From Chelativorans multitrophicus (GTDB lineage: Bacteria; Pseudomonadota; Alphaproteobacteria; Rhizobiales; Rhizobiaceae), in contig NZ_JAAAPL010000002.1 in assembly GCF_011317445.1 (NCBI RefSeq), positions 186,001 through 250,000 of the forward strand: a DNA stretch of 64,000 bases, read 5' to 3'. Made by a program: the position numbers and the translations under genes. The notes beneath the pieces are model-generated. The model saw only the letters and a list, made by a program, of their open reading frames with translations, was not told where the DNA came from and made no database searches. Shown one piece after another: positions 1 through 64,000 of this stretch. Within the stretch, counting starts at the first letter, position 1, and each line of letters starts with the position of its first letter.

Positions 1-255
1 CAGTCGCAGCTCGACGAGGCGGCGGCGATCCTTGAGGCGCGGCTTGGCAATGTGGTGCAGCGCAGCGCCGAGGGCGCGCAGCTCTCGGTCGTCGCGGGTT
101 CCGCCAGGGAGGCGAACGAGGCGCTGGCGGCGCTGATCTCGGCTGGCATCGAGCTTTCCGACTTTTCGATGGGCTCGCCAAGTCTCGATGAGGTCTTCTT
201 CGCGCTTACGGGCGCGCCAGCGGAAAATCATGAGCAGAAGGAAGCCGCCCAATGA
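1..255 (+). CDS. ABC transporter ATP-binding protein, C-terminal fragment (partial, 5' end outside window)
   Basis: The frame is open from base 1 to a TGA at 253-255, giving the last 84 residues of a longer protein. The nucleotide-binding motifs lie upstream of the window. What remains matches the tail of DrrA/CcmA-type ATPases: an accessory region followed by the PSLDEVFFALTG motif that closes many ABC-2 exporter ATPases. The stop overlaps the start of the next permease gene (ATGA), so the two are translationally coupled and probably form one exporter for a drug, polysaccharide or other hydrophobic substrate. The substrate cannot be read from this part. Confidence 0.85.
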   Translation, partial: QSQLDEAAAILEARLGNVVQRSAEGAQLSVVAGSAREANEALAALISAGIELSDFSMGSPSLDEVFFALTGAPAENHEQKEAAQ

Positions 256-1055
256 GCGAGATTCAACAAGCCCTGCTCACCAATGTGCAGCGGCCGACAC
301 CACCTTCGGCAATTTCCAACGCGCTCGTCTTCGGCTGGCGCGCGGTGCTGAAGTTCAAGCACGTGCCGGAGCAGCTCTTCGACCTTGTCATGACGCCGCT
401 GATGTTCACGCTGCTCTTCACCTTCGTGTTCGGCGGCGCGCTGGCTGGCTCACCGGGCGAATATCTGCAGTTCTTCCTGCCGGGGATTCTGGTGCAGACG
501 GTGGTCTTCAACTCGGTCTATTCCGGCATGGGGCTTTCGACAGACCTCTCGAAAGGGCTGTTCGAGCGCTTCCGGTCGCTCCCCGTCTGGCCGCTCGCGC
601 CCTTTGCCGGGCTGATGGTGGGCGATGTGCTGCGCCATGTGATCGCGGGCGCCATCATCCTCGGAATCGGCCTCATCCTCGGCTACAGGCCGGAAGCGGG
701 AATCGGGGGCGTGCTTGCCTCCTTCCTGCTCTTGATCGCCATCGGCTTCGGTACGGGCTGGATCTTCATTGTGCTGGGGTTGATCATCCGTACGCCCATG
801 ACGGTGATGACGATCGGCTTCACCTTTATCTTCCCGCTGGTCTTCGCCTCCAATATCATGGTGCAGCCGGAAACCATGCCCGGCTGGCTTGCGGCCTTCG
901 TCAACCACAACCCGGTGTCCTTCATGGCTACGGCGCTGCGCGGGCTGATGGCGGGCACGGCGACGGCACAGGAGGTGTTGCTGGCGCTTGCCGCGCCGGT
1001 TAGCCTGACGATCGTGCTGGCGCCGGTCGTGCTGTGGCTTTACCGGCGCCATTAA
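252..1055 (+). CDS. ABC-2 type exporter permease (DrrB/NodJ-like)
   Basis: This 267-residue membrane protein has the layout of ABC-2 permeases: a soluble N-terminus of about 45 residues and then six hydrophobic segments (near residues 48-70, 75-95, 128-150, 155-180, 188-205 and 235-262). The loop reading FERFRSLPVWPLAPFAG near residue 105 is the conserved ABC-2 cytoplasmic motif, and NHNPVSFMATALRGL near 220 is the usual C-terminal motif. The ATG overlaps the TGA of the upstream ATPase fragment. It forms the channel of that exporter. The substrate is unknown; daunorubicin-resistance-like annotation reflects the family only. Confidence 0.9.
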   Translation: MSEIQQALLTNVQRPTPPSAISNALVFGWRAVLKFKHVPEQLFDLVMTPLMFTLLFTFVFGGALAGSPGEYLQFFLPGILVQTVVFNSVYSGMGLSTDLSKGLFERFRSLPVWPLAPFAGLMVGDVLRHVIAGAIILGIGLILGYRPEAGIGGVLASFLLLIAIGFGTGWIFIVLGLIIRTPMTVMTIGFTFIFPLVFASNIMVQPETMPGWLAAFVNHNPVSFMATALRGLMAGTATAQEVLLALAAPVSLTIVLAPVVLWLYRRH

Positions 1056-1070
1056 GGCATCCGAAAAAAT

Positions 1071-1097
1071 GCGCCCGCCACGGAGCGTGACGGGCGC
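1071..1097 (-). terminator. Rho-independent terminator of the secreted protein at 1115-1801
   Basis: Read on the minus strand, GCGCCCG pairs with CGGGCGC and the stem continues with CACG/CGTG around a short loop. A T-run follows directly (A-run at 1064-1069 on the plus strand). It lies 18 bases after the minus-strand stop codon and between convergent genes. Confidence 0.75.
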
Positions 1098-1114
1098 AAG
1101 TTCCTGAAGGACCA

Positions 1115-1801
1115 TTACTGGCAGTTCGGCTGGCCTGGCGCGCAGGGCATAACCTGGCCGGGCGCTGCTTCCCGGGGCTCTTCCTGCTGGCCGGGGGCAA
1201 CCTCGTTCGCCGGTGCTTCCTGCTGGCCGGGCGCGAATTCGCTTGCGCCCCTGATGCTGCCGGTGGTGCCTTCGTCCGTTCCGGTGGCATCGTCCTCGGT
1301 ACCGGCCGTGCCCGTCGTATCCTCTTCGGTATCGACCGTGCCGGTGGCGCCATCGTCAGAAGCACCATTGTCCGCGGTGGCGCCTTCATCCGCCGCCGTT
1401 CCGCCGTCCGTTGTGCCCTCGTCGGCAGTACCCTCATCGGCCGCCGTGCCGTCATCGGTGCTTCCGGTGGTCACATCGTCATCGGTCGCGCCGCCGGCTG
1501 CCATCTCCTGCTGGACAACCTGCGTCAGCTCCTGCGATCCGGTCACGGCCGCGCAAGAGGCGTCGCCGCTCTCGACCTGTGCTGAAAGCACGCCCACATT
1601 GACATCGCAGACATTTGCCGCCACCGACACCGGCAACTGGACGGTCACCGGAATGTTGTTTTCCTCGACATTCAGGTCGACGGCGATGTCCTGCAGGACG
1701 TCTTGGATATTGACGTTGACCAGGCCTTCCAGATCGGATTGCGCCGCGGCCGGTCCGGCGCAGAGCGCCAACACGGCAGGAACGACTAAAAGTTTTCTCA
1801 T
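1115..1801 (-). CDS. Secreted low-complexity protein with Thr/Asp/Gly stalk and APGQ repeats
   Basis: The chosen ATG at 1801 has AAGGAG just upstream and gives 228 residues; a longer frame to 1840 lacks a ribosome site. Residues 1-21 are a clean signal peptide ending in AAAQ. Residues 22-95 form a hydrophobic, Val-rich region with two Cys residues (ANVCDVNVGVL and DASCAAV), somewhat like a small adhesive surface domain. Residues 105-180 are a low-complexity stalk of Thr, Asp, Gly, Ala and Glu. The end carries four APGQ motifs and finishes PCAPGQPNCQ. I do not recognise a named family. The design suggests an envelope or extracellular protein; the function is unknown. Confidence 0.75.
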   Translation of the reverse strand: MRKLLVVPAVLALCAGPAAAQSDLEGLVNVNIQDVLQDIAVDLNVEENNIPVTVQLPVSVAANVCDVNVGVLSAQVESGDASCAAVTGSQELTQVVQQEMAAGGATDDDVTTGSTDDGTAADEGTADEGTTDGGTAADEGATADNGASDDGATGTVDTEEDTTGTAGTEDDATGTDEGTTGSIRGASEFAPGQQEAPANEVAPGQQEEPREAAPGQVMPCAPGQPNCQ

Positions 1802-2030
1802 TACGTTGCTCCTTGGTAGGTTTCGCGTCCCTCCTGCCAAATGAACAACCGAATCAACCGGTTGTTCCGATCAGGCAAAGAAGGAGAGGAGCGGCGCGTC
1901 TGGCCGATTGGCAAAGGCGCTCCTTATTCGGGTCATGCGAGGCCTTCGCGACGTTCGAGAACCAGTCGCCATTCTCGCTTTAGGATAGCGGCCTGTTATG
2001 ATGTGCGGCGAAAACGAACGGGAGGACGGA

Positions 2031-2426
2031 ATGGAGATCAAACGAAGCGGATCGCAGCCCTCCGGCACGGGCCCAGCGGATTATTTCACCGGATCGGTGC
2101 GGCTCGACCCGCTCTTCACCGCGCCGGACCCCGCGCGGGCGGTGGGGACGCTTGTCACCTTCGAGCCGGGCGCGCGCACGGCCTGGCACACGCATCCGCT
2201 CGGCCAGACATTGATCGTGATGTCCGGCCTCGGGCGTGCACAGCGCGAAGGCGGGCCGATCGAGGAAATCCAGCCGGGAGACGTGGTCTGGTTTCCGCCG
2301 GGCGAGAAGCACTGGCACGGCGCCAGCCCCACCACTGGAATGGCGCATATCGCCATTCAGGAGAGGCAGGACGGCGCGACAGCCGAGTGGCTGGAGCACG
2401 TCACCGACGAGCAATATGGCGGGTGA
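2031..2426 (+). CDS. Small cupin-domain protein
   Basis: This is a single-domain cupin of 131 residues. The start at 2031 is preferred over upstream ATGs (1998, 2001) because GGGAGGAC precedes it. The first cupin motif is visible at about residues 53-70 ([17 protein letters not shown], with two metal-ligand His) and the second near 93-107 ([17 protein letters not shown], a further His). Such short cupins resemble the cupin partners of carboxymuconolactone decarboxylase-like proteins and (R)-mandelonitrile-lyase-like proteins. It stands alone here, followed by the repeat cluster, so no pathway can be assigned from context. Confidence 0.85.
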
Positions 2427-2447
2427 GGGATTCTCTGTCGTAAGGAT

Positions 2448-2640
2448 CCCCTCTCTTGCGACAAGAAATCGCTATCTCCCCCGCGCGAGGGAGATATCGC
2501 CGGCATTGCCTCACCGCTGCTCTTCGACGTTGGCGATTGGCAGCGGCGTTTGTGCAGGGGCTTATCTCCCCCCTTGTGGGGGAGAAAGCAAATTCTTGGG
2601 TTTGGCGAAGCCAAGCCCTTAGAATTTGCAAGAGAGGGGG
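2448..2640. repeat. Mosaic palindromic repeat, copy 1 (complete)
   Basis: The element is bounded by CCCTCTCTTG on the left and CAAGAGAGGGG on the right, which are inverted copies of each other. Inside lie two CTCCCCC/GGGGGAGA hairpins, a core of about 80 bases, and at 2588-2629 a 42-base hairpin with 9-bp outer arms (GCAAATTCT/AGAATTTGC) plus inner GGG/CCC and TTGGC/GCCAA pairs. It fills the gap between the cupin gene and the DUF559 gene. The same boundaries recur three more times downstream. Confidence 0.85.
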
Positions 2641-2643
2641 ATT

Positions 2644-3000
2644 CTAAACGATCCTCCCCTTCGCCTCATGTAGGATGGTGAGGCAGATGCCGCCGAGGTT
2701 CTTTTCCACCTCGTCGTTCCAGAAGCGCAGTGTCTTGAAGCCCCGGGCTTCAAAATGCCTGTCGCGCACGGCGTCTCGTATCGCGCCCGAATGCTGCCCG
2801 CCATCGACCTCCAGGATCAGCCGCGCCTCGAAGCAGACGAAGTCGAGGATGTAGCCGTCGAGCGGCACTTGCCGCCTGAATTTTAAGCCTTCGAGTTTCT
2901 TGTTGCGCAGCGCTTGCCACAAAAGGTTTTCGGCCTTCGTCGCGTCGGCCCGCATGGTGCGGGCATATGTGCGGTGCGGCGGCGGAACAGCTTGGCGCAT
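2644..3000 (-). CDS. DUF559 (Vsr-like) endonuclease-domain protein
   Basis: With the ATG at 3000 the product is 118 residues; a longer frame would run into the adjoining repeat. It shows the DUF559 pattern: TKAENLLWQALRNKKLEGLKF (about 20-40), then RRQVPLDGYILDFVCFEARLILEVDGGQH (about 41-69), where the Asp and Glu of DFVC and LEVDGGQH match the PD-(D/E)xK catalytic core, and a C-terminal GFKTLRFWNDEV. The family is related to very-short-patch repair nucleases and restriction-like enzymes; its biological role is poorly known. It lies between repeat copies 1 and 2. The catalytic residues appear intact. Confidence 0.88.
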   Translation of the reverse strand: MRQAVPPPHRTYARTMRADATKAENLLWQALRNKKLEGLKFRRQVPLDGYILDFVCFEARLILEVDGGQHSGAIRDAVRDRHFEARGFKTLRFWNDEVEKNLGGICLTILHEAKGRIV

Positions 3001-3004
3001 GATA

Positions 3005-3131
3005 TTTCTCCCCCTGTGGGAGAGAACAGCGCCGGCGCCCATATCTCTTCCCCTTGCGGGAGAGAAAGCGATTTCAACGTCTTAGGCAAGCCGCAGGCGA
3101 GGCTCTAGCGTTAGAAATCGCAAGAGAGGGG
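3005..3131. repeat. Mosaic palindromic repeat, copy 2 (right half)
   Basis: Two CTCCCC/GGGAGA hairpins are followed by a large hairpin at 3068-3121 with arms GCGATTTC/GAAATCGC and inner AACG/CGTT pairs, and then the right boundary CAAGAGAGGGG. The left boundary is missing. It starts 5 bases upstream of the DUF559 start codon, so that gene's leader is repeat sequence. The hairpin arms differ in sequence from those of copy 1 but are just as complementary. Confidence 0.8.
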
Positions 3132-3156
3132 ATCTTGGCGGTACGCTGAGAGGCAC

Positions 3157-3390
3157 CCCCTCTCTTGTCTTTTCCAAGCACTTGCTCGGGGACAAGCCCG
3201 CTCGCAAGTGCAGGAAAAGACTTTCTCCCCCGCCAAGGGGGAGATAGCGCCGGCATCAGCCTTGCTGCCAATCTCAGACGTCTGTGATTTGCGGAAGCGA
3301 TGGCGCACGCGCCAATCTCTCCCCTTGTGGGAGAGAAAGCAAATTCTTGGGTTTGGCGGAGCCAAGCCCTTAGAATTTGCAAGAGAGGGG
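3157..3390. repeat. Mosaic palindromic repeat, copy 3 (complete)
   Basis: The left boundary CCCCTCTCTTG is followed by a hairpin at 3167-3221 (arms GTCTTTTCC/GGAAAAGAC, then GCACTTGC/GCAAGTGC), a CTCCCCC/GGGGGAGA hairpin, a core of about 70 bases, a second CTCCCC hairpin, and a hairpin at 3339-3380 nearly identical to the 42-base one of copy 1. It ends with CAAGAGAGGGG. The left hairpin has arms unlike any other copy. Confidence 0.85.
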
Positions 3391-3411
3391 ATATTCTGCA
3401 TCGCCGTGGCC

Positions 3412-3556
3412 CCCCTCTCTTGCGATTTCTAACACTTAGCCTCCGCTTCGCTCCAGCTAAGATGTTGAAATCGCTTTCTTCCCCACCAAGGGGGAGATAT
3501 CGCTGGCATTACCTCGGCGCCAATCGCGGACGTTGGTGATTTGCGGAAGCGTGAGC
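3412..3556. repeat. Mosaic palindromic repeat, copy 4 (left half)
   Basis: The left boundary CCCTCTCTTG is followed by a hairpin at 3422-3474 (arms GCGATTTC/GAAATCGC, AACA/TGTT, CTTAGC/GCTAAG), a CTCCCC-type hairpin and part of the core shared with copy 3 (GTGATTTGCGGAAGCG). The right-hand hairpin and boundary are absent. The remaining bases to 3660 hold no gene or repeat that I can recognise. Confidence 0.8.
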
Positions 3557-3660
3557 ACAGAATGCCGGATCGCCCTGTAGGCGCAAAGCGCGCAATATCA
3601 GTTGGTGTCAATTCGCAGATGCATTTGGTCACTCGAAAGTCGCTTTCGACTTGTTCCAGT

Positions 3661-4569
3661 TTAAGCGGCCCAATGTTTCAGCATCACATTAGATAGGGTG
3701 TCGCGTGCTGCAACCATGCGCTGATGCCATTCGTTCTCCTTGTCGAGGACGATTGCGCATTCGCCTTCCCTTTTTCCCAGCAAGACTGGGTTGCTAAGCC
3801 GCGAGAAGTACCAGGTAGTTGCCGCAGCGTAGAAGATTGTGCGTGGCGAGTGCGCTGACGCCACTCCGAACAAAGCGGGTGCGACCACCTTTTCATCGTC
3901 GAGCTTATGGCTCAAAGCCGTCAGTACAGCAGCTAAATAGGACAGGTGTGACGACTGCGAGAGTATCTCATATTCTTCCCGACGCCAGGTCGTCATCATG
4001 TCAACAAGATCTTTATCGAGTCCGATCTTCTTCTCAATGGCAATGATTCTCTCATGCAACCTCTTTGGTGAGGCCGTGGAGTGCCAGAAATCCTTTATCC
4101 GTGGATCTGAATCGGCAGCGACGTAGGCCTCCCCTAACGCACGATCATGCAATACTGCGATGCAGAGAAACAGCGTCTCGACATATGTGCGCAAGAGAGC
4201 GCGAGCAGGTGTGTCCAGTCCGGAAATCACGAGAGATCGGATCGACACACCGAACGACACCGCAGCCCCCGTTAGCGCCCACGCTGCTCGCGTATGCTCG
4301 TTCGATGGGCCGGGTTCGTCCGCGGAGCTAAGTGCGATGTGCACATACGAGAGAAACTCCAGGCCAAACTCGAAAATTGCCAAGTGCGGTTGAAATGCTG
4401 TCGTCGTGGCAGCGCGCGCCAGAGTTTCAGCTTCTAGCAGAAGCTCATTAAATCCGTCACGAGGCAAGGGATCGCGGTGCATGTCAGCGTAGATCGCGCA
4501 CCAGCGCTCTTCGATTTCATCGTAAATGCTCACTCGTGCAACACCGCCTTGCTGATCTTGTATGAGCAT
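3661..4569 (-). CDS. Uncharacterised helical protein (DUF5677-like appearance)
   Basis: The 302-residue product is predominantly helical with no signal peptide or clear membrane segment. The central stretch, SIRSLVISGLDTPARALLRTYVETLFLCIAVL at about 108-140, resembles the core of DUF5677-type proteins, whose function is unknown; I hold that match weakly. The gene begins 5 bases after the stop of the lipoprotein gene at 4575-4961, so the two are likely co-transcribed. Local base composition and codon use are visibly less GC-rich than in the flanking genes, which suggests acquisition by transfer. A GTG at residue 14 is an alternative start. Confidence 0.7.
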   Translation of the reverse strand: MLIQDQQGGVARVSIYDEIEERWCAIYADMHRDPLPRDGFNELLLEAETLARAATTTAFQPHLAIFEFGLEFLSYVHIALSSADEPGPSNEHTRAAWALTGAAVSFGVSIRSLVISGLDTPARALLRTYVETLFLCIAVLHDRALGEAYVAADSDPRIKDFWHSTASPKRLHERIIAIEKKIGLDKDLVDMMTTWRREEYEILSQSSHLSYLAAVLTALSHKLDDEKVVAPALFGVASAHSPRTIFYAAATTWYFSRLSNPVLLGKREGECAIVLDKENEWHQRMVAARDTLSNVMLKHWAA

Positions 4570-4574
4570 TCTCG

Positions 4575-4961
4575 TCAGTAGCTCTGACAGCTAACCGTAT
4601 TCCCGTATGCTTGGCAGTTGGTCACGGATGGCGGCCGATACTGCTGACCTCGAAATGGAAAGCCAGGCATGCGGCCGTCTGATGGTCCGCATTGGAATGT
4701 CATTCCATACCAAGTGACGGGTCCTGGCAGGATATCTGCCACCAAGCCACCAGCATGACTCTCGCTATCCAATACCTGATACGATCTGCCATTGCAGGCC
4801 CTGCTGGCTTGCTGAAAGCAAGCCTTGGGCGATTGACTGCACTTAACGGACGTTACAGCCGAACCAGACGGCCCAACGTAGGACTCTTGAGTGGGCGCAA
4901 CGCAACTCGTCAGCAGAACCAAAGGCAGAATGTAAAGCGGGGTCTTCTTCATTTTCGACAT
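4575..4961 (-). CDS. Small Cys-containing lipoprotein
   Basis: Taking the ATG at 4961 gives 128 residues; 4952 is equally possible, and neither has a strong ribosome site. The N-terminus MSKMKKTPLYILPLVLLTSC is a lipoprotein signal with an LTSC lipobox, so the mature protein would be lipid-anchored at the Cys near residue 20. The mature part has five further Cys residues (KCSQSPKACF, RACNG, FQCGPS, TNCQAYGNTVSC) that could form disulfides. I do not recognise a characterised family. It sits directly upstream of the unknown protein at 3661-4569 and shares its lower GC content. Confidence 0.7.
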   Translation of the reverse strand: MSKMKKTPLYILPLVLLTSCVAPTQESYVGPSGSAVTSVKCSQSPKACFQQASRACNGRSYQVLDSESHAGGLVADILPGPVTWYGMTFQCGPSDGRMPGFPFRGQQYRPPSVTNCQAYGNTVSCQSY

Positions 4962-5091
4962 CAGTGACAGATGTCTTATTCGTATCGTGAAGTTCACGAC
5001 AAGGCCAGAGAGCTTATTATTTCTGATGTTCTTCACACCACCCTTCCGCTCGCAGATCGACCTTCCCTCAAAAAAAGGGGTGGGAGGGCGC

Positions 5092-8580
<3,489 letters not shown>

Positions 8581-8833
8581 GGATGGTCCATTCTCGTGGC
8601 GCTTGCGCGGACGACCGGTACGGGCGAGCCCGGCCGGCGCAGCGAAGGAGTTTTTTGTCAGGCTAGGCGCGCCTTATAGGCAAGTCTTCGCGGACAGGGA
8701 ACCCCTAAAAGAACGGAAGCGCACATGCCTATTTCGACTGAGGCGAGGCGGCATGACTGCACGCATCCTGAAATCCCCCACACGGACCGGTTTTCGCCGG
8801 TCGGCTCAGCGCAATGAAGGTGGGGGACGCCGC

Positions 8834-9667
8834 TTAATCCAGCGTAAAGTCGAAGCGGTAGGTGGCCGAGACGCCGACGCTGAGCTGGTTGGGCGAGCCG
8901 CGCCGCTCGACAAGCGGGGAATCGGCCGCCGGGCCCAGCAGGCGCACATATTCGGTAAAGAAGCTCGTGGTGATCTTGTCGGTGGTCTTCCAGGTGATGG
9001 CAGCACCGGCGCCGACCGATTTGATGCCGCCGCCCGGCGTGTAGCGGGGCAGGCCCGAGCGCGCGGACTCCCCGGCGCTGACGCCGTAATACGCGTCGAA
9101 ATAATCGGCGCTCGCAAGGGAGAGGCGCGGGCCGCCGGATACACGAACCGTGGGCGAGAGATCGTCGAAGACATCCACGGCCACGTCCGCCACAACGCCG
9201 CTGTGGGAGCGGATGCCCCTCCTCACCTCGCCGCGCAGGCGGACATTGTCGGTGGGATAGACTTCTACGAAGCCGCCGGCCTCCACGCCGAACTTTACCG
9301 GGTCGAGACCCTTAAGGGCATCGTCCGTTTCCTCGTCCCGGCGAAAAACGAGCTTGCCGGCAATGCCTGCCCGGAACACACTGGTGTCCACAAAGCCGAA
9401 GGAAGCGCTGTCATTGCGCGAGGAGAAACGAACGGCCGAGCCCTGCCGGCCGAGCGAGATGACGGGCGAGACCTTGAAGATCCAATCCTTGGAGCCTTCA
9501 AAGCTCGGAGCCACCAGCCCCGCGGCGCCAATGGTCAGCGACCAGTCGCCGGACCAGAAATGGTTTCCGGCCTGCTGTGCTTTGGCCGCCGACGGGAAAA
9601 GGATGGAAAGCGCAGCCGCAACGGCCGCCAGACGACGCTTCGACAAAATGGACTCCGAAGACTGCAA
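8834..9667 (-). CDS. MipA/OmpV-family outer-membrane protein
   Basis: The product has 277 residues with a signal peptide of about 31 residues ending in SAAKA|QQA. The mature part begins WSGDWSLTIGAAGLVAPSFEGSKDWIFKVSPVISL, a typical opening of MipA/OmpV proteins, and shows alternating beta-strand character up to a final aromatic strand (SVGVSATYRFDFTLD). Family members are outer-membrane barrels; E. coli MipA is linked to murein synthesis complexes, and others to porin-like roles. The gene stands alone between carB and an ArsR-type regulator gene. The exact substrate or partner is unknown. The 253 bases to carB hold no gene I can support. Confidence 0.88.
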   Translation of the reverse strand: MQSSESILSKRRLAAVAAALSILFPSAAKAQQAGNHFWSGDWSLTIGAAGLVAPSFEGSKDWIFKVSPVISLGRQGSAVRFSSRNDSASFGFVDTSVFRAGIAGKLVFRRDEETDDALKGLDPVKFGVEAGGFVEVYPTDNVRLRGEVRRGIRSHSGVVADVAVDVFDDLSPTVRVSGGPRLSLASADYFDAYYGVSAGESARSGLPRYTPGGGIKSVGAGAAITWKTTDKITTSFFTEYVRLLGPAADSPLVERRGSPNQLSVGVSATYRFDFTLD

Positions 9668-9740
9668 TAGATTGCCGCCGCATAGTCCGGGGATTGTAAA
9701 AATTAATTAAACTTGAATCGATTTGGGGAGGGACCCACGC

Positions 9741-10079
9741 TTATTTCGCGGTTGCCCGTCTTTTCATCGGGGGCAGGCCGACCGCCGTGGCGATGATCGA
9801 GTCAAGGAGGCCGGGAAAGCGCGCGTTGAGATCGGCGCGTCTGATGGTGATCAGCCGTGACGTGCCACGCGGTTCAACCCGCACGATGCCGGCTTCCCGC
9901 ATCTTGGCGAGATGGTAGGTGAGATTCGATTTGGAGGTGAGGTCGGTAAGATGGGAGCAGGTCAGCGCCTTGCCGTCCTGCCGGGCAAGATCGCCCAGGA
10001 TGGCTAGCCGCGTGGGGTCGCCCAAAGCAGCGAGAACGGTGGCTAGATTGATCTCCTCAACGGCCGGATGCGGCAACAT
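9741..10079 (-). CDS. ArsR-family winged-helix transcriptional regulator
   Basis: This small regulator has 112 residues from the ATG at 10079; a TTG at 10115 would add 12 residues, and neither start has a clear ribosome site. The winged helix is evident: LAALGDPTRLAILGDLARQ (about 15-33), recognition region LTDLTSKSNLTYHLAKMREAGIVRVEPRG (about 45-73) and the wing with RLITIRRADL. No metal-binding Cys pair is visible, so it is probably not a metal sensor; many such proteins respond to redox or small molecules. It sits between mipA-like and HxlR genes on the same strand. The target is unknown. Confidence 0.85.
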   Translation of the reverse strand: MLPHPAVEEINLATVLAALGDPTRLAILGDLARQDGKALTCSHLTDLTSKSNLTYHLAKMREAGIVRVEPRGTSRLITIRRADLNARFPGLLDSIIATAVGLPPMKRRATAK

Positions 10080-10146
10080 GGCATCGAAAAGTAATCGATC
10101 CAGGCCGCGATGCAAGCCGGACCGACGGAACGACAGGGTAGGCGGG

Positions 10147-10848
10147 CTACTGCACCCGCCGGGTTTCCGGCGCGAAGGTGCTAAGTCCCAGCCATTGCTG
10201 CATGGCGCGCGCGATTTGTGGGTCGCCGATGAGTTCGAGCCTGCCTGCCTCGACCTCCTTGCGAACGATGCTCAGGCCCATCCAGACAGCCGTCATGCTG
10301 CGCAAGGAACCCGTCACGAGCAGGTCGACCTCGAAACCCGGATCGAAACCGCAGAGATCCACATTGCCCGCGTCGACCACCAGCCACCAGTTCTGCCGCG
10401 AAGGCGGAAGCTCCGGGTACTGAAATTGAATCGTACAGCGTTTCGGCGGCAGCGGCTTGGGATTGAGATTGCGCCGCATGTCCCACATGAGAAGAGACGG
10501 GTCTAGATTCTTGAGCGTCAGCTGCGATTCCACCCAGCGCTGGCCCCAGAAGCCGATGCCAAGGATGATCGGGCGCAAATCCTCTCCGGCCTCTGTGAGC
10601 CGGTATTCCATCGGGCCGGCCTGGCTCGGCGCCGTGCGGACGATCCCGGCCCGCTCCAACTCTTTGAGGCGCTTGGATAAAAGCGCGGGCGACATGCGCG
10701 GCACGCCGCGGCGTAAATCGTTGAAGCGCGTGGTGCCGCACATAAGTTCGCGGATGATGAGTGTCGTCCATCGCGAGCATAGAATTTCCGAGGCCATCGC
10801 CACCGGACAGAACTGCCCGTAACTCCCACGATCCTGCGTTGCGGTCAC
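10147..10848 (-). CDS. HxlR-family transcriptional regulator
   Basis: From the GTG at 10848 the protein has 233 residues; a TTG at 10878 is an alternative. The N-terminal HxlR winged helix is well conserved: SYGQFCPVAMASEILCSRWTTLIIRELMCGTTRFNDLRRGVPRMSPALLSKRLKELERAGIV, including the Cys just before the helix. The C-terminal 110 residues form an additional SCP2-like domain (WWLVVDAGNVDLCGFDPGFEVDLLVTGSL), common in alphaproteobacterial members. It is divergent from the acyl-CoA dehydrogenase-like gene at 10975, with a palindrome between them, so it probably controls that gene. The effector is unknown. Confidence 0.9.
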   Translation of the reverse strand: MTATQDRGSYGQFCPVAMASEILCSRWTTLIIRELMCGTTRFNDLRRGVPRMSPALLSKRLKELERAGIVRTAPSQAGPMEYRLTEAGEDLRPIILGIGFWGQRWVESQLTLKNLDPSLLMWDMRRNLNPKPLPPKRCTIQFQYPELPPSRQNWWLVVDAGNVDLCGFDPGFEVDLLVTGSLRSMTAVWMGLSIVRKEVEAGRLELIGDPQIARAMQQWLGLSTFAPETRRVQ

Positions 10849-10906
10849 CCTTGGCGCCAACGGCAGAGAATACCGCAAAAGAAGCAGCGCTGGAATGGCT
10901 GCAGTA

Positions 10907-10920
10907 CAGTTCGTGAACTA
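10907..10920. promoter_or_regulatory. Candidate HxlR operator
   Basis: The palindrome AGTTC-GT-GAACT at 10908-10919 lies in the short region between the divergent HxlR and acyl-CoA dehydrogenase genes. HxlR regulators commonly bind short inverted repeats in such regions; the assignment here is positional inference. Confidence 0.5.
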
Positions 10921-10974
10921 GACCGCCCCGTGGCGCTGCGCGATCCTCCAGGTCTCAAAACCGGAGGAGTAACA

Positions 10975-12144
10975 ATGTCCACTGCTTCAATAGATACAAC
11001 CGGCGACGGCGCCGCGGCGGTCTCGATCGCGAGCCCGGTCGCCATAGCCCGGGAGCTTTTGCCGACGCTCGCCGAACGGGCGGAGCGTTTCGACGAAACC
11101 GACAGCTTCGTCGCGGAGAATTACGCACTTTTAAAGGAAGCCGGGCTGGTGGAGGCCGGCGTTCCCGCCGAGCTGGGCGGCGGCGGCGCCGATGTCGCGG
11201 AACTGGCCGAAATGCTGCGCGTCATGGCGCATGCCTGCGGCTCGACCGCGCTCGCATTTTCCATGCACACTCATCAGGTTGCGATTCCGGCCTGGCGGTG
11301 GCGTCATCAGCAGGTAGCGGCGGTGGAACCGCTATTGAAACGGGTCGCGACAGAACGGCTGATCCTGCTTTCCAGCGGCGGGTCCGACTGGATCGGCGGT
11401 TCGGGAAAGGCCGTCAAGGCCGATGGCGGTTATCGGGTGACGGCGCGCAAGGTTTTCACTTCGGGCGCGGAAGCGGGCGATATACTCATGACCGGAGCCG
11501 TCTATGAAGACGAGTACGGGGTGCAGTCCGTCATTCATTTCGGCGCTCCGATGAAGTCTTCCGAAGTGAGGGTGGTGAATACCTGGCGGACGCTCGGCAT
11601 GCGCGGCACCGGCTCACAGGACGTGGTGCTGGAGGAACTTTTCATCCCGGATGCGGGTGTCGCCTTCACGCGCAAGGCCGGGGAATGGCACCCGGTTTTC
11701 CAGATCATCGCCACGATCGCCTTCCCCCTGATCTATGCCGCCTATCTGGGCGTGGCCGAAAGCGCCCGCGATATCGCGATCGATCTTGCGAAGCGCAAGG
11801 AGCCGAGGCCCTACACCCTCGATCTTGCGGGGCGGATGGATACGTCGCTCAGGGCGGCACAGCTCGCGCATCGCTGGATGCTGGAGACGGTGGCGAAAAA
11901 TGCACCGTCGGCGGAAAGCGTCAACGAGGTGATGATCGGGCGTTCGCTCGTCGCCGAACATGCCATCCGCACGGTCGAACTGGCGCTGGAGCTTTCCGGC
12001 GGGGCAGGCTTTTACCGGCGCAACGGGCTGGAGCGGCGGTTCAGGGATATCCAGGGCGCACGGTTCCACCCGCTGCAGACGGGACCGCAGGCGCGCTATG
12101 CCGGCGCGATTGCGCTGGGCCAGCCGGTGACGCAGATCTACTGA
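10975..12144 (+). CDS. Acyl-CoA dehydrogenase-family flavoprotein
   Basis: The start at 10975 follows GGAGGAG and gives 389 residues. The three-domain acyl-CoA dehydrogenase fold is recognisable: a helical N-terminus (LLKEAGLVEAGVPAELGGGGA near 55), the beta domain with FTSGAEAGDILMTGAVYED and NTWRTLGMRGTGSQDVVLEELFIPDA (about 160-240), and a C-terminal helical domain ending in LSGGAGFYRRNGLERRFRDIQGARFHPLQTG. The usual catalytic Glu position is not obvious, so the protein may be one of the flavin-dependent monooxygenase or desulfurisation relatives. It is divergent from an HxlR regulator. The substrate is unknown. Confidence 0.9.
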   Translation: MSTASIDTTGDGAAAVSIASPVAIARELLPTLAERAERFDETDSFVAENYALLKEAGLVEAGVPAELGGGGADVAELAEMLRVMAHACGSTALAFSMHTHQVAIPAWRWRHQQVAAVEPLLKRVATERLILLSSGGSDWIGGSGKAVKADGGYRVTARKVFTSGAEAGDILMTGAVYEDEYGVQSVIHFGAPMKSSEVRVVNTWRTLGMRGTGSQDVVLEELFIPDAGVAFTRKAGEWHPVFQIIATIAFPLIYAAYLGVAESARDIAIDLAKRKEPRPYTLDLAGRMDTSLRAAQLAHRWMLETVAKNAPSAESVNEVMIGRSLVAEHAIRTVELALELSGGAGFYRRNGLERRFRDIQGARFHPLQTGPQARYAGAIALGQPVTQIY

Positions 12145-12160
12145 ACGCGACGGAAAAGGG

Positions 12161-12189
12161 GCGGGGCGCTGCCGGTCGCAGCGCCCCGC
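12161..12189 (+). terminator. Terminator-like hairpin after the acyl-CoA dehydrogenase gene
   Basis: GCGGGGCGCTGC pairs perfectly over 12 bp with GCAGCGCCCCGC around the loop CGGTC, 16 bases after the stop codon. The following ATTCTATT is only a weak T-tract. Confidence 0.65.
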
Positions 12190-12240
12190 ATTCTATTGCC
12201 CGCCGACGAAACGTCCGACGAGTCATTAGTAAGCCCTTGT

Positions 12241-12267
12241 GCTAAGTGTTTCTTGATGATACTTAGC
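12241..12267. promoter_or_regulatory. Candidate ArsR autoregulatory operator
   Basis: GCTAAGT-N13-ACTTAGC is a perfect 7-bp inverted repeat ending four bases before the ArsR start codon at 12271; the first codons add another GCTAAG half-site. A repressor bound here would block its own operon, as is usual in ArsR systems. Confidence 0.6.
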
Positions 12268-12270
12268 TTT

Positions 12271-12615
12271 ATGGCTAAGCATTCGGGACATTTGGACGGC
12301 ATTTTTCAAGCGCTTGCCGACCCTACGCGCAGGGCCGTGCTCATGCGGCTCGGCAACGGCCCGGCCAGCATCGGCGAGCTGGCAGAGCCTTTCGATATGG
12401 CGCTGCCCTCCTTCATGCGGCACATCCAGTTCCTGCAGAACAGCGGTTGGATCAACACGCGCAAGGAAGGCCGCGTGCGGATCTGCACCCTCGAAAAACA
12501 GCAGTTCGCCATTGTCGAAGATTGGCTTTCGGAGCAGCGCGCACTGTGGAACGCGCGCACCGACCGGCTCGAGCAGTTCGTGACCTCGAAACAGAACAAG
12601 GACAATTCTCGATGA
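12271..12615 (+). CDS. ArsR-family regulator paired with an SRPBCC protein
   Basis: The 114-residue protein is mostly a winged helix: GIFQALADPTRRAVLMRLGNGPASIGELAEPFDMALPSFMRHIQFLQNSGWINTRKEGRVRICTL at about residues 9-73. This is the subclass with LADPTRR...SFMRHI that is nearly always co-transcribed with an AHSA1/SRPBCC protein, as here: the next ATG overlaps this TGA (ATGA). The start at 12271 is preferred; 12256 is an in-frame alternative. No metal-site Cys is visible. It probably represses its own two-gene operon through the palindrome just upstream. The signal is unknown. Confidence 0.9.
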   Translation: MAKHSGHLDGIFQALADPTRRAVLMRLGNGPASIGELAEPFDMALPSFMRHIQFLQNSGWINTRKEGRVRICTLEKQQFAIVEDWLSEQRALWNARTDRLEQFVTSKQNKDNSR

Positions 12616-13091
12616 GCAATTCCTTCGATCCCGCTCTCGACCTGAAGATCAGCAGGATCATCAAAGCGCCGCGATCAGCGATCTGGAATGCGTGGACGGA
12701 CCCAGCGAGCTTGGAGCAATGGTGGGTGCCCGCTCCGGCCAAATGCAAGGTGGTTCAACTGGATGTGCGTCCCGGCGGATCATTCGTCACCGAAATCAGC
12801 GAAGGCGGCGGTCCCTTCGCGGCACATCTGAATGCCTGCTTCCTTGCCGCCGACGAGCTTGAGCGCATCGTCTTCACGAATGCCCTCGTAGGGGGCTGGA
12901 GACCGGCAGAGCAACCTTTCATGACGGCGATCATCACGATGCGGGATCACCCTGCCGGGACCGAATACCAGGCGCATGCGATGCATAAGAACCCAGCCGA
13001 CCGAAATATGCATGAAGAGCTGGGTTTCTATGACGGCTGGGGCACGGTTACGGAGCAACTCGCGCTAATTGCGGAGCGGCGGACGCAGTAG
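12612..13091 (+). CDS. SRPBCC (AHSA1/START-like) domain protein
   Basis: The ATG at 12612 overlaps the regulator's stop. The 159-residue product is a single SRPBCC fold: LKISRIIKAPRSAIWNAWTDPASLEQWWVPAP at about 10-41, then DVRPGGSFVTEISEGGGPF, and a long C-terminal helix region around HEELGFYDGWGTVTEQLALI. Such proteins enclose a hydrophobic cavity that binds a small ligand; the AHSA1 name does not imply an Hsp90 role in bacteria. Co-expression with an ArsR-type regulator is the standard arrangement. The ligand is not known. Confidence 0.9.
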   Translation: MSNSFDPALDLKISRIIKAPRSAIWNAWTDPASLEQWWVPAPAKCKVVQLDVRPGGSFVTEISEGGGPFAAHLNACFLAADELERIVFTNALVGGWRPAEQPFMTAIITMRDHPAGTEYQAHAMHKNPADRNMHEELGFYDGWGTVTEQLALIAERRTQ

Positions 13092-13106
13092 GAAGAGTGC
13101 GGCGTC

Positions 13107-13883
13107 TCAAGCGATGGGCTTGACCGCCTCGAACAACGCCACGTCGATCGTGTGGCTCCCGTCCGGCTCCGTTTCGTAGTGGCGCGTCGCGATCTCGGAG
13201 ACCGAGGTCTGCAGGGCGCGGATGGCCTCCACCTGGATTTTCGGCGTGTTCATGCGCTCGACCCACGACTTGAATTCGAGCCGCAGCCGGAAACGGCTGG
13301 AGGATCGGACCGGCAGGCCGGCGCGGGCAAGGGCGGCCTCCCATTCGGCGCGCGAATAATTGCGCACATGGGAACAGTCGCGCAGAAGCTCGATCGCCTG
13401 GAAGAAGGTGTCGATGATCGGGACGCCAGCGGTCACAGTATCGAGGATGATGACGCTTCCGCCGGGCTTCAGGACGCGCGCTGCCTCACGCAGGCCTGCA
13501 TCGAGATCGCGCCAGTGATGGGCGCTGAAGCGGCTCAGCACTGCATCGAAGCTGTCGGCCTCGAAAGGAAGGCTCTCGGCCACGCCGCGCGCGGTGGCTA
13601 TGTTGGCCAGCCCGCGCTCGCGGGCGGTGCGGCCCACCACCTCCAGCATCTCCGGCGACAGGTCGTAGGCGACCACCTCGCGCACCAGCGGGGCGATGTG
13701 GAAGGTGACGTGACCGCCGCCGCAGCCGAGATCCAGCACGCGGGCGCCGCTTTTGCCGGCCATCCTGGCGACCAGCGACTGCAGGTCCTCGCCCTGCGCA
13801 TGGACGGCGCTTTTCAGATAGGCTTCAGCACGCGAGCCGAATTGGCCGCCCACCAAGGCTTCATGGCTCTTGTCACCGGACAT
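13107..13883 (-). CDS. Class I SAM-dependent methyltransferase (UbiE/Methyltransf_11 type)
   Basis: The start at 13883 has GGAGAAGA upstream and gives 258 residues. SAM-binding motif I is clear (ARVLDLGCGGGHVTFHIAP at about residue 47), followed by motif II/III features (VVAYDLSPEMLEVV, then SFDAVLSRFSAHHW and AARVLKPGGSVIILDTV). The C-terminal part is a lid that usually defines the substrate. It converges with the SRPBCC gene and is divergent from a disrupted HTH regulator gene. The substrate cannot be deduced; quinone or small-molecule methylation are both possible. Confidence 0.9.
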   Translation of the reverse strand: MSGDKSHEALVGGQFGSRAEAYLKSAVHAQGEDLQSLVARMAGKSGARVLDLGCGGGHVTFHIAPLVREVVAYDLSPEMLEVVGRTARERGLANIATARGVAESLPFEADSFDAVLSRFSAHHWRDLDAGLREAARVLKPGGSVIILDTVTAGVPIIDTFFQAIELLRDCSHVRNYSRAEWEAALARAGLPVRSSSRFRLRLEFKSWVERMNTPKIQVEAIRALQTSVSEIATRHYETEPDGSHTIDVALFEAVKPIA

Positions 13884-13952
13884 GATTTCTTCTCCGCTGT
13901 TTGATGTCGCTTCAGTCATAGCAGCAGATTCACACCAGTTTCAGATGCAAAA

Positions 13953-13966
13953 TTATACTGGTATAA
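13953..13966. promoter_or_regulatory. Palindromic operator candidate in the methyltransferase/regulator intergenic region
   Basis: TTATAC-TG-GTATAA is a perfect palindrome of 6-bp arms, placed 10 bases before the broken regulator's ATG and about 70 bases from the methyltransferase start. It includes TATACT, close to a -10 hexamer, so a bound repressor would block transcription. Confidence 0.5.
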
Positions 13967-13975
13967 GCCGCTACC

Positions 13976-14791
13976 ATGATGACCGGAAGAACAGCGGAGC
14001 AGCGGCGGGAAATTGGCGATTTCGTCCGCGCGCTGAGGGAAAAGCAAAAGCCGGCGGATCTTGGGCTGGCCGCGGGCAGCCGCCGCAGGACGCCCGGCCT
14101 GCGGCGCGAGGAGGTGGCGCAGCTCTGCGGCCTCAGCGTCACCTGGTACACGTGGCTGGAGCAGGGAAGGGACATGTCGCTTTCCCCGGCGGCGCTGGCG
14201 TGATTTGCCAACGCGCTCAAGCTCGGCCGGGCGGAGCGGGCCTACCTCTTCGAGCTCTCTGGAAGGCGCGACCCGGAGCAGGGCGGCAAGGAGAAGGAGC
14301 CCATCCCGCCGGCGGTGCTTGCCACGCTGGAGAGGATCGACGCTCCTGCTTACCTGCTTGACCTCACCTGGACAGCACGCGCCTGGAACGGCGAGGCCGA
14401 ACGGCTCTTCACCGGCTGGCTTGACCGGCCGGGCGACCGAAACCTCCTGCGCTTCATCTTTCTTGAACCCCAAGCGCGCTCTTTGATTCGCGATTACGAA
14501 AACCGCGCGCGGCGTGTGGTGGCGGAGTTTCGCGCCGATGTGAGCGCGCATATGGCCGACCCCGCCGTTCGGCACCTCATCGACGATCTCCGGCGGGAAA
14601 GCCAGGATTTCCAGCGCTTCTGGAACGAGCATTGGGTGCTCGGCCGCGAGGGAGGCGAGCGGACCTTCAATCACCCGAGAGACGGTTTCCAGCGTTACGA
14701 GCAGGCGACCTTCGCGGTCTCCGGCCATCCGGATCTGAAACTGACGGTGCTGATCGGCGCTCGAGACGCTACAGCCAGCCAGGTCGCTTGA
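13976..14791 (+). pseudogene. XRE-family regulator with MmyB-like ligand domain, interrupted by one in-frame stop
   Basis: Residues 1-75 hold the HTH typical of this family (RREIGDFVRALREKQ, then RRTPGLRREEVAQLCGLSVTWYTWLEQGRDMSLSPAALA). A TGA at 14201-14203 then stops the frame. The same frame continues without any further stop to 14791 as the normal ligand-binding half (FANALKLGRAERAYLFELSGRRDP, later PAYLLDLTWTARAWNGEAERLF and a C-terminal YEQATFAVSGHPDLKLTVL). Relatives have Arg at the stop position (PAALAR), so a single CGA-to-TGA change explains it. Everything else looks intact, so the lesion is recent, a sequencing error, or a tolerated readthrough site. Confidence 0.85.
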
Positions 14792-14945
14792 AATAGACAA
14801 GTAGAACGTTGGGCAGGAAGCGAATATCAGTCCCGGAGGTGCCGAAGTACTTCCATTAATCTTTCATTCGCCGTAGACCATTATCGAAATGCCTCTATAT
14901 GCCCATGGCGCCAGGGGCCGGATCGCGAAACGGAGAAAATTGCGC

Positions 14946-15815
14946 ATGCGCTGGAGGGGCCGCCGCCAAAGCAGCAATATCGAAGATCGTCGGGGGGCCG
15001 GTGGCATGCGGCGGGGCGGACCCATCCGCTTGCCGGTCGGTGGCCGGGCTGGCGGCGGCGGGATCGGCACGATCATTATCCTCGTCATTCTCTTCTTCGG
15101 GCTGAGGGCGCTCGGCATCGACCCGCTGCAGATGCTGGAGCAGGGAACGGGACAGGTGACGACGCAGCAGGCCGGCAATGACGAAGCAAGGCAATTCGTC
15201 GGCGTGGTGCTTGCCGACACCGAGGATGTGTGGGGCCAGATCTTCCAATCGGAAGGAGCCGATTATGAGGAGCCGCCGCTTGTGCTTTTTTCAAGCCAGG
15301 TGAATTCGGCCTGCGGCTTCGCATCGGCCGCGAGCGGGCCGTTCTACTGCCCCGGAGACCGGAAGGTCTATCTCGATCTCAGCTTCTTTAACGAGCTTGC
15401 AAGGCGCTTCGATGCGGCCGGCGACTTCGCCCAGGCCTATGTGATTGCCCATGAGGTGGGGCATCATGTGCAGAACCTGACGGGCGTTTTGCCCCGCTTC
15501 AACCGTATGCGCGCCAATCTCAGCGAGGGGGAGGCCAATGCCATGTCGGTGCGCGTAGAGCTCCAGGCCGATTGTTATGCCGGGGTTTGGGCCTATCACA
15601 CCAACCAGCAGGGCCTTCTGGAACAGGGCGACATCGAGGAGGCGCTGAATGCCGCCTTTCAGATTGGCGACGACACGCTGCAAAGGCGCACCCAGGGATA
15701 TGTGGTGCCGGAGAGCTTCAATCACGGCACGTCGGAACAGCGGAGCCGGTGGTTCAGGCGCGGATTCGAAAGCGGCAATCCCACGGATTGCGATACGTTC
15801 AATGGGCCCATCTGA
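14946..15815 (+). CDS. Neutral zinc metallopeptidase family protein (YpfJ-like), membrane-anchored
   Basis: The ATG at 14946 follows GGAGA and gives 289 residues. A basic, Gly-rich N-terminus leads to one membrane segment (IGTIIILVILFFGLRALGI, about 39-57). The rest is the extracytoplasmic domain of the putative neutral zinc metallopeptidase family (PF04228): FSSQVNSACGFASAASGPFYCPGDRKVYLDLSFF, then YVIAHEVGHHVQNLTG near residue 175 with the HExxH zinc motif, then VELQADCYAGVWAY with the third ligand region. The length matches the family. The substrate and role are not established. It precedes a small DUF2937 gene on the same strand. Confidence 0.92.
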   Translation: MRWRGRRQSSNIEDRRGAGGMRRGGPIRLPVGGRAGGGGIGTIIILVILFFGLRALGIDPLQMLEQGTGQVTTQQAGNDEARQFVGVVLADTEDVWGQIFQSEGADYEEPPLVLFSSQVNSACGFASAASGPFYCPGDRKVYLDLSFFNELARRFDAAGDFAQAYVIAHEVGHHVQNLTGVLPRFNRMRANLSEGEANAMSVRVELQADCYAGVWAYHTNQQGLLEQGDIEEALNAAFQIGDDTLQRRTQGYVVPESFNHGTSEQRSRWFRRGFESGNPTDCDTFNGPI

Positions 15816-15861
15816 GTTTGTGGCGGCTGTTGATTTTGGCTGATCTTATGGGGGAATCGAA

Positions 15862-16374
15862 ATGGTGAGGCCTGGCACGATCGCCGCCGTCCTGACGTCG
15901 CTTGCCGCCGGCATGGCAACATCCCAGGCTCCCGAGTTCGCACAGCAATACAGGCAGCGGCTCGAAGGTGCACGGCAGGAGCTCACCCGGGTGGTGGGCG
16001 AGTTCGATGAGGACGCCAGCCGCAATGATCTCGATCGCCAACGGGCGCTGGCGCTCCAGGAAACGTCGCAAGAAGCCTTCATACGTGATCGTGCGCAATC
16101 CATGCGCAGGGTGATTGCGCGCGCGGAACATCTCGACCAGCAGGCGGCCAGGCTCGCTGAGCTACCACGCGTCCTCCGACCTGTCGCGGTGATCACTGAC
16201 CCGGACGGCACGGTCTTCGCGGGCACAATGCGCGATTTCGAGCCAGCCGTGCCGCTCACGAGCCATGGATTGATCTGGACCGCGGTCGGTCTTCTCCTGG
16301 GTTTCGGCTTCTTCCGCCTGATCACGTTGCCGTTTCGCAGGCGGCGCACCAAGCCGGCAGAAGCACGCCAGTAA
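15862..16374 (+). CDS. DUF2937 family membrane protein
   Basis: The 170-residue protein has an N-terminal hydrophobic stretch (residues 4-22), a long soluble helical region rich in Arg, Glu and Gln (AQQYRQRLEGARQELTRVVGEFDEDASRN onward), and a C-terminal membrane segment (HGLIWTAVGLLLGFGFFRLITLP, about 136-158) followed by a basic tail. This is the arrangement of DUF2937 proteins, whose function is unknown. It starts 46 bases after the metallopeptidase gene and may be co-transcribed with it. Confidence 0.85.
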   Translation: MVRPGTIAAVLTSLAAGMATSQAPEFAQQYRQRLEGARQELTRVVGEFDEDASRNDLDRQRALALQETSQEAFIRDRAQSMRRVIARAEHLDQQAARLAELPRVLRPVAVITDPDGTVFAGTMRDFEPAVPLTSHGLIWTAVGLLLGFGFFRLITLPFRRRRTKPAEARQ

Positions 16375-16466
16375 ATGGCAAATTCGATTCAAGTTGATCG
16401 CCTGCGCTAAGAAGCATTTAAGTACTGTCGGATAGCGTGCCCAGCGCAACGGGAAGTTGTGGGGCT

Positions 16467-18116
16467 ATGCTATCCATCAGAAGGCTTCGTTCGGCGTGTT
16501 CTGCCCTCTGCCGGGACCGCAGAGGCAATTTTGCCGTAATTCTGGCTCTGTCCGCGCTGCCGGTTTTCGGCGCTGCCGGACTCGCGGTCGACTATACCAA
16601 TATGAGCCGCACCCGATCTGAACTGCAGAATGCACTCGATGCCGCCGTGCTTGCCGTGGCCCAGCGCGGGGACAAGATCTCCGATGCGGAGGCCCGCAGC
16701 ATAGCGGCGTCCTTCCTGACGGGAAATCTCTCCTCCGCCTATAAGAACATGGCGGTGGAGCGGAACGGCACCTCGGTCAAATTGTCGGCTGAGGCAACCA
16801 TGCCGCTCAGCTTCGGCGGGCTGATCGGCCGGAAGGAGGCTACTGTCGGTGCTTCGTCGACCGCAGATATGGCCTTTGCCTATTATGAAATCGCACTGGT
16901 GCTGGATACCACCGGCTCCATGCGCGGTGGCAAGCTGCAGGCCATGAAGGAGGCCGTCAACGGGCTGATCGACGATCTCTCGTCGCGGGTGACCGATAAA
17001 GAGCGGCTTAAATTCGCGCTGGTTCCGTTTGCGTCCTTCGTGAATGTGGGGCCGCAGTTCGGGCCGGAGTTCGACAGGAACGGAAGGATTGTGCCCGGGA
17101 CCGGTGCGGACTGGCTGGATCTGCAGGGGATCAGTCCTATTTCGCAGCTGGACTTGTTGCCGGGCCTTAGCCGCTTTGAAGTTGCTCACCATCTCGGCCA
17201 GGACTGGAAGGGCTGCGTGGAGACGCGAATGCCCACAAGTAGCTCCGCCTATGACGTGGACGACGCGCCTGTCGTGGCAACGGACCGGTACAGCCTCTTC
17301 GTCCCCACCTTCGCGATCGACGAGCCGGACGGCGGCCGACTCTACGCCAACAACTATATTGCCTCCAATACATCAGCGTTCGGAAACTCGGCCGTAGCGA
17401 TAGCGCGGAGGCTGCTGAGATATGGGCTCGATGACGCTGCCCAGGCGGCTTTGACCGGCGCGACAAACCTGATCGGCCTCGATATCAGGCCGGAAAGGTG
17501 GCGGAAGGTCGAGCATGAGTACAGCGATGGAAGGGGCCCTGCCTATGGGTGTCTCTCACGGCCGATAACGCCGCTTTCAAATGACTATGCTGCCCTGAAA
17601 AGGGAGGTCTCTCGGTTCACCGCCGACGGCAACACGAATATCATGGAGGGAGTTGCCTGGGGCATGCGGGTGCTCTCGCCCCGGGAACCCTTTACCGAGG
17701 GAAAAGAGCCGGCAAGCGATGTCGAGAAGATCATGATCGTATTGACCGACGGCGCGAACAATATGGGCCTGTCAAACAACAGAAACCACGCGCTCGGCTC
17801 TTCCTATTCGAGCTTCGGCTATCTCGTGGAGGACCGTCTTACGCGCGAGCGCAGCCAGCGCCGGGTGACGGAGGAGATGAACAGGCGGACTCTTGCGGCC
17901 TGTGAAAATGCAAAGCGGGAATATACGCCCAGCAAGGAAGACGATGTCACCATTTACACAATCCGGCTCGAGGAGCCGGACGTGGCGACCGGCACACTGC
18001 TGCAGGAATGCGCGACCGGCCCCGGCTACTACTTCGATTCGCCCTCGCGTACGCAGCTCAACGCCATTTTCAAGGAAATCCGCGACGGGATTACAAAGCT
18101 GAGGCTTTCCTTCTGA
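16467..18116 (+). CDS. TadG-like pilus-assembly/von Willebrand factor A domain protein
   Basis: The ATG at 16467 gives 549 residues. The N-terminus has the TadE/TadG signature: CRDRRGNFAVILALSALPVFGAAGLAVDYTNMSRTRSELQNALDAAVLAVAQ, a type IV pilin-like hydrophobic segment at about 18-45. A large extracytoplasmic von Willebrand A domain follows, with a MIDAS-type LVLDTTGSMRGGK near residue 150 and MIVLTDGANN near 425. Such proteins are minor components of Flp/Tad pilus systems or stand-alone surface proteins. No other tad gene is nearby, so this is an isolated copy. The function is inferred from family only. Confidence 0.9.
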   Translation: MLSIRRLRSACSALCRDRRGNFAVILALSALPVFGAAGLAVDYTNMSRTRSELQNALDAAVLAVAQRGDKISDAEARSIAASFLTGNLSSAYKNMAVERNGTSVKLSAEATMPLSFGGLIGRKEATVGASSTADMAFAYYEIALVLDTTGSMRGGKLQAMKEAVNGLIDDLSSRVTDKERLKFALVPFASFVNVGPQFGPEFDRNGRIVPGTGADWLDLQGISPISQLDLLPGLSRFEVAHHLGQDWKGCVETRMPTSSSAYDVDDAPVVATDRYSLFVPTFAIDEPDGGRLYANNYIASNTSAFGNSAVAIARRLLRYGLDDAAQAALTGATNLIGLDIRPERWRKVEHEYSDGRGPAYGCLSRPITPLSNDYAALKREVSRFTADGNTNIMEGVAWGMRVLSPREPFTEGKEPASDVEKIMIVLTDGANNMGLSNNRNHALGSSYSSFGYLVEDRLTRERSQRRVTEEMNRRTLAACENAKREYTPSKEDDVTIYTIRLEEPDVATGTLLQECATGPGYYFDSPSRTQLNAIFKEIRDGITKLRLSF

Positions 18117-18187
18117 GGGACTAGGAACCCCTCTTTGCTCAAAACGGCTGGCGATGCGCTGACGCCTATCCTTTAGCCGAAACAAAA

Positions 18188-18209
18188 AAGGCGGCCCGGA
18201 GGCCGCCTT
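18188..18209 (-). terminator. Rho-independent terminator of carA
   Basis: GGCGGCC pairs with GGCCGCC around the tetraloop TCCG (minus-strand reading), extended by AA/TT, and is followed by TTTTTTG on the minus strand. It lies about 20 bases after the carA stop codon, between convergent genes. Confidence 0.85.
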
Positions 18210-18228
18210 CTTGATGAGAAGTTCGCTC

Positions 18229-19428
18229 TCAGCGCTCTGCCAGCGCCGGCTCGCCCTTCTTCTCGCGCACCAGATTGATGAATCGGCGGAAAAGGTAATG
18301 CGAGTCCTGCGGGCCGGGGGAGGCTTCCGGATGATGCTGCACCGAGAAAACCGGCCGGCCGGCGAGGCTGATGCCGCAATTGGAGCCGTCGAAAAGGGAG
18401 ACATGCGTCTCCTCCACTCCTTCCGGCAGGCTATCGCTATCGACGGCAAAGCCGTGATTCATGGACACGATTTCCACCTTGCCGGTGGTGAAATCCTTGA
18501 CGGGGTGATTGGCGCCGTGATGGCCCTGATGCATTTTGACCGTCCTGGCGCCCAGCGCCAGAGCCAACATTTGATGGCCCAGGCAAATGCCGAAAACCGG
18601 GGTCTCCGTCTTGAGCAATTCACGGATCATGGGCACGGCGTATGCGCCCGTGGCCGCAGGATCGCCGGGGCCGTTCGACAGGAACACGCCGTCAGGCCGC
18701 ATGGCCAGAATATCCTCGGCGGAAGCGGTGGCCGGCACGACGGTGACCTTTGCGCCCAGGCTGGACAGCATTCGCAGGATATTGCGCTTCACGCCGTAAT
18801 CGACGGTGACGATGTGATAGGGCGTCTCGCGGGCCTCGGCATAGCCCTCGCTCCAGACCCAGGGGGTCTCAGTCCAAGTGGACGACTGGCCGGAGGTGAC
18901 GACCTTGGCCAGATCGAGCCCTACAAGACCACCCCATTCGCTGGCTTCCTTCTTCAGCGCTTCCACATCGAAGCGCCCGTCCGGCGCGTGGGCGATAACG
19001 GCATTGGCAGCGCCTTTCTCGCGAAGGAGGGAGGTGAGCGCGCGCGTGTCGATGCCGGCAAGCGCCACGATACCGCGCCGCTTCAGCCAGCGGTCAAGAT
19101 GCTCTCCCGCGCGGTAGTTGGACGGATCGGTGACGTCGGCCTTGAAGATCGCGCCGACAGCACCGGCGCGCGCGGCGGGATTGAGATCCTCGATATCCTC
19201 GTCATTGGTGCCCACATTCCCGATATGCGGGAAGGTGAAGGTGACGATCTGGCCCGCATAGGACGGGTCGGTGAGAATCTCCTGATATCCGGTCAAGGCA
19301 GTGTTGAAGCACACCTCGCCCACCGCCGAGCCGGCCGCACCCAGGCCTCGGCCCTCGATCACCGTGCCGTCGGCCAGGACCAGAAGTGCCGTCGGCCTGG
19401 TTTCACTCCAAGGCGCGGTTGATGCCAT
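18229..19428 (-). CDS. carA: Carbamoyl-phosphate synthase small subunit (glutaminase)
   Basis: The start at 19428 has AGGAG upstream and gives 399 residues, the normal length. CarA hydrolyses glutamine and passes ammonia to CarB. The N-terminal CPSase domain is present (ALLVLADGTVIEGRGLGA, GEVCFNTALTGYQEILTDPSYAGQ). The C-terminal class I glutamine amidotransferase has the nucleophile Cys in FGICLGHQML (near residue 285) and the catalytic His/Glu in SVQHHPEASPGP (near 370). It ends at a strong terminator and is divergent from a YqeY-like gene. The large subunit lies at 5092-8580, not adjacent. Confidence 0.98.
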   Translation of the reverse strand: MASTAPWSETRPTALLVLADGTVIEGRGLGAAGSAVGEVCFNTALTGYQEILTDPSYAGQIVTFTFPHIGNVGTNDEDIEDLNPAARAGAVGAIFKADVTDPSNYRAGEHLDRWLKRRGIVALAGIDTRALTSLLREKGAANAVIAHAPDGRFDVEALKKEASEWGGLVGLDLAKVVTSGQSSTWTETPWVWSEGYAEARETPYHIVTVDYGVKRNILRMLSSLGAKVTVVPATASAEDILAMRPDGVFLSNGPGDPAATGAYAVPMIRELLKTETPVFGICLGHQMLALALGARTVKMHQGHHGANHPVKDFTTGKVEIVSMNHGFAVDSDSLPEGVEETHVSLFDGSNCGISLAGRPVFSVQHHPEASPGPQDSHYLFRRFINLVREKKGEPALAER

Positions 19429-19718
19429 GTCGCTCTCCTCATTACTCTCGCAGGGCTTGAAAAAAGGCCCGTGGCAGGCCATATGGCGCACGAAATGCCG
19501 ACTGCGACGGCTAAACCGCAACCTTCGCCCGCGCGCCACATTTAATGTCGATGCAGGCGGCGGACAATAGGAAACAGCCGGGATGCGGTCAATTGCCCAT
19601 CCAACAAGCTCGCGCGATTATTTATCGCAATTCTTCCAGCTACTTAGCCGGGAAGAAAGGGTTTGCCTCGCAAGCATGTCGGCGCTATGGTCGCGCACGC
19701 GACGGGAGATATAATGCC

Positions 19719-20168
19719 ATGCGCGAGAAAATCGCTCAGGCGCTAAAAGACGCATTAAAGCAACAGGATAAGCGGCGAATTTCAACGCTGCGCCTGATTC
19801 AGACAGCCATCAAGGACCGCGATACCGCCAACCGCGATTCCGGAAAAGATCCGGTCAGCGATGCGGAGATTCTCGATGTTCTGATTCGCATGATGAAGCA
19901 GCGGAAGGAGTCCGCGCGGAGCTTCGAGGAGGGCAACCGCCTCGAACTTGCCGAGCAGGAGCGCCAGGAAATCGGGATCATCAACGAGTTCCTGCCCAAG
20001 ACTCTTGGGGAAGACGATATGAAGAAGGCTTGCGCGCAGGTGGTGCAGGAGATCGGCGCGGGCGGCCTTCGCGACATGCGCCGCTGCATGAACGAGCTGC
20101 AGAAGAAATTCCCCGGGCAGATGGACTTGGGCAAGGCGAGCGGCATCGTCAAAGGCATGCTCCAGTAG
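19719..20168 (+). CDS. GatB/YqeY domain-containing protein
   Basis: The ATG at 19719 follows GGGAG and gives 149 residues, the usual length for YqeY. Features are MREKIAQALKDALKQQDKRRISTLRLIQTAIKDRD at the N-terminus, then the helical block EQERQEIGIINEFLPKTL (about 87-104) and the C-terminal GGLRDMRRCMNELQKKFPGQMDLGKASGIVKGML, which matches the GatB/YqeY tail domain. The family resembles the tRNA-binding end of the GatB amidotransferase subunit, but a stand-alone function is not settled. Its divergent position next to carA is widespread in alphaproteobacteria. The 290 bases between the two hold no other gene. Confidence 0.93.
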   Translation: MREKIAQALKDALKQQDKRRISTLRLIQTAIKDRDTANRDSGKDPVSDAEILDVLIRMMKQRKESARSFEEGNRLELAEQERQEIGIINEFLPKTLGEDDMKKACAQVVQEIGAGGLRDMRRCMNELQKKFPGQMDLGKASGIVKGMLQ

Positions 20169-20228
20169 ATTCGAGGGCAGGGAATCCGCCTGCCCATCCC
20201 ACGGGTGCATGGTTGGTGCGCCGATCCT

Positions 20229-22010
20229 CTATTGCAGCGGCCAGACCACCATCAGCGTCGGCACCGCGACCAGAATAACGATGATCGAGAGGGGAAGGCC
20301 GAGCCGCGGATAGTCGGAGAAGCGGTAGCCGCCGGGACCCATGACCAGTGTATTGCACTGATGGCCGATGGGGGTGAGGAAGTCGCAACCGGCGCCGATG
20401 GCGATGGCCATCAGGAAAGCTTCCGGCCTGTAGCCGAGGGTGGTGGCGAAGCCGGCGGCAATCGGCGCCATTACGAGCACCGTCGCGGCGTTGTTGAGGA
20501 ACGGGGTGACCGCCATGGCCGCCACCATGATGAGCGCCAGAGCGCCGTAGCTGGGCAGAAGCGCGCCGATACCTGCAAGATTCGAGGCTATGATGTCGGT
20601 CGCGCCCGTGGCGCGCAGCGTATCGCTGACCGGGATGAGTGTGGCAAGCATCACCAGGATGGGACCGTCGATCGCGCTATATACATTGCGCACGGGGATG
20701 ACGCGGAAAAGCACCATCATTACGGCGGCCGTGAAGAAGGCGAGATGCACGGGCACAGCGCCGATGGCGGTGGCGCCGATGGCGGCAAACAGGATGAGAA
20801 GGGGGACCACACCACGCCGCACACTGCCCAGCAGCAGGGGGCGCTCGGCCAACGGCAGCAAACCGAAATCGCGCAGGAACTCCGGCAGGGACTTCTGGTT
20901 GCCCTGAAGCACGACCACATCGCCAAGGCGCAGGGTGATCGTGCCCACGCGCTGGTTGAGGCGCTCGCCCTGGCGGCTCACCGCTAGCAGATTCACATTG
21001 AACCGGTCGTAGAGCAGGAGCGACTGGGCCGACCAGCCGATGAGATTTGAGTTTTCGCCGACGACAGCCTCGATGGCCGTGACCTCGAAGGCGGGATCAC
21101 CGCCATTTGCCACGTCCCTGTCACTCGAAATCTTCAGCTTGGCCTGGGCGATGAGGCGATCGAGCGCTTCGTGCTCGCCTTCCATGAGCAGGATATCGCC
21201 GTCGCGCAGCACCGCATCCGGCAGCGGCGCAATGCGCAGGCCGTCGGCGCGCAGGACGTTTGTGATGGCAACGTCCCCGGCCGAGATCTTGAGGAGGTCG
21301 CCAAGCGTCTTGTTGACCACCGTGGATTCCTTCGCCACCCGGGCTTCGGCCACGTAATTCTTGATGACGATCGCTTCCTGGAGAGAGCTGTCCTTGCGCT
21401 CACGCGTCGGCAGGAGCCAATAGAATAGAATGAGAAAAATGGAACCCGCGATGGTGAGCGCGAAGCCCACCGGCGTGAAATCGAACATCGTGAAAGGCGT
21501 GCCGGTGATGTCGCCGCGCAGGCGGGATACCAGGATGTTGGGTGAGGTGCCGATCTGGGTCATCAGCCCGCCCAGCAGGGACGCAAAGGCCATCGGCATC
21601 AGGAAAGTGGAAGCGCTGGTATTCGAGCGCCGCGCGAATTGGAACGCGACCGGGATCATGATCGCCAGCGCCCCGATATTTTTCACGAAAGCCGACATGA
21701 AGGCGACGGTGAGCACCAGCAGCGCCACCTGAGCGCGCACCGACGTTACTGTTGGTGCATAGCGGTGGATGGTCAGTTCAAGGATGCCGCTGCGCGCCAC
21801 CGCCGCGCTGACCAGGAGCGCGCTGCCGACAATGATGACGATGTCGTCGCTGAAGCCGCTGAAGGCGCGATCGACCGGCACGATGCCGACCGCAACGCCC
21901 GCCAGGAGGGCGAGCGCGCCGACAAGGTCATAGCGGAAGCGGCCCCATATGAAGGCCGCCATGGCCAGGCCGATCACCGTGAAGGAGAGGATCTGCGGCA
22001 ACGTAAGCAT
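20229..22010 (-). CDS. SLC13-family permease with two TrkA-C domains
   Basis: From the ATG at 22010 the protein has 593 residues. It has the SAC1-like layout: an N-terminal set of membrane helices (about 5-190) with MTQIGTSPNILVSRL, two cytoplasmic TrkA-C/RCK-C domains in the middle (about 205-385; IAPLPDAVLRDGDILLMEGEHEALDRL and LRLGDVVVLQGNQKSLPEFL), and a second helix set ending with FLTPIGHQCNTLVMGPGGY. SLC13/DASS proteins move sulfate, dicarboxylates or other anions, mostly with sodium. The gene follows an NitT/TauT-type ABC operon by 129 bases on the same strand, which favours an oxyanion or organic-anion substrate. This is inference. Confidence 0.9.
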   Translation of the reverse strand: MLTLPQILSFTVIGLAMAAFIWGRFRYDLVGALALLAGVAVGIVPVDRAFSGFSDDIVIIVGSALLVSAAVARSGILELTIHRYAPTVTSVRAQVALLVLTVAFMSAFVKNIGALAIMIPVAFQFARRSNTSASTFLMPMAFASLLGGLMTQIGTSPNILVSRLRGDITGTPFTMFDFTPVGFALTIAGSIFLILFYWLLPTRERKDSSLQEAIVIKNYVAEARVAKESTVVNKTLGDLLKISAGDVAITNVLRADGLRIAPLPDAVLRDGDILLMEGEHEALDRLIAQAKLKISSDRDVANGGDPAFEVTAIEAVVGENSNLIGWSAQSLLLYDRFNVNLLAVSRQGERLNQRVGTITLRLGDVVVLQGNQKSLPEFLRDFGLLPLAERPLLLGSVRRGVVPLLILFAAIGATAIGAVPVHLAFFTAAVMMVLFRVIPVRNVYSAIDGPILVMLATLIPVSDTLRATGATDIIASNLAGIGALLPSYGALALIMVAAMAVTPFLNNAATVLVMAPIAAGFATTLGYRPEAFLMAIAIGAGCDFLTPIGHQCNTLVMGPGGYRFSDYPRLGLPLSIIVILVAVPTLMVVWPLQ

Positions 22011-22139
22011 CAGAAGCTTTGTCGATGAGCCATGGAACCAGCATGTGTCATTTCGTTTCTGCCGCCGCAAATACCGTTTAATAAAAAACTGCGCATCTGT
22101 CCGCTCGAACTTTGCGACGCCGCATTCCCCGGCTGCTGG

Positions 22140-22952
22140 TCAGGTCTCGCCAACGTAGAAATCCGAAGAGGGATCCCTTACCACCATGTCACGAATGCGG
22201 TTCCAGAGATATTGCCTCAACTCGACATAATCGCGCTGCATCTTGATATCATCGTTCCAGCGCGGCCGCGGCAACGGCACCTCGATCGTTTCGACGATGC
22301 GCCCCGGCCGGGGCCCCATCAGAACGATCCGATCTGCCATGATGATCGCCTCGTCGACGCTGTGGGTGACGAAGAGCACAATTCCCCTGCGCGCCGACCA
22401 GAGCCGCATCATCTCCATCTGCATCAGCTCTCTCACCTGAGCGTCGAGGCTGGCGAATGGTTCGTCCATCAGGAGGATCTCGGGCTCTGTCGCGAGCGCG
22501 CGTGCAAGCGCGGCGCGCTGCTTCATTCCTCCTGAAAGCTCGTGCGGATAAACGTCAGCAAAGCGTGAGAGGCCCACGAGCTTCAGATAATATTCCACGC
22601 GGTCGTTCCGCTCGGCCTTATCGATGCCCTGCAGCGACAGGCCAAATCCGACATTGTTTCGGACTGTCAGCCAGGGAACAAGGCGGAACGACTGAAAGAC
22701 GAAGCCGATGCGCGGCCCCGGCTTCGGCGGCTCCCCAAACACGAGCACACGGCCCGAATCCGGCTGGATGAGCCCGTTGATCATCCTGAGGAGCGTGGTT
22801 TTTCCGCAGCCGGACGGGCCCAGCAGCGTAACGAAGCTGTTGGCCGGAAGATCCAGGGAGACGTCTTTGAGCGCCTCCACCGGGGCCAAATCCTTCGCCC
22901 GCTGGAAAGTCTTCGATACGCTGGAAACGATAACCGATGGCGCCGGGCTCAT
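22140..22952 (-). CDS. ABC transporter ATP-binding protein (NitT/TauT family)
   Basis: The 270-residue ATPase has all nucleotide-binding motifs: Walker A LGPSGCGKTTLLR near residue 43, the Q-loop VFQSFRLVPWLTVRNNV near 88, the signature LSGGMKQRAALARALA near 140, Walker B ILLMDEPFASLD near 160 and the switch His in VLFVTHSVDEA near 195. The MKQRAALARALATEPEILLMDEPF wording is typical of SsuB/TauB/NrtD relatives. It energises uptake together with the binding protein at 22995 and permease at 24122. The substrate is unknown; sulfonate, nitrate or other small anions are possible. Confidence 0.94.
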   Translation of the reverse strand: MSPAPSVIVSSVSKTFQRAKDLAPVEALKDVSLDLPANSFVTLLGPSGCGKTTLLRMINGLIQPDSGRVLVFGEPPKPGPRIGFVFQSFRLVPWLTVRNNVGFGLSLQGIDKAERNDRVEYYLKLVGLSRFADVYPHELSGGMKQRAALARALATEPEILLMDEPFASLDAQVRELMQMEMMRLWSARRGIVLFVTHSVDEAIIMADRIVLMGPRPGRIVETIEVPLPRPRWNDDIKMQRDYVELRQYLWNRIRDMVVRDPSSDFYVGET

Positions 22953-22994
22953 GACACCGCCACTGGCCGCCGGGCCCGCCTGATCATCTGACCG

Positions 22995-24023
22995 CTAGCG
23001 AACAGGCTGATCTGCTCCTTCAGCCTTTCCGAGCTTTTGAAGCGCTTCGTCGATGACGGAAAAATCCACCCAATCCTCAAGACTGACTTTCTGCACGCCT
23101 TCGAAGTCGGGGCTCTCGTAAGCCCATTGCGCGGTATACTCCAATTCCTCGCGGTTCAGGCCGCCATTGACGCTCCAGCTATCGGTAAATGCTTCGGCGA
23201 GCGCTTCCAAGTCGTTCCGGCTGACATCGTCGCGCGCTTTTGCCATGGCATCGACCCATTTGGCGGAATCTGCTGCGAAATCGCGCGAAGCGGCGATGAG
23301 GGCCCGGGTTACGGCCACAACCTCGTCTCGGCGCTTTTGCAGCACCTCGTCGGTAACGACGTTCACCTTCTGGACGACCGGCGCCGCCGAGTAGTAGTCA
23401 TCCTGATCGATCAGGACGTGCAGTCCGTCCTTGTCCGGCAGGGAAAGCCACACGCCGATCGAAATGGTCGTCGCGTCCACCTGCCCGGCGGCAAGCGCCT
23501 GAGCGCGGACATTCGGCTGCCCGATCCCGACGAAGCCAAGTCTTTCCGTATTCACGCCCTTGGTTTGCAATACCTTGGTGCTCAGGGTGTGATCCAGGCT
23601 GCCAAGCCGCCCGATGGCAAAATTCCGGCCGGAAAGCTGATCCGGCGTTCTGATCTCGGATTTCGAGGCGATGAGAAAAGGAAGCGATTTGTTGGGCGAG
23701 ACCACCGCCTTGATCCCCAATTGATCCCGCGCGACGAGCTGCAGCGCGGAATCGATCGAAATATTGGCCATGTCGCCTTCGCCGGCACGCAACGCTGCGA
23801 GCGCCGACGGCGTCTGCTGCACACGTACCAGCTCGACATCGACGCCCTCGCGCTCGAAATAGCCAAGCTCCGCCGCCAAATCCATCACCGAATTTGGAAC
23901 GAGCGGCGCCACGAGGTCGGTGACGATCAGGCGAAAAGGCTCCGCCGCAGCACCTTGCGTGAACATCTGAAAAGCCGCCGCGGCAAAAAAAGCCAGCCTT
24001 AGGCAACGGTTCGACCTGGGCAT
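22995..24023 (-). CDS. ABC transporter substrate-binding protein (NitT/TauT, NMT1-like)
   Basis: The ATG at 24023 follows AGGAGGGG. The 342-residue protein has a signal peptide of about 27 residues (ending QGAAA|EPF) and a two-lobe periplasmic fold: VMDLAAELGYFEREGVDVELVRVQQTPSALAALRAGEGDMANISIDSALQLV (about 42-93) is the standard opening of NMT1/SsuA-like binding proteins, followed by FAIGRLGSLDHTLSTKVLQTKGV. The ligand is not evident. It lies between its permease (98 bases upstream) and its ATPase (42 bases downstream). Confidence 0.92.
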   Translation of the reverse strand: MPRSNRCLRLAFFAAAAFQMFTQGAAAEPFRLIVTDLVAPLVPNSVMDLAAELGYFEREGVDVELVRVQQTPSALAALRAGEGDMANISIDSALQLVARDQLGIKAVVSPNKSLPFLIASKSEIRTPDQLSGRNFAIGRLGSLDHTLSTKVLQTKGVNTERLGFVGIGQPNVRAQALAAGQVDATTISIGVWLSLPDKDGLHVLIDQDDYYSAAPVVQKVNVVTDEVLQKRRDEVVAVTRALIAASRDFAADSAKWVDAMAKARDDVSRNDLEALAEAFTDSWSVNGGLNREELEYTAQWAYESPDFEGVQKVSLEDWVDFSVIDEALQKLGKAEGADQPVR

Positions 24024-24121
24024 TGGATTTCCCCTCCTAGGCAGTAAAGCGTGAACGGCTCAAGCCTCGATAAAACAATCATTGAACTTATGGCAAGCGC
24101 CTCGCCCGCAAAATGCAAGCC

Positions 24122-24868
24122 TCAGTTCCCGGCGGTGACGCGCCAGCGGCCCGACCAGGCTTCGAGCGCCCTCAGGCCTTGGCTCACGAGACCGCCGATG
24201 AGCGCCAGCGCCAGCACCACGACGAAATAGCGGGCCATCTGAAACGTGTTTCCATAAAGCGCTAGCAACCCGCCCAACCCGCTGGCGGCCGTGTAGAGCT
24301 CGGCAACGACCGTGTTGATCAATCCGATTGTGGCACCGATCCGCAGCCCCATCACCACGAAGCCGAGCGCGCCTGGAAGCATGATGCGCCAATAGATCTG
24401 AGAGCGCGTCGCGCCCATCGAGCGCGCCATTTCGATGAGCTCGGCATCGCTGTTGAGGATGCCGGAATAGGTGCCGATCAGGATGGGAATAACGGCGCCG
24501 AGAAAGACGACCGCGATCTTGGCCTCAGGACCGAGACCAAGAAAAAGGATGATAAGCGGGATGAAGGCCACGCGCGGGGTCGCCATAAGCGCGCTTACAT
24601 AGATGTCCAGGGTGCGGCCGAGATCGCGTATGCCGCCCATCAGCATTCCGATTGGAATGCCAACGATGACAGCCAGTAGGTAGCCGGTGAAATAAATGGT
24701 CAGGCTGCTGAGCAGCGGCTCGGAAATTTTCCCGTCGCGCATCAATTCGAGCGCGGCCGATGCCGTGCTGAGCGGCGTCGGGACCAGGTTCGGGCCGACC
24801 GCGAACGATGCGGCCCACCAGATGAAAAGAAAAAGCGCGAGGGCCAGGAGGCGATAGAGGGTTATCAT
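24122..24868 (-). CDS. ABC transporter permease (NitT/TauT family)
   Basis: The 248-residue protein has six membrane segments and the binding-protein-dependent permease motif around FLGAVIPILIGTYSGILNSDAELIEMARSMGATRSQIYWRIMLPGALGFVVMGLRI (about 130-185), with the EAA-like loop MARSMGATRSQIYWRIMLPGA. It is the first gene of a probable operon with the binding protein, the ATPase and perhaps the SLC13 permease. The 310 bases upstream separate it from the divergent pseudoazurin gene and contain no other gene I can support. Confidence 0.93.
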   Translation of the reverse strand: MITLYRLLALALFLFIWWAASFAVGPNLVPTPLSTASAALELMRDGKISEPLLSSLTIYFTGYLLAVIVGIPIGMLMGGIRDLGRTLDIYVSALMATPRVAFIPLIILFLGLGPEAKIAVVFLGAVIPILIGTYSGILNSDAELIEMARSMGATRSQIYWRIMLPGALGFVVMGLRIGATIGLINTVVAELYTAASGLGGLLALYGNTFQMARYFVVVLALALIGGLVSQGLRALEAWSGRWRVTAGN

Positions 24869-25178
24869 AAGAGCTGCGAATCCGGCGCGCAGTAGCGCTT
24901 TTCAGGCTGCATGAGGCGCATTGAGCAGAAATGCGGTCCATACGTCCAGCTCAAAAGTAATATCGGGCGCGAGCGGCGGGAGATCTGTTTGGCCCCAGGA
25001 GTGTTGGTGGCGCAGGTGTCGTTCAGCTGAGGTTGCCGGGTGCGCATCAATGTTCGCCTTTATGGCCGGAACGCTTGACACGGCCTCCAGGTTTGGCTTT
25101 CCAAGAAGCGGTGGCGGGCCTGAAAGAGCGAAGAAGAGCCGCGTTGATTAGTCCTGCTGGGCAGGAAAAGGAGTGAAA

Positions 25179-25634
25179 ATGCTGAGGATCGGGACGATTG
25201 TGGTTGCTGCGTCTCTTGCAGGGATGGCTTTCAGCCTTCCGGCAGTTGCGGCGGACCACGAAATAAAAATGCTCAACAAGGGCGCGGATGGCGAGGCGAT
25301 GGCCTTTGAACCCGCCTTTTTGAAAATTGCACCGGGCGACACCGTCACCTTCGTCGCCACCGATAAGGGGCACAACTCGGAAACCATAAAGGGCATGGCC
25401 CCCGAGGGAGCCGAGACGTGGAAGGGCAAGATCAACGAGGAGATCAAGGTCACATTCGATCAGGAGGGAGTCTACGGCTTCCGGTGCCTGCCGCATTTCG
25501 GCATGGGGATGGTCGGGCTGATACAGGTTGGCGATAATCCCGCCAACCTCGAAGAAGCAAAGGGCGTCAAACTGCCGAACAAGGCAGCCAAGCGGATGGC
25601 CGGCTACTTTGAGCAGGTCTCAGCTACGCAGTAG
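25179..25634 (+). CDS. Pseudoazurin (type 1 blue copper electron carrier)
   Basis: The ATG at 25179 is preferred because AAAAGGAG precedes it by six bases. The 151-residue product has a 24-residue signal peptide (ending AVA|ADHEI), so the mature protein is periplasmic. Type 1 copper ligands are all visible: His in [12 protein letters not shown] (near 65) and Cys, His and Met in [15 protein letters not shown] (near 105-119). Pseudoazurin donates electrons to copper nitrite reductase or nitrous oxide reductase in many alphaproteobacteria; no denitrification gene is in the window, so the partner must lie elsewhere. A rhodanese-like gene follows. Confidence 0.95.
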
Positions 25635-25642
25635 GTGTTTTC

Positions 25643-25670
25643 GCCTCCCGGCGTGACTACGCCGGGAGGC
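25643..25670 (+). terminator. Strong hairpin after pseudoazurin, terminator-like
   Basis: GCCTCCCGGCG pairs perfectly with CGCCGGGAGGC over 11 bp around TGACTA, nine bases after the stop codon. There is no T-run on either side, so it may be an mRNA-stabilising 3' hairpin or a Rho-dependent end. Confidence 0.5.
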
Positions 25671-25807
25671 ATTCGCCGGTGACCGCGCTTTGTCGGCTGT
25701 CTTTTAGAGCCCAATAGAGTTTCTTTCCTCCCGCGCTAACAAAGCGCCATCTGCCCTGTCCGCCCTTGATGGTGTATGCTGAATTCCCGGCTATCAGGGA
25801 GGAGACG

Positions 25808-26188
25808 ATGGCTACCAGCGTTAAGGAATTGATGTCGGCCGCCAATTCAGCGGTTCCGAAGATTTCGGCTGATGAGGCACGTAAGCTTATCTCGGAAGAG
25901 AATGCGCTTCTCGTTGACGTGCGTGACGCTCCCGAACTGCAGGCAAGCGGAAAGATCAAGGATGCCCTCCACGTCTCGCGGGGCATGCTGGAATTCCGCG
26001 CCGATGCGGACACCCCGTATTACAACGCGGAGTTCAGAAAGGATCGTCCTGTCATTCTTTATTGCGCCTCGGGCGGGAGATCGGCCCTAAGCGGCAAAGC
26101 GCTAAAGGACATGGGATACGAGAGAGTTTACAATCTCGGCAGTTTCAAGGATTGGGCCGAGAACGGCGGCGACGTGGAACAGATGTGA
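25808..26188 (+). CDS. Rhodanese-like domain protein (single domain)
   Basis: The ATG at 25808 follows GGGAGGAG. The 126-residue cytoplasmic protein is one rhodanese domain: ISADEARKLISEENALLVDVRDAPELQASGKIKDALHVSRGMLEFR (about 20-65), the catalytic Cys loop in ILYCASGGRSALSGKALKDMG (near 83), and the closing VYNLGSFKDWAENGGDVE. It would carry persulfide sulfur or act in sulfur relay. The active-site loop CASGGR matches thiosulfate-sulfurtransferase-type single-domain proteins. No partner is adjacent except pseudoazurin upstream. Confidence 0.92.
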   Translation: MATSVKELMSAANSAVPKISADEARKLISEENALLVDVRDAPELQASGKIKDALHVSRGMLEFRADADTPYYNAEFRKDRPVILYCASGGRSALSGKALKDMGYERVYNLGSFKDWAENGGDVEQM

Positions 26189-26309
26189 ACCTGAATTCCG
26201 TGGGTTCCTCGGCCGGGCAGGCCGGTGTCTGCTCGGCCATCCTTAGTGAGTCGATTGAGGATCGCGATTAATTGCGGTTTTGATGCTGCAAGACCGGTGC
26301 CCCAAAGCA

Positions 26310-27467
26310 CTACCTGCGGATTTTCGCAGTTTCGGCTACGTCCTCTTCCACGACGACCTGACCTTGAGCCGCCAGGAAGTTTCCGACATGGCGGAGCCCG
26401 TCGAAATGATCGCAGAAGACTTTCACGACAACCAAAAGGGGCACTGCAATCAGCGCCCCGACAATTCCCCATAACCACGACCAGAATGCCACCGCGATGA
26501 AAATGGCGACTGCATTGAGCTCGAGTCGTCTGCCGAGGACGAGGGGCGTTACGAACTGACCCTCAAGAGTGTTGCAGAGCGCCACGTAGAGCGGCGGCAG
26601 CATCGCAAAATAAAGACTTTCGAAAGTGACGAGGGAAATGATCGCAACCAAACCGAAGGTAACGATCGCGCCCACATATGGAAGAAAGTTAAGCACGGCA
26701 GCCGCAACGCCCCACACCAGCGCGTTGGGCACGCCGAGGCCCCACAGGCCGATTCCCACTGTCACGCCAAGGGCACTGTTGATGAGCGCGATCGTCAACA
26801 GGTAGCGCGAAACTTCCCGCTCGACATCAAACACGATGCGCAGCGCCCGCTTCTTATCGCTCAGCGCGCCGAAGGACTGCACGATCTTTTCATAGAACAG
26901 GGTTCCCGATGCCAGCAGGAAAAGCGTCAGAACCAGGGTGATACCGACTGTCGTGGCGACCGAAAGCAGATTTCCTGCCGCGCGCGAAATGATGCCGGGC
27001 TGTGCGATGACGACCCTCTGAACGCCGGGTTCATCTGCCGCCTCCGTCGCTTCCTTGATCTGCTCGGACGCCTCCATCACATCTTCGAGCGGGCGGCGAA
27101 GCTCGGCGACGCGCTGGCGCAGCTCAGATCCGATCCGGGGAGCGTCATCAACCAACTCGATAACGGGGCCGCTCATCGCGTATCCGAGCATGCCAATCGC
27201 GCTCCACGACGCGAACACCAAAAGCGTTGCCGAAAGAGCTGCGGGAATTCCACGCTTACCCAAAAAGCGGACGATCGGCGTGAGCGTCATCGCCATGAGA
27301 AAGGCGATGACGACCGGCATGAAAAAGTCGCGTGCAAAATAGAGGCCGGCCACAAAAAGGATGAGGAAGACGCCGACGAGCAAGTAGCGGATTGCGCGGG
27401 TCTCGTAAGAAGAGTCCCCGTCGTGATCCTGTCCTTCGGTGGCCTTTCCTCCCGAATGGGCCGCCAC
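26310..27467 (-). CDS. AI-2E family transporter (PerM-like)
   Basis: The gene starts at a GTG (27467) with GGGAGGGG upstream, giving 385 residues. About eight membrane segments are visible: a pair at 27-65, one at 75-95, a long soluble region (about 105-150), then 170-200, 225-260, 265-295 and 325-355. The motifs NFLPYVGAIVTFGLVAIISL and ALCNTLEGQFVTPLVLGRRLELNAVAIFIAVAFWSWLWGIVGALIAVPLLV are hallmarks of the family. Members include an autoinducer-2 exporter and Na+/H+ antiporters, so the substrate cannot be assigned. It is convergent with the rhodanese gene; 121 bases between them hold nothing recognised. Confidence 0.93.
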   Translation of the reverse strand: MAAHSGGKATEGQDHDGDSSYETRAIRYLLVGVFLILFVAGLYFARDFFMPVVIAFLMAMTLTPIVRFLGKRGIPAALSATLLVFASWSAIGMLGYAMSGPVIELVDDAPRIGSELRQRVAELRRPLEDVMEASEQIKEATEAADEPGVQRVVIAQPGIISRAAGNLLSVATTVGITLVLTLFLLASGTLFYEKIVQSFGALSDKKRALRIVFDVEREVSRYLLTIALINSALGVTVGIGLWGLGVPNALVWGVAAAVLNFLPYVGAIVTFGLVAIISLVTFESLYFAMLPPLYVALCNTLEGQFVTPLVLGRRLELNAVAIFIAVAFWSWLWGIVGALIAVPLLVVVKVFCDHFDGLRHVGNFLAAQGQVVVEEDVAETAKIRR

Positions 27468-27616
27468 GAGAACCCCTCCCAGAAACCTGAAGCACGCTGC
27501 TTCCGATTTTGCCGAACGCCAAAGCTCGTCGGCAGTTCCAACCGGTGGCGTTGCGCCTTAGGCCGGGAGCTTCGAAGGGTTGCCTCTCCCTTGACGAGCT
27601 TAGCGGGCGATCGTCA

Positions 27617-28042
27617 TCAATCGGTGTCGCCTTTGTCCTCGCCTTGCGGTGTTGCCGCATGCCGCTGCCGGTCGATAACGCCTTGCTCTGCCTTGTGGAA
27701 ATATTGGGAGCAGACGAGCCAGCCTTTCAGGGGCCGGAGCAAAAGCAGGCATGCGCCCACCGTAACCGGCAAAGTGGTGAAGAGATGCGCCCAAATGGGC
27801 GGCTCGAAGGTGAATTGGAACCAAAGGGCAAAGGCAAGGGCAGGGACGGCGGCGATGCTCATGGCGAAGAATGCCGGCCCGTCCGCAGGGTCGGCAAAGC
27901 TGAAATCCAGGCCGCAGACCTCGCATCGCTGCGCCAGCTTCAAATATCCGTCGAACAGATGGCCTTCCTGGCATCGAGGACACCTTCCTCTAATGCCGGT
28001 TATCGCCGGGATCTCGGTCTGGTTGTATTTGGGAGCGCTCAT
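27617..28042 (-). CDS. DUF983 family zinc-ribbon membrane protein
   Basis: The 141-residue protein starts with a zinc-ribbon-like pair, GRCPRCQEGHLFDGYLKLAQRCEVCGLDFSF (about 19-50), followed by two membrane segments (FFAMSIAAVPALAFALWFQF and LFTTLPVTVGACLLLLRPL) and a charged tail. This is the complete DUF983 pattern common in alphaproteobacteria, often found near heme-copper oxidase genes, though none is here. Function unknown. It lies between the AI-2E transporter gene (149 bases) and a tRNA gene on the same strand. Confidence 0.9.
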   Translation of the reverse strand: MSAPKYNQTEIPAITGIRGRCPRCQEGHLFDGYLKLAQRCEVCGLDFSFADPADGPAFFAMSIAAVPALAFALWFQFTFEPPIWAHLFTTLPVTVGACLLLLRPLKGWLVCSQYFHKAEQGVIDRQRHAATPQGEDKGDTD

Positions 28043-28181
28043 CAGGACACCTGAACCATAACCACTAAATTCGAGTTTTGGTTCCTAGGCCGGGCCGTGT
28101 CCATTCTACATTTTGGCGCGCGGCGAATGAGGGAGAGGCATCGATGGCGAAACACCAGATCACGTGTTGAAAACGTTGTTC

Positions 28182-28257
28182 TGGTGGGCCCGGAGGGACT
28201 CGAACCCCCAACCAAGCGGTTATGAGCCGCCGGCTCTAACCATTGAGCTACAGGCCC
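28182..28257 (-). tRNA. tRNA-Ile (CAU anticodon, lysidine-modified type)
   Basis: The minus strand folds as a complete 76-nt tRNA with acceptor GGGCCTG/CGGGCCC, a D-arm AGCTCAATGGTTAGAGC, an anticodon loop CTCATAA and a T-arm GGTTCGAGTCC, and has an encoded CCA. The anticodon is CAU. The body matches the minor isoleucine tRNA rather than initiator or elongator Met: the anticodon stem and CTCATAA loop, and the overall resemblance to E. coli ileX/ileY tRNA, support this. The cytidine would be converted to lysidine by TilS to read AUA. Confidence 0.93.
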
Positions 28258-28418
28258 GGTGACGCTCAATTAGTGGGTTTTCGCGCAAGGCACAAGGCCA
28301 GAGAGCCTTGATTGGATCTCCTCCACCGAAACCTTCGAGCAAGGCAATGTCTCGGCGCCGCAATCGGTTCATAATCGGCATTTACTGAGATTCGCATCAA
28401 CAACTCGAGGAGATTGCC

Positions 28419-29147
28419 ATGACCCGATCCTTCATTCCGCTGGCGCTTGCCGCCTCATTTTTGGCGGTGCTGCCGGCGGGAGCGCAGGAGCAAGACAGAG
28501 AGCCGAGAATTTCGGTTACAGGGGAGGGGAAGGCCAATGTCGCCCCTGACATGGCTGTCATCAATCTCGCCGTGGTGCGCGAGGCTGCGACCGCCCGCGA
28601 GGCGATGGACGCGAACAACCAGGCCATGGTGGCCGTGATCGCGGCGCTGAAGGAGGCAGGCATCGCGGAGCGCGACCTGCAAACCAGCGGGCTCTCGATC
28701 GAGCCGCGTTATGTCTATCCAAACGACCAGAATGGCGAGAAAGAGCCGCGCATTACGGGATATCAGGTGACGAACGGGCTTACCGTGCGCATCCGGGACC
28801 TGAAGAGAGTTGGCGAGATCCTCGACCGCTCGGTCACGCTTGGCGTCAATCAGGGTGGTTATATTTCTTTCACCAATGACGATCCTTCCGCTGCGATGAA
28901 CGACGCCCGCAAGCGCGCGGTGGAAGATGCCATTTCCAAAGCCCGTACGTTGGCGGAAGCGGCAGGCGTGAAGCTGGGCGACGTGGTGCAAATCTCCGAA
29001 AACATGGTTGGAACACCGCCGCCCCGGCCGCTCGGCGCCAAGATGATGCGGATGGAAGCGGATCAGGCGGTCTCCGTGCCGGTCGAGGCTGGCGAAAGCA
29101 CTTATACGGTGCAGGTCAACATCACCTATGAGCTGGACCAGCAATAG
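28419..29147 (+). CDS. SIMPL domain-containing periplasmic protein (DUF541)
   Basis: The 242-residue protein has a signal peptide (about 23 residues, ending PAGA|QEQ) and a single SIMPL/DUF541 domain: PRISVTGEGKANVAPDMAVINLAVVREAATAREAMDANNQAMVAVIAALKEAGIAERDLQTSGLSIEPRY (about 28-97), then ITGYQVTNGLTVRIRDLKRVGEILDRSVTLGVNQGGYISF and a C-terminal strand YTVQVNITYEL. E. coli YggE belongs to this family and is linked to oxidative stress tolerance; the mechanism is unknown. It is a single-gene unit ending at a strong terminator. Confidence 0.93.
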   Translation: MTRSFIPLALAASFLAVLPAGAQEQDREPRISVTGEGKANVAPDMAVINLAVVREAATAREAMDANNQAMVAVIAALKEAGIAERDLQTSGLSIEPRYVYPNDQNGEKEPRITGYQVTNGLTVRIRDLKRVGEILDRSVTLGVNQGGYISFTNDDPSAAMNDARKRAVEDAISKARTLAEAAGVKLGDVVQISENMVGTPPPRPLGAKMMRMEADQAVSVPVEAGESTYTVQVNITYELDQQ

Positions 29148-29167
29148 GAAACGCTCAAAAAAATCAA

Positions 29168-29193
29168 AACGCCGCCGGGAGACCGGCGGCGTT
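29168..29193 (+). terminator. Rho-independent terminator, possibly bidirectional
   Basis: AACGCCGCCGG pairs perfectly with CCGGCGGCGTT around GAGA; TCTCTTTT follows on the plus strand and an A-rich stretch precedes it. It lies 20 bases after the SIMPL gene and also suits the minus-strand gene ending at 29226. Confidence 0.85.
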
Positions 29194-29225
29194 TCTCTTT
29201 TGAAGCGGCGTCTTCTCAGCGACGG

Positions 29226-29579
29226 TCAGCGTGCGCGAATCACCGGGCAATGCGGCGCGCGGGCGAAGACGATGCTCCCCCGGTCGTAACGCGTGCGGCC
29301 CGTCACGCGAATCGTGTTGCGGTTTGCCCGCTGGACGCGCACATCGCGCAGCCCCATCCGGTATGCCTTTTGCACCGCGTCGCGCGGGCTGCAGGACCTC
29401 GCCCGGCGCGGACGGTGGCGATCGCGGCGATCGTGGTCGCGGATATAAATGCCGGCGCGGGCATCTCCGCCGCCAAAGCTGAAATAGATCCCGTCGGCGT
29501 GGGCCGCCGCCGGCATTGAAGCCAGGGCACCGAGACCCACAATGGCGGAAAGTGCGGCGATCTTGATTTTTCGAAACAT
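29226..29579 (-). CDS. Small basic secreted protein (unknown)
   Basis: The ATG at 29579 with GGAGAGCC upstream gives 117 residues. A signal peptide (MFRKIKIAALSAIVGLGALASMPAAAHA, about 28 residues) is followed by a Gly-rich strand (GIYFSFGGGDARAGIYI), a His/Arg/Asp-rich linker (RDHDRRDRHRPRR) and a compact basic end (SCSPRDAVQKAYRMGLRDVRVQRANRNTIRVTGR, PHCPVIRAR) with two Cys. Similar short periplasmic proteins with ARSCSPRDAVQKAYRMGLRDV-type ends are common in Rhizobiales but uncharacterised. No function is proposed. Confidence 0.75.
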   Translation of the reverse strand: MFRKIKIAALSAIVGLGALASMPAAAHADGIYFSFGGGDARAGIYIRDHDRRDRHRPRRARSCSPRDAVQKAYRMGLRDVRVQRANRNTIRVTGRTRYDRGSIVFARAPHCPVIRAR

Positions 29580-29686
29580 GAGGCTCTCCATTATCCGTGG
29601 CAATCGCCGAGGCGAATGAGAGCACAGTGCCAGCGCGCTCCTGAACGGGGAGCCAATCCACCATTCATTTTCGGTTCAGGCTGGGA

Positions 29687-30103
29687 TCAATCCGCCCGAA
29701 GCGCCGCCGACAGTCGCGCAGGATCGCAGCAGACCGTGACGCGGGAGATCAGGCCCTCGTCGTCGATATCGAAGAAAAGGCCGGCGGCCATGCGGAAGGG
29801 CTGACCGCGCGCAGGGGGAAAGCCAGGAAGGGTGGCAAGGTAAGTGCCGATCAGCGTGAACTCGGCCGCCGCGCGAAAGCCGCCGGCGGCTGTCATGATG
29901 GCGATGTCCTTCGCTTCCGCCTGAAGGAAACGAAACAGGTTCGCAAGCTGCCAGCGCGCCTTATCGGCCCCGATCTCACGCGCAGCTGAGGGAATATCGA
30001 CGGCCACATCTTCCGAAAGGCAGGCCATCATGGCTTCGACGTCCCGCGCGTTGAAGCTTGCGAGGGCGCGGGCGATCAGGGCCCCGGTTTCCGTTGCGCT
30101 CAT
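29687..30103 (-). CDS. SnoaL-like / NTF2-fold protein
   Basis: The 138-residue protein has the nuclear-transport-factor-2-like pattern: [50 protein letters not shown] (about 9-58), with the helix-rich start and the conserved Asp of CLSEDVAVD, then [43 protein letters not shown]. Such domains bind small hydrophobic ligands or act as isomerases/cyclases. Its ATG overlaps the stop of the YcgN-like gene (ATGA), so the two are translationally coupled. Substrate unknown. Confidence 0.88.
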
Positions 30104-30543
30104 GGCTCTTCCTCCAGAAGATGCTGAAAATATTCTTCCACGTCTGCAAGCTGGTCCTCCAGCGCGCTGACACGGTTACGCATGGATATTCCAGCCTCGT
30201 GTACCGTTTCCGCCCGGCCCGAGACGAGCGGATGCCACCAGGGAAGATCCTTCCCTTCCGCCAGCAGCCGGTAGGCGCAGGTGGAGGGAAGCCAGGTGAT
30301 CTCGCCGACATTTGCGGGAGTGAGGCGCACGCAGTCGGGAACGCGCGCGAGCCGGCCCGCATAATCGGTGCAGCGGCACGTGCCGGCGTCGAACAGGCGG
30401 CAGGCTACGCTGGTCCAGTGAATCTCGCCGGTATCCTCATCCTCCAGCTTGGCAAGGCAGCATTTGCCGCAGCCGTCACAGAGGGATTCCCACTCGGCTT
30501 CGCTCATCGCCAGGAGCGGCTTGTTTTTCCAGAAGGGTTCCAT
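30100..30543 (-). CDS. YcgN family (UPF0260) cysteine-cluster protein
   Basis: The ATG at 30543 gives 147 residues, the family length. The conserved Cys cluster is complete: [51 protein letters not shown] (about 21-71), followed by the invariant stretch [25 protein letters not shown]. The Cys residues could bind a metal or iron-sulfur cluster. The molecular function is unknown. It overlaps the downstream SnoaL-like gene by 4 bases and is divergent from the OmpA-like gene at 30673. Confidence 0.92.
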
Positions 30544-30672
30544 CGCTTTCGATGTGGCCCTGTGGACGACGAAGGTCAAGCGCGCAATGGCCTTCTTTCT
30601 GCCGCTTCCGGGAACCAAGCGGGAAATCGCAGATTTACCCCTGCGGAAGGGACGCCACCAGGAGCAAGAAGA

Positions 30673-32784
30673 ATGAAGAAGTCGAACCGGTTTTGGGCAG
30701 GGACCGCTCTATGCCTGCTGATGGCATCGCCGATCGCTGCGAAGGCCGAGATGCGCCTCGCCTCTGGAGTGCGCCCCAGCACGATCAATGCGCCGCTGAT
30801 GTTGGCGCAGGCCGAAGAACCGGCCGGAGAAGGCCAGGACGCCGGATGCCCGCCCGGAACCGTGGCCGCCGAAGGCGGATGCGTTCCGGAAGAGCAGGCG
30901 CCCGCCGAAGAGGAAGAGGAGGCGCCTGCGCCTGAATCAGAGGCCCAGCCTGAGCCGGCACCGGAGCCCGAAGCGGCTCCCGAGCCTGAACCTGAGCCTG
31001 AGGCGGCTCCCGAGCCGGAGCCTGAACCTGAGGCGGCTCCTGAGCCAGAGGCCGAGCCTGAAGCAGCTCCCGAGGAAGCTCCTGCAGAAGAACCTCCGGT
31101 GATGGAAGAGCAGCCCGCCCAGCCGGCGGAGGAGACCGAGCCAGCCCCCGAGGAGGCGCCGCCCGTCGAGGAAGAGGCACCGGCTGAAGAGCAGGCTCCC
31201 GCCGAGGAAGCCGCGCCCGAGGAAGAAGCGCCTCCCGCCGCCGAGGAGCCTGCTGCCGAGGAAGCTCCGGCCGAAGAACAAGCTCCGCTAGAGGAGCAAG
31301 CGCCGGAAGAGGAGCAGGCACCCGCGACAGAAGAGGCTCCGGCGATACAGGAAGCTCCCGCAGAAGAAGAGGCGCCTGCCACCGAGGAGGCCCCGGCGAC
31401 TGAAGAAGCCCCGGTGGAACCCGAGGCAGCACCCGCCGAGGAAGAAGCCGCGCCGATCGAGGAGGAGCAGGCGGAACCAGAAGCGGCTCCCGAGGCGGAG
31501 CAGCCGGCGGCAGAGCCCGATGAAACTCTCGAAGACGAGCAGCCAATCGAGGAGGAGGCGCAGCCAGGTGCCGAAGCACCGGCGGAAGATCAGGAAGCCT
31601 TGCCTGAAAACGCCGCTCCCGTGCTCGACAGCCAGAAGGAAGCCCAGCCCGCAGGAGAGGCCGAAGAGCCTGCGCAGCAGCCTGCCGAAGGAGAGGCCGC
31701 ACCCACCGATGAGCCGCAGGAACAGGCTGAGCCCGCGCCGGATGCTGCTCCCGCGCTGATCCCCGAATCGGATGCACAGGCACAGGAAGACCTGTTCGAT
31801 CCCCAACAGGTGCAGCAGGAAATTCGCACGCTCGTCGAAGAACAGGGCCAACGGATCGAAATGGGCCAGACGCCCGAGGACCGAAGAGTGCGCCGGCGTG
31901 AAATCTTCCAGCCGCGCGAGAATGCCCGCGTGGTCGAGGAGTATAATGACAACCGCACGATCATCGAGATCAACAATCAAATCTATGTAGACCGCCCCGA
32001 TTACGACCGCCTCGTGCGTCGCGACGATACGGTCTATTACGAGGAACTGCGCAACGGGCGCGTGCGCGAGGTGGTGGAGCGGCGTGACGGCACGAGGGTG
32101 ATCACCGTGCGCAATCGTTATGGCGACGTCATCCGCCGGGTGCGCGTTACGCCGGACGGACGCGAATACGTGCTCGTCTACGTGCCGGAGGACCGGTACG
32201 ACGACGTGCTGGAATTCCGCGATCCGGGCGCCGATCTGCCTCCGCTGAGACTCACAATCCCCGTCAGCGAATATATTCTCGAGGCGGAGCAGGTGGACGA
32301 TCCGAACGTCTATTACACGTTCCTCGAGCAGCCTCCGGTGGAGCCCGTGCGCCGCTTGTATTCGCTGGAGGAAGTGCGCTACTCGGCCCGCGTGCGTGAC
32401 ATGGTGCGGCGTATCGATCTCGACACGATCAACTTCGAGTTCGGCTCGGCCAGCATTGCGGAAAGCGAGATCCCGAAGCTGGAGGGTGTAGCCAACGCCA
32501 TGCTTGAAGTCCTTGAACGCAATCCGGCAGAGACCTTCCTGATTGAGGGTCATACGGACGCTGTGGGTTCGGACGTTGCGAATCTGGCGCTGTCGGACCG
32601 CCGTGCAGACGCCGTGGCCGAAGCGCTTTCCAATGTCTTCGGTATTCCGCCGGAGAACCTGGTGACGCAGGGCTATGGCGAGCAATACCTGAAGATCAAC
32701 ACTCAGGAACGTGAGCGGGAAAACCGTCGCGTCGCCATCCGGCGCATCACGCCGCTTGTCGCGCCGGTGGCGAGCAACCGTTAG
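30673..32784 (+). CDS. OmpA-family protein with long Glu/Ala/Pro-rich spacer
   Basis: The chosen ATG (30673, GGAG upstream) gives 703 residues. A signal peptide covers residues 1-25. A Cys module follows ([12 protein letters not shown], residues 59-70). Residues 73 to about 385 are a low-complexity run of Glu, Ala and Pro with PEPE and APAEE repeats, a likely extended periplasmic or cell-wall spacer. Then comes an Arg/Asp/Tyr-rich domain (about 400-560; [27 protein letters not shown] and similar). The C-terminal 120 residues are an OmpA peptidoglycan-binding domain ([58 protein letters not shown]). No beta-barrel is present. It probably links the envelope to peptidoglycan. Confidence 0.92.
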
Positions 32785-32854
32785 CTCCTGCTCCTCTGCG
32801 GAGCCTGGGATGCTCGGCTGGTTCCCTCCCTCCGCAGGCCGGGCAGACCGTGCG

Positions 32855-32891
32855 GAAGCCTCGCCAGGACCGCTGGCGAGGCTTCTTTTTT
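32855..32891 (+). terminator. Rho-independent terminator of the OmpA-like gene
   Basis: GAAGCCTCGCCAG pairs perfectly over 13 bp with CTGGCGAGGCTTC around GACCG, and six Ts follow at 32886-32891. The T-run overlaps the stop codon of the convergent minus-strand gene. Confidence 0.92.
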
Positions 32892-33306
32892 AGGGAATAC
32901 GCACCTCAGGGGGCGGCGGCTGGATGCTGGGCACCCTCAACTGCTCATCGAGCGGCGGGGGGCGATTTAGCGTCGGCCTGCAATTTGGGAAAACTCCTAT
33001 CGTTCCTTGCGGGCAGAACGACTGCACGGCCGGCCGGCAAACGGGGTAGGCGCCTATCGTGCCCGGAGGACATTGCTGCTGCACCTCAGGTATCGTGCAG
33101 CGACCGTTGACCAGGATCGAACCGATCGGGCAGGTGGGCTGGATCTCGCGGTGGCGCTGGCCACCGCCCAATGCAGGGTTTTGCGCGTAGGCCGCGGTGG
33201 AGCAAAGCGTCAGGCTAACGAGCAGTCCCGGCGTAATAAGCCGGCAGATATCCGCCGCGATCGAGCGACATCTTCGCGAAATGCCGAAGGCCATGAAACT
33301 TCCCAT
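32890..33306 (-). CDS. Secreted protein with three CPxG-x-C repeat modules
   Basis: The ATG at 33306 is the most plausible start (138 residues); longer frames to 33354 or 33366 are possible. A hydrophobic stretch at 24-41 ends in AAYAQ, giving a signal peptide. The mature part carries three modules of the form C-P-x-G-(S/T)-I-x5-C, at residues 59-70, 79-90 and 98-109 (first IGSILVNGRC, then PGTIGAYPVC and QGTIGVFPNC), each with exactly ten residues between the Cys, and ends with a Pro-rich tail. I know no named family. The module also occurs once in the convergent OmpA-like protein at 30673-32784. Confidence 0.75.
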   Translation of the reverse strand: MGSFMAFGISRRCRSIAADICRLITPGLLVSLTLCSTAAYAQNPALGGGQRHREIQPTCPIGSILVNGRCTIPEVQQQCPPGTIGAYPVCRPAVQSFCPQGTIGVFPNCRPTLNRPPPLDEQLRVPSIQPPPPEVRIP

Positions 33307-33474
33307 GTTCTTGATGAATAATGTGCTGTCCCTTGAGGGATAGCGGCTGTTCATGGCGGAATTCAAGCAGGCTCGGCTGCGCCGTACGTTCTTCAGACGA
33401 AAAAGCGGGCGCTGTAGACCATTGATTTATGCGCGTGCTTTCGGAAGCCCGGTTCCGGTTTTCAGGCTGATGCG

Positions 33475-34599
33475 TCAGCGCCCGCGTTCGAAGCGAAGCG
33501 AGACCGTCAAGCGGCCGCCTTTGTAGCCCTGGGGCGGACGCGGATAAGGTATGGCGCGTCGCGTCGCAGCCAGGGCCTCCTGGTCGAAAACGGAGTAGCC
33601 GGAGCTTTGGGAAATGCGCGCGCCCATGAAGCCGCCGTCCGGGCTAAGCGTGATGGCGATGCCCACCCTTCCGGAAAGACCCTGGCGTTGGGCGCTCTGC
33701 GGATAGCGCTTGTAGCGTCCGATATGCCGGATGAGCCGGGCCGTATAAGCCTGGAGCTCGCCGGCCGTCGCGCCGCCACTCCGGCCCCCGTCAGAGCCGG
33801 CCGACGAACGGCTTGCAGGCTTACGCGCCGCTGTTGCGGGCTCTTGGGCGGTGGCGGTCTGCTTGCGCGTGGCTACGGGCCGCTGTTGATCGCGTGTCTT
33901 CGCTCGCGCGGGAGGCGCCGGCTTTGCTTTCTGCTGCGTGGGCCGCGGCGCCGGAACGGGAATATTCTCGGTCGGCAGGACTACGCTGGCGACCGCCGCA
34001 GGTTCGAGGGTTCGCTTTTCCTCGGGCGATGACTGCTGCGGGGATTGCTCCCGCTCGGGGCTCGCCGGCTTTTCGTGCGTTGTCGGCGGCGGTTCGGCGT
34101 CCGCTTCCAAGGTCTCCTTGGGCGATGACCGTTCGGGGACGGAAGGCGCGTCCTGCGCCTCCTGCAACGGGGGCGTTTCGTCAGGAGTACCTTCGCTTTG
34201 CCGGGCAGAGGCTGCCTGCCGTTGCGAATTGGCGGCTTCAGCCCCGGCAGTCGGAGAGGGCGGTTCCTCAAGCACGATCTCGACGCTGATTGCGTCCGTA
34301 GCCGCCTCGGCGCCTGGCCTTGCTAAATGTTCCAGAAGAAATGCAAGTACGCCCGTATGGATCAGCGCCGACAGGCAGAGCGCCAGGACGAGGCCGGCCG
34401 AATAGAGCCGGACCCGATGCGGGGCGGCAGGTTCCAACAAGGTGGACAAGGCCGGCCCGCAGTCCTCTGCGGGTTCCGATAGGTCGAGATCCACAGGGGG
34501 AGCATGAGTGGAACCAGGGGCAGGTTCTCGCCGCGGCGGCTCGACCGGTTCGGCCTCGGCGTGTTCAGATCTGCAAACGATCTGCGGCCACACAATCAT
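33475..34599 (-). CDS. TonB-family energy transducer of the B12 uptake operon
   Basis: The ATG at 34599 overlaps the stop of btuD (ATGA) and gives 374 residues. A cytoplasmic N-terminus of about 70 residues precedes the single membrane anchor (LYSAGLVLALCLSALIHTGVLAFLL, about 70-94). A long periplasmic Pro/Glu/Lys/Arg-rich linker follows (about 110-285). The C-terminal 80 residues are the TonB domain: RYPQSAQRQGLSGRVGIAITLSPDGGFMGARISQSSGYSVFDQEALAATRRAIPYPRPP, with the YP motif. It would transmit proton-motive force to BtuB. Its place as last gene of the btu operon suggests a dedicated TonB; exbB/exbD are not in the window. Confidence 0.9.
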   Translation of the reverse strand: MIVWPQIVCRSEHAEAEPVEPPRREPAPGSTHAPPVDLDLSEPAEDCGPALSTLLEPAAPHRVRLYSAGLVLALCLSALIHTGVLAFLLEHLARPGAEAATDAISVEIVLEEPPSPTAGAEAANSQRQAASARQSEGTPDETPPLQEAQDAPSVPERSSPKETLEADAEPPPTTHEKPASPEREQSPQQSSPEEKRTLEPAAVASVVLPTENIPVPAPRPTQQKAKPAPPARAKTRDQQRPVATRKQTATAQEPATAARKPASRSSAGSDGGRSGGATAGELQAYTARLIRHIGRYKRYPQSAQRQGLSGRVGIAITLSPDGGFMGARISQSSGYSVFDQEALAATRRAIPYPRPPQGYKGGRLTVSLRFERGR

Positions 34600-35372
34600 C
34601 GTGCAATCGTTAGCCCCGTCGGGGCAAGGATAAGCCCCTCTTTGTCGCGCGCGAAATGGGCCGTGACGCCGTAAATATCGGCGAGGCGTTCGGGGGTCAT
34701 GACCTCGCCGGGAGAGCCCTCCGCGGCAACCTGTCCTTCCTTCAGCATCACCACGCGGTCGCACCAGCGCGCGGCCAATGTGAGATCATGGAGAGAGACC
34801 AGAATGGTACGCCCCTCGCTGGCGAGACGGCGCAAAGCCAGCATCATCATGATCTGATGCGCCGGGTCGAGACCTGAAGCCGGCTCGTCGGCAATGAGAG
34901 CGGGCGTGGCCTGAGCAACCGCGCGCGCGATGAGCACGCGGGCCTGTTCGCCGCCGGAAAGCTCGGTCGCGGGCCGGCCCGCCAGCCCTGCGATGTCCAT
35001 GAGCGCCAGGGCGTCCTCAACAATCTTTTCGTCCGCTTCTGTCGGGCTCACGCCGAAGCGGCGCCAGGGAAGGCGCCCGAGCCTTACGAGATCGCGCACC
35101 GAGAGCCGCCAGCCGACGATGCGTGCCTGCGGCAGATAGGCAAGCAGCCTGGCGCGGGCTGCGGGGGACAGCGACGGAAGATCCTCGCCGTCGAGCCGCA
35201 TCCTGCCCGAGGCCGCGACAAGGCCCGCCAGCGCGCGCATGAGGGTGGATTTACCGGCTCCATTGGGGCCGAGAAGACCCACCACCTCGCCGGCGGCAAG
35301 GGCCATCGCTATGCCTCGAAGCACTTGGCGGCCGGAAAGAGCCACATCGAGATTCTCGACCTCAAGCCGCAT
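34596..35372 (-). CDS. btuD: Cobalamin ABC importer ATP-binding protein
   Basis: The 258-residue ATPase belongs to the FecE/BtuD/HmuV group: Walker A LLGPNGAGKSTLMRALAG near residue 33, signature LSGGEQARVLIARAVAQ near 138, Walker B TPALIADEPASGLDPAHQ near 158 and the switch His in ILVSLHDLTLAARWCD near 192. It overlaps the permease gene upstream by 11 bases and the TonB gene downstream by 4. The B12 assignment rests on the riboswitch and BtuB/BtuF neighbours; heme or siderophore transporters have almost identical ATPases. Confidence 0.9.
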   Translation of the reverse strand: MRLEVENLDVALSGRQVLRGIAMALAAGEVVGLLGPNGAGKSTLMRALAGLVAASGRMRLDGEDLPSLSPAARARLLAYLPQARIVGWRLSVRDLVRLGRLPWRRFGVSPTEADEKIVEDALALMDIAGLAGRPATELSGGEQARVLIARAVAQATPALIADEPASGLDPAHQIMMMLALRRLASEGRTILVSLHDLTLAARWCDRVVMLKEGQVAAEGSPGEVMTPERLADIYGVTAHFARDKEGLILAPTGLTIAR

Positions 35373-36360
35373 AGAAGACCTCCCGGCGGGAGCGCACCAC
35401 CAGCCAGAGGAAGAAGGGCGCGCCGATAAGCGCCGTCAGCACGCCCACATTGAGTTCGCCCGCGGGCAAGACGAGGCGGACGGCCACATCAGCCGCCAGA
35501 AGGAGGACGGCTCCGCCAAGGCCTGCCGGGAGCAGGAGGCGGCTCGGCAGGCGGTTCGTCAGCGGCCGGATGAGATGCGGCACGACCAGGCCGACGAAAC
35601 CAATCGTGCCTGCCACCGCGGTGGCAGCGCCGACACCGAGCGCGGTGCCCATCACGATCAAAAGGCGCGTGCGTTTCATGTGGATGCCGAGGCTTGCCGC
35701 CGCCTCCTCGCCAAGCGAAAGCGCATCGATGGCGCGGCCGGACAGGGCGATCAGCAGCCAGCCGGCAGCCATGAGGGGGAGCGCGAGCCAGACATGCTCC
35801 ATGGAGCGGTCCTTCAGCGAGCCCAGGAGCCAAAAGATGATCTCGTAACTGGCGAAGGGATTTGGCGAAAGATTGAGCACGAGGGAGGTGAGCGCGGCGG
35901 AAAGACTGGAGAGCGCCACGCCCGCCAGGATGAGCGTGAGTGTGGAGCCGCTGCGCGCGGCGAGCGCCAGGAGGAGGAGAACGGCCACCACCGCGCCCAG
36001 CAATGCGCCGGCGGGGAGGGCATAAAGCGTGCTGCCCGCGAGCCCTGAATAGAAGATAAGGACAGCGCCGAAAGCAGCCATGGCAGAGACGCCGATAATG
36101 CCGGGCTCGGCCAGGGGATTGCGCAGAAACCCCTGCAGGACCGCGCCGGAGATACCCAGCGTGAAGCCGATGCCGAGGCCGAGCAAGGCGCGGGGCAGGC
36201 GGATCTCGCGCATGATGATCCCCGCCGCCTCTCCGCCGCCTGCGAAAAGCCCCCGCACGCTTTCCGAAATGCCGAGCTCGGCCGGGCCGACGGCCATAGA
36301 GGCCACAAAGAGCGCCAGCATCAGCAGGCCAAGAATGATATTGAGGACGGCCGGCCTCAT
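35362..36360 (-). CDS. btuC: Cobalamin ABC importer permease (FecCD family)
   Basis: The start at 36360 overlaps the stop of btuF by 4 bases and gives 332 residues, the usual FecCD length. About ten membrane helices are present. Family motifs are visible: EIRLPRALLGLGIGFTLGISGAVLQGFLRNPLAEPGIIGVSAMAAFGAV near 60-108 and GFVGLVVPHLIRPLTNRLPSRLLLPAGLGGAVLLLAADVAVRLVLPAGELNVGVLTALIGAPFFLWLVV near 255-320. Two copies would form the channel with BtuD. The start is uncertain by up to 29 residues upstream, but the short form has the operon overlap. Confidence 0.92.
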   Translation of the reverse strand: MRPAVLNIILGLLMLALFVASMAVGPAELGISESVRGLFAGGGEAAGIIMREIRLPRALLGLGIGFTLGISGAVLQGFLRNPLAEPGIIGVSAMAAFGAVLIFYSGLAGSTLYALPAGALLGAVVAVLLLLALAARSGSTLTLILAGVALSSLSAALTSLVLNLSPNPFASYEIIFWLLGSLKDRSMEHVWLALPLMAAGWLLIALSGRAIDALSLGEEAAASLGIHMKRTRLLIVMGTALGVGAATAVAGTIGFVGLVVPHLIRPLTNRLPSRLLLPAGLGGAVLLLAADVAVRLVLPAGELNVGVLTALIGAPFFLWLVVRSRREVFYAA

Positions 36361-37235
36361 CGCGTTTCTCCGCAGGGTGCGATATCCTCGCGCAAGGATG
36401 CCAGCGCCCTGACGGCTTCCATCGTGAAGGGACCGCCGCAGGACCATGTGCCCCTTGGCACGAAAGGTCCAATGCGCGTGCCTTCAAGCGCGCGCAGGGC
36501 CGGGTGATAGGGCACCTTCGCCCCGAGGGAAGGTTGATCCTCCTCGCCGGCGCGGGTGATGATGACATCAGGTTTTTGCGGCACGATCAGCTCAATCGGC
36601 ATCGGCGCCATGCCGGCAATTCCGGCTTCCGCGGCAAGATTGCGGAAGCCCGCCGCGGCTAGGGCGGAGTCCGCCAGTGTGCCGCTTCCGGCGGCAACGC
36701 CCCCTTGCTCGAAGGCAATGGCGGTGGGCTGTTTCCCGCATTGGCGTGATTCGATCTGTGAAAGCTCCGCCTCGAAGCCTTTTGCCATTGCTTCGGCCCG
36801 TGCGTCCTGCCCGAGAAGCGCGCCCATGCGGCGGATATCGTCGGGAATGGTTTCCACCGTCTGGATGAAGCTGAACTCTTCCACGCGAAAGCCGAGCCGC
36901 TTCAGGAGCCCGGTCGTGTTGTGCAGGGAATAGGTGCCGGTGACGACGAGGTCGGGCTTTTCCAGGAACACTTCCTCGGCGCGGCCGTGATTGACGGGGT
37001 AGGTTTCCGCCTCCTCGTGCATGGCGGATAGAGACGGATCGCGCGAGAGCAAGGAGATTGAAGTCAACTGGCCCGGCGCAGCGAGCGCCATCGCAAGCTG
37101 GTCCGTGCAGAGATTGAGCGACATCACGCGAGCGGGTGCCTGGGCAAGCACGGGGGCGGATGAAAGTGCCAAGGTCATGAGGCAGATCGTGGCCTTGCGT
37201 AGCGTTCTTCGCACCCCCCTCTTACCCGCTGTCAT
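36357..37235 (-). CDS. btuF: Cobalamin ABC importer substrate-binding protein
   Basis: The ATG at 37235 overlaps the BtuB stop; a GTG at 37238 is an equal alternative. The 292-residue protein has a signal peptide of about 31 residues (ending VLA|QAPAR) and the class III periplasmic fold used for B12, heme and siderophores: VMSLNLCTDQLAMALAAPGQLTSISLLSRDPSLSAM at about 37-72, PDLVVTGTYSLHNTTGLLKRLGFRVEEFSF near 90-120, and C-terminal GTWSCGGPFTMEAVRALASL. Its place between BtuB and BtuC points to a B12 role. Confidence 0.88.
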   Translation of the reverse strand: MTAGKRGVRRTLRKATICLMTLALSSAPVLAQAPARVMSLNLCTDQLAMALAAPGQLTSISLLSRDPSLSAMHEEAETYPVNHGRAEEVFLEKPDLVVTGTYSLHNTTGLLKRLGFRVEEFSFIQTVETIPDDIRRMGALLGQDARAEAMAKGFEAELSQIESRQCGKQPTAIAFEQGGVAAGSGTLADSALAAAGFRNLAAEAGIAGMAPMPIELIVPQKPDVIITRAGEEDQPSLGAKVPYHPALRALEGTRIGPFVPRGTWSCGGPFTMEAVRALASLREDIAPCGETR

Positions 37236-39172
37236 CACGGCCCGAACTTCGCCTTGAACCCGGCGAAGGCCGAAATGCCGGGCGATCCGTAGCCGTAGAC
37301 GGTCTGATAATCCTGGTCGAGCAGGTTTTCCACCCGCAGGTAAAGCTCCGTATCCTCCGTGGGCTTGTAGGCGACCTTGGCGTTCAGGAGCACGTAATCG
37401 TCGAGTTCCACGCGCTCATAGGTGCCGAAGCTCGGCGATATGAAATCGACCGTATCAAGCGCGATCTTGGCAGAAGCGGATACGGTCCACTTCTCCGCGG
37501 GGCGGGCCTCGGCGAGGAGCCCGATCATATGCCGGGGGATGCGCGGCCGGCGCTCGTCGTCGGCTTCCACCGCGGTGGTGTAGGTGTAGTTCCCCCCAAG
37601 GGAGAGCCAGTCGTTGACTTCATAGGCCAAGCCCATTTCGACGCCGCGACGCCTCGTCGTGCCTTCGAACTGGATGTAGGTATCCCTGATGAAATCGTAA
37701 TCGATGAGGTTATCCGTATCGAGCTGGAAATAGGTGAGGCTGGCCGTTCCCCGCCCGCCCATGAAGCTTTGGTCCATACCGACGTCCCAGGAGAAGCTTT
37801 CCTCCGGCTCTAGATCGGGGAGGGGAACCGTCGGATCGTAGCTCACATAGTTGTTCTCGTAGAGGCTCGGGGCGCGAAAGCCCGTGCCGATGGAACTGCG
37901 CAGCTTGGTGCCCGTCGACGGGAAGAGATACGCAACCGCGCCGCGATAGGTGGTGTAGCCGCCGAAGCGGCTGTGATCGTCGTGGCGAAGGCCTGCGGTG
38001 ACCGTCAGATTTTCGATCGGCTCGGCGATCACCTGCCCCCAGATACCGGCGATCCAGTCGGCATCACGGGTATCGGTGCCGTAATTATTGGTGATATGCG
38101 CCTGCCGCCTCTCATAATCGGCGCCGAACTGGAGCGTCAGGCGATCGTTGACATCAAAGGCGCCCTGATAATCGAGCTTGCCGCGGCGCCCGTTGAACTC
38201 GCCTTCGAAGGGGCCAAAGATACTGACGCTCGAAATATCCCTGTCGATTTCCGACAGCTGACCGGAAACCGTGTTGCGGAACCGGCCCTCCATCAGATCG
38301 AAGGAAATGCCGGCCCTGCCAGCCATCTGGCGGGAATGTCCCTCGTTCATCTCATTATCTGTCGGCGGCAGGCCCGAATCGTCGAAGGCGCCCTTGCTGT
38401 TGATGAGGAGGCCCGAGCCGAAAATGGTGACATTGTCGCCCATTTGCTGCTCGCCCGCAAAGCTCGCGGTCACGTTCTGATAGAAATCATCCTCCAGGCT
38501 GGATTGGCCGGGGTCGATCAGCGGGTTGCCATTGACCAGCGCGGCTGAGATGCCGCCCGTGTAGAGACCGGCGATATCGAGGGACATGCGGCCCGTTTCC
38601 GTGACATTGGACAGGCCATAACTTGCCCGCCCCGTCTCGTTCGAGCCGCCCTCGACCAGCACGCGGTGGGTGGTGCCGACGGGATCGTTACGTAACGTGG
38701 ATATGTCGATGACGCCGGCAACGGCATCCGCGCCGTAAAGCGTGCTCTGCGAACCCTTGAGCACCTCGATATGGCTCACGCCGCCGATCAGCAGATGCTC
38801 AAAGGACGGCTGAACCTGGGTGGCGGATGGATCGGAGATATCGATGCCGTTGAACAGGGTCTTGATGTATTTTTTGTCCGCTCCGCGAATGGACAGCGAG
38901 GTTTCCTTGCCCACGCCGCCCTGGGTGGCGACATAAAGGCCGGGCAACTCGTTCAGGTAATCGGTGAGCAGAGGGCGGGACTGGGCCTCGATGCTGTCCT
39001 CGTCGATGACTTCAACCGTTGAACCGGCCCCGGACAGCGCCGTGGGCGCGCGATTCGGCGTTACAACGATTTCCCCCAGGTCGATGTCCTGAGCGCCGGC
39101 GGAGCCCGCCAGAAGGGTGGCAAGCGCGGATGCGCCAACTGTAAGGCTGGATGCAGTGCGTCGTCTAATCAT
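37235..39172 (-). CDS. btuB: TonB-dependent vitamin B12 receptor
   Basis: The ATG at 39172 follows GGGGGA and gives 645 residues. A signal peptide (about 28 residues, ending AGA|QDI) is followed by a TonB box-like EIVVTPNRAP. The plug domain is clear (TDYLNELPGLYVATQGGVGKETSLSIRGADKKYIKTLFNGIDISDPS, then ISHIEVLKGSQSTLYGADAVAGVIDIST), and the C-terminal 22-strand barrel ends in VENLLDQDYQTVYGYGSPGISAFAGFKAKFGP. A cobalamin riboswitch lies directly upstream, which supports B12 or a related corrinoid as substrate. The gene overlaps btuF, the first of four downstream transport genes. Confidence 0.95.
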   Translation of the reverse strand: MIRRRTASSLTVGASALATLLAGSAGAQDIDLGEIVVTPNRAPTALSGAGSTVEVIDEDSIEAQSRPLLTDYLNELPGLYVATQGGVGKETSLSIRGADKKYIKTLFNGIDISDPSATQVQPSFEHLLIGGVSHIEVLKGSQSTLYGADAVAGVIDISTLRNDPVGTTHRVLVEGGSNETGRASYGLSNVTETGRMSLDIAGLYTGGISAALVNGNPLIDPGQSSLEDDFYQNVTASFAGEQQMGDNVTIFGSGLLINSKGAFDDSGLPPTDNEMNEGHSRQMAGRAGISFDLMEGRFRNTVSGQLSEIDRDISSVSIFGPFEGEFNGRRGKLDYQGAFDVNDRLTLQFGADYERRQAHITNNYGTDTRDADWIAGIWGQVIAEPIENLTVTAGLRHDDHSRFGGYTTYRGAVAYLFPSTGTKLRSSIGTGFRAPSLYENNYVSYDPTVPLPDLEPEESFSWDVGMDQSFMGGRGTASLTYFQLDTDNLIDYDFIRDTYIQFEGTTRRRGVEMGLAYEVNDWLSLGGNYTYTTAVEADDERRPRIPRHMIGLLAEARPAEKWTVSASAKIALDTVDFISPSFGTYERVELDDYVLLNAKVAYKPTEDTELYLRVENLLDQDYQTVYGYGSPGISAFAGFKAKFGP

Positions 39173-39284
39173 ATCGTCCCCCAATACCCCAAGGATGCTG
39201 GAGGAGCGGCCTGTCTGCCTGGTTCCCGCCAGCGATGACATCGTTCGCCACCACTGCGAAACCACAGCCCCGGAAGCTGCCCGC

Positions 39285-39455
39285 ATCCGGACGGTGACGA
39301 CCCAAGGCAGGTTTCCTGGCTTGCGCTTCGACGGCGTCCTCGCCTTCCCAGGCCGAAAGGGCCCAGTGGCATGTTGAGGAAGCCTCAGCGCTGACAGTTG
39401 CGGGAGCAGCTATGGCTCGGGCGGAAAATGCCCTTCCATATTCCCTTTTAACCCC
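39285..39455 (-). promoter_or_regulatory. Cobalamin (AdoCbl) riboswitch upstream of btuB
   Basis: On the minus strand the leader contains the conserved B12 box at 39306-39324 (GCAAGCCAGGAAACCTGCC), preceded by GCCACTGGGCCC with the family's CCACTG element at about 39362-39375, a GGGAA motif near 39440 and hairpin-forming arms (GGCGAGGACGCC, CCTGGGAAGG). These features occur in the order known for cobalamin riboswitches. High cobalamin would be expected to turn off the btu operon. The exact limits are approximate. Confidence 0.9.
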
Positions 39456-39751
39456 GTTTGCGGACGGGGCACCTCAGGCACGGCCGAGACTTATCAATGC
39501 GCCATGACCCCGTCAATCGGGATACCATCGTGCCGCGCAATGTATAGGCAAGAGGTTCGCAGTATCGGCCTAGAATGCGGGCAATTAGTCCCATGTTTTC
39601 GGCAGTGAAGATCCTCTCCGTGTCTTTGGTCGAGGCAAGTGACAGGGCGCTGTCAGGAGAATAGCGCTTTGACAATGCGGGCAGGGTAGCGGAATGTTAA
39701 GGCGTCACCGCGGTCGAGATGGCAGCGATATTCGTATCAAGGGGAGTGCCT

Positions 39752-41404
39752 ATGAAGTTCTTCAGGAGCAACGACGGAGCTGTCCCCACCCGCATAAAAG
39801 CTTTGGCCGAGAAGGCACGAGCCGGCCGAATCGACCGCCGGGAGTTCCTGGCCCTTGCCAGCACCTTCGGCGCCACCGCGGCCGGTGCGTATGCGATGGC
39901 CGGCCTTACGCTGCCCCGTCCCGCATTGGCGCAGGAGCCGAAGAAGGGCGGCGTGCTCAAGATGGCCATGTGGGTCAAAGACCCCAAGGATCCGCGAACG
40001 GCGGACTGGTCCGAGATCGCCAACGCCATGCGGCAGACGCTGGAGCCGCTCGTCAAATATACCGCCGACTTTACGTTCGAAGGGCGGCTGCTCGAAAGCT
40101 GGGAGGTGAACGAAGAGGCGACGGAATATGTCCTCCATGTCCGCAAGGGCGTGACCTGGAACAATGGCGATCCGTTCACCGCTGACGATGTGATCTACAA
40201 CATTGCCCGCTGGTGCGACGAAACCGCCGAGGGCAATTCCATGGCCGCCCGGCTGACGTCGCTGATCGATTCTGAAACGAAGAAGGTTCGTGATGGAGCG
40301 GTGGAGAGAGTGGACGACCACACGGTGCGTCTCGTCCTGCAAAAGCCGGAAATCTCCATCATCGCCAGCTTCACCGATTATCCGGCGCTCGTGGTGCACC
40401 GGAGCTTTGACGAAACCGGCGCCAATTTCGTCGCCAACCCGATCGGCACCGGCCCGTTCGAGCTCGTCTCTTATGAGGTGGGCAATCGCGTTGTGGTGAA
40501 GCGCCGCGAGGACGGTAAGTGGTGGGGCGGGGACATATATCTCGACGGCGTGGAATTCATCGACTACGGCACGGACCCTTCCGCGATGGTTTCTGCCTTC
40601 GAGGCGGGCGAAATCCACACCAATTACGAGACCAGCGCCGATTATGTGGAAATTCTGGACGGTCTGGGCCTGGTGAAGAGCGAGGCTCTTACCGCTGCGA
40701 CGATTCTCGCGCGAACCAATGTCAACAACAAGCCTTACGACGATCAGCGCGTGCGAAGGGCGCTGCAGCTTGCGGTGGACAATGCCACCGTGCTCGCGCT
40801 CGGCTATGGCGGGGCCGGCGAGGTGGCGGAGAACCATCATGTCTGCCCAATCCATCCGGAATATGCGAAGCTTCCGACGGTTGCGCGCAATGCCGACCAG
40901 GCCAAGCGGCTCATGCAGGAAGCCGGGCAGACCGATTACGAGCATGTGCTTATCACCGTCGATGAGGACTGGCACAAGAACACCGGCGATGTGATCGCCG
41001 CGCAGATCCGCGAGTCGGGCTTCAAGGTGAGGCGCGAGGTGCTGCCAGGCCCGACCTTCTGGAACGACTGGATGAAATATCCCTTTTCCATGACGAACTG
41101 GGCGATGCGCCCGCTGGGAATTCAGACCATTGCGCTCGCCTACCGCTCTGATGGATCGTGGAACGAGTCCGGCTACTCAAACCCGGACCTCGACGCGCTC
41201 ATCGACGAGGCGCTCACCATCCCGGATCCGGAGGAGCGCCAGGGCGTGATGAAGAATATCGAGCAGCATATTCAGAATTCCGGCATCATCATCCAGCCGT
41301 ACTGGCGCAAGGTTTACAACCACTCGGTGGAAGCGGTGAAGAACCACAAGATTCATCCGAGTTTCGAGGTGGATTTCGGAAGGGTGTGGCTGGACGAAGC
41401 GTAG
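39752..41404 (+). CDS. ABC transporter substrate-binding protein, dipeptide/oligopeptide type, Tat-exported
   Basis: The ATG at 39752 follows AAGGGGAG. The 550-residue protein begins with a twin-arginine signal ([25 protein letters not shown], with RR at about 29-30), then [17 protein letters not shown]. It is a family 5 (DppA/OppA/NikA) binding protein: [37 protein letters not shown] (about 120-157), a lobe-closing [26 protein letters not shown] near 240, and a C-terminal [26 protein letters not shown]. The substrate may be a peptide or another small compound. The 290 bases upstream of it, beyond the riboswitch, hold no gene I can support. Confidence 0.93.
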
Positions 41405-41447
41405 GTTACGCTGAAAGGTCTGCCGGCAGAGGCAGCGGAGCGGATAT

Positions 41448-42485
41448 TTGGCAGGCTTCATAATCCGCCGCCTAGGGACCATGGCGCTTGCGATGTTGTG
41501 CCTATCGCTGGCGGTGTTTTATCTCGTCGATCTGGAACCCAATCTAAAGCGGCTGGCCATCAGTCAGCTCAATATGCGCTCGTCCACCGAAGAGCTGGAG
41601 AGCTGGCTGCAAAGGAATGGCTACCGCCAGAACTTCTTTGTCCGTTACGGACAGTGGTTAGGAGTGATTCCGGAGCAGCCGCGCCCGGATCCGGCGACGG
41701 GGAAGGCCATGCCGCGCTTCTCCTTCTGTCCGGAAGGGGGCCAAGCAGGGTATTCGGGCGTCCTGCAGGGTGATTTCGGCTGCTCGACCAAGTTCAAGGT
41801 GCCGGTCATTCGGAAATTGGTTCCGGCGCTGAAGGCGACCGGGATCCTGATGTTCTGGGTGATGGCGGTGATGGTGCCTGCCTCGCTCTTCCTCGGCGTT
41901 CTGGCGGGCATGCGCGAAGGCAGCCGGACCGACCGCACGCTCTCCGCGGCCTCCATCACCACGGCGGCCACGCCTGAATATATTTCCGGCGTCCTCTTCA
42001 CCGTCGTTTTTGCCTCCTGGCTCGGCTGGCTCAACGGCTCGGCAGCGTCGGCGACCAATCAGGGCATCAGTTTCTACAATTTCACCCTGCCGGTGATCAC
42101 CATGGCGCTTTACGGCACTGGCTATATCGCGCGGATGACCAGGGCTTCGATGGCGGAAGTGATGACCCAGCAATATATCCGCACCGCCAGGCTCAAGGGG
42201 CTGAGCTTCGGCGCCGTGGTGGTCCGCCATGCGCTGCGCAACGCGCTGATTACACCCTTCACGGTCATCATGCTGCAATTTCCGTGGCTGCTTACGGGCG
42301 TGGCGGTCGTCGAGGTGATGTTCCGCTATCAGGGGTTCGGATTTACCCTGGTCGAGGCGGCGGCCAATAACGACATTGACCTGCTTCTCGCCTGTTCGCT
42401 CATTTCCGTGTTCGTCGTGCTTTCGACACAGCTTGTTTCCGATCTTGGATACGCGCTGCTCAATCCGCGCATCCGGGTACAGTAG
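41448..42485 (+). CDS. ABC transporter permease, DppB type
   Basis: The gene starts with TTG at 41448 (GGAG upstream), reading AGFIIRRLGTMALAMLCLSLAVFYLVDLEP, the usual DppB opening. The 345 residues include six membrane segments. A periplasmic loop of about 100 residues (about 35-130) is longer than in typical DppB and contains two Cys (FCPEGGQ, GDFGCSTKF). The permease signature is present: AEVMTQQYIRTARLKGLSFGAVVVRHALRNALITP (about 225-258). It is the first of two permeases of the importer. Confidence 0.92.
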   Translation: MAGFIIRRLGTMALAMLCLSLAVFYLVDLEPNLKRLAISQLNMRSSTEELESWLQRNGYRQNFFVRYGQWLGVIPEQPRPDPATGKAMPRFSFCPEGGQAGYSGVLQGDFGCSTKFKVPVIRKLVPALKATGILMFWVMAVMVPASLFLGVLAGMREGSRTDRTLSAASITTAATPEYISGVLFTVVFASWLGWLNGSAASATNQGISFYNFTLPVITMALYGTGYIARMTRASMAEVMTQQYIRTARLKGLSFGAVVVRHALRNALITPFTVIMLQFPWLLTGVAVVEVMFRYQGFGFTLVEAAANNDIDLLLACSLISVFVVLSTQLVSDLGYALLNPRIRVQ

Positions 42486-42494
42486 AGAACGCCG

Positions 42495-43652
42495 ATGCAA
42501 TATGAGACGATCGGCGCTTTCGGCATTCTCATCGGCATCGTCGTGCGATTCTGGCCGGTCTGGATCGCGCTCGCGATCGTCGTCACCTTCAGCCTTACGT
42601 TCAGAAAGCGCCTCGGCCTTTACGGCCAGCTTTACGGCAATCGGGCCGGTATCGCAGGCTTGATCCTTTGCCTGTTCTGGCTGTTCACGGCCGTTTTCGC
42701 CTCCATGATCGCGCCGTTCGAGCCGCTGCAGCAGATCGCGATCATGAAGGATGCGCCGCCGGGCGCCCTCGATCCGGATACGGGCGCGGTGTTCCTTCTC
42801 GGGGGGGACCGGCTGGCGCGCGACGTCTTCTCGCGCATGGTCTTCGGCAGCCAGATCGTTCTCGTCATCGCGCCCGCCGCCACACTCTTTGCACTGATCG
42901 TCGGGACAATGCTGGGTCTGCCGGCAGGCTATCACGGCGGCAGGATCGACAATATCCTGTCGTTCCTCGCCAATCTGGTGCTCGCCTTTCCGGTCATCCT
43001 GCTTTTTTATCTGCTGGTGACACCCGGCGTTCGGGAAACCTCGATCCCACAATGGCTTGCGGGCTTTTTCCTCATCTTTCCGGTGATCTTCTTCTGCACG
43101 CTATTCTGGACGCGCTATTCAAGCCGGCCGGGGCTTCTTGCACCGCTTCTCGCGATCACGTTTCTTCTCGGCGGCTGGCTTTATGCCGGGCTTGTGTTCC
43201 GTGCCGATCCGTTGGGGCTGATTTCACTCGCGCCCAACGAACTCAATATCTTCGTGGCGGTGGTGTTTGCCTCGAGCCCCGGCGTGTTTCGGATCGTGCG
43301 CGGCCTCACCATGGAGATCAGGACGCGTGACTATGTGGCGGCGGCCCAAACCCGCGGCGAGCGGCCATGGTACATCATGCTATGGGAGATACTGCCGAAT
43401 GCGCGCGGGCCGCTCATTGTGGATGCATGCCTGCGCGTTGGCTACACGACCATTCTTCTGGGCACTCTCGGCTATTTCGGCCTCGGCCTCACGCCGGAAA
43501 GCCCGGATTGGGGGACGGCGATAAAGGAATCAAGCCGGCTCCTGCGTGCCCATGTCCACCCGGCGCTGCCGCCGGTCGTGGCCCTGATGTCCTTCGTGCT
43601 GGGCCTCAATCTGCTCGCTGACGCGTTGCGCGAGCAGGCATTGAAGGATTGA
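42495..43652 (+). CDS. ABC transporter permease, DppC type
   Basis: The gene starts 9 bases after dppB-like and gives 385 residues, longer than the usual 280-300 because of an extended N-terminus (about 60 residues with an extra membrane segment, MQYETIGAFGILIGIVVRFWPVWIALAIVVTF) and an insert near 185-240. The core is DppC-like: GTDxxxRD replaced by LGGDRLARDVFSRMVFGSQIVLVIAP, and the EAA loop TRDYVAAAQTRGERPWYIMLWEILPNARGPLIVDACLRVGYTTILLGTLGYFGLGLTPESPDWGTAIKE. It overlaps the following ATPase region closely. Confidence 0.92.
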   Translation: MQYETIGAFGILIGIVVRFWPVWIALAIVVTFSLTFRKRLGLYGQLYGNRAGIAGLILCLFWLFTAVFASMIAPFEPLQQIAIMKDAPPGALDPDTGAVFLLGGDRLARDVFSRMVFGSQIVLVIAPAATLFALIVGTMLGLPAGYHGGRIDNILSFLANLVLAFPVILLFYLLVTPGVRETSIPQWLAGFFLIFPVIFFCTLFWTRYSSRPGLLAPLLAITFLLGGWLYAGLVFRADPLGLISLAPNELNIFVAVVFASSPGVFRIVRGLTMEIRTRDYVAAAQTRGERPWYIMLWEILPNARGPLIVDACLRVGYTTILLGTLGYFGLGLTPESPDWGTAIKESSRLLRAHVHPALPPVVALMSFVLGLNLLADALREQALKD

Positions 43653-43657
43653 GAGCG

Positions 43658-45742
43658 ATGAACGGCGCAGCGCCTATCCTGGAAATCGAAAACCTCTCCA
43701 TCTCCTTCTTCACGCAGGCAGGGGAGGTGCCGGTGGTCAAGGATTTTTCCAGCGCCATCATGCCCGGCGAAATCATGGGGGTCGTCGGCGAATCCGGCAG
43801 CGGTAAGTCCACGCTTGCGCTCGGCATCATGCACGGCCTTTCGCCCAGAGGCAGGATCGTCGGGGGACGTCTTATCTTCAAAGGCCGCGATATGGCTTCC
43901 ATGAAGGAACACGAGCTGCGGCAGATCCGCGGCAAGGAAATTGCCATGGTCTATCAGGAGCCCATGGCGAGCCTCAATCCGGCGATGAGGATCGGCGCCC
44001 AGCTGATGGAAGTGCCGCGCGTGCACGAGCGCGTCTCGCGGCGTGAGGCTCTGGAGCGAGCGCTGGACATGGTGAGGGCGGTGCAGCTTCCCGACCCCGA
44101 GCGCATCATGCGGGCCTATCCGCACCAGCTTTCGGGCGGGCAGCAGCAGCGCATCGTCATCGCAATGGCGCTTCTGTCCAAGCCGTCGCTGCTCATTCTG
44201 GACGAACCCACCACCGCGCTCGATGCCACCATCGAAGCCGGGATCATCGAGCTCATCAAGGAGCTGGGCCAGAAGCACGAGATGGCGATGCTTTTCGTCT
44301 CGCACAATCTCGGCCTGATCCTGGAGACCTGCGACCGCGTTGCGGTCATGTATTGCGGCGAAGTGGTGGAGACCGGCGCAGTGCGCGATGTGTTCGAACG
44401 CATGCGCCATCCTTACACGCAGGGGCTTTTGCGTGCGATGCCGCTGCCTACAATGGATAAGAACGCGAGGCCGCTGGTTGCCATTCCCGGGCAGCAGCCC
44501 GCCCCACAGGAGCGGCCCAAAGGTTGCAATTTCGGCCCGCGCTGCCCGCATTTCCGCAAAAGTTTCTGCGATGCGGCAGAAATCCCGATGGTGGTGGTAG
44601 ACAAAGCGGCGGAGCATTCGTCGCGCTGCATACGCGTGGGAGAAATCGATTGGGATGCGCCGCCCGGCAAGGCCGCCGCGCACGAGCCTGTCGTACCGGG
44701 TTCTCCTCTGCTCAAGTTCGAGAATGTCAGAAAGTACTACCGGGAAAGCGCAAACGGTTTCTTTGCTGAAAAAGAGCGCGTGGTGAGAGCCAACGAGACC
44801 ATCAGCCTGGACGCGCGGGAGGCCGAAACGCTGGCGATCGTCGGCGAATCGGGAAGCGGGAAATCAACCCTGGCGAAAATGCTGGTGGGCCTGGAGACCG
44901 CGACCAGCGGCCGGATCATTTTCCGCAACACGGATATTCAGGATATCCCCGTGGAGGCTCGGGACAGGGAGACCGTCGCCGGCATCCAGATGGTGTTCCA
45001 GAACCCGTTCGACACTTTGAATCCCACCCAGCCGGTGGGGGCGCAGATCATTCGCACTCTGGAGAAGTTCAGGATCGGCGGCAGCGCCGGCGAGCGGCGC
45101 AAAAAAATGCTGGCGCTGCTCGATCTGGTGAAGCTGCCGCGTTCCTTTGCGAACCGGATGCCGCGCCAGCTTTCAGGGGGCCAGAAGCAGCGCGTCGGCA
45201 TCGCCCGCGCGTTTGCCGGCAATGCAAAGCTGGTGGTGGCGGACGAGCCGGTCTCGACGCTGGATGTGTCGGTCCAGGCGGCCGTTACCGATCTTCTGAT
45301 GGACATTCAGCGGCGAAACGGGACGACCATGCTCTTCATCAGCCACGATCTCTCGGTCGTGCGCTATATCGCCGATCGCGTGGTGGTCATGTATCTCGGC
45401 CATATCGTGGAGCAGGGGACGACGGAGCAGATATTCTCTCCGCCCTACCATCCCTACACCGAGGCTCTGGTTTCCGCCGTGCCGCTTGCTGATCCGCGCG
45501 CCAGGAAAAGGCGCATCGTGCTCAAGGGCGAGATACCTTCTCCAATCGATCCGCCGCCGGGCTGCCCGTTCCAGACCCGCTGCCCGCATAAGCATCTGGT
45601 GCCGGACAGGCTCTGCGAGCGCGAGCTGCCGCCCTTTCGGGACCTCGGCGGCGGGCATCGCAGCCTTTGCTGGCTGGGCGATGAGGTGCTCGGCAAGATG
45701 AAACCGGTGATCCAGCATCAGCCCGGCCCGGCTCCAGATTAA
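43658..45742 (+). CDS. Fused double ATPase of the dipeptide-type ABC importer (DppD-DppF type)
   Basis: The ATG at 43658 gives 694 residues comprising two complete ATPase domains. Domain 1 has Walker A GESGSGKSTLALG near 45, signature LSGGQQQRIVIAMAL near 155 and Walker B LLILDEPTTALD near 175; domain 2 has GESGSGKSTLAKML near 400, signature LSGGQKQRVGIARAFA near 505 and LVVADEPVSTLD near 525. Each has the C-terminal oligopeptide_ABC region with Cys clusters (GCNFGPRCPHFRKSFC and GCPFQTRCPHKHLVPDRLC). Fusion of DppD and DppF is found in many Rhizobiales importers. Both domains look catalytically intact. Confidence 0.94.
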   Translation: MNGAAPILEIENLSISFFTQAGEVPVVKDFSSAIMPGEIMGVVGESGSGKSTLALGIMHGLSPRGRIVGGRLIFKGRDMASMKEHELRQIRGKEIAMVYQEPMASLNPAMRIGAQLMEVPRVHERVSRREALERALDMVRAVQLPDPERIMRAYPHQLSGGQQQRIVIAMALLSKPSLLILDEPTTALDATIEAGIIELIKELGQKHEMAMLFVSHNLGLILETCDRVAVMYCGEVVETGAVRDVFERMRHPYTQGLLRAMPLPTMDKNARPLVAIPGQQPAPQERPKGCNFGPRCPHFRKSFCDAAEIPMVVVDKAAEHSSRCIRVGEIDWDAPPGKAAAHEPVVPGSPLLKFENVRKYYRESANGFFAEKERVVRANETISLDAREAETLAIVGESGSGKSTLAKMLVGLETATSGRIIFRNTDIQDIPVEARDRETVAGIQMVFQNPFDTLNPTQPVGAQIIRTLEKFRIGGSAGERRKKMLALLDLVKLPRSFANRMPRQLSGGQKQRVGIARAFAGNAKLVVADEPVSTLDVSVQAAVTDLLMDIQRRNGTTMLFISHDLSVVRYIADRVVVMYLGHIVEQGTTEQIFSPPYHPYTEALVSAVPLADPRARKRRIVLKGEIPSPIDPPPGCPFQTRCPHKHLVPDRLCERELPPFRDLGGGHRSLCWLGDEVLGKMKPVIQHQPGPAPD

Positions 45743-45748
45743 CTCAGA

Positions 45749-46519
45749 TCATCTTTTCGGCGCGGTCAGGGCAAAAGCGGCCCCCTGCGGGTCCATGCAC
45801 TGCAGGATCCAGCTTCCGCCAGGCACTTCCATCGGGTCCATCAGAATTTGCCCGCCGCTTGCCTTCACGCGCCGGGCAGCGTCCTCGATCGCCTCAACAT
45901 TGAAATAGAACTGCCAGAAGGGAAAGGGGATCTGCGCGTGCTTGTTCATCATCCCGCCGATCGGATCGCCTCCGGCAGCAAAGAGCTGATAGGTTCCCAT
46001 GGGCCCCATGTCCATCGCATCGGCCTTGGTCCAGCCGAACTGGCTGGAATAGAACTCGAAAGCCTTCCGCCAGTCGGACGTATAGAGCTCGTGCCAGCCG
46101 ACATGGCCGGGCGTACCGGCAGGTACGGGCGGCTGGTCGGGCCCCATGGGCTGTAGCAGCATGAAGATCACGCCCTGGGGATCCGCCACCACGGAAAAGC
46201 GGCCGACTTCGGGAATATCGGCCGGCTCGCGGTGAACGGTGCCGCCGGCGTTTTTCACCCCATCCGTCGCGGCATCGGCATTGTTGGTATAGATGTAGCC
46301 GAGCCACATCGGCGGGCTGCCGGAGCTGCGGACCTCATCGGGCATTTCCATAATTCCGCCAATGCCCCGCTCGCCTGCATTCATGATGATATAAGGGGGA
46401 CTGCCGGGCGCCTGCCACTGCGAGGCTTGCCAGCCGACCACCGTTGTGTAGAAAGCCTCGGCGGCCTTCACATCCGTGGTCATCAACTCGTACCAAAAGA
46501 ATGATTTTGGGGCAGGCAT
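45749..46519 (-). CDS. VOC-family protein with two glyoxalase-like domains
   Basis: The start at 46519 follows AAGGAGG and gives 256 residues. Two glyoxalase/bleomycin-resistance-like repeats are seen: FFWYELMTTDVKAAEAFYTTVVGWQASQWQ (about 6-36) and GHVGWHELYTSDWRKAFEFYSSQFGWTKAD (about 135-165), each followed by a beta-rich half ending in DPQGVIFMLLQP and DPQGAAFALTAP. The arrangement is typical of two-domain VOC proteins of the PhnB/YdhR-like group. It is convergent with the double ATPase gene. The substrate is unknown. Confidence 0.9.
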   Translation of the reverse strand: MPAPKSFFWYELMTTDVKAAEAFYTTVVGWQASQWQAPGSPPYIIMNAGERGIGGIMEMPDEVRSSGSPPMWLGYIYTNNADAATDGVKNAGGTVHREPADIPEVGRFSVVADPQGVIFMLLQPMGPDQPPVPAGTPGHVGWHELYTSDWRKAFEFYSSQFGWTKADAMDMGPMGTYQLFAAGGDPIGGMMNKHAQIPFPFWQFYFNVEAIEDAARRVKASGGQILMDPMEVPGGSWILQCMDPQGAAFALTAPKR

Positions 46520-46676
46520 AATGGGCCTCCTTTTCGTTGATAGGCACCCTCGGCGCAATCACCCCCGGGCTCGCCAGGCGGAGGTCATAATACGATGGTG
46601 GGGACAGGCCAGCCAGACAAACAATCGTGTTAGTGCAGCCAGCTATTCTTTTGCGGGCGCGGCGTTTACATGGAAT

Positions 46677-46692
46677 TTGACTGATTGATAAA
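46677..46692. promoter_or_regulatory. Weak RutR-like site upstream of preT
   Basis: TTGACTGATTGATAAA matches 10 of 14 informative positions of the RutR consensus TTGACCA-N2-TGGTCAA and lies 47 bases upstream of the preT start. Its pairing symmetry is poor, so this is a tentative call supported mainly by preT belonging to the same pathway. Confidence 0.35.
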
Positions 46693-46738
46693 AAAACAAT
46701 CTGTGTTACCGTTCTCAAAAAGAAGAAAGGGGAACGGT

Positions 46739-48091
46739 ATGGCTCAGCGCCATTATGAGGACGGCATCGTCTCGGGCCGCTTCTCGCCGGAAGACTATGC
46801 GCAGAATTTCTCCGATCTTCATCCCGCCCTCGACACGCATGAAGCTCGGGTGGAGGCGGATCGCTGTTACTTCTGCTACGACGCGCCCTGCATGCGGGCC
46901 TGTCCGACAACGATCGACATTCCACTGTTCATCAGGCAGATCTCTACGGGCAATCCTCTTGGCGCGGCAAGGACAATTTTCGATCAGAACATCTTTGGCG
47001 GCATGTGCGCCCGTGTCTGTCCCACCGAGACCTTGTGCGAGGAAGCCTGCGTGCGCGAGCATGCGGAGGGAAAGCCCGTGCAGATCGGGCGTCTGCAGCG
47101 ATTTGCGACGGACGCGGCAATGGCGCGCGGCAAGCGATTTTATACGCGGGCGGCGGCGAGCGGCAAAAAGGTGGCGGTTGTCGGCGCCGGGCCAGCAGGG
47201 CTTGCCTGCGCACACCGTCTTGCCATGTATGGCCACGAGGTGACGGTATACGAAGCGCGGCCCAAGCCCGGCGGGCTCAACGAATACGGCATTGCCGCCT
47301 ACAAAACGCCCGGCGGCTTCGCGCAGGCCGAGGTGGACTACATCCTTTCCATCGGCGGCATCACGATCGAGCACGGCAAAGCGCTCGGTCGCGACTTTAC
47401 CCTTGCCGGCCTTGCGGCGGGCTCTGATGCGGTGTTCCTGGCCATGGGGCTTGCGGGCGTGAACGCCCTGCGTTGCGAGGGCGAGGAAGCGGATGGCGTG
47501 GAAAACGCCGTCGACTACATCGCAACGCTTCGGCAGGCAGACGATCTCTCGAAACTTCCGATCGGCCGGCGCGTCGTCGTCATCGGCGGCGGCATGACGG
47601 CAATCGATGCCGCCATTCAGTCCAGGCTCTTAGGCGCCGAGGAAGTGACTATCTGCTATCGCCGCGGCAAGGAGCATATGAACGCTTCCGAATGGGAGCA
47701 GGAGCTTGCCGCTGCCAAGGGAGTCACCATCCGGCATTGGATGCAGCCACGCCGGGTGATCGCGGAGGCGAACCGCGTCAGCGGCATAGAAATGGAATAT
47801 ACCGCCATTGTCGACGGCAGGCTGATCGGCACCGGCGACACGCTCATCCTCAAAGCCGACCAGATCTTCAAGGCCATCGGGCAAAGCTTCGATCCGGCGG
47901 TGCTGAATGGCGGTGGCGATGCGATTGTATTCGAGAAGGACCGTATCCGGGTGGATGGTGAAGGCCGAACCTCCATGCCGAAAGTCTGGGCCGGTGGAGA
48001 CTGCATTCTGGGCGGTGACGATCTGACTGTTTCAGCGGTCGCCCAAGGCCGGGATGCAGCGGAAAGCATTCATCGAAGTCTGATCGCATGA
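46739..48091 (+). CDS. preT: NAD(P)-dependent dihydropyrimidine dehydrogenase, PreT subunit
   Basis: The ATG at 46739 follows AAAGGGGAA. The 450-residue protein has a Cys-rich N-terminus for iron-sulfur clusters (CYFCYDAPCMRACPTTIDIPLFIRQI, then GGMCARVCPTETLCEEACVREHAEGKPVQIG, about 41-123), the FAD-binding VVGAGPAGLACAHRLAMYGHEVTVYEA (near 145) and the NAD(P)-binding RRVVVIGGGMTAIDAAIQSRLLG (near 280). With PreA it reduces uracil and thymine, the first step of reductive pyrimidine degradation. It resembles the glutamate synthase small subunit, but pairing with preA two genes downstream settles the name. Confidence 0.94.
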   Translation: MAQRHYEDGIVSGRFSPEDYAQNFSDLHPALDTHEARVEADRCYFCYDAPCMRACPTTIDIPLFIRQISTGNPLGAARTIFDQNIFGGMCARVCPTETLCEEACVREHAEGKPVQIGRLQRFATDAAMARGKRFYTRAAASGKKVAVVGAGPAGLACAHRLAMYGHEVTVYEARPKPGGLNEYGIAAYKTPGGFAQAEVDYILSIGGITIEHGKALGRDFTLAGLAAGSDAVFLAMGLAGVNALRCEGEEADGVENAVDYIATLRQADDLSKLPIGRRVVVIGGGMTAIDAAIQSRLLGAEEVTICYRRGKEHMNASEWEQELAAAKGVTIRHWMQPRRVIAEANRVSGIEMEYTAIVDGRLIGTGDTLILKADQIFKAIGQSFDPAVLNGGGDAIVFEKDRIRVDGEGRTSMPKVWAGGDCILGGDDLTVSAVAQGRDAAESIHRSLIA

Positions 48092-48104
48092 ATCCGAGGG
48101 TGCC

Positions 48105-48470
48105 ATGTTTGTCAAATTCGCTGAACTGCCCGTTTTCAATCAGGATCGCGCCGTTTCTTTCTACAGCGAAAATCTCGGCTGCACGGTCGCGCGCGATACG
48201 CCCTATGCCAAGGACGGCTGGCGCTGGGTGGAATTGAAGCTGCCCGGTGAGAGAACTCAATTGTTGCTGACGCGACGGGGGGATGACGAACCGTCCGACA
48301 AGCCGGTTCTGGTGCTCGTTGAAGATGACGTGAAAGCTCTCTTCAAGCGCCTCACGGCCAAAAAGGTGAAAATCATCACCGCCCCGAAGGACGCTTCCTG
48401 GGAGCCGGGGGTCGTTTTCGCCGAGTTTCGCGACAGCGAGGGCAACCGCATCGTCGTGTCCTCTTCTTAA
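48105..48470 (+). CDS. VOC-family protein lying between preT and preA
   Basis: The 121-residue protein is a single VOC (glyoxalase/fosfomycin-like) domain: FVKFAELPVFNQDRAVSFYSENLGCTVARDTPYAKDGWRWVELKLPGERTQLLLTRR (about 2-60), then EFRDSEGNRIVVSSS at the end. It starts 13 bases after preT and ends 18 before preA, so it is co-transcribed with both. Whether it takes part in pyrimidine degradation is unknown; its position inside the preTA operon is unusual and is the only evidence of a link. Confidence 0.88.
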   Translation: MFVKFAELPVFNQDRAVSFYSENLGCTVARDTPYAKDGWRWVELKLPGERTQLLLTRRGDDEPSDKPVLVLVEDDVKALFKRLTAKKVKIITAPKDASWEPGVVFAEFRDSEGNRIVVSSS

Positions 48471-48488
48471 AGGCCAGGGAGAAAACTC

Positions 48489-49802
48489 ATGGCTGACATC
48501 CGCTCCAACTTCCTCGGCATCAAATCGCCGAACCCGTTCTGGCTCGCTTCTGCCCCGCCCACGGACAAGGCCTATAATGTCGAGCGTGCCTTCAAGGCCG
48601 GCTGGGGCGGCGTGGTGTGGAAGACGCTGGGCGAGGAGGGGCCGCCGGTCGTCAATGTGAACGGCCCGCGCTACGGCGCCATCTGGGGCGCGGACCGGCG
48701 CCTGCTCGGCTTTAACAATATCGAGCTCATCACCGACCGCGATCTCTATTTGAACCTTACCGAGATCAAACAGGTGAAGCGGAACTGGCCGGACCGGGCG
48801 CTTATCGTCTCGCTCATGGTGCCCTGCGAGGAGGAGGCCTGGAAGGCCATTTTGCCGCTGGTCGAGGAGACGGAGGCCGACGGCATCGAGCTCAATTTCG
48901 GCTGCCCGCATGGCATGAGCGAGCGCGGTATGGGCTCCGCGGTCGGCCAGGTGCCGGAATATGTCGAGATGGTGGTGCGCTGGTGCAAGCAGCACACGCG
49001 CATGCCCGTCATTACCAAGCTCACGCCCAACATAACGGACATTCGCAAGCCCGCGCGCGCCGCCCATGCCGGTGGCACGGACGCGGTCTCGCTCATCAAC
49101 ACCATCAACTCGATCACGGCGGTCGATCTCGACAGTTTTGCGCCGGAGCCCACCATCGACAGCAAGGGCACACATGGCGGCTATTGCGGGCCGGCGGTGA
49201 AGCCCATCGCGCTCAACATGGTGGCCGAGATCGCGCGCGATCCGGAAACGCGCGGGCTGCCCATCTCTGGCATCGGCGGGATCACCACATGGCGCGACGC
49301 CGCGGAGTTCCTGGCGCTGGGCGCCGGAACCGTGCAGGTGTGTACCGCCGCCATGACCTATGGCTTCAAGATCGTCGAGGAGATGGTCGAGGGGCTGAAG
49401 AACTGGATGGACGAGAAGGGGCACGCCACGCTCGACGACATTATCGGCCGCGCTGTGCCGAACGTGACGGACTGGCAGTACCTCAACCTCAACTACATCA
49501 CCAAGGCGCGCATCGATCAGGATCTCTGCATAAAGTGCGGGCGCTGCCATATCGCCTGCGAGGACACATCGCATCAGGCGATTACGTCGGTGGTGAACGG
49601 CGTGCGCTACTTCGAGGTGAAGGAGGAGGAGTGCGTCGGCTGCAATCTCTGCGTCAATGTCTGCCCCGTGGAGAACTGCATCACCATGGTGCCGCTGGCA
49701 GCCGGCGAGATGGACCGGCGGACCGGGCAGGTCGTTCCCGGCGATTACGCCAACTGGACCACACACCCGAACAATCCAATGGCGAAGGTGGCGGCGGAAT
49801 AA
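48489..49802 (+). CDS. preA: NAD-dependent dihydropyrimidine dehydrogenase, PreA subunit
   Basis: The 437-residue protein is a TIM-barrel FMN enzyme fused to a ferredoxin end. The barrel contains LIVSLMVPCEEEAW, GIELNFGCPHGMSERGMGSAVGQ (near 135) with the catalytic Cys region, KLTPNITDI and GTHGGYCGPAVKPIALNMVAEI. Two [4Fe-4S] motifs close the protein: CIKCGRCHIACEDTSHQ (near 340) and CVGCNLCVNVCPVENC (near 380). It catalyses pyrimidine reduction and pairs with PreT. The start follows GGGAGAAAA. Confidence 0.95.
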   Translation: MADIRSNFLGIKSPNPFWLASAPPTDKAYNVERAFKAGWGGVVWKTLGEEGPPVVNVNGPRYGAIWGADRRLLGFNNIELITDRDLYLNLTEIKQVKRNWPDRALIVSLMVPCEEEAWKAILPLVEETEADGIELNFGCPHGMSERGMGSAVGQVPEYVEMVVRWCKQHTRMPVITKLTPNITDIRKPARAAHAGGTDAVSLINTINSITAVDLDSFAPEPTIDSKGTHGGYCGPAVKPIALNMVAEIARDPETRGLPISGIGGITTWRDAAEFLALGAGTVQVCTAAMTYGFKIVEEMVEGLKNWMDEKGHATLDDIIGRAVPNVTDWQYLNLNYITKARIDQDLCIKCGRCHIACEDTSHQAITSVVNGVRYFEVKEEECVGCNLCVNVCPVENCITMVPLAAGEMDRRTGQVVPGDYANWTTHPNNPMAKVAAE

Positions 49803-49862
49803 CTTCTGTCCAAAATAGCTTTTCGCCCCGGGGATGCGGTTTGCGCCTATTGCGGATCTAAA

Positions 49863-49889
49863 ATATCCAGGATAAGTGATATCCATGAT
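49863..49889. promoter_or_regulatory. Candidate Rrf2 operator
   Basis: ATATCCAGGAT (49863-49873) and ATATCCATGAT (49879-49889) are near-identical direct repeats 16 bases apart, and TATCC-A-GGATA is a short palindrome within the first. They lie just ahead of the Rrf2-family start codon at 49902, as expected for autoregulation. Confidence 0.45.
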
Positions 49890-49901
49890 GGGTGGCGAGC
49901 C

Positions 49902-50411
49902 ATGAAGCTGAGCGACGGCGTTGAGGCGGCGATTCACTGCGCGGTGGTGCTTGCGCAGCTGGAAGGGGAGGGTACGCTTCCCGGCAGCGCGCTTGCCGAA
50001 CTGTACGGGCTTTCACCGAGCTACCTGCTCAAGCATTTGCAAGCCCTGGCCGCGGCAAAGATCCTCGAATCCGTCCCTGGCCCGTATGGCGGCTATCGCC
50101 TCGCGAAAGCGCCGGAGCGAATTAGCCTGCTCGATATCGTCCTTGCTGTCGAAGGGCCCAAACCGGCTTTTCGCTGCGCTGAGATAAGGCAGCGCGGACC
50201 GGGCGCTCTGGAGCCATCCGCCTATGCGAAGCCGTGCGGCATCAATGCTGCCATGCTTCGGGCGGAACGCGCCTGGCGGGCTGTCTTGGCGGAAACGAAG
50301 CTTTCCGAGATCGTCGACGGCTATAAGGCCGAGGCCGATCCGCGCGCGATCGCATTCAACTGCGGCTTTGTGGCCCGTCACCAGCGGCCGCAGGATAAAA
50401 AGCCCAAATAG
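49902..50411 (+). CDS. Rrf2-family transcriptional regulator
   Basis: The 169-residue protein has the Rrf2 winged helix: MKLSDGVEAAIHCAVVLAQLEGEGTLPGSALAELYGLSPSYLLKHLQALAAAKILESVPGPYGGYRLAKAPERISLLDIVLAVEG. Beyond it, CAEIRQRG and KPCGINAAM contain Cys residues, but the three-Cys spacing of IscR/NsrR iron-sulfur sensors is not obvious, so the sensory mechanism is uncertain. It is co-directional with an AhpD-like gene 13 bases downstream, a common pairing. It likely regulates that gene, perhaps in response to peroxide or other oxidants. Confidence 0.9.
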   Translation: MKLSDGVEAAIHCAVVLAQLEGEGTLPGSALAELYGLSPSYLLKHLQALAAAKILESVPGPYGGYRLAKAPERISLLDIVLAVEGPKPAFRCAEIRQRGPGALEPSAYAKPCGINAAMLRAERAWRAVLAETKLSEIVDGYKAEADPRAIAFNCGFVARHQRPQDKKPK

Positions 50412-50424
50412 AAGGAAAGAATGC

Positions 50425-50889
50425 ATGCAACCGCGTCTTAATTTTCATCAGGCTTCTCCGGAAATCATCAAAAATGTTCGCGCGCTGAACAAGGCCGTCG
50501 ACGAGTGCGGCTTGGATAAGATGCTGCTTCATTTGATCAAGCTGCGGGCCTCGCAAATAAACGGCTGCTCCTACTGTGTTGACATGCATAGCCATGAGGC
50601 GCGGGAAGATGGCGAAAGTGAGCAGCGGCTTTATCTGGTGTCCGCCTGGCGCGAATCGCCACTCTTTTCAGAGCGTGAGCGCGCGGCGCTAGCCTGGACC
50701 GAGAAGCTGACGCGGCTTGCTGACGGCTTGGTGGAGGACGAGGCATTCGAGGACGTGAGCAGGCATTTTACCGAGGACGAACTGGTGAAGCTCTCGGTTG
50801 CCATCGGCATGATCAATGTTTGGAACCGCCTCTGCGTGCCCTTCCAGAGCATCCATCCGATCAGGGAACAACGTCTCGCCGCGGAATAG
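50425..50889 (+). CDS. AhpD-like carboxymuconolactone decarboxylase-family protein
   Basis: The ATG at 50425 follows GAAGGAAAG and gives 154 residues. It has the AhpD core: LDKMLLHLIKLRASQINGCSYCVDMHSHEARE (about 32-63) with the redox CxxC followed by VDMH, and a helical second half (FEDVSRHFTEDELVKLSVAIGMINVWNRLCVPF). Family members of this subclass act as peroxidases or thiol reductases; this is not the pathway decarboxylase PcaC, which lies at 53326. It is paired with the Rrf2 regulator upstream. Confidence 0.92.
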   Translation: MQPRLNFHQASPEIIKNVRALNKAVDECGLDKMLLHLIKLRASQINGCSYCVDMHSHEAREDGESEQRLYLVSAWRESPLFSERERAALAWTEKLTRLADGLVEDEAFEDVSRHFTEDELVKLSVAIGMINVWNRLCVPFQSIHPIREQRLAAE

Positions 50890-50900
50890 ACGCGGCCCCG

Positions 50901-51965
50901 CTAAGCCTTGCTGGCGGCGAAGGAAATGCCGCCGGCGAGCTCTCCGGCGATTCTGAGCGAGGCACCTGTTGCGACCACCATTTGCGGCAGGAGCATCCAT
51001 TCAAGCGTCCATGCCGACCCCGAGCGCTCGTTTTCATGCACCAGGGCGTGGTGCATGCCGGAGAGGAGCGTGGCATTGAAGCGTGCAAGCGAAACAAGAA
51101 TTTCGGCTTTCACGGGGTTTTGCTTGTGAGGCATGGCGGAGGATCCGCCGCCTTCCGCAAGCTTCACCTCGCCCACCTCGTTCTGCGCCATCAGCGTCAC
51201 GTCCTGTCCCATCTTGCCGAGGCTGCCCGTCACCAGCGACAGCAAGGAGGCGAAATCGGCTATCCCGTCCCGCTCGGAATGGCGGGCGTGGGCGACGAGG
51301 TTGAGGCCGAGCTTTCGCGCGAGACGCGCTGCCACCGCGGGGCCCTTTTCGCCGAGCTTTTCGAGCGTTCCCGCGGCGCCGCCGAAGGTGAGGATCGTCA
51401 CGGATTTACGAACGATTTCGAGCCTGGCGCGGTGGCGCATCAAAGGCTCGCGCCAGGAGGCGATTTTCCGGGCGGCGGTGACCGGTATGGCGGCTTGCAT
51501 GCGCGTGTGCGCCATGACCTCTACGCCGCCGTCGCGCCTTTCCAGCGCATCGAGGCTTTCGATCACCTCATTCAGCCGGGTGGCGAGCAGGGCGGTTGCC
51601 TCGATAAGACGCATCGCCAGCCCTGTATCGATGGCATCCTGGCTGGTCGCTCCGAAATGAAGTCGGGTGCGGTGCTCGGCAGAGAGCTTCTGGCGCAATT
51701 GGTCGAGCAGAGCGGGGATGACGACCCCGTCGCGCGCAATACCTCTGCTGAGGGCGCCCACATCCGGCTTGAATTGCTGCACGGCGGCCGCAATGGCTTC
51801 TGCCGCCTCCTGCGAAATGACGTCTTCCTCGGCTTCCGCTTCCGCAAGTGCTGTCTCGAAGCGAAGGATGGCCGCGAGTTCCGCGGCTACTGAGAAGAGC
51901 GCGGCGAAGGCCTCGTCGCCCACAAGTCCGGAAAGAATGGGGTGGTCGAAGACGCTGACGCTCAT
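50901..51965 (-). CDS. pcaB: 3-carboxy-cis,cis-muconate cycloisomerase
   Basis: The 354-residue protein is a member of the fumarase/aspartase superfamily. The superfamily signature is present near residue 275 (GGSSAMPHKQNPVKAEI), with the earlier conserved regions LHFGATSQDAIDTGLA near 100 and VMAHTRMQAAIPVTAARKIASW near 150. PcaB converts 3-carboxymuconate to 4-carboxymuconolactone in protocatechuate breakdown. The length agrees with the short PcaB of rhizobia. It is the last gene of the pcaC-H-G-B series, six bases after pcaG. Confidence 0.94.
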   Translation of the reverse strand: MSVSVFDHPILSGLVGDEAFAALFSVAAELAAILRFETALAEAEAEEDVISQEAAEAIAAAVQQFKPDVGALSRGIARDGVVIPALLDQLRQKLSAEHRTRLHFGATSQDAIDTGLAMRLIEATALLATRLNEVIESLDALERRDGGVEVMAHTRMQAAIPVTAARKIASWREPLMRHRARLEIVRKSVTILTFGGAAGTLEKLGEKGPAVAARLARKLGLNLVAHARHSERDGIADFASLLSLVTGSLGKMGQDVTLMAQNEVGEVKLAEGGGSSAMPHKQNPVKAEILVSLARFNATLLSGMHHALVHENERSGSAWTLEWMLLPQMVVATGASLRIAGELAGGISFAASKA

Positions 51966-51971
51966 TCCGCC

Positions 51972-52586
51972 TCACACATCAAAGAACACGGTTTCCTTCT
52001 CGCCCTGCAGATGAATATCGAAATTGTAGGTGTCCCCAGTGCGCGGCGCAATCAGAGTCGGAACGCGGTTCTGGTGTTCCAGGGCCGTGAGCACCGGATC
52101 GGCCGCATTGGCCTCCGGTTCGTCGCCGAAATACATGCGCGTCTGCAGCCCAAGATTGATACCGCGCGCAACGATCCAGATCGAGACATGCGGCGCCTGC
52201 AACCGGCCATTCGTGAACGGAACTCGGCCAGGCTTGATCGACTCGAAGGTAAAGACGCCAGTTTCCTTGTCGGATGCCTGCCGGCCCCAGCCGGTGAAAT
52301 GGGGATCGGCTTTGCCGCGCGGCTCCGATGGAGAATTATAAAGACCGGCGGCGTCCGCCTGCCAGATCTCGATCAGCGCGTCCCTGACGATGGAGCCGGT
52401 GCCGTCAATGACCCGCATCTTGTAGGTGACGCGCTCTCCCTTGGTCTTCTCGTCCACCATGCGCGCGCCGAGGTCTTCGGGGAAGACGCCGCTTATATCG
52501 CAATAGTTCGGCGTAAGCCCGATATGGACGTAAGGACCGGCCGTCTGCGAGGCGGTCTCCTTCAGCCTTGGCAGTGACTGCACCAT
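51972..52586 (-). CDS. pcaG: Protocatechuate 3,4-dioxygenase alpha subunit
   Basis: The 204-residue subunit shows the intradiol dioxygenase fold without the iron ligands of the beta subunit: LKETASQTAGPYVHIGL at the N-terminus, DALIEIWQADAAGLYNSPSEPRGKADPHFTGWGRQ near 70-105, and GRLQAPHVSIWIVARGINLGLQTRMYFGDE near 130-160. It forms the alpha-beta protomer with PcaH, which carries the iron. The gene is separated from pcaH by two bases. Confidence 0.96.
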   Translation of the reverse strand: MVQSLPRLKETASQTAGPYVHIGLTPNYCDISGVFPEDLGARMVDEKTKGERVTYKMRVIDGTGSIVRDALIEIWQADAAGLYNSPSEPRGKADPHFTGWGRQASDKETGVFTFESIKPGRVPFTNGRLQAPHVSIWIVARGINLGLQTRMYFGDEPEANAADPVLTALEHQNRVPTLIAPRTGDTYNFDIHLQGEKETVFFDV

Positions 52587-52588
52587 GA

Positions 52589-53329
52589 TCAGTTGCCCTC
52601 CAGCTTGTTCTCGAACAGCGTCGAGCGGCGCCCGCGCAGCACGATGTCAAATTTGTAGGCCCGCGCATCCATCGGTACCGTCGATGCCATGTCGAGCGCG
52701 GCAACGAGACCTTCAATCGCCTTCCTGTCCGGTATTGTACGCACGATCGGACATTGCCAGATCATTGGATCGCCTTCGAAATACATCTGCGTGATCAGCC
52801 GCTGCACGAAGCCGTGGCCGAAGATCGCAAAGTGGATGTGTGCCGGCCGCCAATCGTTGATGCCGTTCGGCCACGGATAGGCTCCGGGCTGAATGGTGCG
52901 GAACCAATAATTGCCGTCCTCGTCCGTAATGGTGCGTCCGCAGCCGCCGAAATTCGGATCAAGCGGGGCGAGATAGCCGTCCTTCTTGTGGCGGTAGCGC
53001 CCGCCCGCATTGGCCTGCCAGAACTCGACCAGGACATTCGGCACGGGCCTGGCGTTCTCGTCCAGCACACGGCCATAAACGACGATGCGCGGCCCGATGG
53101 CGCTCTCGCCGGGCTTGGCGTAGTTGACCGTCAGATCATTGTCGAGCGGTCCCAGAAGGCTGCGGCCGAAAACCGGCCCGGTGATCTCGGTAAGCGTGTT
53201 GCCGAAGGAAACCGGCGCGCGCTGCGGCGAGCGCACCACCGTGCTCTTATACCCTGGCGAGAAGGCTGGCGGCTGCCAGGTACGGTCGCGCTGGAAGAAG
53301 CCGCCCGTTTCGGGTCTTTCGTTCTTCAT
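52589..53329 (-). CDS. pcaH: Protocatechuate 3,4-dioxygenase beta subunit
   Basis: The 246-residue subunit has the ferric iron ligands expected of PcaH: Tyr in NAGGRYRHKKDGY (near 128), Tyr in GAYPWPNGIND (near 168) and the His pair in WRPAHIHFAIFGHG (near 180). It opens the ring of protocatechuate between the hydroxyls, giving 3-carboxy-cis,cis-muconate. Its ATG overlaps the stop of pcaC (ATGA). Confidence 0.97.
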   Translation of the reverse strand: MKNERPETGGFFQRDRTWQPPAFSPGYKSTVVRSPQRAPVSFGNTLTEITGPVFGRSLLGPLDNDLTVNYAKPGESAIGPRIVVYGRVLDENARPVPNVLVEFWQANAGGRYRHKKDGYLAPLDPNFGGCGRTITDEDGNYWFRTIQPGAYPWPNGINDWRPAHIHFAIFGHGFVQRLITQMYFEGDPMIWQCPIVRTIPDRKAIEGLVAALDMASTVPMDARAYKFDIVLRGRRSTLFENKLEGN

Positions 53330-53727
53330 TCCTTTTCTCCCGATTGCATTTCGGCAAGCGTTTGCTTGATGATCTTGATCGCGTGGTTAGCCGAGGGCAC
53401 CCCCGCATATATGGCGACATGCATCATGGCCTCGCGCAGGTCGTCGACCGTAGCGCCAGTGTTCGCCGTTGCGCGCACATGCATGGCCAGCTCGTCGTAG
53501 TGACCAAGGGCAGCCAGCAGGGCGATCGTCACCATCGAGCGCTCGCGCTTGGTCCAGGTCGGCCGTGACCAGACATGACCCCAGGCGGCTTCGGTGATCA
53601 ACTCCTGGAATGGCGCGTCGAATTCGGTCTTGTTGGCTTCGGCGCGGTCCACCCAGGCATCACCCAGAACCGACCGGCGCGTGGCCATGCCTTCGGCATG
53701 ACGCTTCGATTTTTCTTCCGTGCTCAT
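53326..53727 (-). CDS. pcaC: 4-carboxymuconolactone decarboxylase
   Basis: The start at 53727 with GGAGGAAG upstream gives 133 residues. It is the stand-alone PcaC form: RRSVLGDAWVDRAEANKTEFDAPFQELITEAAWGHVWSRPTWTKRERSMVTIALLAALGHYDELAMHVRATANTGATVDDLREAMMHVAIYAGVPSANHAIKI. It converts 4-carboxymuconolactone to beta-ketoadipate enol-lactone. In many rhizobia pcaD precedes pcaC in the operon; here the gene is first and no pcaD is present nearby. It is divergent from an AraC-family regulator. Confidence 0.96.
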   Translation of the reverse strand: MSTEEKSKRHAEGMATRRSVLGDAWVDRAEANKTEFDAPFQELITEAAWGHVWSRPTWTKRERSMVTIALLAALGHYDELAMHVRATANTGATVDDLREAMMHVAIYAGVPSANHAIKIIKQTLAEMQSGEKE

Positions 53728-53879
53728 CTTCTTCCTCCCAGGGGATGGAGACGCCGGCAAGCCACCGCTCCCGGCTTCAGCTTGCATGTTGTGCGGCGGA
53801 CATTGGAACCAGGCAACACCTGCAGCAATGGACTTTCTTCGCCATTTATTGCACTTTCCGATCATGAAATGAGGATGAA

Positions 53880-54782
53880 ATGGCTGGGAAGAACGTCCCC
53901 AATTACCGTCTTTATCGCGAAAAATCAGGCGAATCGGAAGGATTCTGGCTGCACAGCGAGACATTGTCTTTTCGCAGCAGCGTGCACAATTGGGAGATTT
54001 CACTGCATCGGCACCAGGCTCTCTTCCAGATCTTCGTGCTGGAGGCCGGTGAAGGGGAACTCCTGGACGGAAAGGAACTGCGTTTCTTCAAGGCGCCGGC
54101 TGCGATCTACATCGCGCCGGGCGCAACGCATGGTTTCCGCTATTATACGCGAGACGCGGATGGTCTCGTGATCACGGTGCTGGCCGACCGCCTGTCGCCC
54201 GTTCGGGCCGCGGACTCGGCCATTTCCGCCTTTCTTTCAAAAACCCAGATCACGCCGCTCGAAGGGTTCGGACTGGATGGATCGCATGTCGCACCCCTTG
54301 CCGCGCGTATCCATGAAGAGCTGCATCACGCCGGGCCGGGCAGCGACATTCTGCTCGATGCGATGGTGACTGAGCTTATCCTGCGGCTCGCGCGGACAGG
54401 AGCGCAGGCGGAGCCCACTGAGGAGCCCTTCGCGGCGAAGGCACGTGACCGCCAGCGCATGCACGCCCTTTCCGCCTTGCTTGCCGCGCATTGCCGGGAG
54501 CACCGGCCTGTGAGCTTTTATGCCGAGAAGCTGGGGCTTTCGCCCGCGCATCTCAACCGTATCACGCGGCGTGAGGCTGGAGCGAGCGTGCTGGAGCTTG
54601 CCGCCCGTCATCTCTTGAGAGCCGCGCGGCGGGAACTCGTCTTCACGCCGACGCCGGTTCAGGCGGTGGCCTATTCGTTAGGCTTTCAGGATCCGGCCTA
54701 TTTCAACCGCTTCTTCAAGCGCGAGACAGGCATGACTCCAGGCGCCTTCCGCGAGGCCGAGCGGAAGAAGCTCGTCGCTTGA
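53880..54782 (+). CDS. AraC-family regulator with N-terminal cupin (PobR-like)
   Basis: The 300-residue protein has an AraC-ligand (cupin) half, WEISLHRHQALFQIFVLEAGEGELLDGKELRFFKAPAAIYIAPGATHGFRY (about 38-89), and a C-terminal AraC HTH pair: FYAEKLGLSPAHLNRITRREAGASVLELAARHLLRAARRELVFTPTPVQAVAYSLGFQDPAYFNRFFKRETGMTPGAFREAE (about 213-295). It is divergent from pcaC, 152 bases away, and PobR-type AraC proteins activate 4-hydroxybenzoate degradation. It may therefore control the pca genes or a distant pobA; LysR-type PcaQ, the usual rhizobial regulator, is absent here. Confidence 0.85.
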   Translation: MAGKNVPNYRLYREKSGESEGFWLHSETLSFRSSVHNWEISLHRHQALFQIFVLEAGEGELLDGKELRFFKAPAAIYIAPGATHGFRYYTRDADGLVITVLADRLSPVRAADSAISAFLSKTQITPLEGFGLDGSHVAPLAARIHEELHHAGPGSDILLDAMVTELILRLARTGAQAEPTEEPFAAKARDRQRMHALSALLAAHCREHRPVSFYAEKLGLSPAHLNRITRREAGASVLELAARHLLRAARRELVFTPTPVQAVAYSLGFQDPAYFNRFFKRETGMTPGAFREAERKKLVA

Positions 54783-54803
54783 TGCGCCATTGCGGCGGGG
54801 ACG

Positions 54804-54938
54804 TTCAGGCATGGATCCTCGGGTCAAGCCCGAGGATGACGATGGCATAGGACGTCTGCTAAACGCGGACGCCGGAGACCTGCATAAGCCTTTTCACCTC
54901 CTCATCCTCGGGGTTTGACCCGAGGATCCATGCCCGAA
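54804..54938. repeat. Intergenic inverted repeat with palindromic arms
   Basis: The arms at 54804-54839 and 54902-54938 are near-perfect reverse complements (each contains GGCATGGATCCTCGGGTCAA-like sequence and a CATGG/GAGGATGA end), with about 60 bases between them. Each arm is itself a hairpin (ATCCTCGGG/CCCGAGGAT). This is the appearance of the dispersed palindromic repeats found in rhizobial genomes. It fills the gap between the AraC gene and the ABC operon end. Confidence 0.85.
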
Positions 54939-55017
54939 CGGTGAACATGAACACTGACGAGCAGATGGTTGAAGAAAAGGGGCGGTTGCCCGCCCTTTCT
55001 CGAATCTTATCGGGTGC

Positions 55018-55998
55018 TTACAGCTTGTCCGTGATCTCGTGCGTGAAGGCTCCTTCGGGCTCCTTCGTGATCACGGGGTCGGAGCCGCCCTGGAGAAGCG
55101 AATCCACCGTTTGCCGATAGGCATCCTCGTCGAGCTTCGGGCTGTCACCCAGGAGCTTGGCGATCTCGCCCATCATACGCTTCTGGTGCTCTTCCGTCTG
55201 GGCGCCCGTCGCATCGTTGTCGAGCACGATCATCGCCGCTTCGTCCGGGTTTTCCTTGGCCCATTGCCAGCCCTTCATCGAAGCGCGAACGAAACGCACC
55301 ATTTTGTCGGCGAAGGCAGGATCCTGAAGCTTATCCTCAAGCACATAGAGGCCGTCCTCAAGCGTCGCGACATCCTCGTCGGTGTAATTGAAGACCACGA
55401 GATCCTCGGGAGTCAGCCCAGCGTCGATGATCTGCCAGTACTCGTTATAGGTCATGGCCGTGATGCAGTCGGCCTGCTTCTGCAGGAGCGGGTCGACGTT
55501 GAACCCGATCTTCTGGATCGTCACGCCCTCGGGCGAGCCGTCACGCGGTATGCCCAGCTTCGAAAGCCAGCTGAAAAGCGGATATTCATTGCCGAAGAAC
55601 CAGGTGCCGAGTGTCTTGCCCTTGAAGTCTTCGGGCTTTTCGATGCCGGTTTCCTTGCGGCAGACCATGTTGAGGCCGGAGCGGGCGAAGGGCTGGGCGA
55701 TGTTGACCACTGGAACGCCCTTTTCGCGCGCGGCAAGCGCCGAGGGCATCCAATCCACCATCACGTCAGCGCCGCCGCCGGCGAGCACCTGCACGGGAGC
55801 GATATCCGGGCCGCCGGGCTTGATCTCCACATTGAGGTCTTCTTCTTCGTAGAAGCCCTGGTCCTGGGCCACGTAATAACCGGCGAACTGGGCCTGCGTC
55901 ACCCATTTGAGCTGCAGGGCGACATCATCAGCCGCAAGCGCCGAAAACGCAGTGAGCGAGAAGGCGCCTGCGAGCAATAATGTATTCGATCGTTTCAT
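55018..55998 (-). CDS. ABC transporter substrate-binding protein (NMT1/THI5-like), pyrimidine cluster
   Basis: The ATG at 55998 is preferred over 56004 because AGAGGGA then has normal spacing. The 326-residue protein has a signal peptide (about 23 residues, ending ALA|ADDVA) and the NMT1/THI5 fold: LQLKWVTQAQFAGYYVAQDQGFYEEEDLNVEIKPGGPDIAPVQVLAGGGADVMVDWMPSALAAREKGVPVVNIAQPFARSGLNMVCRK (about 28-115). Related proteins bind pyrimidine precursors of thiamine or other aromatic rings. It is encoded last in the operon that includes N-carbamoyl hydrolase and aminotransferase genes under RutR, so a pyrimidine-type ligand is likely. Confidence 0.9.
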   Translation of the reverse strand: MKRSNTLLLAGAFSLTAFSALAADDVALQLKWVTQAQFAGYYVAQDQGFYEEEDLNVEIKPGGPDIAPVQVLAGGGADVMVDWMPSALAAREKGVPVVNIAQPFARSGLNMVCRKETGIEKPEDFKGKTLGTWFFGNEYPLFSWLSKLGIPRDGSPEGVTIQKIGFNVDPLLQKQADCITAMTYNEYWQIIDAGLTPEDLVVFNYTDEDVATLEDGLYVLEDKLQDPAFADKMVRFVRASMKGWQWAKENPDEAAMIVLDNDATGAQTEEHQKRMMGEIAKLLGDSPKLDEDAYRQTVDSLLQGGSDPVITKEPEGAFTHEITDKL

Positions 55999-56031
55999 TA
56001 TCATTCCCTCTGAAGTTTGAGCTGCCTGTGT

Positions 56032-56892
56032 TCATCCACCGCGGATGGAGGGGTGCCAGAAGGTGACGGCCCGCTCGATGAGCGCGACCAAGCCATAGAA
56101 GAGCGATCCCGCCAGCGCGGCGATCGCGATTTCGGCCCACACCATATCAATGTTCATACGACCGACCTCGGTGGAGATCCGAAAGCCCATGCCGACGATG
56201 GGCGTGCCGAAGAATTCGGCCACGATAGCGCCGATCAGCGCCAGAGTGGAGTTGATCTTTAGCGCGTTGAAGATGAAAGGCGCCGCCGCCGGCAGGCGCA
56301 GCTTCAGCAGCGTTTGCCAGTATGAGGCGGCATAGGTGCGCATCAGGTCGCGGTCGATCGCGCTGGAGGCAGCCAATCCTTCGACGGTGTTCACGAGCAT
56401 GGGGAAGAAGGTCATCACCACGACAACGGCCGCCTTGGAGGGCCAGTCGAACCCGAACCACATGACCATTATCGGCGCGATGCCGATGATCGGAAGCGCC
56501 GAGACGAAATTGCCGAGGGGCAGAAGTCCGCGTTTCAGAAAGGGTGAGCGGTCGACCGCAATCGCGGCAAGGAAGCCCGAGCCGCAGCCGAGCGCATAGC
56601 CGATCAGCACCGCTTTGAGGAATGTCTGCTGGAAATCCGCCCAGAGCGTCGGCAGCGAATTGACGAGGCGCTCCCAGATCATCGAGGGTGGAGGGAGCAG
56701 CACCGTGGGCACGCCAAGGCCACGCACCAGCCCCTCCCATACGACGAGCAGGGTGATGCCGAAGACGGCGGGGACGAGGAGGGCGACCGCGCGGCGCGCA
56801 TGCTCCGTCCGGGCGTCAAGCCGGACAAGCCGCTCGTTCAGCAGCCAGGCAGCGGCCCAGAAAGCGAGAGCGCCTGCGACCGTCAGGTTCAT
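56032..56892 (-). CDS. ABC transporter permease of the pyrimidine-type importer (second permease)
   Basis: The 286-residue protein has six to seven membrane segments and the permease motif TFFPMLVNTVEGLAASSAIDRDLMRTYAASYWQTLLKLRLPAAAPFIFNALKI (about 160-212). It starts inside the stop of the other permease (ATGA at 56889), so the two are translationally coupled. Two different permease genes make this a heterodimeric NitT/TauT-type importer, as in the pyrimidine-precursor transporter group. Confidence 0.93.
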   Translation of the reverse strand: MNLTVAGALAFWAAAWLLNERLVRLDARTEHARRAVALLVPAVFGITLLVVWEGLVRGLGVPTVLLPPPSMIWERLVNSLPTLWADFQQTFLKAVLIGYALGCGSGFLAAIAVDRSPFLKRGLLPLGNFVSALPIIGIAPIMVMWFGFDWPSKAAVVVVMTFFPMLVNTVEGLAASSAIDRDLMRTYAASYWQTLLKLRLPAAAPFIFNALKINSTLALIGAIVAEFFGTPIVGMGFRISTEVGRMNIDMVWAEIAIAALAGSLFYGLVALIERAVTFWHPSIRGG

Positions 56893-57827
56893 GGCTTCGC
56901 TCCCATGCGGTGCATGACGAGGCGCTGCACGAGGCCCACCAAGGCGACGAGCACCGCTGCCAGGGCAGCGGCCATAAAGAGCGCGGCCCAGATCTGCACC
57001 GTCTGGCCGTAATAGGAGCCGGCGAGAAGCCGTGCGCCCAGCCCCGCGACTGCGCCGGTGGGCAATTCGCCGACGATAGCACCGACAAGGCTGATGGCGA
57101 CCGCCACTTTCATGGAGGTGAAGAGATAGGGCAGCGCGGAGGGCCAGCGCAGCTTCCAGAATGTCTGCGGACCGCTTGCATTATAGGTGCGCATCAGGTC
57201 GATCTGGATGGCTTCCGGGCTCTTGAACCCTTTCACCATCCCGACCACCACTGGGAAAAAAGAGAGATAGGTGGAGATCAGCGCCTTAGGCAGCAGGCCC
57301 GATATGCCCACGGCATTGAGAACCACGATAATCATCGGCGCGATCGCCAGGATCGGGATCGTCTGGCTCGCAATCACCCACGGCATGACGGACTTGTCCA
57401 TGGCGCGGTTGTGCACGATGCCAACGGCAATAAGGATGCCGAGCGCCGTGCCGATCGCAAAGCCGAGCAATGTGGACGAAAGCGTGATCCAGGCGTGTTT
57501 GAGGAGGCTGCGGTTGGATGTGGGCCGCACATCGACAACCGTCTTCCAGATCTCCGCCACAACCTGATGCGGAGCCGGGAGGACCGGCCGCTCCTGGGCC
57601 ATGGTGTCGCGCACCAGATCCGCCGCGGTCCATTCGGCGCCGGTGCGCTGATAGGTGTCGATCTGCCAGGGCGCGTTCAGATAGATGGTAAAGCCGTACC
57701 AGATCGCGACGATGGCGGTGACGACGATCAGGACCGGCAGGGTGTTGCCTTCACTGAGGCGGCGGAACACGGCGCCGGTTGTGGCCGACGCGGAGCCCGG
57801 GGCGGCGATGGGGGCGGAGGCGGTCAT
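56889..57827 (-). CDS. ABC transporter permease of the pyrimidine-type importer (first permease)
   Basis: The 312-residue protein has an N-terminal membrane segment (LPVLIVVTAIVAIWYGFTIYL, about 30-50), a periplasmic loop, and then five more segments. The family motif is present: FFPVVVGMVKGFKSPEAIQIDLMRTYNASGPQTFWKLRWPSALPYLFTSMKVAVAISLVGAIVGELPTGA (about 185-255). It is coupled to the downstream permease by a 4-base overlap, and starts 18 bases after the ATPase stop. Confidence 0.93.
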   Translation of the reverse strand: MTASAPIAAPGSASATTGAVFRRLSEGNTLPVLIVVTAIVAIWYGFTIYLNAPWQIDTYQRTGAEWTAADLVRDTMAQERPVLPAPHQVVAEIWKTVVDVRPTSNRSLLKHAWITLSSTLLGFAIGTALGILIAVGIVHNRAMDKSVMPWVIASQTIPILAIAPMIIVVLNAVGISGLLPKALISTYLSFFPVVVGMVKGFKSPEAIQIDLMRTYNASGPQTFWKLRWPSALPYLFTSMKVAVAISLVGAIVGELPTGAVAGLGARLLAGSYYGQTVQIWAALFMAAALAAVLVALVGLVQRLVMHRMGAKP

Positions 57828-57845
57828 GTGGCGGGCCTCGATCGC

Positions 57846-58634
57846 TCACTCATCGCTGTGCCCCGCTCTCAAGCCTTCCCGCACGCGGTGGGCGATCTCA
57901 AGGAATTCCGGCGACTCGCGAATATCCAGCGGCCGCCGCTCCATCGGCAGCGGCGACTCGATAATATCGGTCACTCGGCCGGGCCGCGGTGACATCACCA
58001 CGATGCGTGTCGAGAGATAGACCGCCTCGGGAATGGAGTGTGTGACGAAGCAGATGGTCTTGCTGGTGCGCGCCCACAGCTCCAAGAGCTGCTCGTTCAG
58101 GTGGTCGCGCACGATTTCGTCCAGCGCGCCGAAGGGCTCATCCATCAGAAGGAGGTCGGCGTCGAAGGAAAGCGCGCGGGCGATGGAGGCGCGCTGCTGC
58201 ATGCCGCCCGACAGCTGCCAGGGGAATTTGCGCGCGAAGCCGGAGAGATTGACGAGTTCCAGCGTGCTGGCGATCCGCCGCTTCTGCTCCTCCGCCGAAT
58301 AGCCCATGATTTCCAGCGGCAGTGCGATATTCTTCTCGATCGTGCGCCAGGGAAACAGGCCCGGTGCCTGAAAAACATAACCGTAGGTGCGCGCCTTGCG
58401 CGCTTCCTCGGGCGAAAGGCCGCCGACGCGTAATTCACCTGCCGTGGGCTGCTCAAGGTCCGCGACCAGGCGCAAAAGGGTTGTCTTGCCGCAGCCGGAT
58501 GGGCCGATGAAGGAAACGAACTCGCCGCGCCGGACCGCAAGATCGACATTGGACAGGGCCTGGACCGGCCCGTCATTCGTTTCGAAGGTGAGGCTTACAT
58601 TACGGGCCTCGACGATGTTCTGTGCTGAATGCAC
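57846..58634 (-). CDS. ABC transporter ATP-binding protein of the pyrimidine-type importer
   Basis: The likely start is a GTG at 58634 (HSAQNIVEARNVSLTFETNDGPVQAL follows), giving 262 residues; a longer frame begins at 58721 without support. The ATPase motifs are complete: Walker A IGPSGCGKTTLLRLVADLE near 46, Q-loop VFQAPGLFPWRTIEKNIALPLE, signature LSGGMQQRASIARALSFD near 142, Walker B LLLMDEPFGALDEIVRDHLNE near 163 and the switch His in ICFVTHSIPEA near 195. It belongs to the NitT/TauT ATPases and drives the two adjoining permeases. Confidence 0.93.
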   Translation of the reverse strand: MHSAQNIVEARNVSLTFETNDGPVQALSNVDLAVRRGEFVSFIGPSGCGKTTLLRLVADLEQPTAGELRVGGLSPEEARKARTYGYVFQAPGLFPWRTIEKNIALPLEIMGYSAEEQKRRIASTLELVNLSGFARKFPWQLSGGMQQRASIARALSFDADLLLMDEPFGALDEIVRDHLNEQLLELWARTSKTICFVTHSIPEAVYLSTRIVVMSPRPGRVTDIIESPLPMERRPLDIRESPEFLEIAHRVREGLRAGHSDE

Positions 58635-58736
58635 GCACGTTCCCCGATTTCTTCTTCTGTGTTGACGTCGGTGCGTTTTCTTGTCGGAAGCAGGTTCTCC
58701 TCGTCCGCGGCGGGAATGCATTCCCGTCAGTTGCGA

Positions 58737-59987
58737 TCATTCAACGATTTCCGCCGTCTCCACCACAGCATGGAAAAGCACATCGGCGCCAGCCTGCGCC
58801 CATTCCTTGGTGATCATCTCGGCTTCGTTGTGGGAGAGGCCGTCGACGCAGGGGCACATGACCATGGCCGTGGGGGCCACGCGGTTGATCCAGCAGGCAT
58901 CATGCCCGGCGCCGGAGACGATATCGCGGTGCGTGTATCCGAGCCGTTCGGCGGCCTTGCGGATTGCCTCGACGCATCCCTTGTCGAAGGTGACGGGATC
59001 GAAATGCCCGACCTGCTCGATTTCGGAGGTAATATCCATCGCATCGCAAATGGTCGCAATGCCCTGTCGGATGCGCGCATCCATCATGTCGAGCACTTTT
59101 TTGTCGGGCGAGCGAATGTCTATGGTGAAAACCGTTTGGCCCGGGATGATGTTGCGGGAATTGGGATAGACCTCCATGTGGCCGACGGCGCCCACGGCGT
59201 GGGGCTGGTAGTCCATCGCCACTTCATGGACGAGCTCGATCACGCGGGCCATGCCGAGCCCGGCGTTGCGCCGCTTGGGCATGGGCGTCGAGCCGGTATG
59301 GCTCTCGCGGCCGGAGAGCGTCACCTGGAGCCATTTGAGCCCCTGGCCGTGGGTGACGACGCCTATATCAATCCCCTCGTCCTCCAGAATCGGGCCTTGC
59401 TCGATGTGGAGCTCGAAGAAGGCCTTCATCTTGCGGCCGCCGACCGGCTCTTCGCCCTTCCAGCCGATGCGCTCCAGCTCGTCGCCGAAGCGCTTTCCCT
59501 GCGCATCCCTCCGGTCATAGGCCCATTCGAGATCATGCATGCCGGCAAAGACGCCGGAGGCGAGCATGGCCGGGGCGAAGCGGGTGCCTTCCTCGTTGGT
59601 CCAGTTGGTGACGACGATCGGGTGCTTCGTCTTGATGCCGAGGTCATTGAGGCTGCGGATCACCTCCAACCCGCCGAGGACGCCCAGCACGCCGTCATAG
59701 CGGCCGCCCGTCGGCTGCGTATCGAGATGGGAGCCCACATAGACGGGCAGGGCATCGGGGTCGGTGCCCTCGCGCTGCGCGAACATAGTGCCCATGGCGT
59801 CCACGGAGACGGACATGCCGGCTTCCTCGCACCACTTCTTGAAGAGGTGCCGTGCCTGGCCGTCTTCGTCGGTCAGCGTCTGCCGGTTGTTGCCGCCGGC
59901 GATGCCGGGGCCGATCGCGGCCATCTCGTGAATGGAATCCCAGAGGCGGTCCGCATTGATCCTCAGATTTTCGCCGGGTGCTGCCAT
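58737..59987 (-). CDS. M20-family Zn-dependent amidohydrolase, N-carbamoyl-beta-alanine amidohydrolase type
   Basis: The 416-residue protein has the M20/HyuC hallmarks: VYVGSHLDTQPTGGRYDGVLGVLGGLEVIRSL (near 82), with His and Asp zinc ligands, WTNEEGTRFAPAMLASGVFAG (near 125) with the Glu-Glu pair, HIEQGPILEDEGIDIGVVTHGQGLKWLQVTLSGRESHTGSTPMPKRRNAGLGMARVI (near 195-250), and SGAGHDACWINRVAPTAMVMCPCVDGLSHNEAE at the end. Such enzymes split N-carbamoyl beta-alanine in reductive pyrimidine breakdown (HyuC/beta-ureidopropionase). Context with aminotransferase, RutR and an importer supports that role over allantoate or generic hydantoin hydrolysis. Confidence 0.93.
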   Translation of the reverse strand: MAAPGENLRINADRLWDSIHEMAAIGPGIAGGNNRQTLTDEDGQARHLFKKWCEEAGMSVSVDAMGTMFAQREGTDPDALPVYVGSHLDTQPTGGRYDGVLGVLGGLEVIRSLNDLGIKTKHPIVVTNWTNEEGTRFAPAMLASGVFAGMHDLEWAYDRRDAQGKRFGDELERIGWKGEEPVGGRKMKAFFELHIEQGPILEDEGIDIGVVTHGQGLKWLQVTLSGRESHTGSTPMPKRRNAGLGMARVIELVHEVAMDYQPHAVGAVGHMEVYPNSRNIIPGQTVFTIDIRSPDKKVLDMMDARIRQGIATICDAMDITSEIEQVGHFDPVTFDKGCVEAIRKAAERLGYTHRDIVSGAGHDACWINRVAPTAMVMCPCVDGLSHNEAEMITKEWAQAGADVLFHAVVETAEIVE

Positions 59988-60056
59988 TTGGTTCCCCTCG
60001 TCTTTTCTGGGCTTTCGTTCCGGCTCACATGCAGGCCAGCCCCGAAGGGCCGGCGC

Positions 60057-61382
60057 TTAATCTATAGATCGCAAAATTTCCCTTACATGGTCCACGATCT
60101 CGTCAATCTGCCCCTTGGTGATGATAAGCGGGGGTGACAGCGCGATAATGTCGCCGGTCGTGCGTATCAACAGCCCCTTCTCGAAGCCCTTCAGGAAGGC
60201 GGAGAAGGCGCGCTTGGTGGGCTGGCCTTGTATCGGCTCCATTTCGATCGCGCCGACAAGGCCGATATTGCGGATGTCGATCACATGCGGCTCGCCCTTG
60301 AGCGAATGCAGCGCATCCTCCCAGTGCTGGCCCAATTCCTCGCCGCGCGTGAGCAGGCCTTCCTCCCTGTAGGTTTCGAGGGTAGCGAGGCCGGCGGCGC
60401 AGGCGATCGGGTTGCCCGAATAGGTATAGCCGTGGAAGAACTCGATCATGTGCTCCGGGCCGTTCATGAAGGCGTCGTGGATCTCCTTCTTCACGAACAC
60501 CGCGCCCATCGGGATCACGCCGTTGGTGATACCCTTGGCCGTCGTCATGATATCGGGCACCACGCCGAAATAATCGGCCGCAAAGGGCGTGCCCAGGCGG
60601 CCAAAGCCTGTGATGACTTCATCGAAGATGAGCAGGATGCCGTGCTTGTCGCAGATCTCTCGGAGCCGCTTCAGATAGCCCTTGGGCGGCAGGATCACGC
60701 CGGCAGACCCGGCCACCGGCTCGACGATGACGGCGGCGATGGTGGAGGCATCGTGAAGCGCCACGATCCGCTCCAACTCGTCGGCAAGCTCCACCCCATG
60801 CTCAGGCACGCCGCGTGAGAAGGCGTTCTTCCCCGGCAGGTATGTGTGCGGCAGGTGGTCTACGCCGGCCAAAAGCGTGCCGAACATCTTGCGGTTGTTG
60901 ACGATGCCGCCAACGGAAATGCCGCCGAAATTAACCCCGTGATAGCCGCGCTCGCGGCCGATGAGACGCGTGCGCGAGCCGTCACCCTTCGCCCGGTGAT
61001 AGGCAAGGGCGATCTTCAGCGCAGTCTCGACGGACTCCGACCCGGAATTGGTGAAGAAGACATGATCCATGCCTTCCGGCGCGATATCCACCAGACGGCT
61101 TGCGAATTCGAAGACGATGGGATGACCCATCTGGAAGGCAGGAGCATAGTCCAGCTCGCCCGCCTGATGCCTGATGGCTTCCGTGATTTTCGGCCGGCAG
61201 TGGCCGGCATTGACGCACCACAGCCCCGCCGTGCCGTCGAGAAGCTTGCGGCCGTCATCGGTCGTATAATGCATATCCTTGGCCGAGACGAGCATACGCG
61301 GCGCCTGCTTGAACTGCCGGTTGGCCGTGAACGGCATCCAGAATGCGCTGAGATCATTCGGTCTTTTGGGTCGCTCAAGCAT
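60057..61382 (-). CDS. Class III aminotransferase, beta-alanine/omega-amino acid:pyruvate type
   Basis: The ATG at 61382 follows AAGGAGG; 441 residues. The class III PLP fold shows DGTAGLWCVNAGHCRPKITEAIRHQAGELDYAPAFQMGHP near 50-90, FFTNSGSESVETALKIALAYHRAKGDGSRTRLIGRERGYHGVNFGGISVGG near 108-158, the PLP-binding IFDEVITGFGRLGTPFAADYFGVVPDIMTTAKGITNG with the Schiff-base Lys (TAKG near 285), and HGYTYSGNPIACAAGLATLE. In this cluster the expected reaction is beta-alanine (or 3-aminoisobutyrate) plus pyruvate to malonate semialdehyde. It is the first gene of the operon, divergent from rutR. Confidence 0.93.
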   Translation of the reverse strand: MLERPKRPNDLSAFWMPFTANRQFKQAPRMLVSAKDMHYTTDDGRKLLDGTAGLWCVNAGHCRPKITEAIRHQAGELDYAPAFQMGHPIVFEFASRLVDIAPEGMDHVFFTNSGSESVETALKIALAYHRAKGDGSRTRLIGRERGYHGVNFGGISVGGIVNNRKMFGTLLAGVDHLPHTYLPGKNAFSRGVPEHGVELADELERIVALHDASTIAAVIVEPVAGSAGVILPPKGYLKRLREICDKHGILLIFDEVITGFGRLGTPFAADYFGVVPDIMTTAKGITNGVIPMGAVFVKKEIHDAFMNGPEHMIEFFHGYTYSGNPIACAAGLATLETYREEGLLTRGEELGQHWEDALHSLKGEPHVIDIRNIGLVGAIEMEPIQGQPTKRAFSAFLKGFEKGLLIRTTGDIIALSPPLIITKGQIDEIVDHVREILRSID

Positions 61383-61452
61383 TACCAAGCCTCCTTCTAC
61401 CTCTTTTTGTCCTGGTCAAGCTTGGTACTCCCCGGAAAACGATACGCAATTT

Positions 61453-61468
61453 TTGACCGTTTGGACAA
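61453..61468. promoter_or_regulatory. RutR operator candidate
   Basis: TTGACCG-TT-TGGACAA matches the RutR consensus TTGACCA-N2-TGGTCAA with two differences and is strongly palindromic. It lies between the divergent aminotransferase and rutR genes, so RutR could control both promoters through it. Confidence 0.75.
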
Positions 61469-61580
61469 TCGTTAACACCGCCAATAGGGCGGTCAAGCGG
61501 CATTGTAAGGATTTGCACTTGCCCCCGCGCGTTCCAGTCTGTCAGATGCGACTGTGCCAGAAGGAGGAAAAATCGGGGAA

Positions 61581-62216
61581 ATGTCCAGGACAGGCGCCAT
61601 CGTGGATGAGCCCGCCAAGCCGAAGCGGACGCGAATCCAGCGTGAAAGGCGTGAACTCATCCGGGAGGCGGCTCTTGAGGTTTTCTCGCAGCACGGCTTC
61701 CGCGGCTCCACGATCGACCAGATCGCCGAAGCTGCGGGTATGTCGAAACCGAACCTGCTCTATTACTTCAAAAGCAAGGAGGCGATCTTCGTCACCCTCA
61801 TCGACCGGCTGATGGAAGCATGGCTGGCGCCCTTGCGGGAGATGAATGCGGACGGCGATCCAGCCACCGAAATCCGCTCCTATATCCGGCGCAAGGTCGA
61901 GATGGCGCGCGACTTCCCGCGCGAAAGCCGGCTGTTCGCCAACGAGATCCTGCAGGGCGCGCCGCGCATCATGCCGCTGCTCGAAGGCGAGCTGAAGGAC
62001 CTGGTGGACGAGAAGGCAGAGATCATCCGCCAATGGATTCGGCAGGGGAAGCTAAGGGAGGCCGACCCCCACCACTTCATCTTCGCCATCTGGGCCACCA
62101 CCCAGCATTATGCCGATTTCGACGTGCAGGTGCGTGCCGTGCTGGGACCGGAAAAGGGCGGGGAAAGCCGCTTCGAGGACGCGGCGGCATTTCTGGAGAA
62201 GCTGTTTTTGGGGTGA
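61581..62216 (+). CDS. rutR: TetR-family regulator, RutR type
   Basis: The ATG at 61581 gives 211 residues; an upstream GTG at 61554 would add nine. The N-terminal HTH is standard (RRELIREAALEVFSQHGFRGSTIDQIAEAAGMSKPNLLYYFKSKEAIFVTLID, about 21-73). The C-terminal ligand domain has the RutR-like sequence RLFANEILQGAPRIMPLLEGELKDLVDEKAEIIRQWI and FIFAIWATTQHYADFDVQVRAVLG. RutR senses uracil or thymine and controls pyrimidine-related genes. It is divergent from the pyrimidine-degradation operon and a matching operator lies between them, which supports the name. Confidence 0.9.
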   Translation: MSRTGAIVDEPAKPKRTRIQRERRELIREAALEVFSQHGFRGSTIDQIAEAAGMSKPNLLYYFKSKEAIFVTLIDRLMEAWLAPLREMNADGDPATEIRSYIRRKVEMARDFPRESRLFANEILQGAPRIMPLLEGELKDLVDEKAEIIRQWIRQGKLREADPHHFIFAIWATTQHYADFDVQVRAVLGPEKGGESRFEDAAAFLEKLFLG

Positions 62217-62369
62217 GATCTCCCTTCCGGAGGGGATAGATTTCTTGGTACAGCAAGAAAGATGACGAATTCGGAGGGTTGTCTCCAAGAGAGTATCTTA
62301 GGGGAAAAAGTTGGGAAGAGAGAGGGCGGATAGGTCCCATGGCCTTCAAAGGTTCGGGGTACTCAAACC

Positions 62370-62744
62370 GTGAAGATCCGTCAGAACCTTGCACGTTTTA
62401 CGAGCGAACATTTGGTCATGCGCTTTGCAGAGATCGGGATCGAGCAGGATAACGCGTTGCTTCGAAACGAAATTGGCAGTTTCAACAAGCTTTATGACGA
62501 AAAGGCCGCTATCTTGGCAGAATTGAAGAGCCGAGAAGGCGACCAGCGAACGCTCTTGCTCCGGTTATATAGCCATCCCAATATGCAGGTGCGTCTCAAT
62601 GCTGCTAAGGCGACGCTGGCTATCGAACCAAACGAAGCACGCAAACAGTTGGAAGCAATCGCAGCGTCAGGCCAAGGTCCGCAGGCCGGCGATGCCGGAA
62701 TGTCACTGTGGACGCTCGACGAAGGGATTTTCAAACCAACCTGA
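62370..62744 (+). CDS. DUF2019 domain-containing protein (intact)
   Basis: The GTG start at 62370 gives 124 residues; no in-frame ATG before residue 17. The single helical DUF2019 domain is complete: RFTSEHLVMRFAEIGIEQDNALLRNEIGSFNKLYDEKAAILAELKSREGDQRTLLLRLYSHPNMQVRLNAAKATLAIEPNEARKQLEAIAASGQGPQAGDAGMSLWTLDEGIFKP. DUF2019 proteins are often found in toxin-immunity regions, though the function is not proven. It is followed by a toxin-like fragment and a broken second DUF2019 copy, so it is probably the surviving member of a decayed array. The 153 bases upstream hold no gene I can support. Confidence 0.88.
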   Translation: MKIRQNLARFTSEHLVMRFAEIGIEQDNALLRNEIGSFNKLYDEKAAILAELKSREGDQRTLLLRLYSHPNMQVRLNAAKATLAIEPNEARKQLEAIAASGQGPQAGDAGMSLWTLDEGIFKPT

Positions 62745-62768
62745 TACGATCTCTAGCGGAGAGAGTAG

Positions 62769-62996
62769 GTGGTTTCCGCCTGCCGACGAGCCGGTCATAC
62801 TATAGGATCATATTTCGACAAGGCTGAGCCCCTTGACGTACTCCGGCGCAGTGCACACCAGCCACGGCCCGCCTATGACGTTCACCATATCGTCGAGAAG
62901 ACGCCTGCTGAAGCCATGACGAAGTGCAAACAGGAAGGCCTTAAAACGAAGGGCATGCTGGATGCTATCAAAGAAGGGCGGTACATGCCGGAATGA
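62769..62996 (+). pseudogene. Relic: toxin-like HHIVE fragment joined to a DUF2019-like C-terminus
   Basis: An open frame of 75 codons contains RPAYDVHHIVEKTPAE (about residues 38-53). DVHHIVE followed by hydrophobic residues is the core motif of HNH/ColE-like nuclease tips of polymorphic toxins. Instead of the rest of that nuclease, the frame continues as GMLDAIKEGRYMPE, which aligns with the C-terminal end of DUF2019 proteins (compare GILRALDEGTYVPE at 63380). This looks like a deletion joining a toxin tip to the tail of an immunity-type gene. It has no good ribosome site and is very unlikely to be functional. Confidence 0.65.
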
Positions 62997-63016
62997 CGGC
63001 GTCTCGGGCGACAAAG

Positions 63017-63380
63017 ATGAAACCAGGAGCACTTTCCACCGAGGAACTCGTTGCCGCGCTTCGCGGAAATCAGCATAGCACAGTATAATGCAAATCTCGA
63101 CCTTGATACCCGCCGCTATAATCGCCTCTTCGATCAGATGATGATTATTTCGGATGAGTTAAAGCGGCGGCCCGGGGACCACCGCAGATATCTATCGTCG
63201 CTGTACCAACATCCTAATACAAAGGTGCGGGCGAAGGCTGCAATCCATACGCTTGCAGTGCTTCCCGAAGAAGCTCGAAAGGTGCTGGAGGAGGTCGGCA
63301 GCTTGAAGGGTTATTCTGGACCCATGGATGCGCGTGGGATTTTGAGGGCATTGGATGAGGGAACGTATGTCCCTGAATAG
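63017..63380 (+). pseudogene. Frameshifted DUF2019 gene (second copy)
   Basis: From the ATG at 63017 the first frame reads KPGALSTEELVAA and then diverges and stops after 23 codons. A second frame, open to 63380, begins RFAEISIAQYNANLDLDTRRYNRLFDQMMIISDELKRRPGDHRRYLSSLYQHPNTKVRAKAAIHTLAVLPEEARKVLEE and ends in LDEGTYVPE. The two halves together match a complete DUF2019 protein (EELVARFAEI would be the natural join), so one extra base near 63053 breaks the gene. The remainder is intact, so the lesion is a frameshift, not gradual decay. Confidence 0.8.
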
Positions 63381-63511
63381 AGTGCAACCGGCACGAACTG
63401 CAATCCCCTACACGGTATGACGGGTGTTACGCCATTCCCGATCCAGGCTGACTTTTAATCGATGTTCTAGTCGCCCTTGCATCTTCTCGACCTGCCCCTA
63501 GTTCCCGGCAC

Positions 63512-63673
63512 ATGAACGATCAGTATTCCGCCATGGCTCTTGGTATGGCGCTCGGCATCGGCGTGGGCGCGGCAATAGGCGCGGCGATGGACAATGTCGC
63601 CATTGGAATAGCCGTCGGGATTGCACTCGGGGCGGCCGCCGGCGCCGCCTATCATGCCAGAAGAGGCGGTTAG
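63512..63673 (+). CDS. Small glycine-zipper membrane protein
   Basis: This 53-residue gene is too short for most gene callers. Apart from an N-terminal MNDQYSAMA and a basic end HARRGG, the protein is hydrophobic and built of Gly/Ala-spaced small residues (two segments, about 9-25 and 29-46, the first with GMALGIGVGAAIGA and the second with IAVGIALGAAAGAA). This glycine-zipper layout is common in small inner-membrane proteins. No function is known. No strong ribosome site is visible upstream. Confidence 0.55.
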   Translation: MNDQYSAMALGMALGIGVGAAIGAAMDNVAIGIAVGIALGAAAGAAYHARRGG

Positions 63674-63704
63674 GCGGCGCTCACATCCCCTGAGGTCAGA
63701 AGAA

Positions 63705-64000
63705 TTATCGCCCCTCACGGATCTGCGTCAGCGTCTTTGTCGGCGTGATCGCTTCCGGGTCGAGCTTTATCTCAATGATCGCCGGCTTTCCGCTTTCCCG
63801 CGCGCGCTCGAAGGCAGGCGCGAAATCCTCCGTCTTCTCCACCGTCTCGCCATAGCCGCCATAGGCGCGGGCGAGCGCCGCAAAGTCAGGGTTCTTCAAG
63901 TCGGTGCCGGAGACACGGCCGGGATATTCGCGCTCCTGGTGCATGCGGATTGTGCCATAGGTCCCGTTATTGACGACGATCACGATGATGGGCAGGTCAT
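63705..64000 (-). CDS. Thiamine-diphosphate-dependent enzyme, C-terminal part (partial, N-terminus beyond window)
   Basis: The frame is open from the right edge to a TAA at 63705. The about 98 residues seen are the end of a TPP_enzyme_C domain: LPIIVIVVNNGTYGTIRMHQEREYPGRVSGTDLKNPDFAALARAYGGYGETVEKTEDFAPAFERARESGKPAIIEIKLDPEAITPTKTL. The NNGTYG motif is the end of the Mg/ThDP-binding region of acetolactate synthase-like enzymes. Substrate class cannot be settled from this part. The gene reads out of the window on the minus strand. Confidence 0.9.
   Translation of the reverse strand, partial: DLPIIVIVVNNGTYGTIRMHQEREYPGRVSGTDLKNPDFAALARAYGGYGETVEKTEDFAPAFERARESGKPAIIEIKLDPEAITPTKTLTQIREGR

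Follow-up and report, generated by a model that had tools for sequence, protein, structure and literature searches.

Short C-rich palindromic repeats of the intrastrand triplex type (PIT or TMECO motifs) have been described in over 260 bacterial genomes, the motif rule being three tracts joined by loops of 1–6 nt (PMC4666352). E. coli MG1655 is described as carrying 23 such motifs, and all five of its inverted pairs combine a type A with a type B motif (Holder et al. 2015, PMC4666352); the passages of that report drawn on here describe no link to transposons, phages or plasmids and name no enzyme. In the REP/REPIN-RAYT systems, dispersed short palindromes stand in inverted pairs, and a low-copy gene flanked by its own repeat type encodes the enzyme, the HUH Y1 tyrosine transposase RAYT (TnpA-REP). 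CGTC-tagged REPs are mostly alphaproteobacterial and, in the portions of the source used here, are said to lack a dedicated transposase (PMC3733652). RIME and the A-B-C mosaic elements (Osteras et al. 1995) are described, in excerpts of two later papers, as intergenic repeats of Rhizobium with unknown function (PMC2573895, PMC2873474).

The window analyzed here, which is the whole stretch of 64,000 nt from Chelativorans multitrophicus, contains a repeat family at 2448–3556 that has in common with the triplex motifs a C-rich tag, a linker, and a C-rich hairpin. Like the E. coli motifs, which join A and B, its inverted pairs join two end types. Unlike in the triplex motifs, the second loop is replaced in the window by a hairpin of about 40–50 nt, which falls outside the 1–6 nt loops of the rule. 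With REP/REPINs the family shares the dispersed short palindromes in inverted pairs (22 pairs), and with REP-RAYT an enzyme gene of low copy number that has repeats of its own type on its flanks, here a DUF559 gene; unlike RAYT, this enzyme belongs to the PD-(D/E)XK family. The Y1 transposase (PF01797) is absent from the genome of the window and is represented by one fragment in the 16 genomes of the genus sample, such that RAYT is disfavored as the agent in the genus. Because it is nearly absent, the window family is not counted as a member of REP-RAYT, even though the latter is the closest analogue. The tags of the window (CCCTCTCTTG) and its CTCCCCC stems differ from the CGTC-like tag and the stem starting with A-T by which CGTC REPs are defined in the passages of the source consulted. 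RIME and the ABC elements, compared by description only, resemble the family in being rhizobial intergenic repeats.

The function of the Pfam family DUF559 is unknown. Hairpins of the PIT/TMECO kind stand beside DUF559 genes in many genomes, and the association between the gene and the repeats is solid. The present results suggest that such hairpin repeats are spread or maintained across bacteria by DUF559, which would be their missing agent. Linking the C-rich triplex-type repeats, which have no known agent, to this family gives each of them a testable role; the link names ycjD in E. coli K-12 and would explain why the letters of the hairpins differ while the pairing stays. If mobilization by DUF559 is true, it would constitute a route of transposition that involves no known transposase fold. 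Among the open-access literature matches listed, with subscription papers outside the scope of the search, there was no paper tying DUF559 to such repeats.

Repeat units and paired arms in the window

The tag is present six times in the window, in the forward direction at 2448–2458, 3157–3167, and 3412–3422, and in reverse at 2629–2639, 3121–3131, and 3380–3390. Together, CCCTCTCTTG and its reverse mark off four units, two of which are truncated and none of which is assigned a strand. Unit U1 (2448–2640) extends from the forward tag at 2448–2458 to the reverse tag at 2629–2639, through a shortened B-type linker hairpin, a C-rich hairpin at about 2473–2496, a spacer, a second C-rich hairpin at about 2564–2586, and an A-type linker hairpin at 2588–2629. 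In U2 (3004–3131), one end is missing, and two C-rich hairpins (3004–3026 and 3044–3066) are followed by a B-type linker hairpin (3068–3121) and the reverse tag at 3121–3131. U3 (3157–3390) starts with the forward tag at 3157–3167 and an GTCTTTTCC-type linker hairpin (3167–3221), continues with a C-rich hairpin (about 3221–3246), a spacer, and another C-rich hairpin (3315–3337), and closes with an A-type linker hairpin (3339–3380) and the reverse tag at 3380–3390. The truncated U4 (3412–3556) consists of the forward tag at 3412–3422, a B-type linker hairpin (3422–3474), a C-rich hairpin, and half a spacer.

In the linker hairpins, the arm GCAAATTCT (2588–2596) faces AGAATTTGC (2621–2629), with a second copy of the two inside 3339–3380, while GCGATTTC (3068–3075) faces GAAATCGC (3114–3121), with a second copy inside 3422–3474. 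The arms GTCTTTTCC (3167–3175) and GGAAAAGAC (3213–3221) enclose a further pair, GCACTTGC (3178–3185) and GCAAGTGC (3204–3211). The original prediction had named these arms together with the boundaries and positions of the copies, and all of them were found in place. The 1.2 kb repeat stretch, located on contig 8 of a 4.82 Mb genome, has 30 matches on several contigs of that genome, a count that includes the stretch itself and places internal to it, and it is matched in 14 of the 16 genus genomes sampled, its own included. This recurrence is not due to chance. The neighboring carB protein shows 89% identity over about 300 aa to proteins of Chelativorans alearense and Aliihoeflea sp., the closest named among the 80 matches listed. 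Elsewhere in the window there is a cobalamin riboswitch (39289–39492, minus strand, 112.8 bits).

For the analysis of covariation, 42 units composed of a tag, a linker hairpin, and a C-rich hairpin were taken from the genus loci, and 41 of them were put in register, the one dropped being U4 of the window. The registered units contain 13 distinct arm pairs. Standard pairs occupy 88.0% of the cells of the 9-bp stem, compared to a mean of 75.3% and a maximum of 84.6% when columns are shuffled (none of 2000 shuffles as high), and 16 stem cells are changed on both sides (shuffle mean 5.8, maximum 12). On a third measure, which counts the pairs showing any double change, the value of 5 is not beyond the shuffles, being reached by 147 of 2000. 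Swapping of whole arms gives the same picture (mean pairing of 75.2%, maximum of 84.6%). It should be noted that these shuffles overstate independence because the copies are related, and that one row is still misaligned by a single base, an error that counts against the finding. The arms prove to be homologous and covary, representing in register one arm with changes on both sides, and the earlier claim that the sequence changes while the pairing is preserved is thereby borne out.

The tag-plus-arm pattern was located at 89 places in 11 of the 16 genus genomes, the A and B arm types being equally common (43 each). All 22 pairs of inverted forward and reverse neighbors lying 120–320 bp apart join different arm types (20 A+B and 2 B+D), with tag-to-tag lengths of 211–243 bp; this count left out end types outside the pattern, such as GTCTTTTCC. 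One A-A pair of about 60 bp, which lies outside the distance range, is a lone hairpin. Since every one of the 22 pairs joins two end types, the repeat is an element with two ends, and the arm difference is therefore in large part that between a left and a right end. The notion of different arms in the original prediction accordingly stands as far as the letters are concerned, but the arms are not unrelated, being homologous in register and to a large part the two ends of one element.

An alternative is that the hairpins act as folded RNA, either as terminators or as regulators, which would agree with the covariation of the paired arms and with the intergenic location of the hairpins. The folded-RNA reading as it was first worded does not hold, however, as all Rfam families score below their gathering thresholds in 2448–3556. 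In addition, an earlier study, as cited by Holder et al. (PMC4666352), is said to have found a related E. coli motif to be without promoter or terminator activity. The presence of the same architecture on both sides of DUF559 genes in many bacteria points instead to folded DNA that is met by a nuclease, and we consider a role as RNA very improbable. The other reading offered at that time, an active mechanism that duplicates hairpins, comes close to the one preferred here, in which the genomic pattern makes DUF559 the candidate agent.

The DUF559 gene and its flanking hairpins

The gene encoding a DUF559 protein of the PD-(D/E)XK nuclease family (2644–3000, minus strand) lies between U1 and U2, with its stop codon 3–4 bp off U1 and its start 3–4 bp off U2. 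The original prediction had made no mention of this gene. With the start assumed at 3000, in an ORF of 2644–3042 whose frame is open to 3042, the product has 118 aa and matches PF04480 with 128.3 bits (E 1.4e-37), compared to a curated cut-off of 20.6. A close sequence relative is PDB 3hrl_A, "Endonuclease-Like Protein" (E 2.8e-21), to which the DUF559 profile matches at 9.8e-38; its second match, at 3.7e-4, is 3r3p, "Mobile intron protein", which we take to be I-Bth0305I. The residues E15, D44, E55, D57, G58, and H61 are kept in 97–99% of 97 DUF559 rows and R83 in all of them, these counts including two loci (L320 and L324) that were read in the wrong frame. The matching residues are invariant in 27 aligned proteins, among them two from Deinococcus, one from a cyanobacterium, and YcjD. 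The structure predicted from the single sequence has a mean pLDDT of 46.0.

Earlier work, in the passages used here, assigned YcjD to the PD-(D/E)XK superfamily and detected Vsr with the YcjD profile (PMC1189080). The window DUF559 protein has its family in common with Vsr and the I-Bth0305I-like nucleases, but unlike these it is encoded by a free-standing ORF flanked by repeats. In a casual reading of 1–5.2 kb around DUF559 genes, a neighboring cytosine methylase or intron was not noticed. A search of viral contigs, restricted to close relatives, returned no DUF559 protein, and a phage origin was rejected on these grounds.

The genus sample contains 22 DUF559 matches in 12 of 16 genomes, with 0–4 per genome, and C-rich hairpins are found near 20 of the 22 in a list read by eye, all except L152 and the partial L158. 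A class sample of 240 alphaproteobacterial genomes, 77 of them with a DUF559 match, provided 40 regions, one per genome and none longer than 20 kb; these were mostly high-scoring matches with usable contigs and were chosen before the hairpins were inspected. Perfect-stem hairpins (at least 8 bp) number 38 in the 250 bp upstream and 37 in the 250 bp downstream of the 40 domains, with one on each side in the next 250 bp. The corresponding densities are 3.8 and 3.7 per kb, compared to 0.5 per kb at a distance of 2.5–10 kb.

One might argue that this is a coincidence, in that hairpin terminators simply lie near small intergenic genes. Control ORFs from the same regions (simple longest-ORF caller, at least 100 aa, more than 1.5 kb from DUF559) do have a hairpin of some kind on one or both sides, at 250 bp or less, in 138 of 396 cases, compared to 35 of 40 for DUF559. 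However, hairpins on both sides within that distance are found for 18 of 40 DUF559 genes and only 14 of 396 controls, the 5′ arm is a pyrimidine arm in 66 of 75 near hairpins versus 23 of 294 farther than 1.5 kb, and inverted repeats bracket 33 of 60 DUF559 genes versus 4 of 440 shifted windows. Coincidence is thus already disfavored by the controls, and we find it hardly credible.

A pyrimidine-arm (C-rich) hairpin lies within 250 bp of 33 of the 40 alphaproteobacterial DUF559 genes and of 21 of the 396 control ORFs, this criterion having been chosen after the density result on the class set. Outside the class, it gives 18 of 20 versus 10 of 195, where 15 of the 20 regions had been picked after hairpins were already seen beside them; of the five unseen regions, three are positive. 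Seven of the 40 class genes and two of the 20 others are without such a hairpin. All 28 loci newly fetched in a phylum search (16 non-alphaproteobacterial) have a pyrimidine-arm hairpin within 350 bp as read by eye, including L241 (gene start at 980 of the locus), where the gene ends 20 bp before the first hairpin. Inverted repeats also bracket four of four named DUF559 genes, all seen beforehand. In a plasmid collection, 44 records have a DUF559 match, and 12 of them were examined. The DUF559 gene of Sinorhizobium meliloti pSymB has a 114-nt inverted repeat (96%), and the stretch around the gene in the pSymB record CP090106.1 matches at least 39 places in the same record, which may in part be IS copies. 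At two cyanobacterial DUF559 genes the motifs are weaker or different. The cyanobacterial plasmid genes (L321 and L322) have a different neighborhood, in which DUF1156 genes are near and VapC or PIN-domain genes also lie close.

Around 97 DUF559 genes, 212 pyrimidine hairpins were collected in 89 loci, with a C-rich tag within 6 nt in 111 cases, farther away in 72, and none in 29. Of 94 readings of long linkers, 36 form a stem of 4 bp or more, compared to 8.2 expected, the tag detection being crude and some of the counted linkers being other hairpins. Linkers in the form of hairpins that differ in their letters are seen, for example, at L215, L218, L230, and L236. The large hairpins of the window are therefore read as linkers, in which the pairing rather than the sequence matters.

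A proposed role for DUF559 and the distribution of the repeats

We propose that the repeat is a short two-ended element on which DUF559 plays a RAYT-like role with an unrelated nuclease. Each end would consist of a C-rich tag that a linker joins to a C-rich hairpin; the linker would be either a few nucleotides or a hairpin of free sequence, and folding would put the tag beside the C-rich stem. The DUF559 protein, encoded between the repeats, would recognize the end once folded, in DNA that is single-stranded or extruded, on whichever strand folds, and would nick it. Repair or replication could then copy the element, or the element together with the gene, to another place. The arms of the linker would drift because only their pairing matters. 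On the basis of the genomic pattern, we assign this reading a probability of roughly 60%.

The pattern CCCTCTCCC-N2-10-GGGAGAGGG hairpin was counted in the 240 class genomes, with the 58 genomes having a match of at least 60 bits taken as DUF559-positive and 19 with weaker matches set as negative. In these counts, which are uncorrected for GC content, 795 of the 871 CCCTCTCCC hairpins fall in DUF559-positive genomes, and at least 5 copies are present in 34 of 58 positive versus 4 of 182 negative genomes (odds 63, p 2e-21). Among class genomes of at least 3.5 Mb, the same threshold is reached by 22 of 34 versus 1 of 47. Within the 22 families that contain both kinds, the DUF559 carriers have more copies in 16, fewer in 2, and equal numbers in 4 (p 0.0013). 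Outside the class, 31 DUF559-positive genomes of 213 hold 1779 of the 2152 hairpins, and at least 5 copies occur in 17 of 31 versus 9 of 182, likewise uncorrected for GC content. A second REP class, tagged with CGTC (ATTCCCGC), is weakly linked to DUF559 (at least 5 copies in 9 of 58 versus 6 of 182, odds 5.4; 94 of 193 copies in positive genomes), and this comparison serves as a control of specificity and not as a null, since the weak link remains.

The high shares of copies in DUF559-positive genomes bear on the possibility that another agent spreads the repeats, with DUF559 being a selfish homing-type nuclease gene that cuts and inserts there. The position of the window gene between repeats and the "Mobile intron protein" as the second PDB match of the profile would fit such a homing gene, but repeats should then be common without DUF559, which is opposite to what the counts show inside and outside the class. 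A number of genomes do go against the association. Seven class genomes without a strong DUF559 match hold 3–18 copies and nine non-alphaproteobacterial ones 5–107, while 18 of the 58 positive class genomes have none of the searched CCCTCTCCC pattern. In the genus, the window repeats are matched 61 times in G011, which has no DUF559 match; matches are also found without a window-type DUF559 in G003 (1), G007 (15), G013 (3), and G015 (41), and G014 has a window-type DUF559 gene without the tag-arm pattern. G380 (107) and G300 (57 CCCTCTCCC hairpins) are repeat-rich and have no strong DUF559 match. In G011, G300, and G380, the gene may have been lost or missed, or another agent may be at work.

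Repeat types in the genus were labeled by eye from the hairpin arms before the tree was built. On a tree of 21 genus DUF559 domains, the six repeat types need 5 changes, which is the least possible number, and the genome of origin needs 16 (least possible 10). When all seven labels are considered, 6 changes are needed, compared to a shuffled mean of 11.3 (none of 200 as low). The tree, inferred quickly from 104 columns, has four starred branches and two long branches that meet, and the K type is split on it by the one DUF559 gene without a typed repeat. Seven genomes hold at least two DUF559 genes with different repeat types. Within the genus, the repeat type follows the nuclease subfamily.

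Such tracking argues against DUF559 being a host nuclease that processes structures as a repair enzyme and moves nothing, its flanking repeats regulating or protecting the gene. A host function would be in line with the low copy number in the genus genomes and with the kept acidic and histidine residues. It would also agree with the link of VsrA, a DUF559 protein of Caulobacter, to DNA damage, which its authors, in the passages drawn on, read as a mismatch-repair enzyme (PMC12907096).

E. coli ycjD and variable sites

The triplex motif TMECO 9 is placed at 1351204–1351239 of MG1655 (PMC4666352), and in the part of the genome annotation used here ycjD, annotated as a DUF559 protein, is located at 1351407–1351760, 168 bp from the motif. 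E. coli K-12 thus fits the partnership between DUF559 and the repeats. E. coli was not reported by the control panel of the DUF559 search, despite ycjD. A fabI-ycjD-sapF query is covered to at least 80% in 3333 of 5426 E. coli genomes, which speaks for a host nuclease. E. coli was also considered as a clean empty site and rejected: in three spot checks of fabI-only matches (strains A13, 1162C, and WP3-W18-CRE-03; L331, L332, and L333), fabI is followed not by ycjD but by a TetR regulator and RND efflux genes, and the arrangement therefore does not resemble a clean excision.

In a wider form of the proposal, DUF559 proteins would be the mobilizing enzymes of a major repeat class, acting as Vsr-like PD-(D/E)XK nickases on folded hairpin, perhaps triplex, ends in Pseudomonadota and Deinococcus. 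YcjD would serve the triplex motifs of K-12, and the linker hairpins would be read by their shape and not by their letters. We hold this extension tentatively, the odds being slightly against it.

Whether copies occupy variable sites, a point raised with the original prediction, can be answered positively from one unit, to which the occupancy comparison of the genus repeats was confined. The element at 713971–714193 of contig 1 of the own genome is also present in G011, and nine other genomes in which both flanks align are without it, the gap being 50–220 bases compared to about 285–306. In G003 the flanks at this site are more diverged, and the gap is shorter too. The ends of the element could not be placed to the base because the intergenic sequence is too diverged. 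At a second site, Deinococcus psychrotolerans carries a DUF559 gene with 56-nt inverted repeats (98%) between paaD and paaZ, while in Deinococcus sp. QL22 the paaD-paaZ gap is 83 bp and contains neither a DUF559 gene nor a repeat of that kind. At neither of these two sites could the element ends be mapped to the base or a target duplication be established.

The presence or absence of units at matching sites is reminiscent of a mobile element and, taken together with the matching of repeat types, makes a pure host nuclease quite improbable. For the homing gene the situation is mixed. The carB-permease interval of C. alearense has window-type repeats at 7513–7829, and the DUF559 gene has no blastn match there, as homing would allow, but Deinococcus sp. 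QL22 lacks the gene together with its inverted repeats at the matching site, and we regard homing as unlikely. The two-ended element nicked by DUF559 remains our preferred reading. Additional tandem units are present in G008, and at 8400–8550 of the C. alearense locus L067 there is an inverted pair of another repeat type, with CCTCCCCC hairpins and an GGGGTAAGGGATGGGGG-like tag, and with no gene space between its members.
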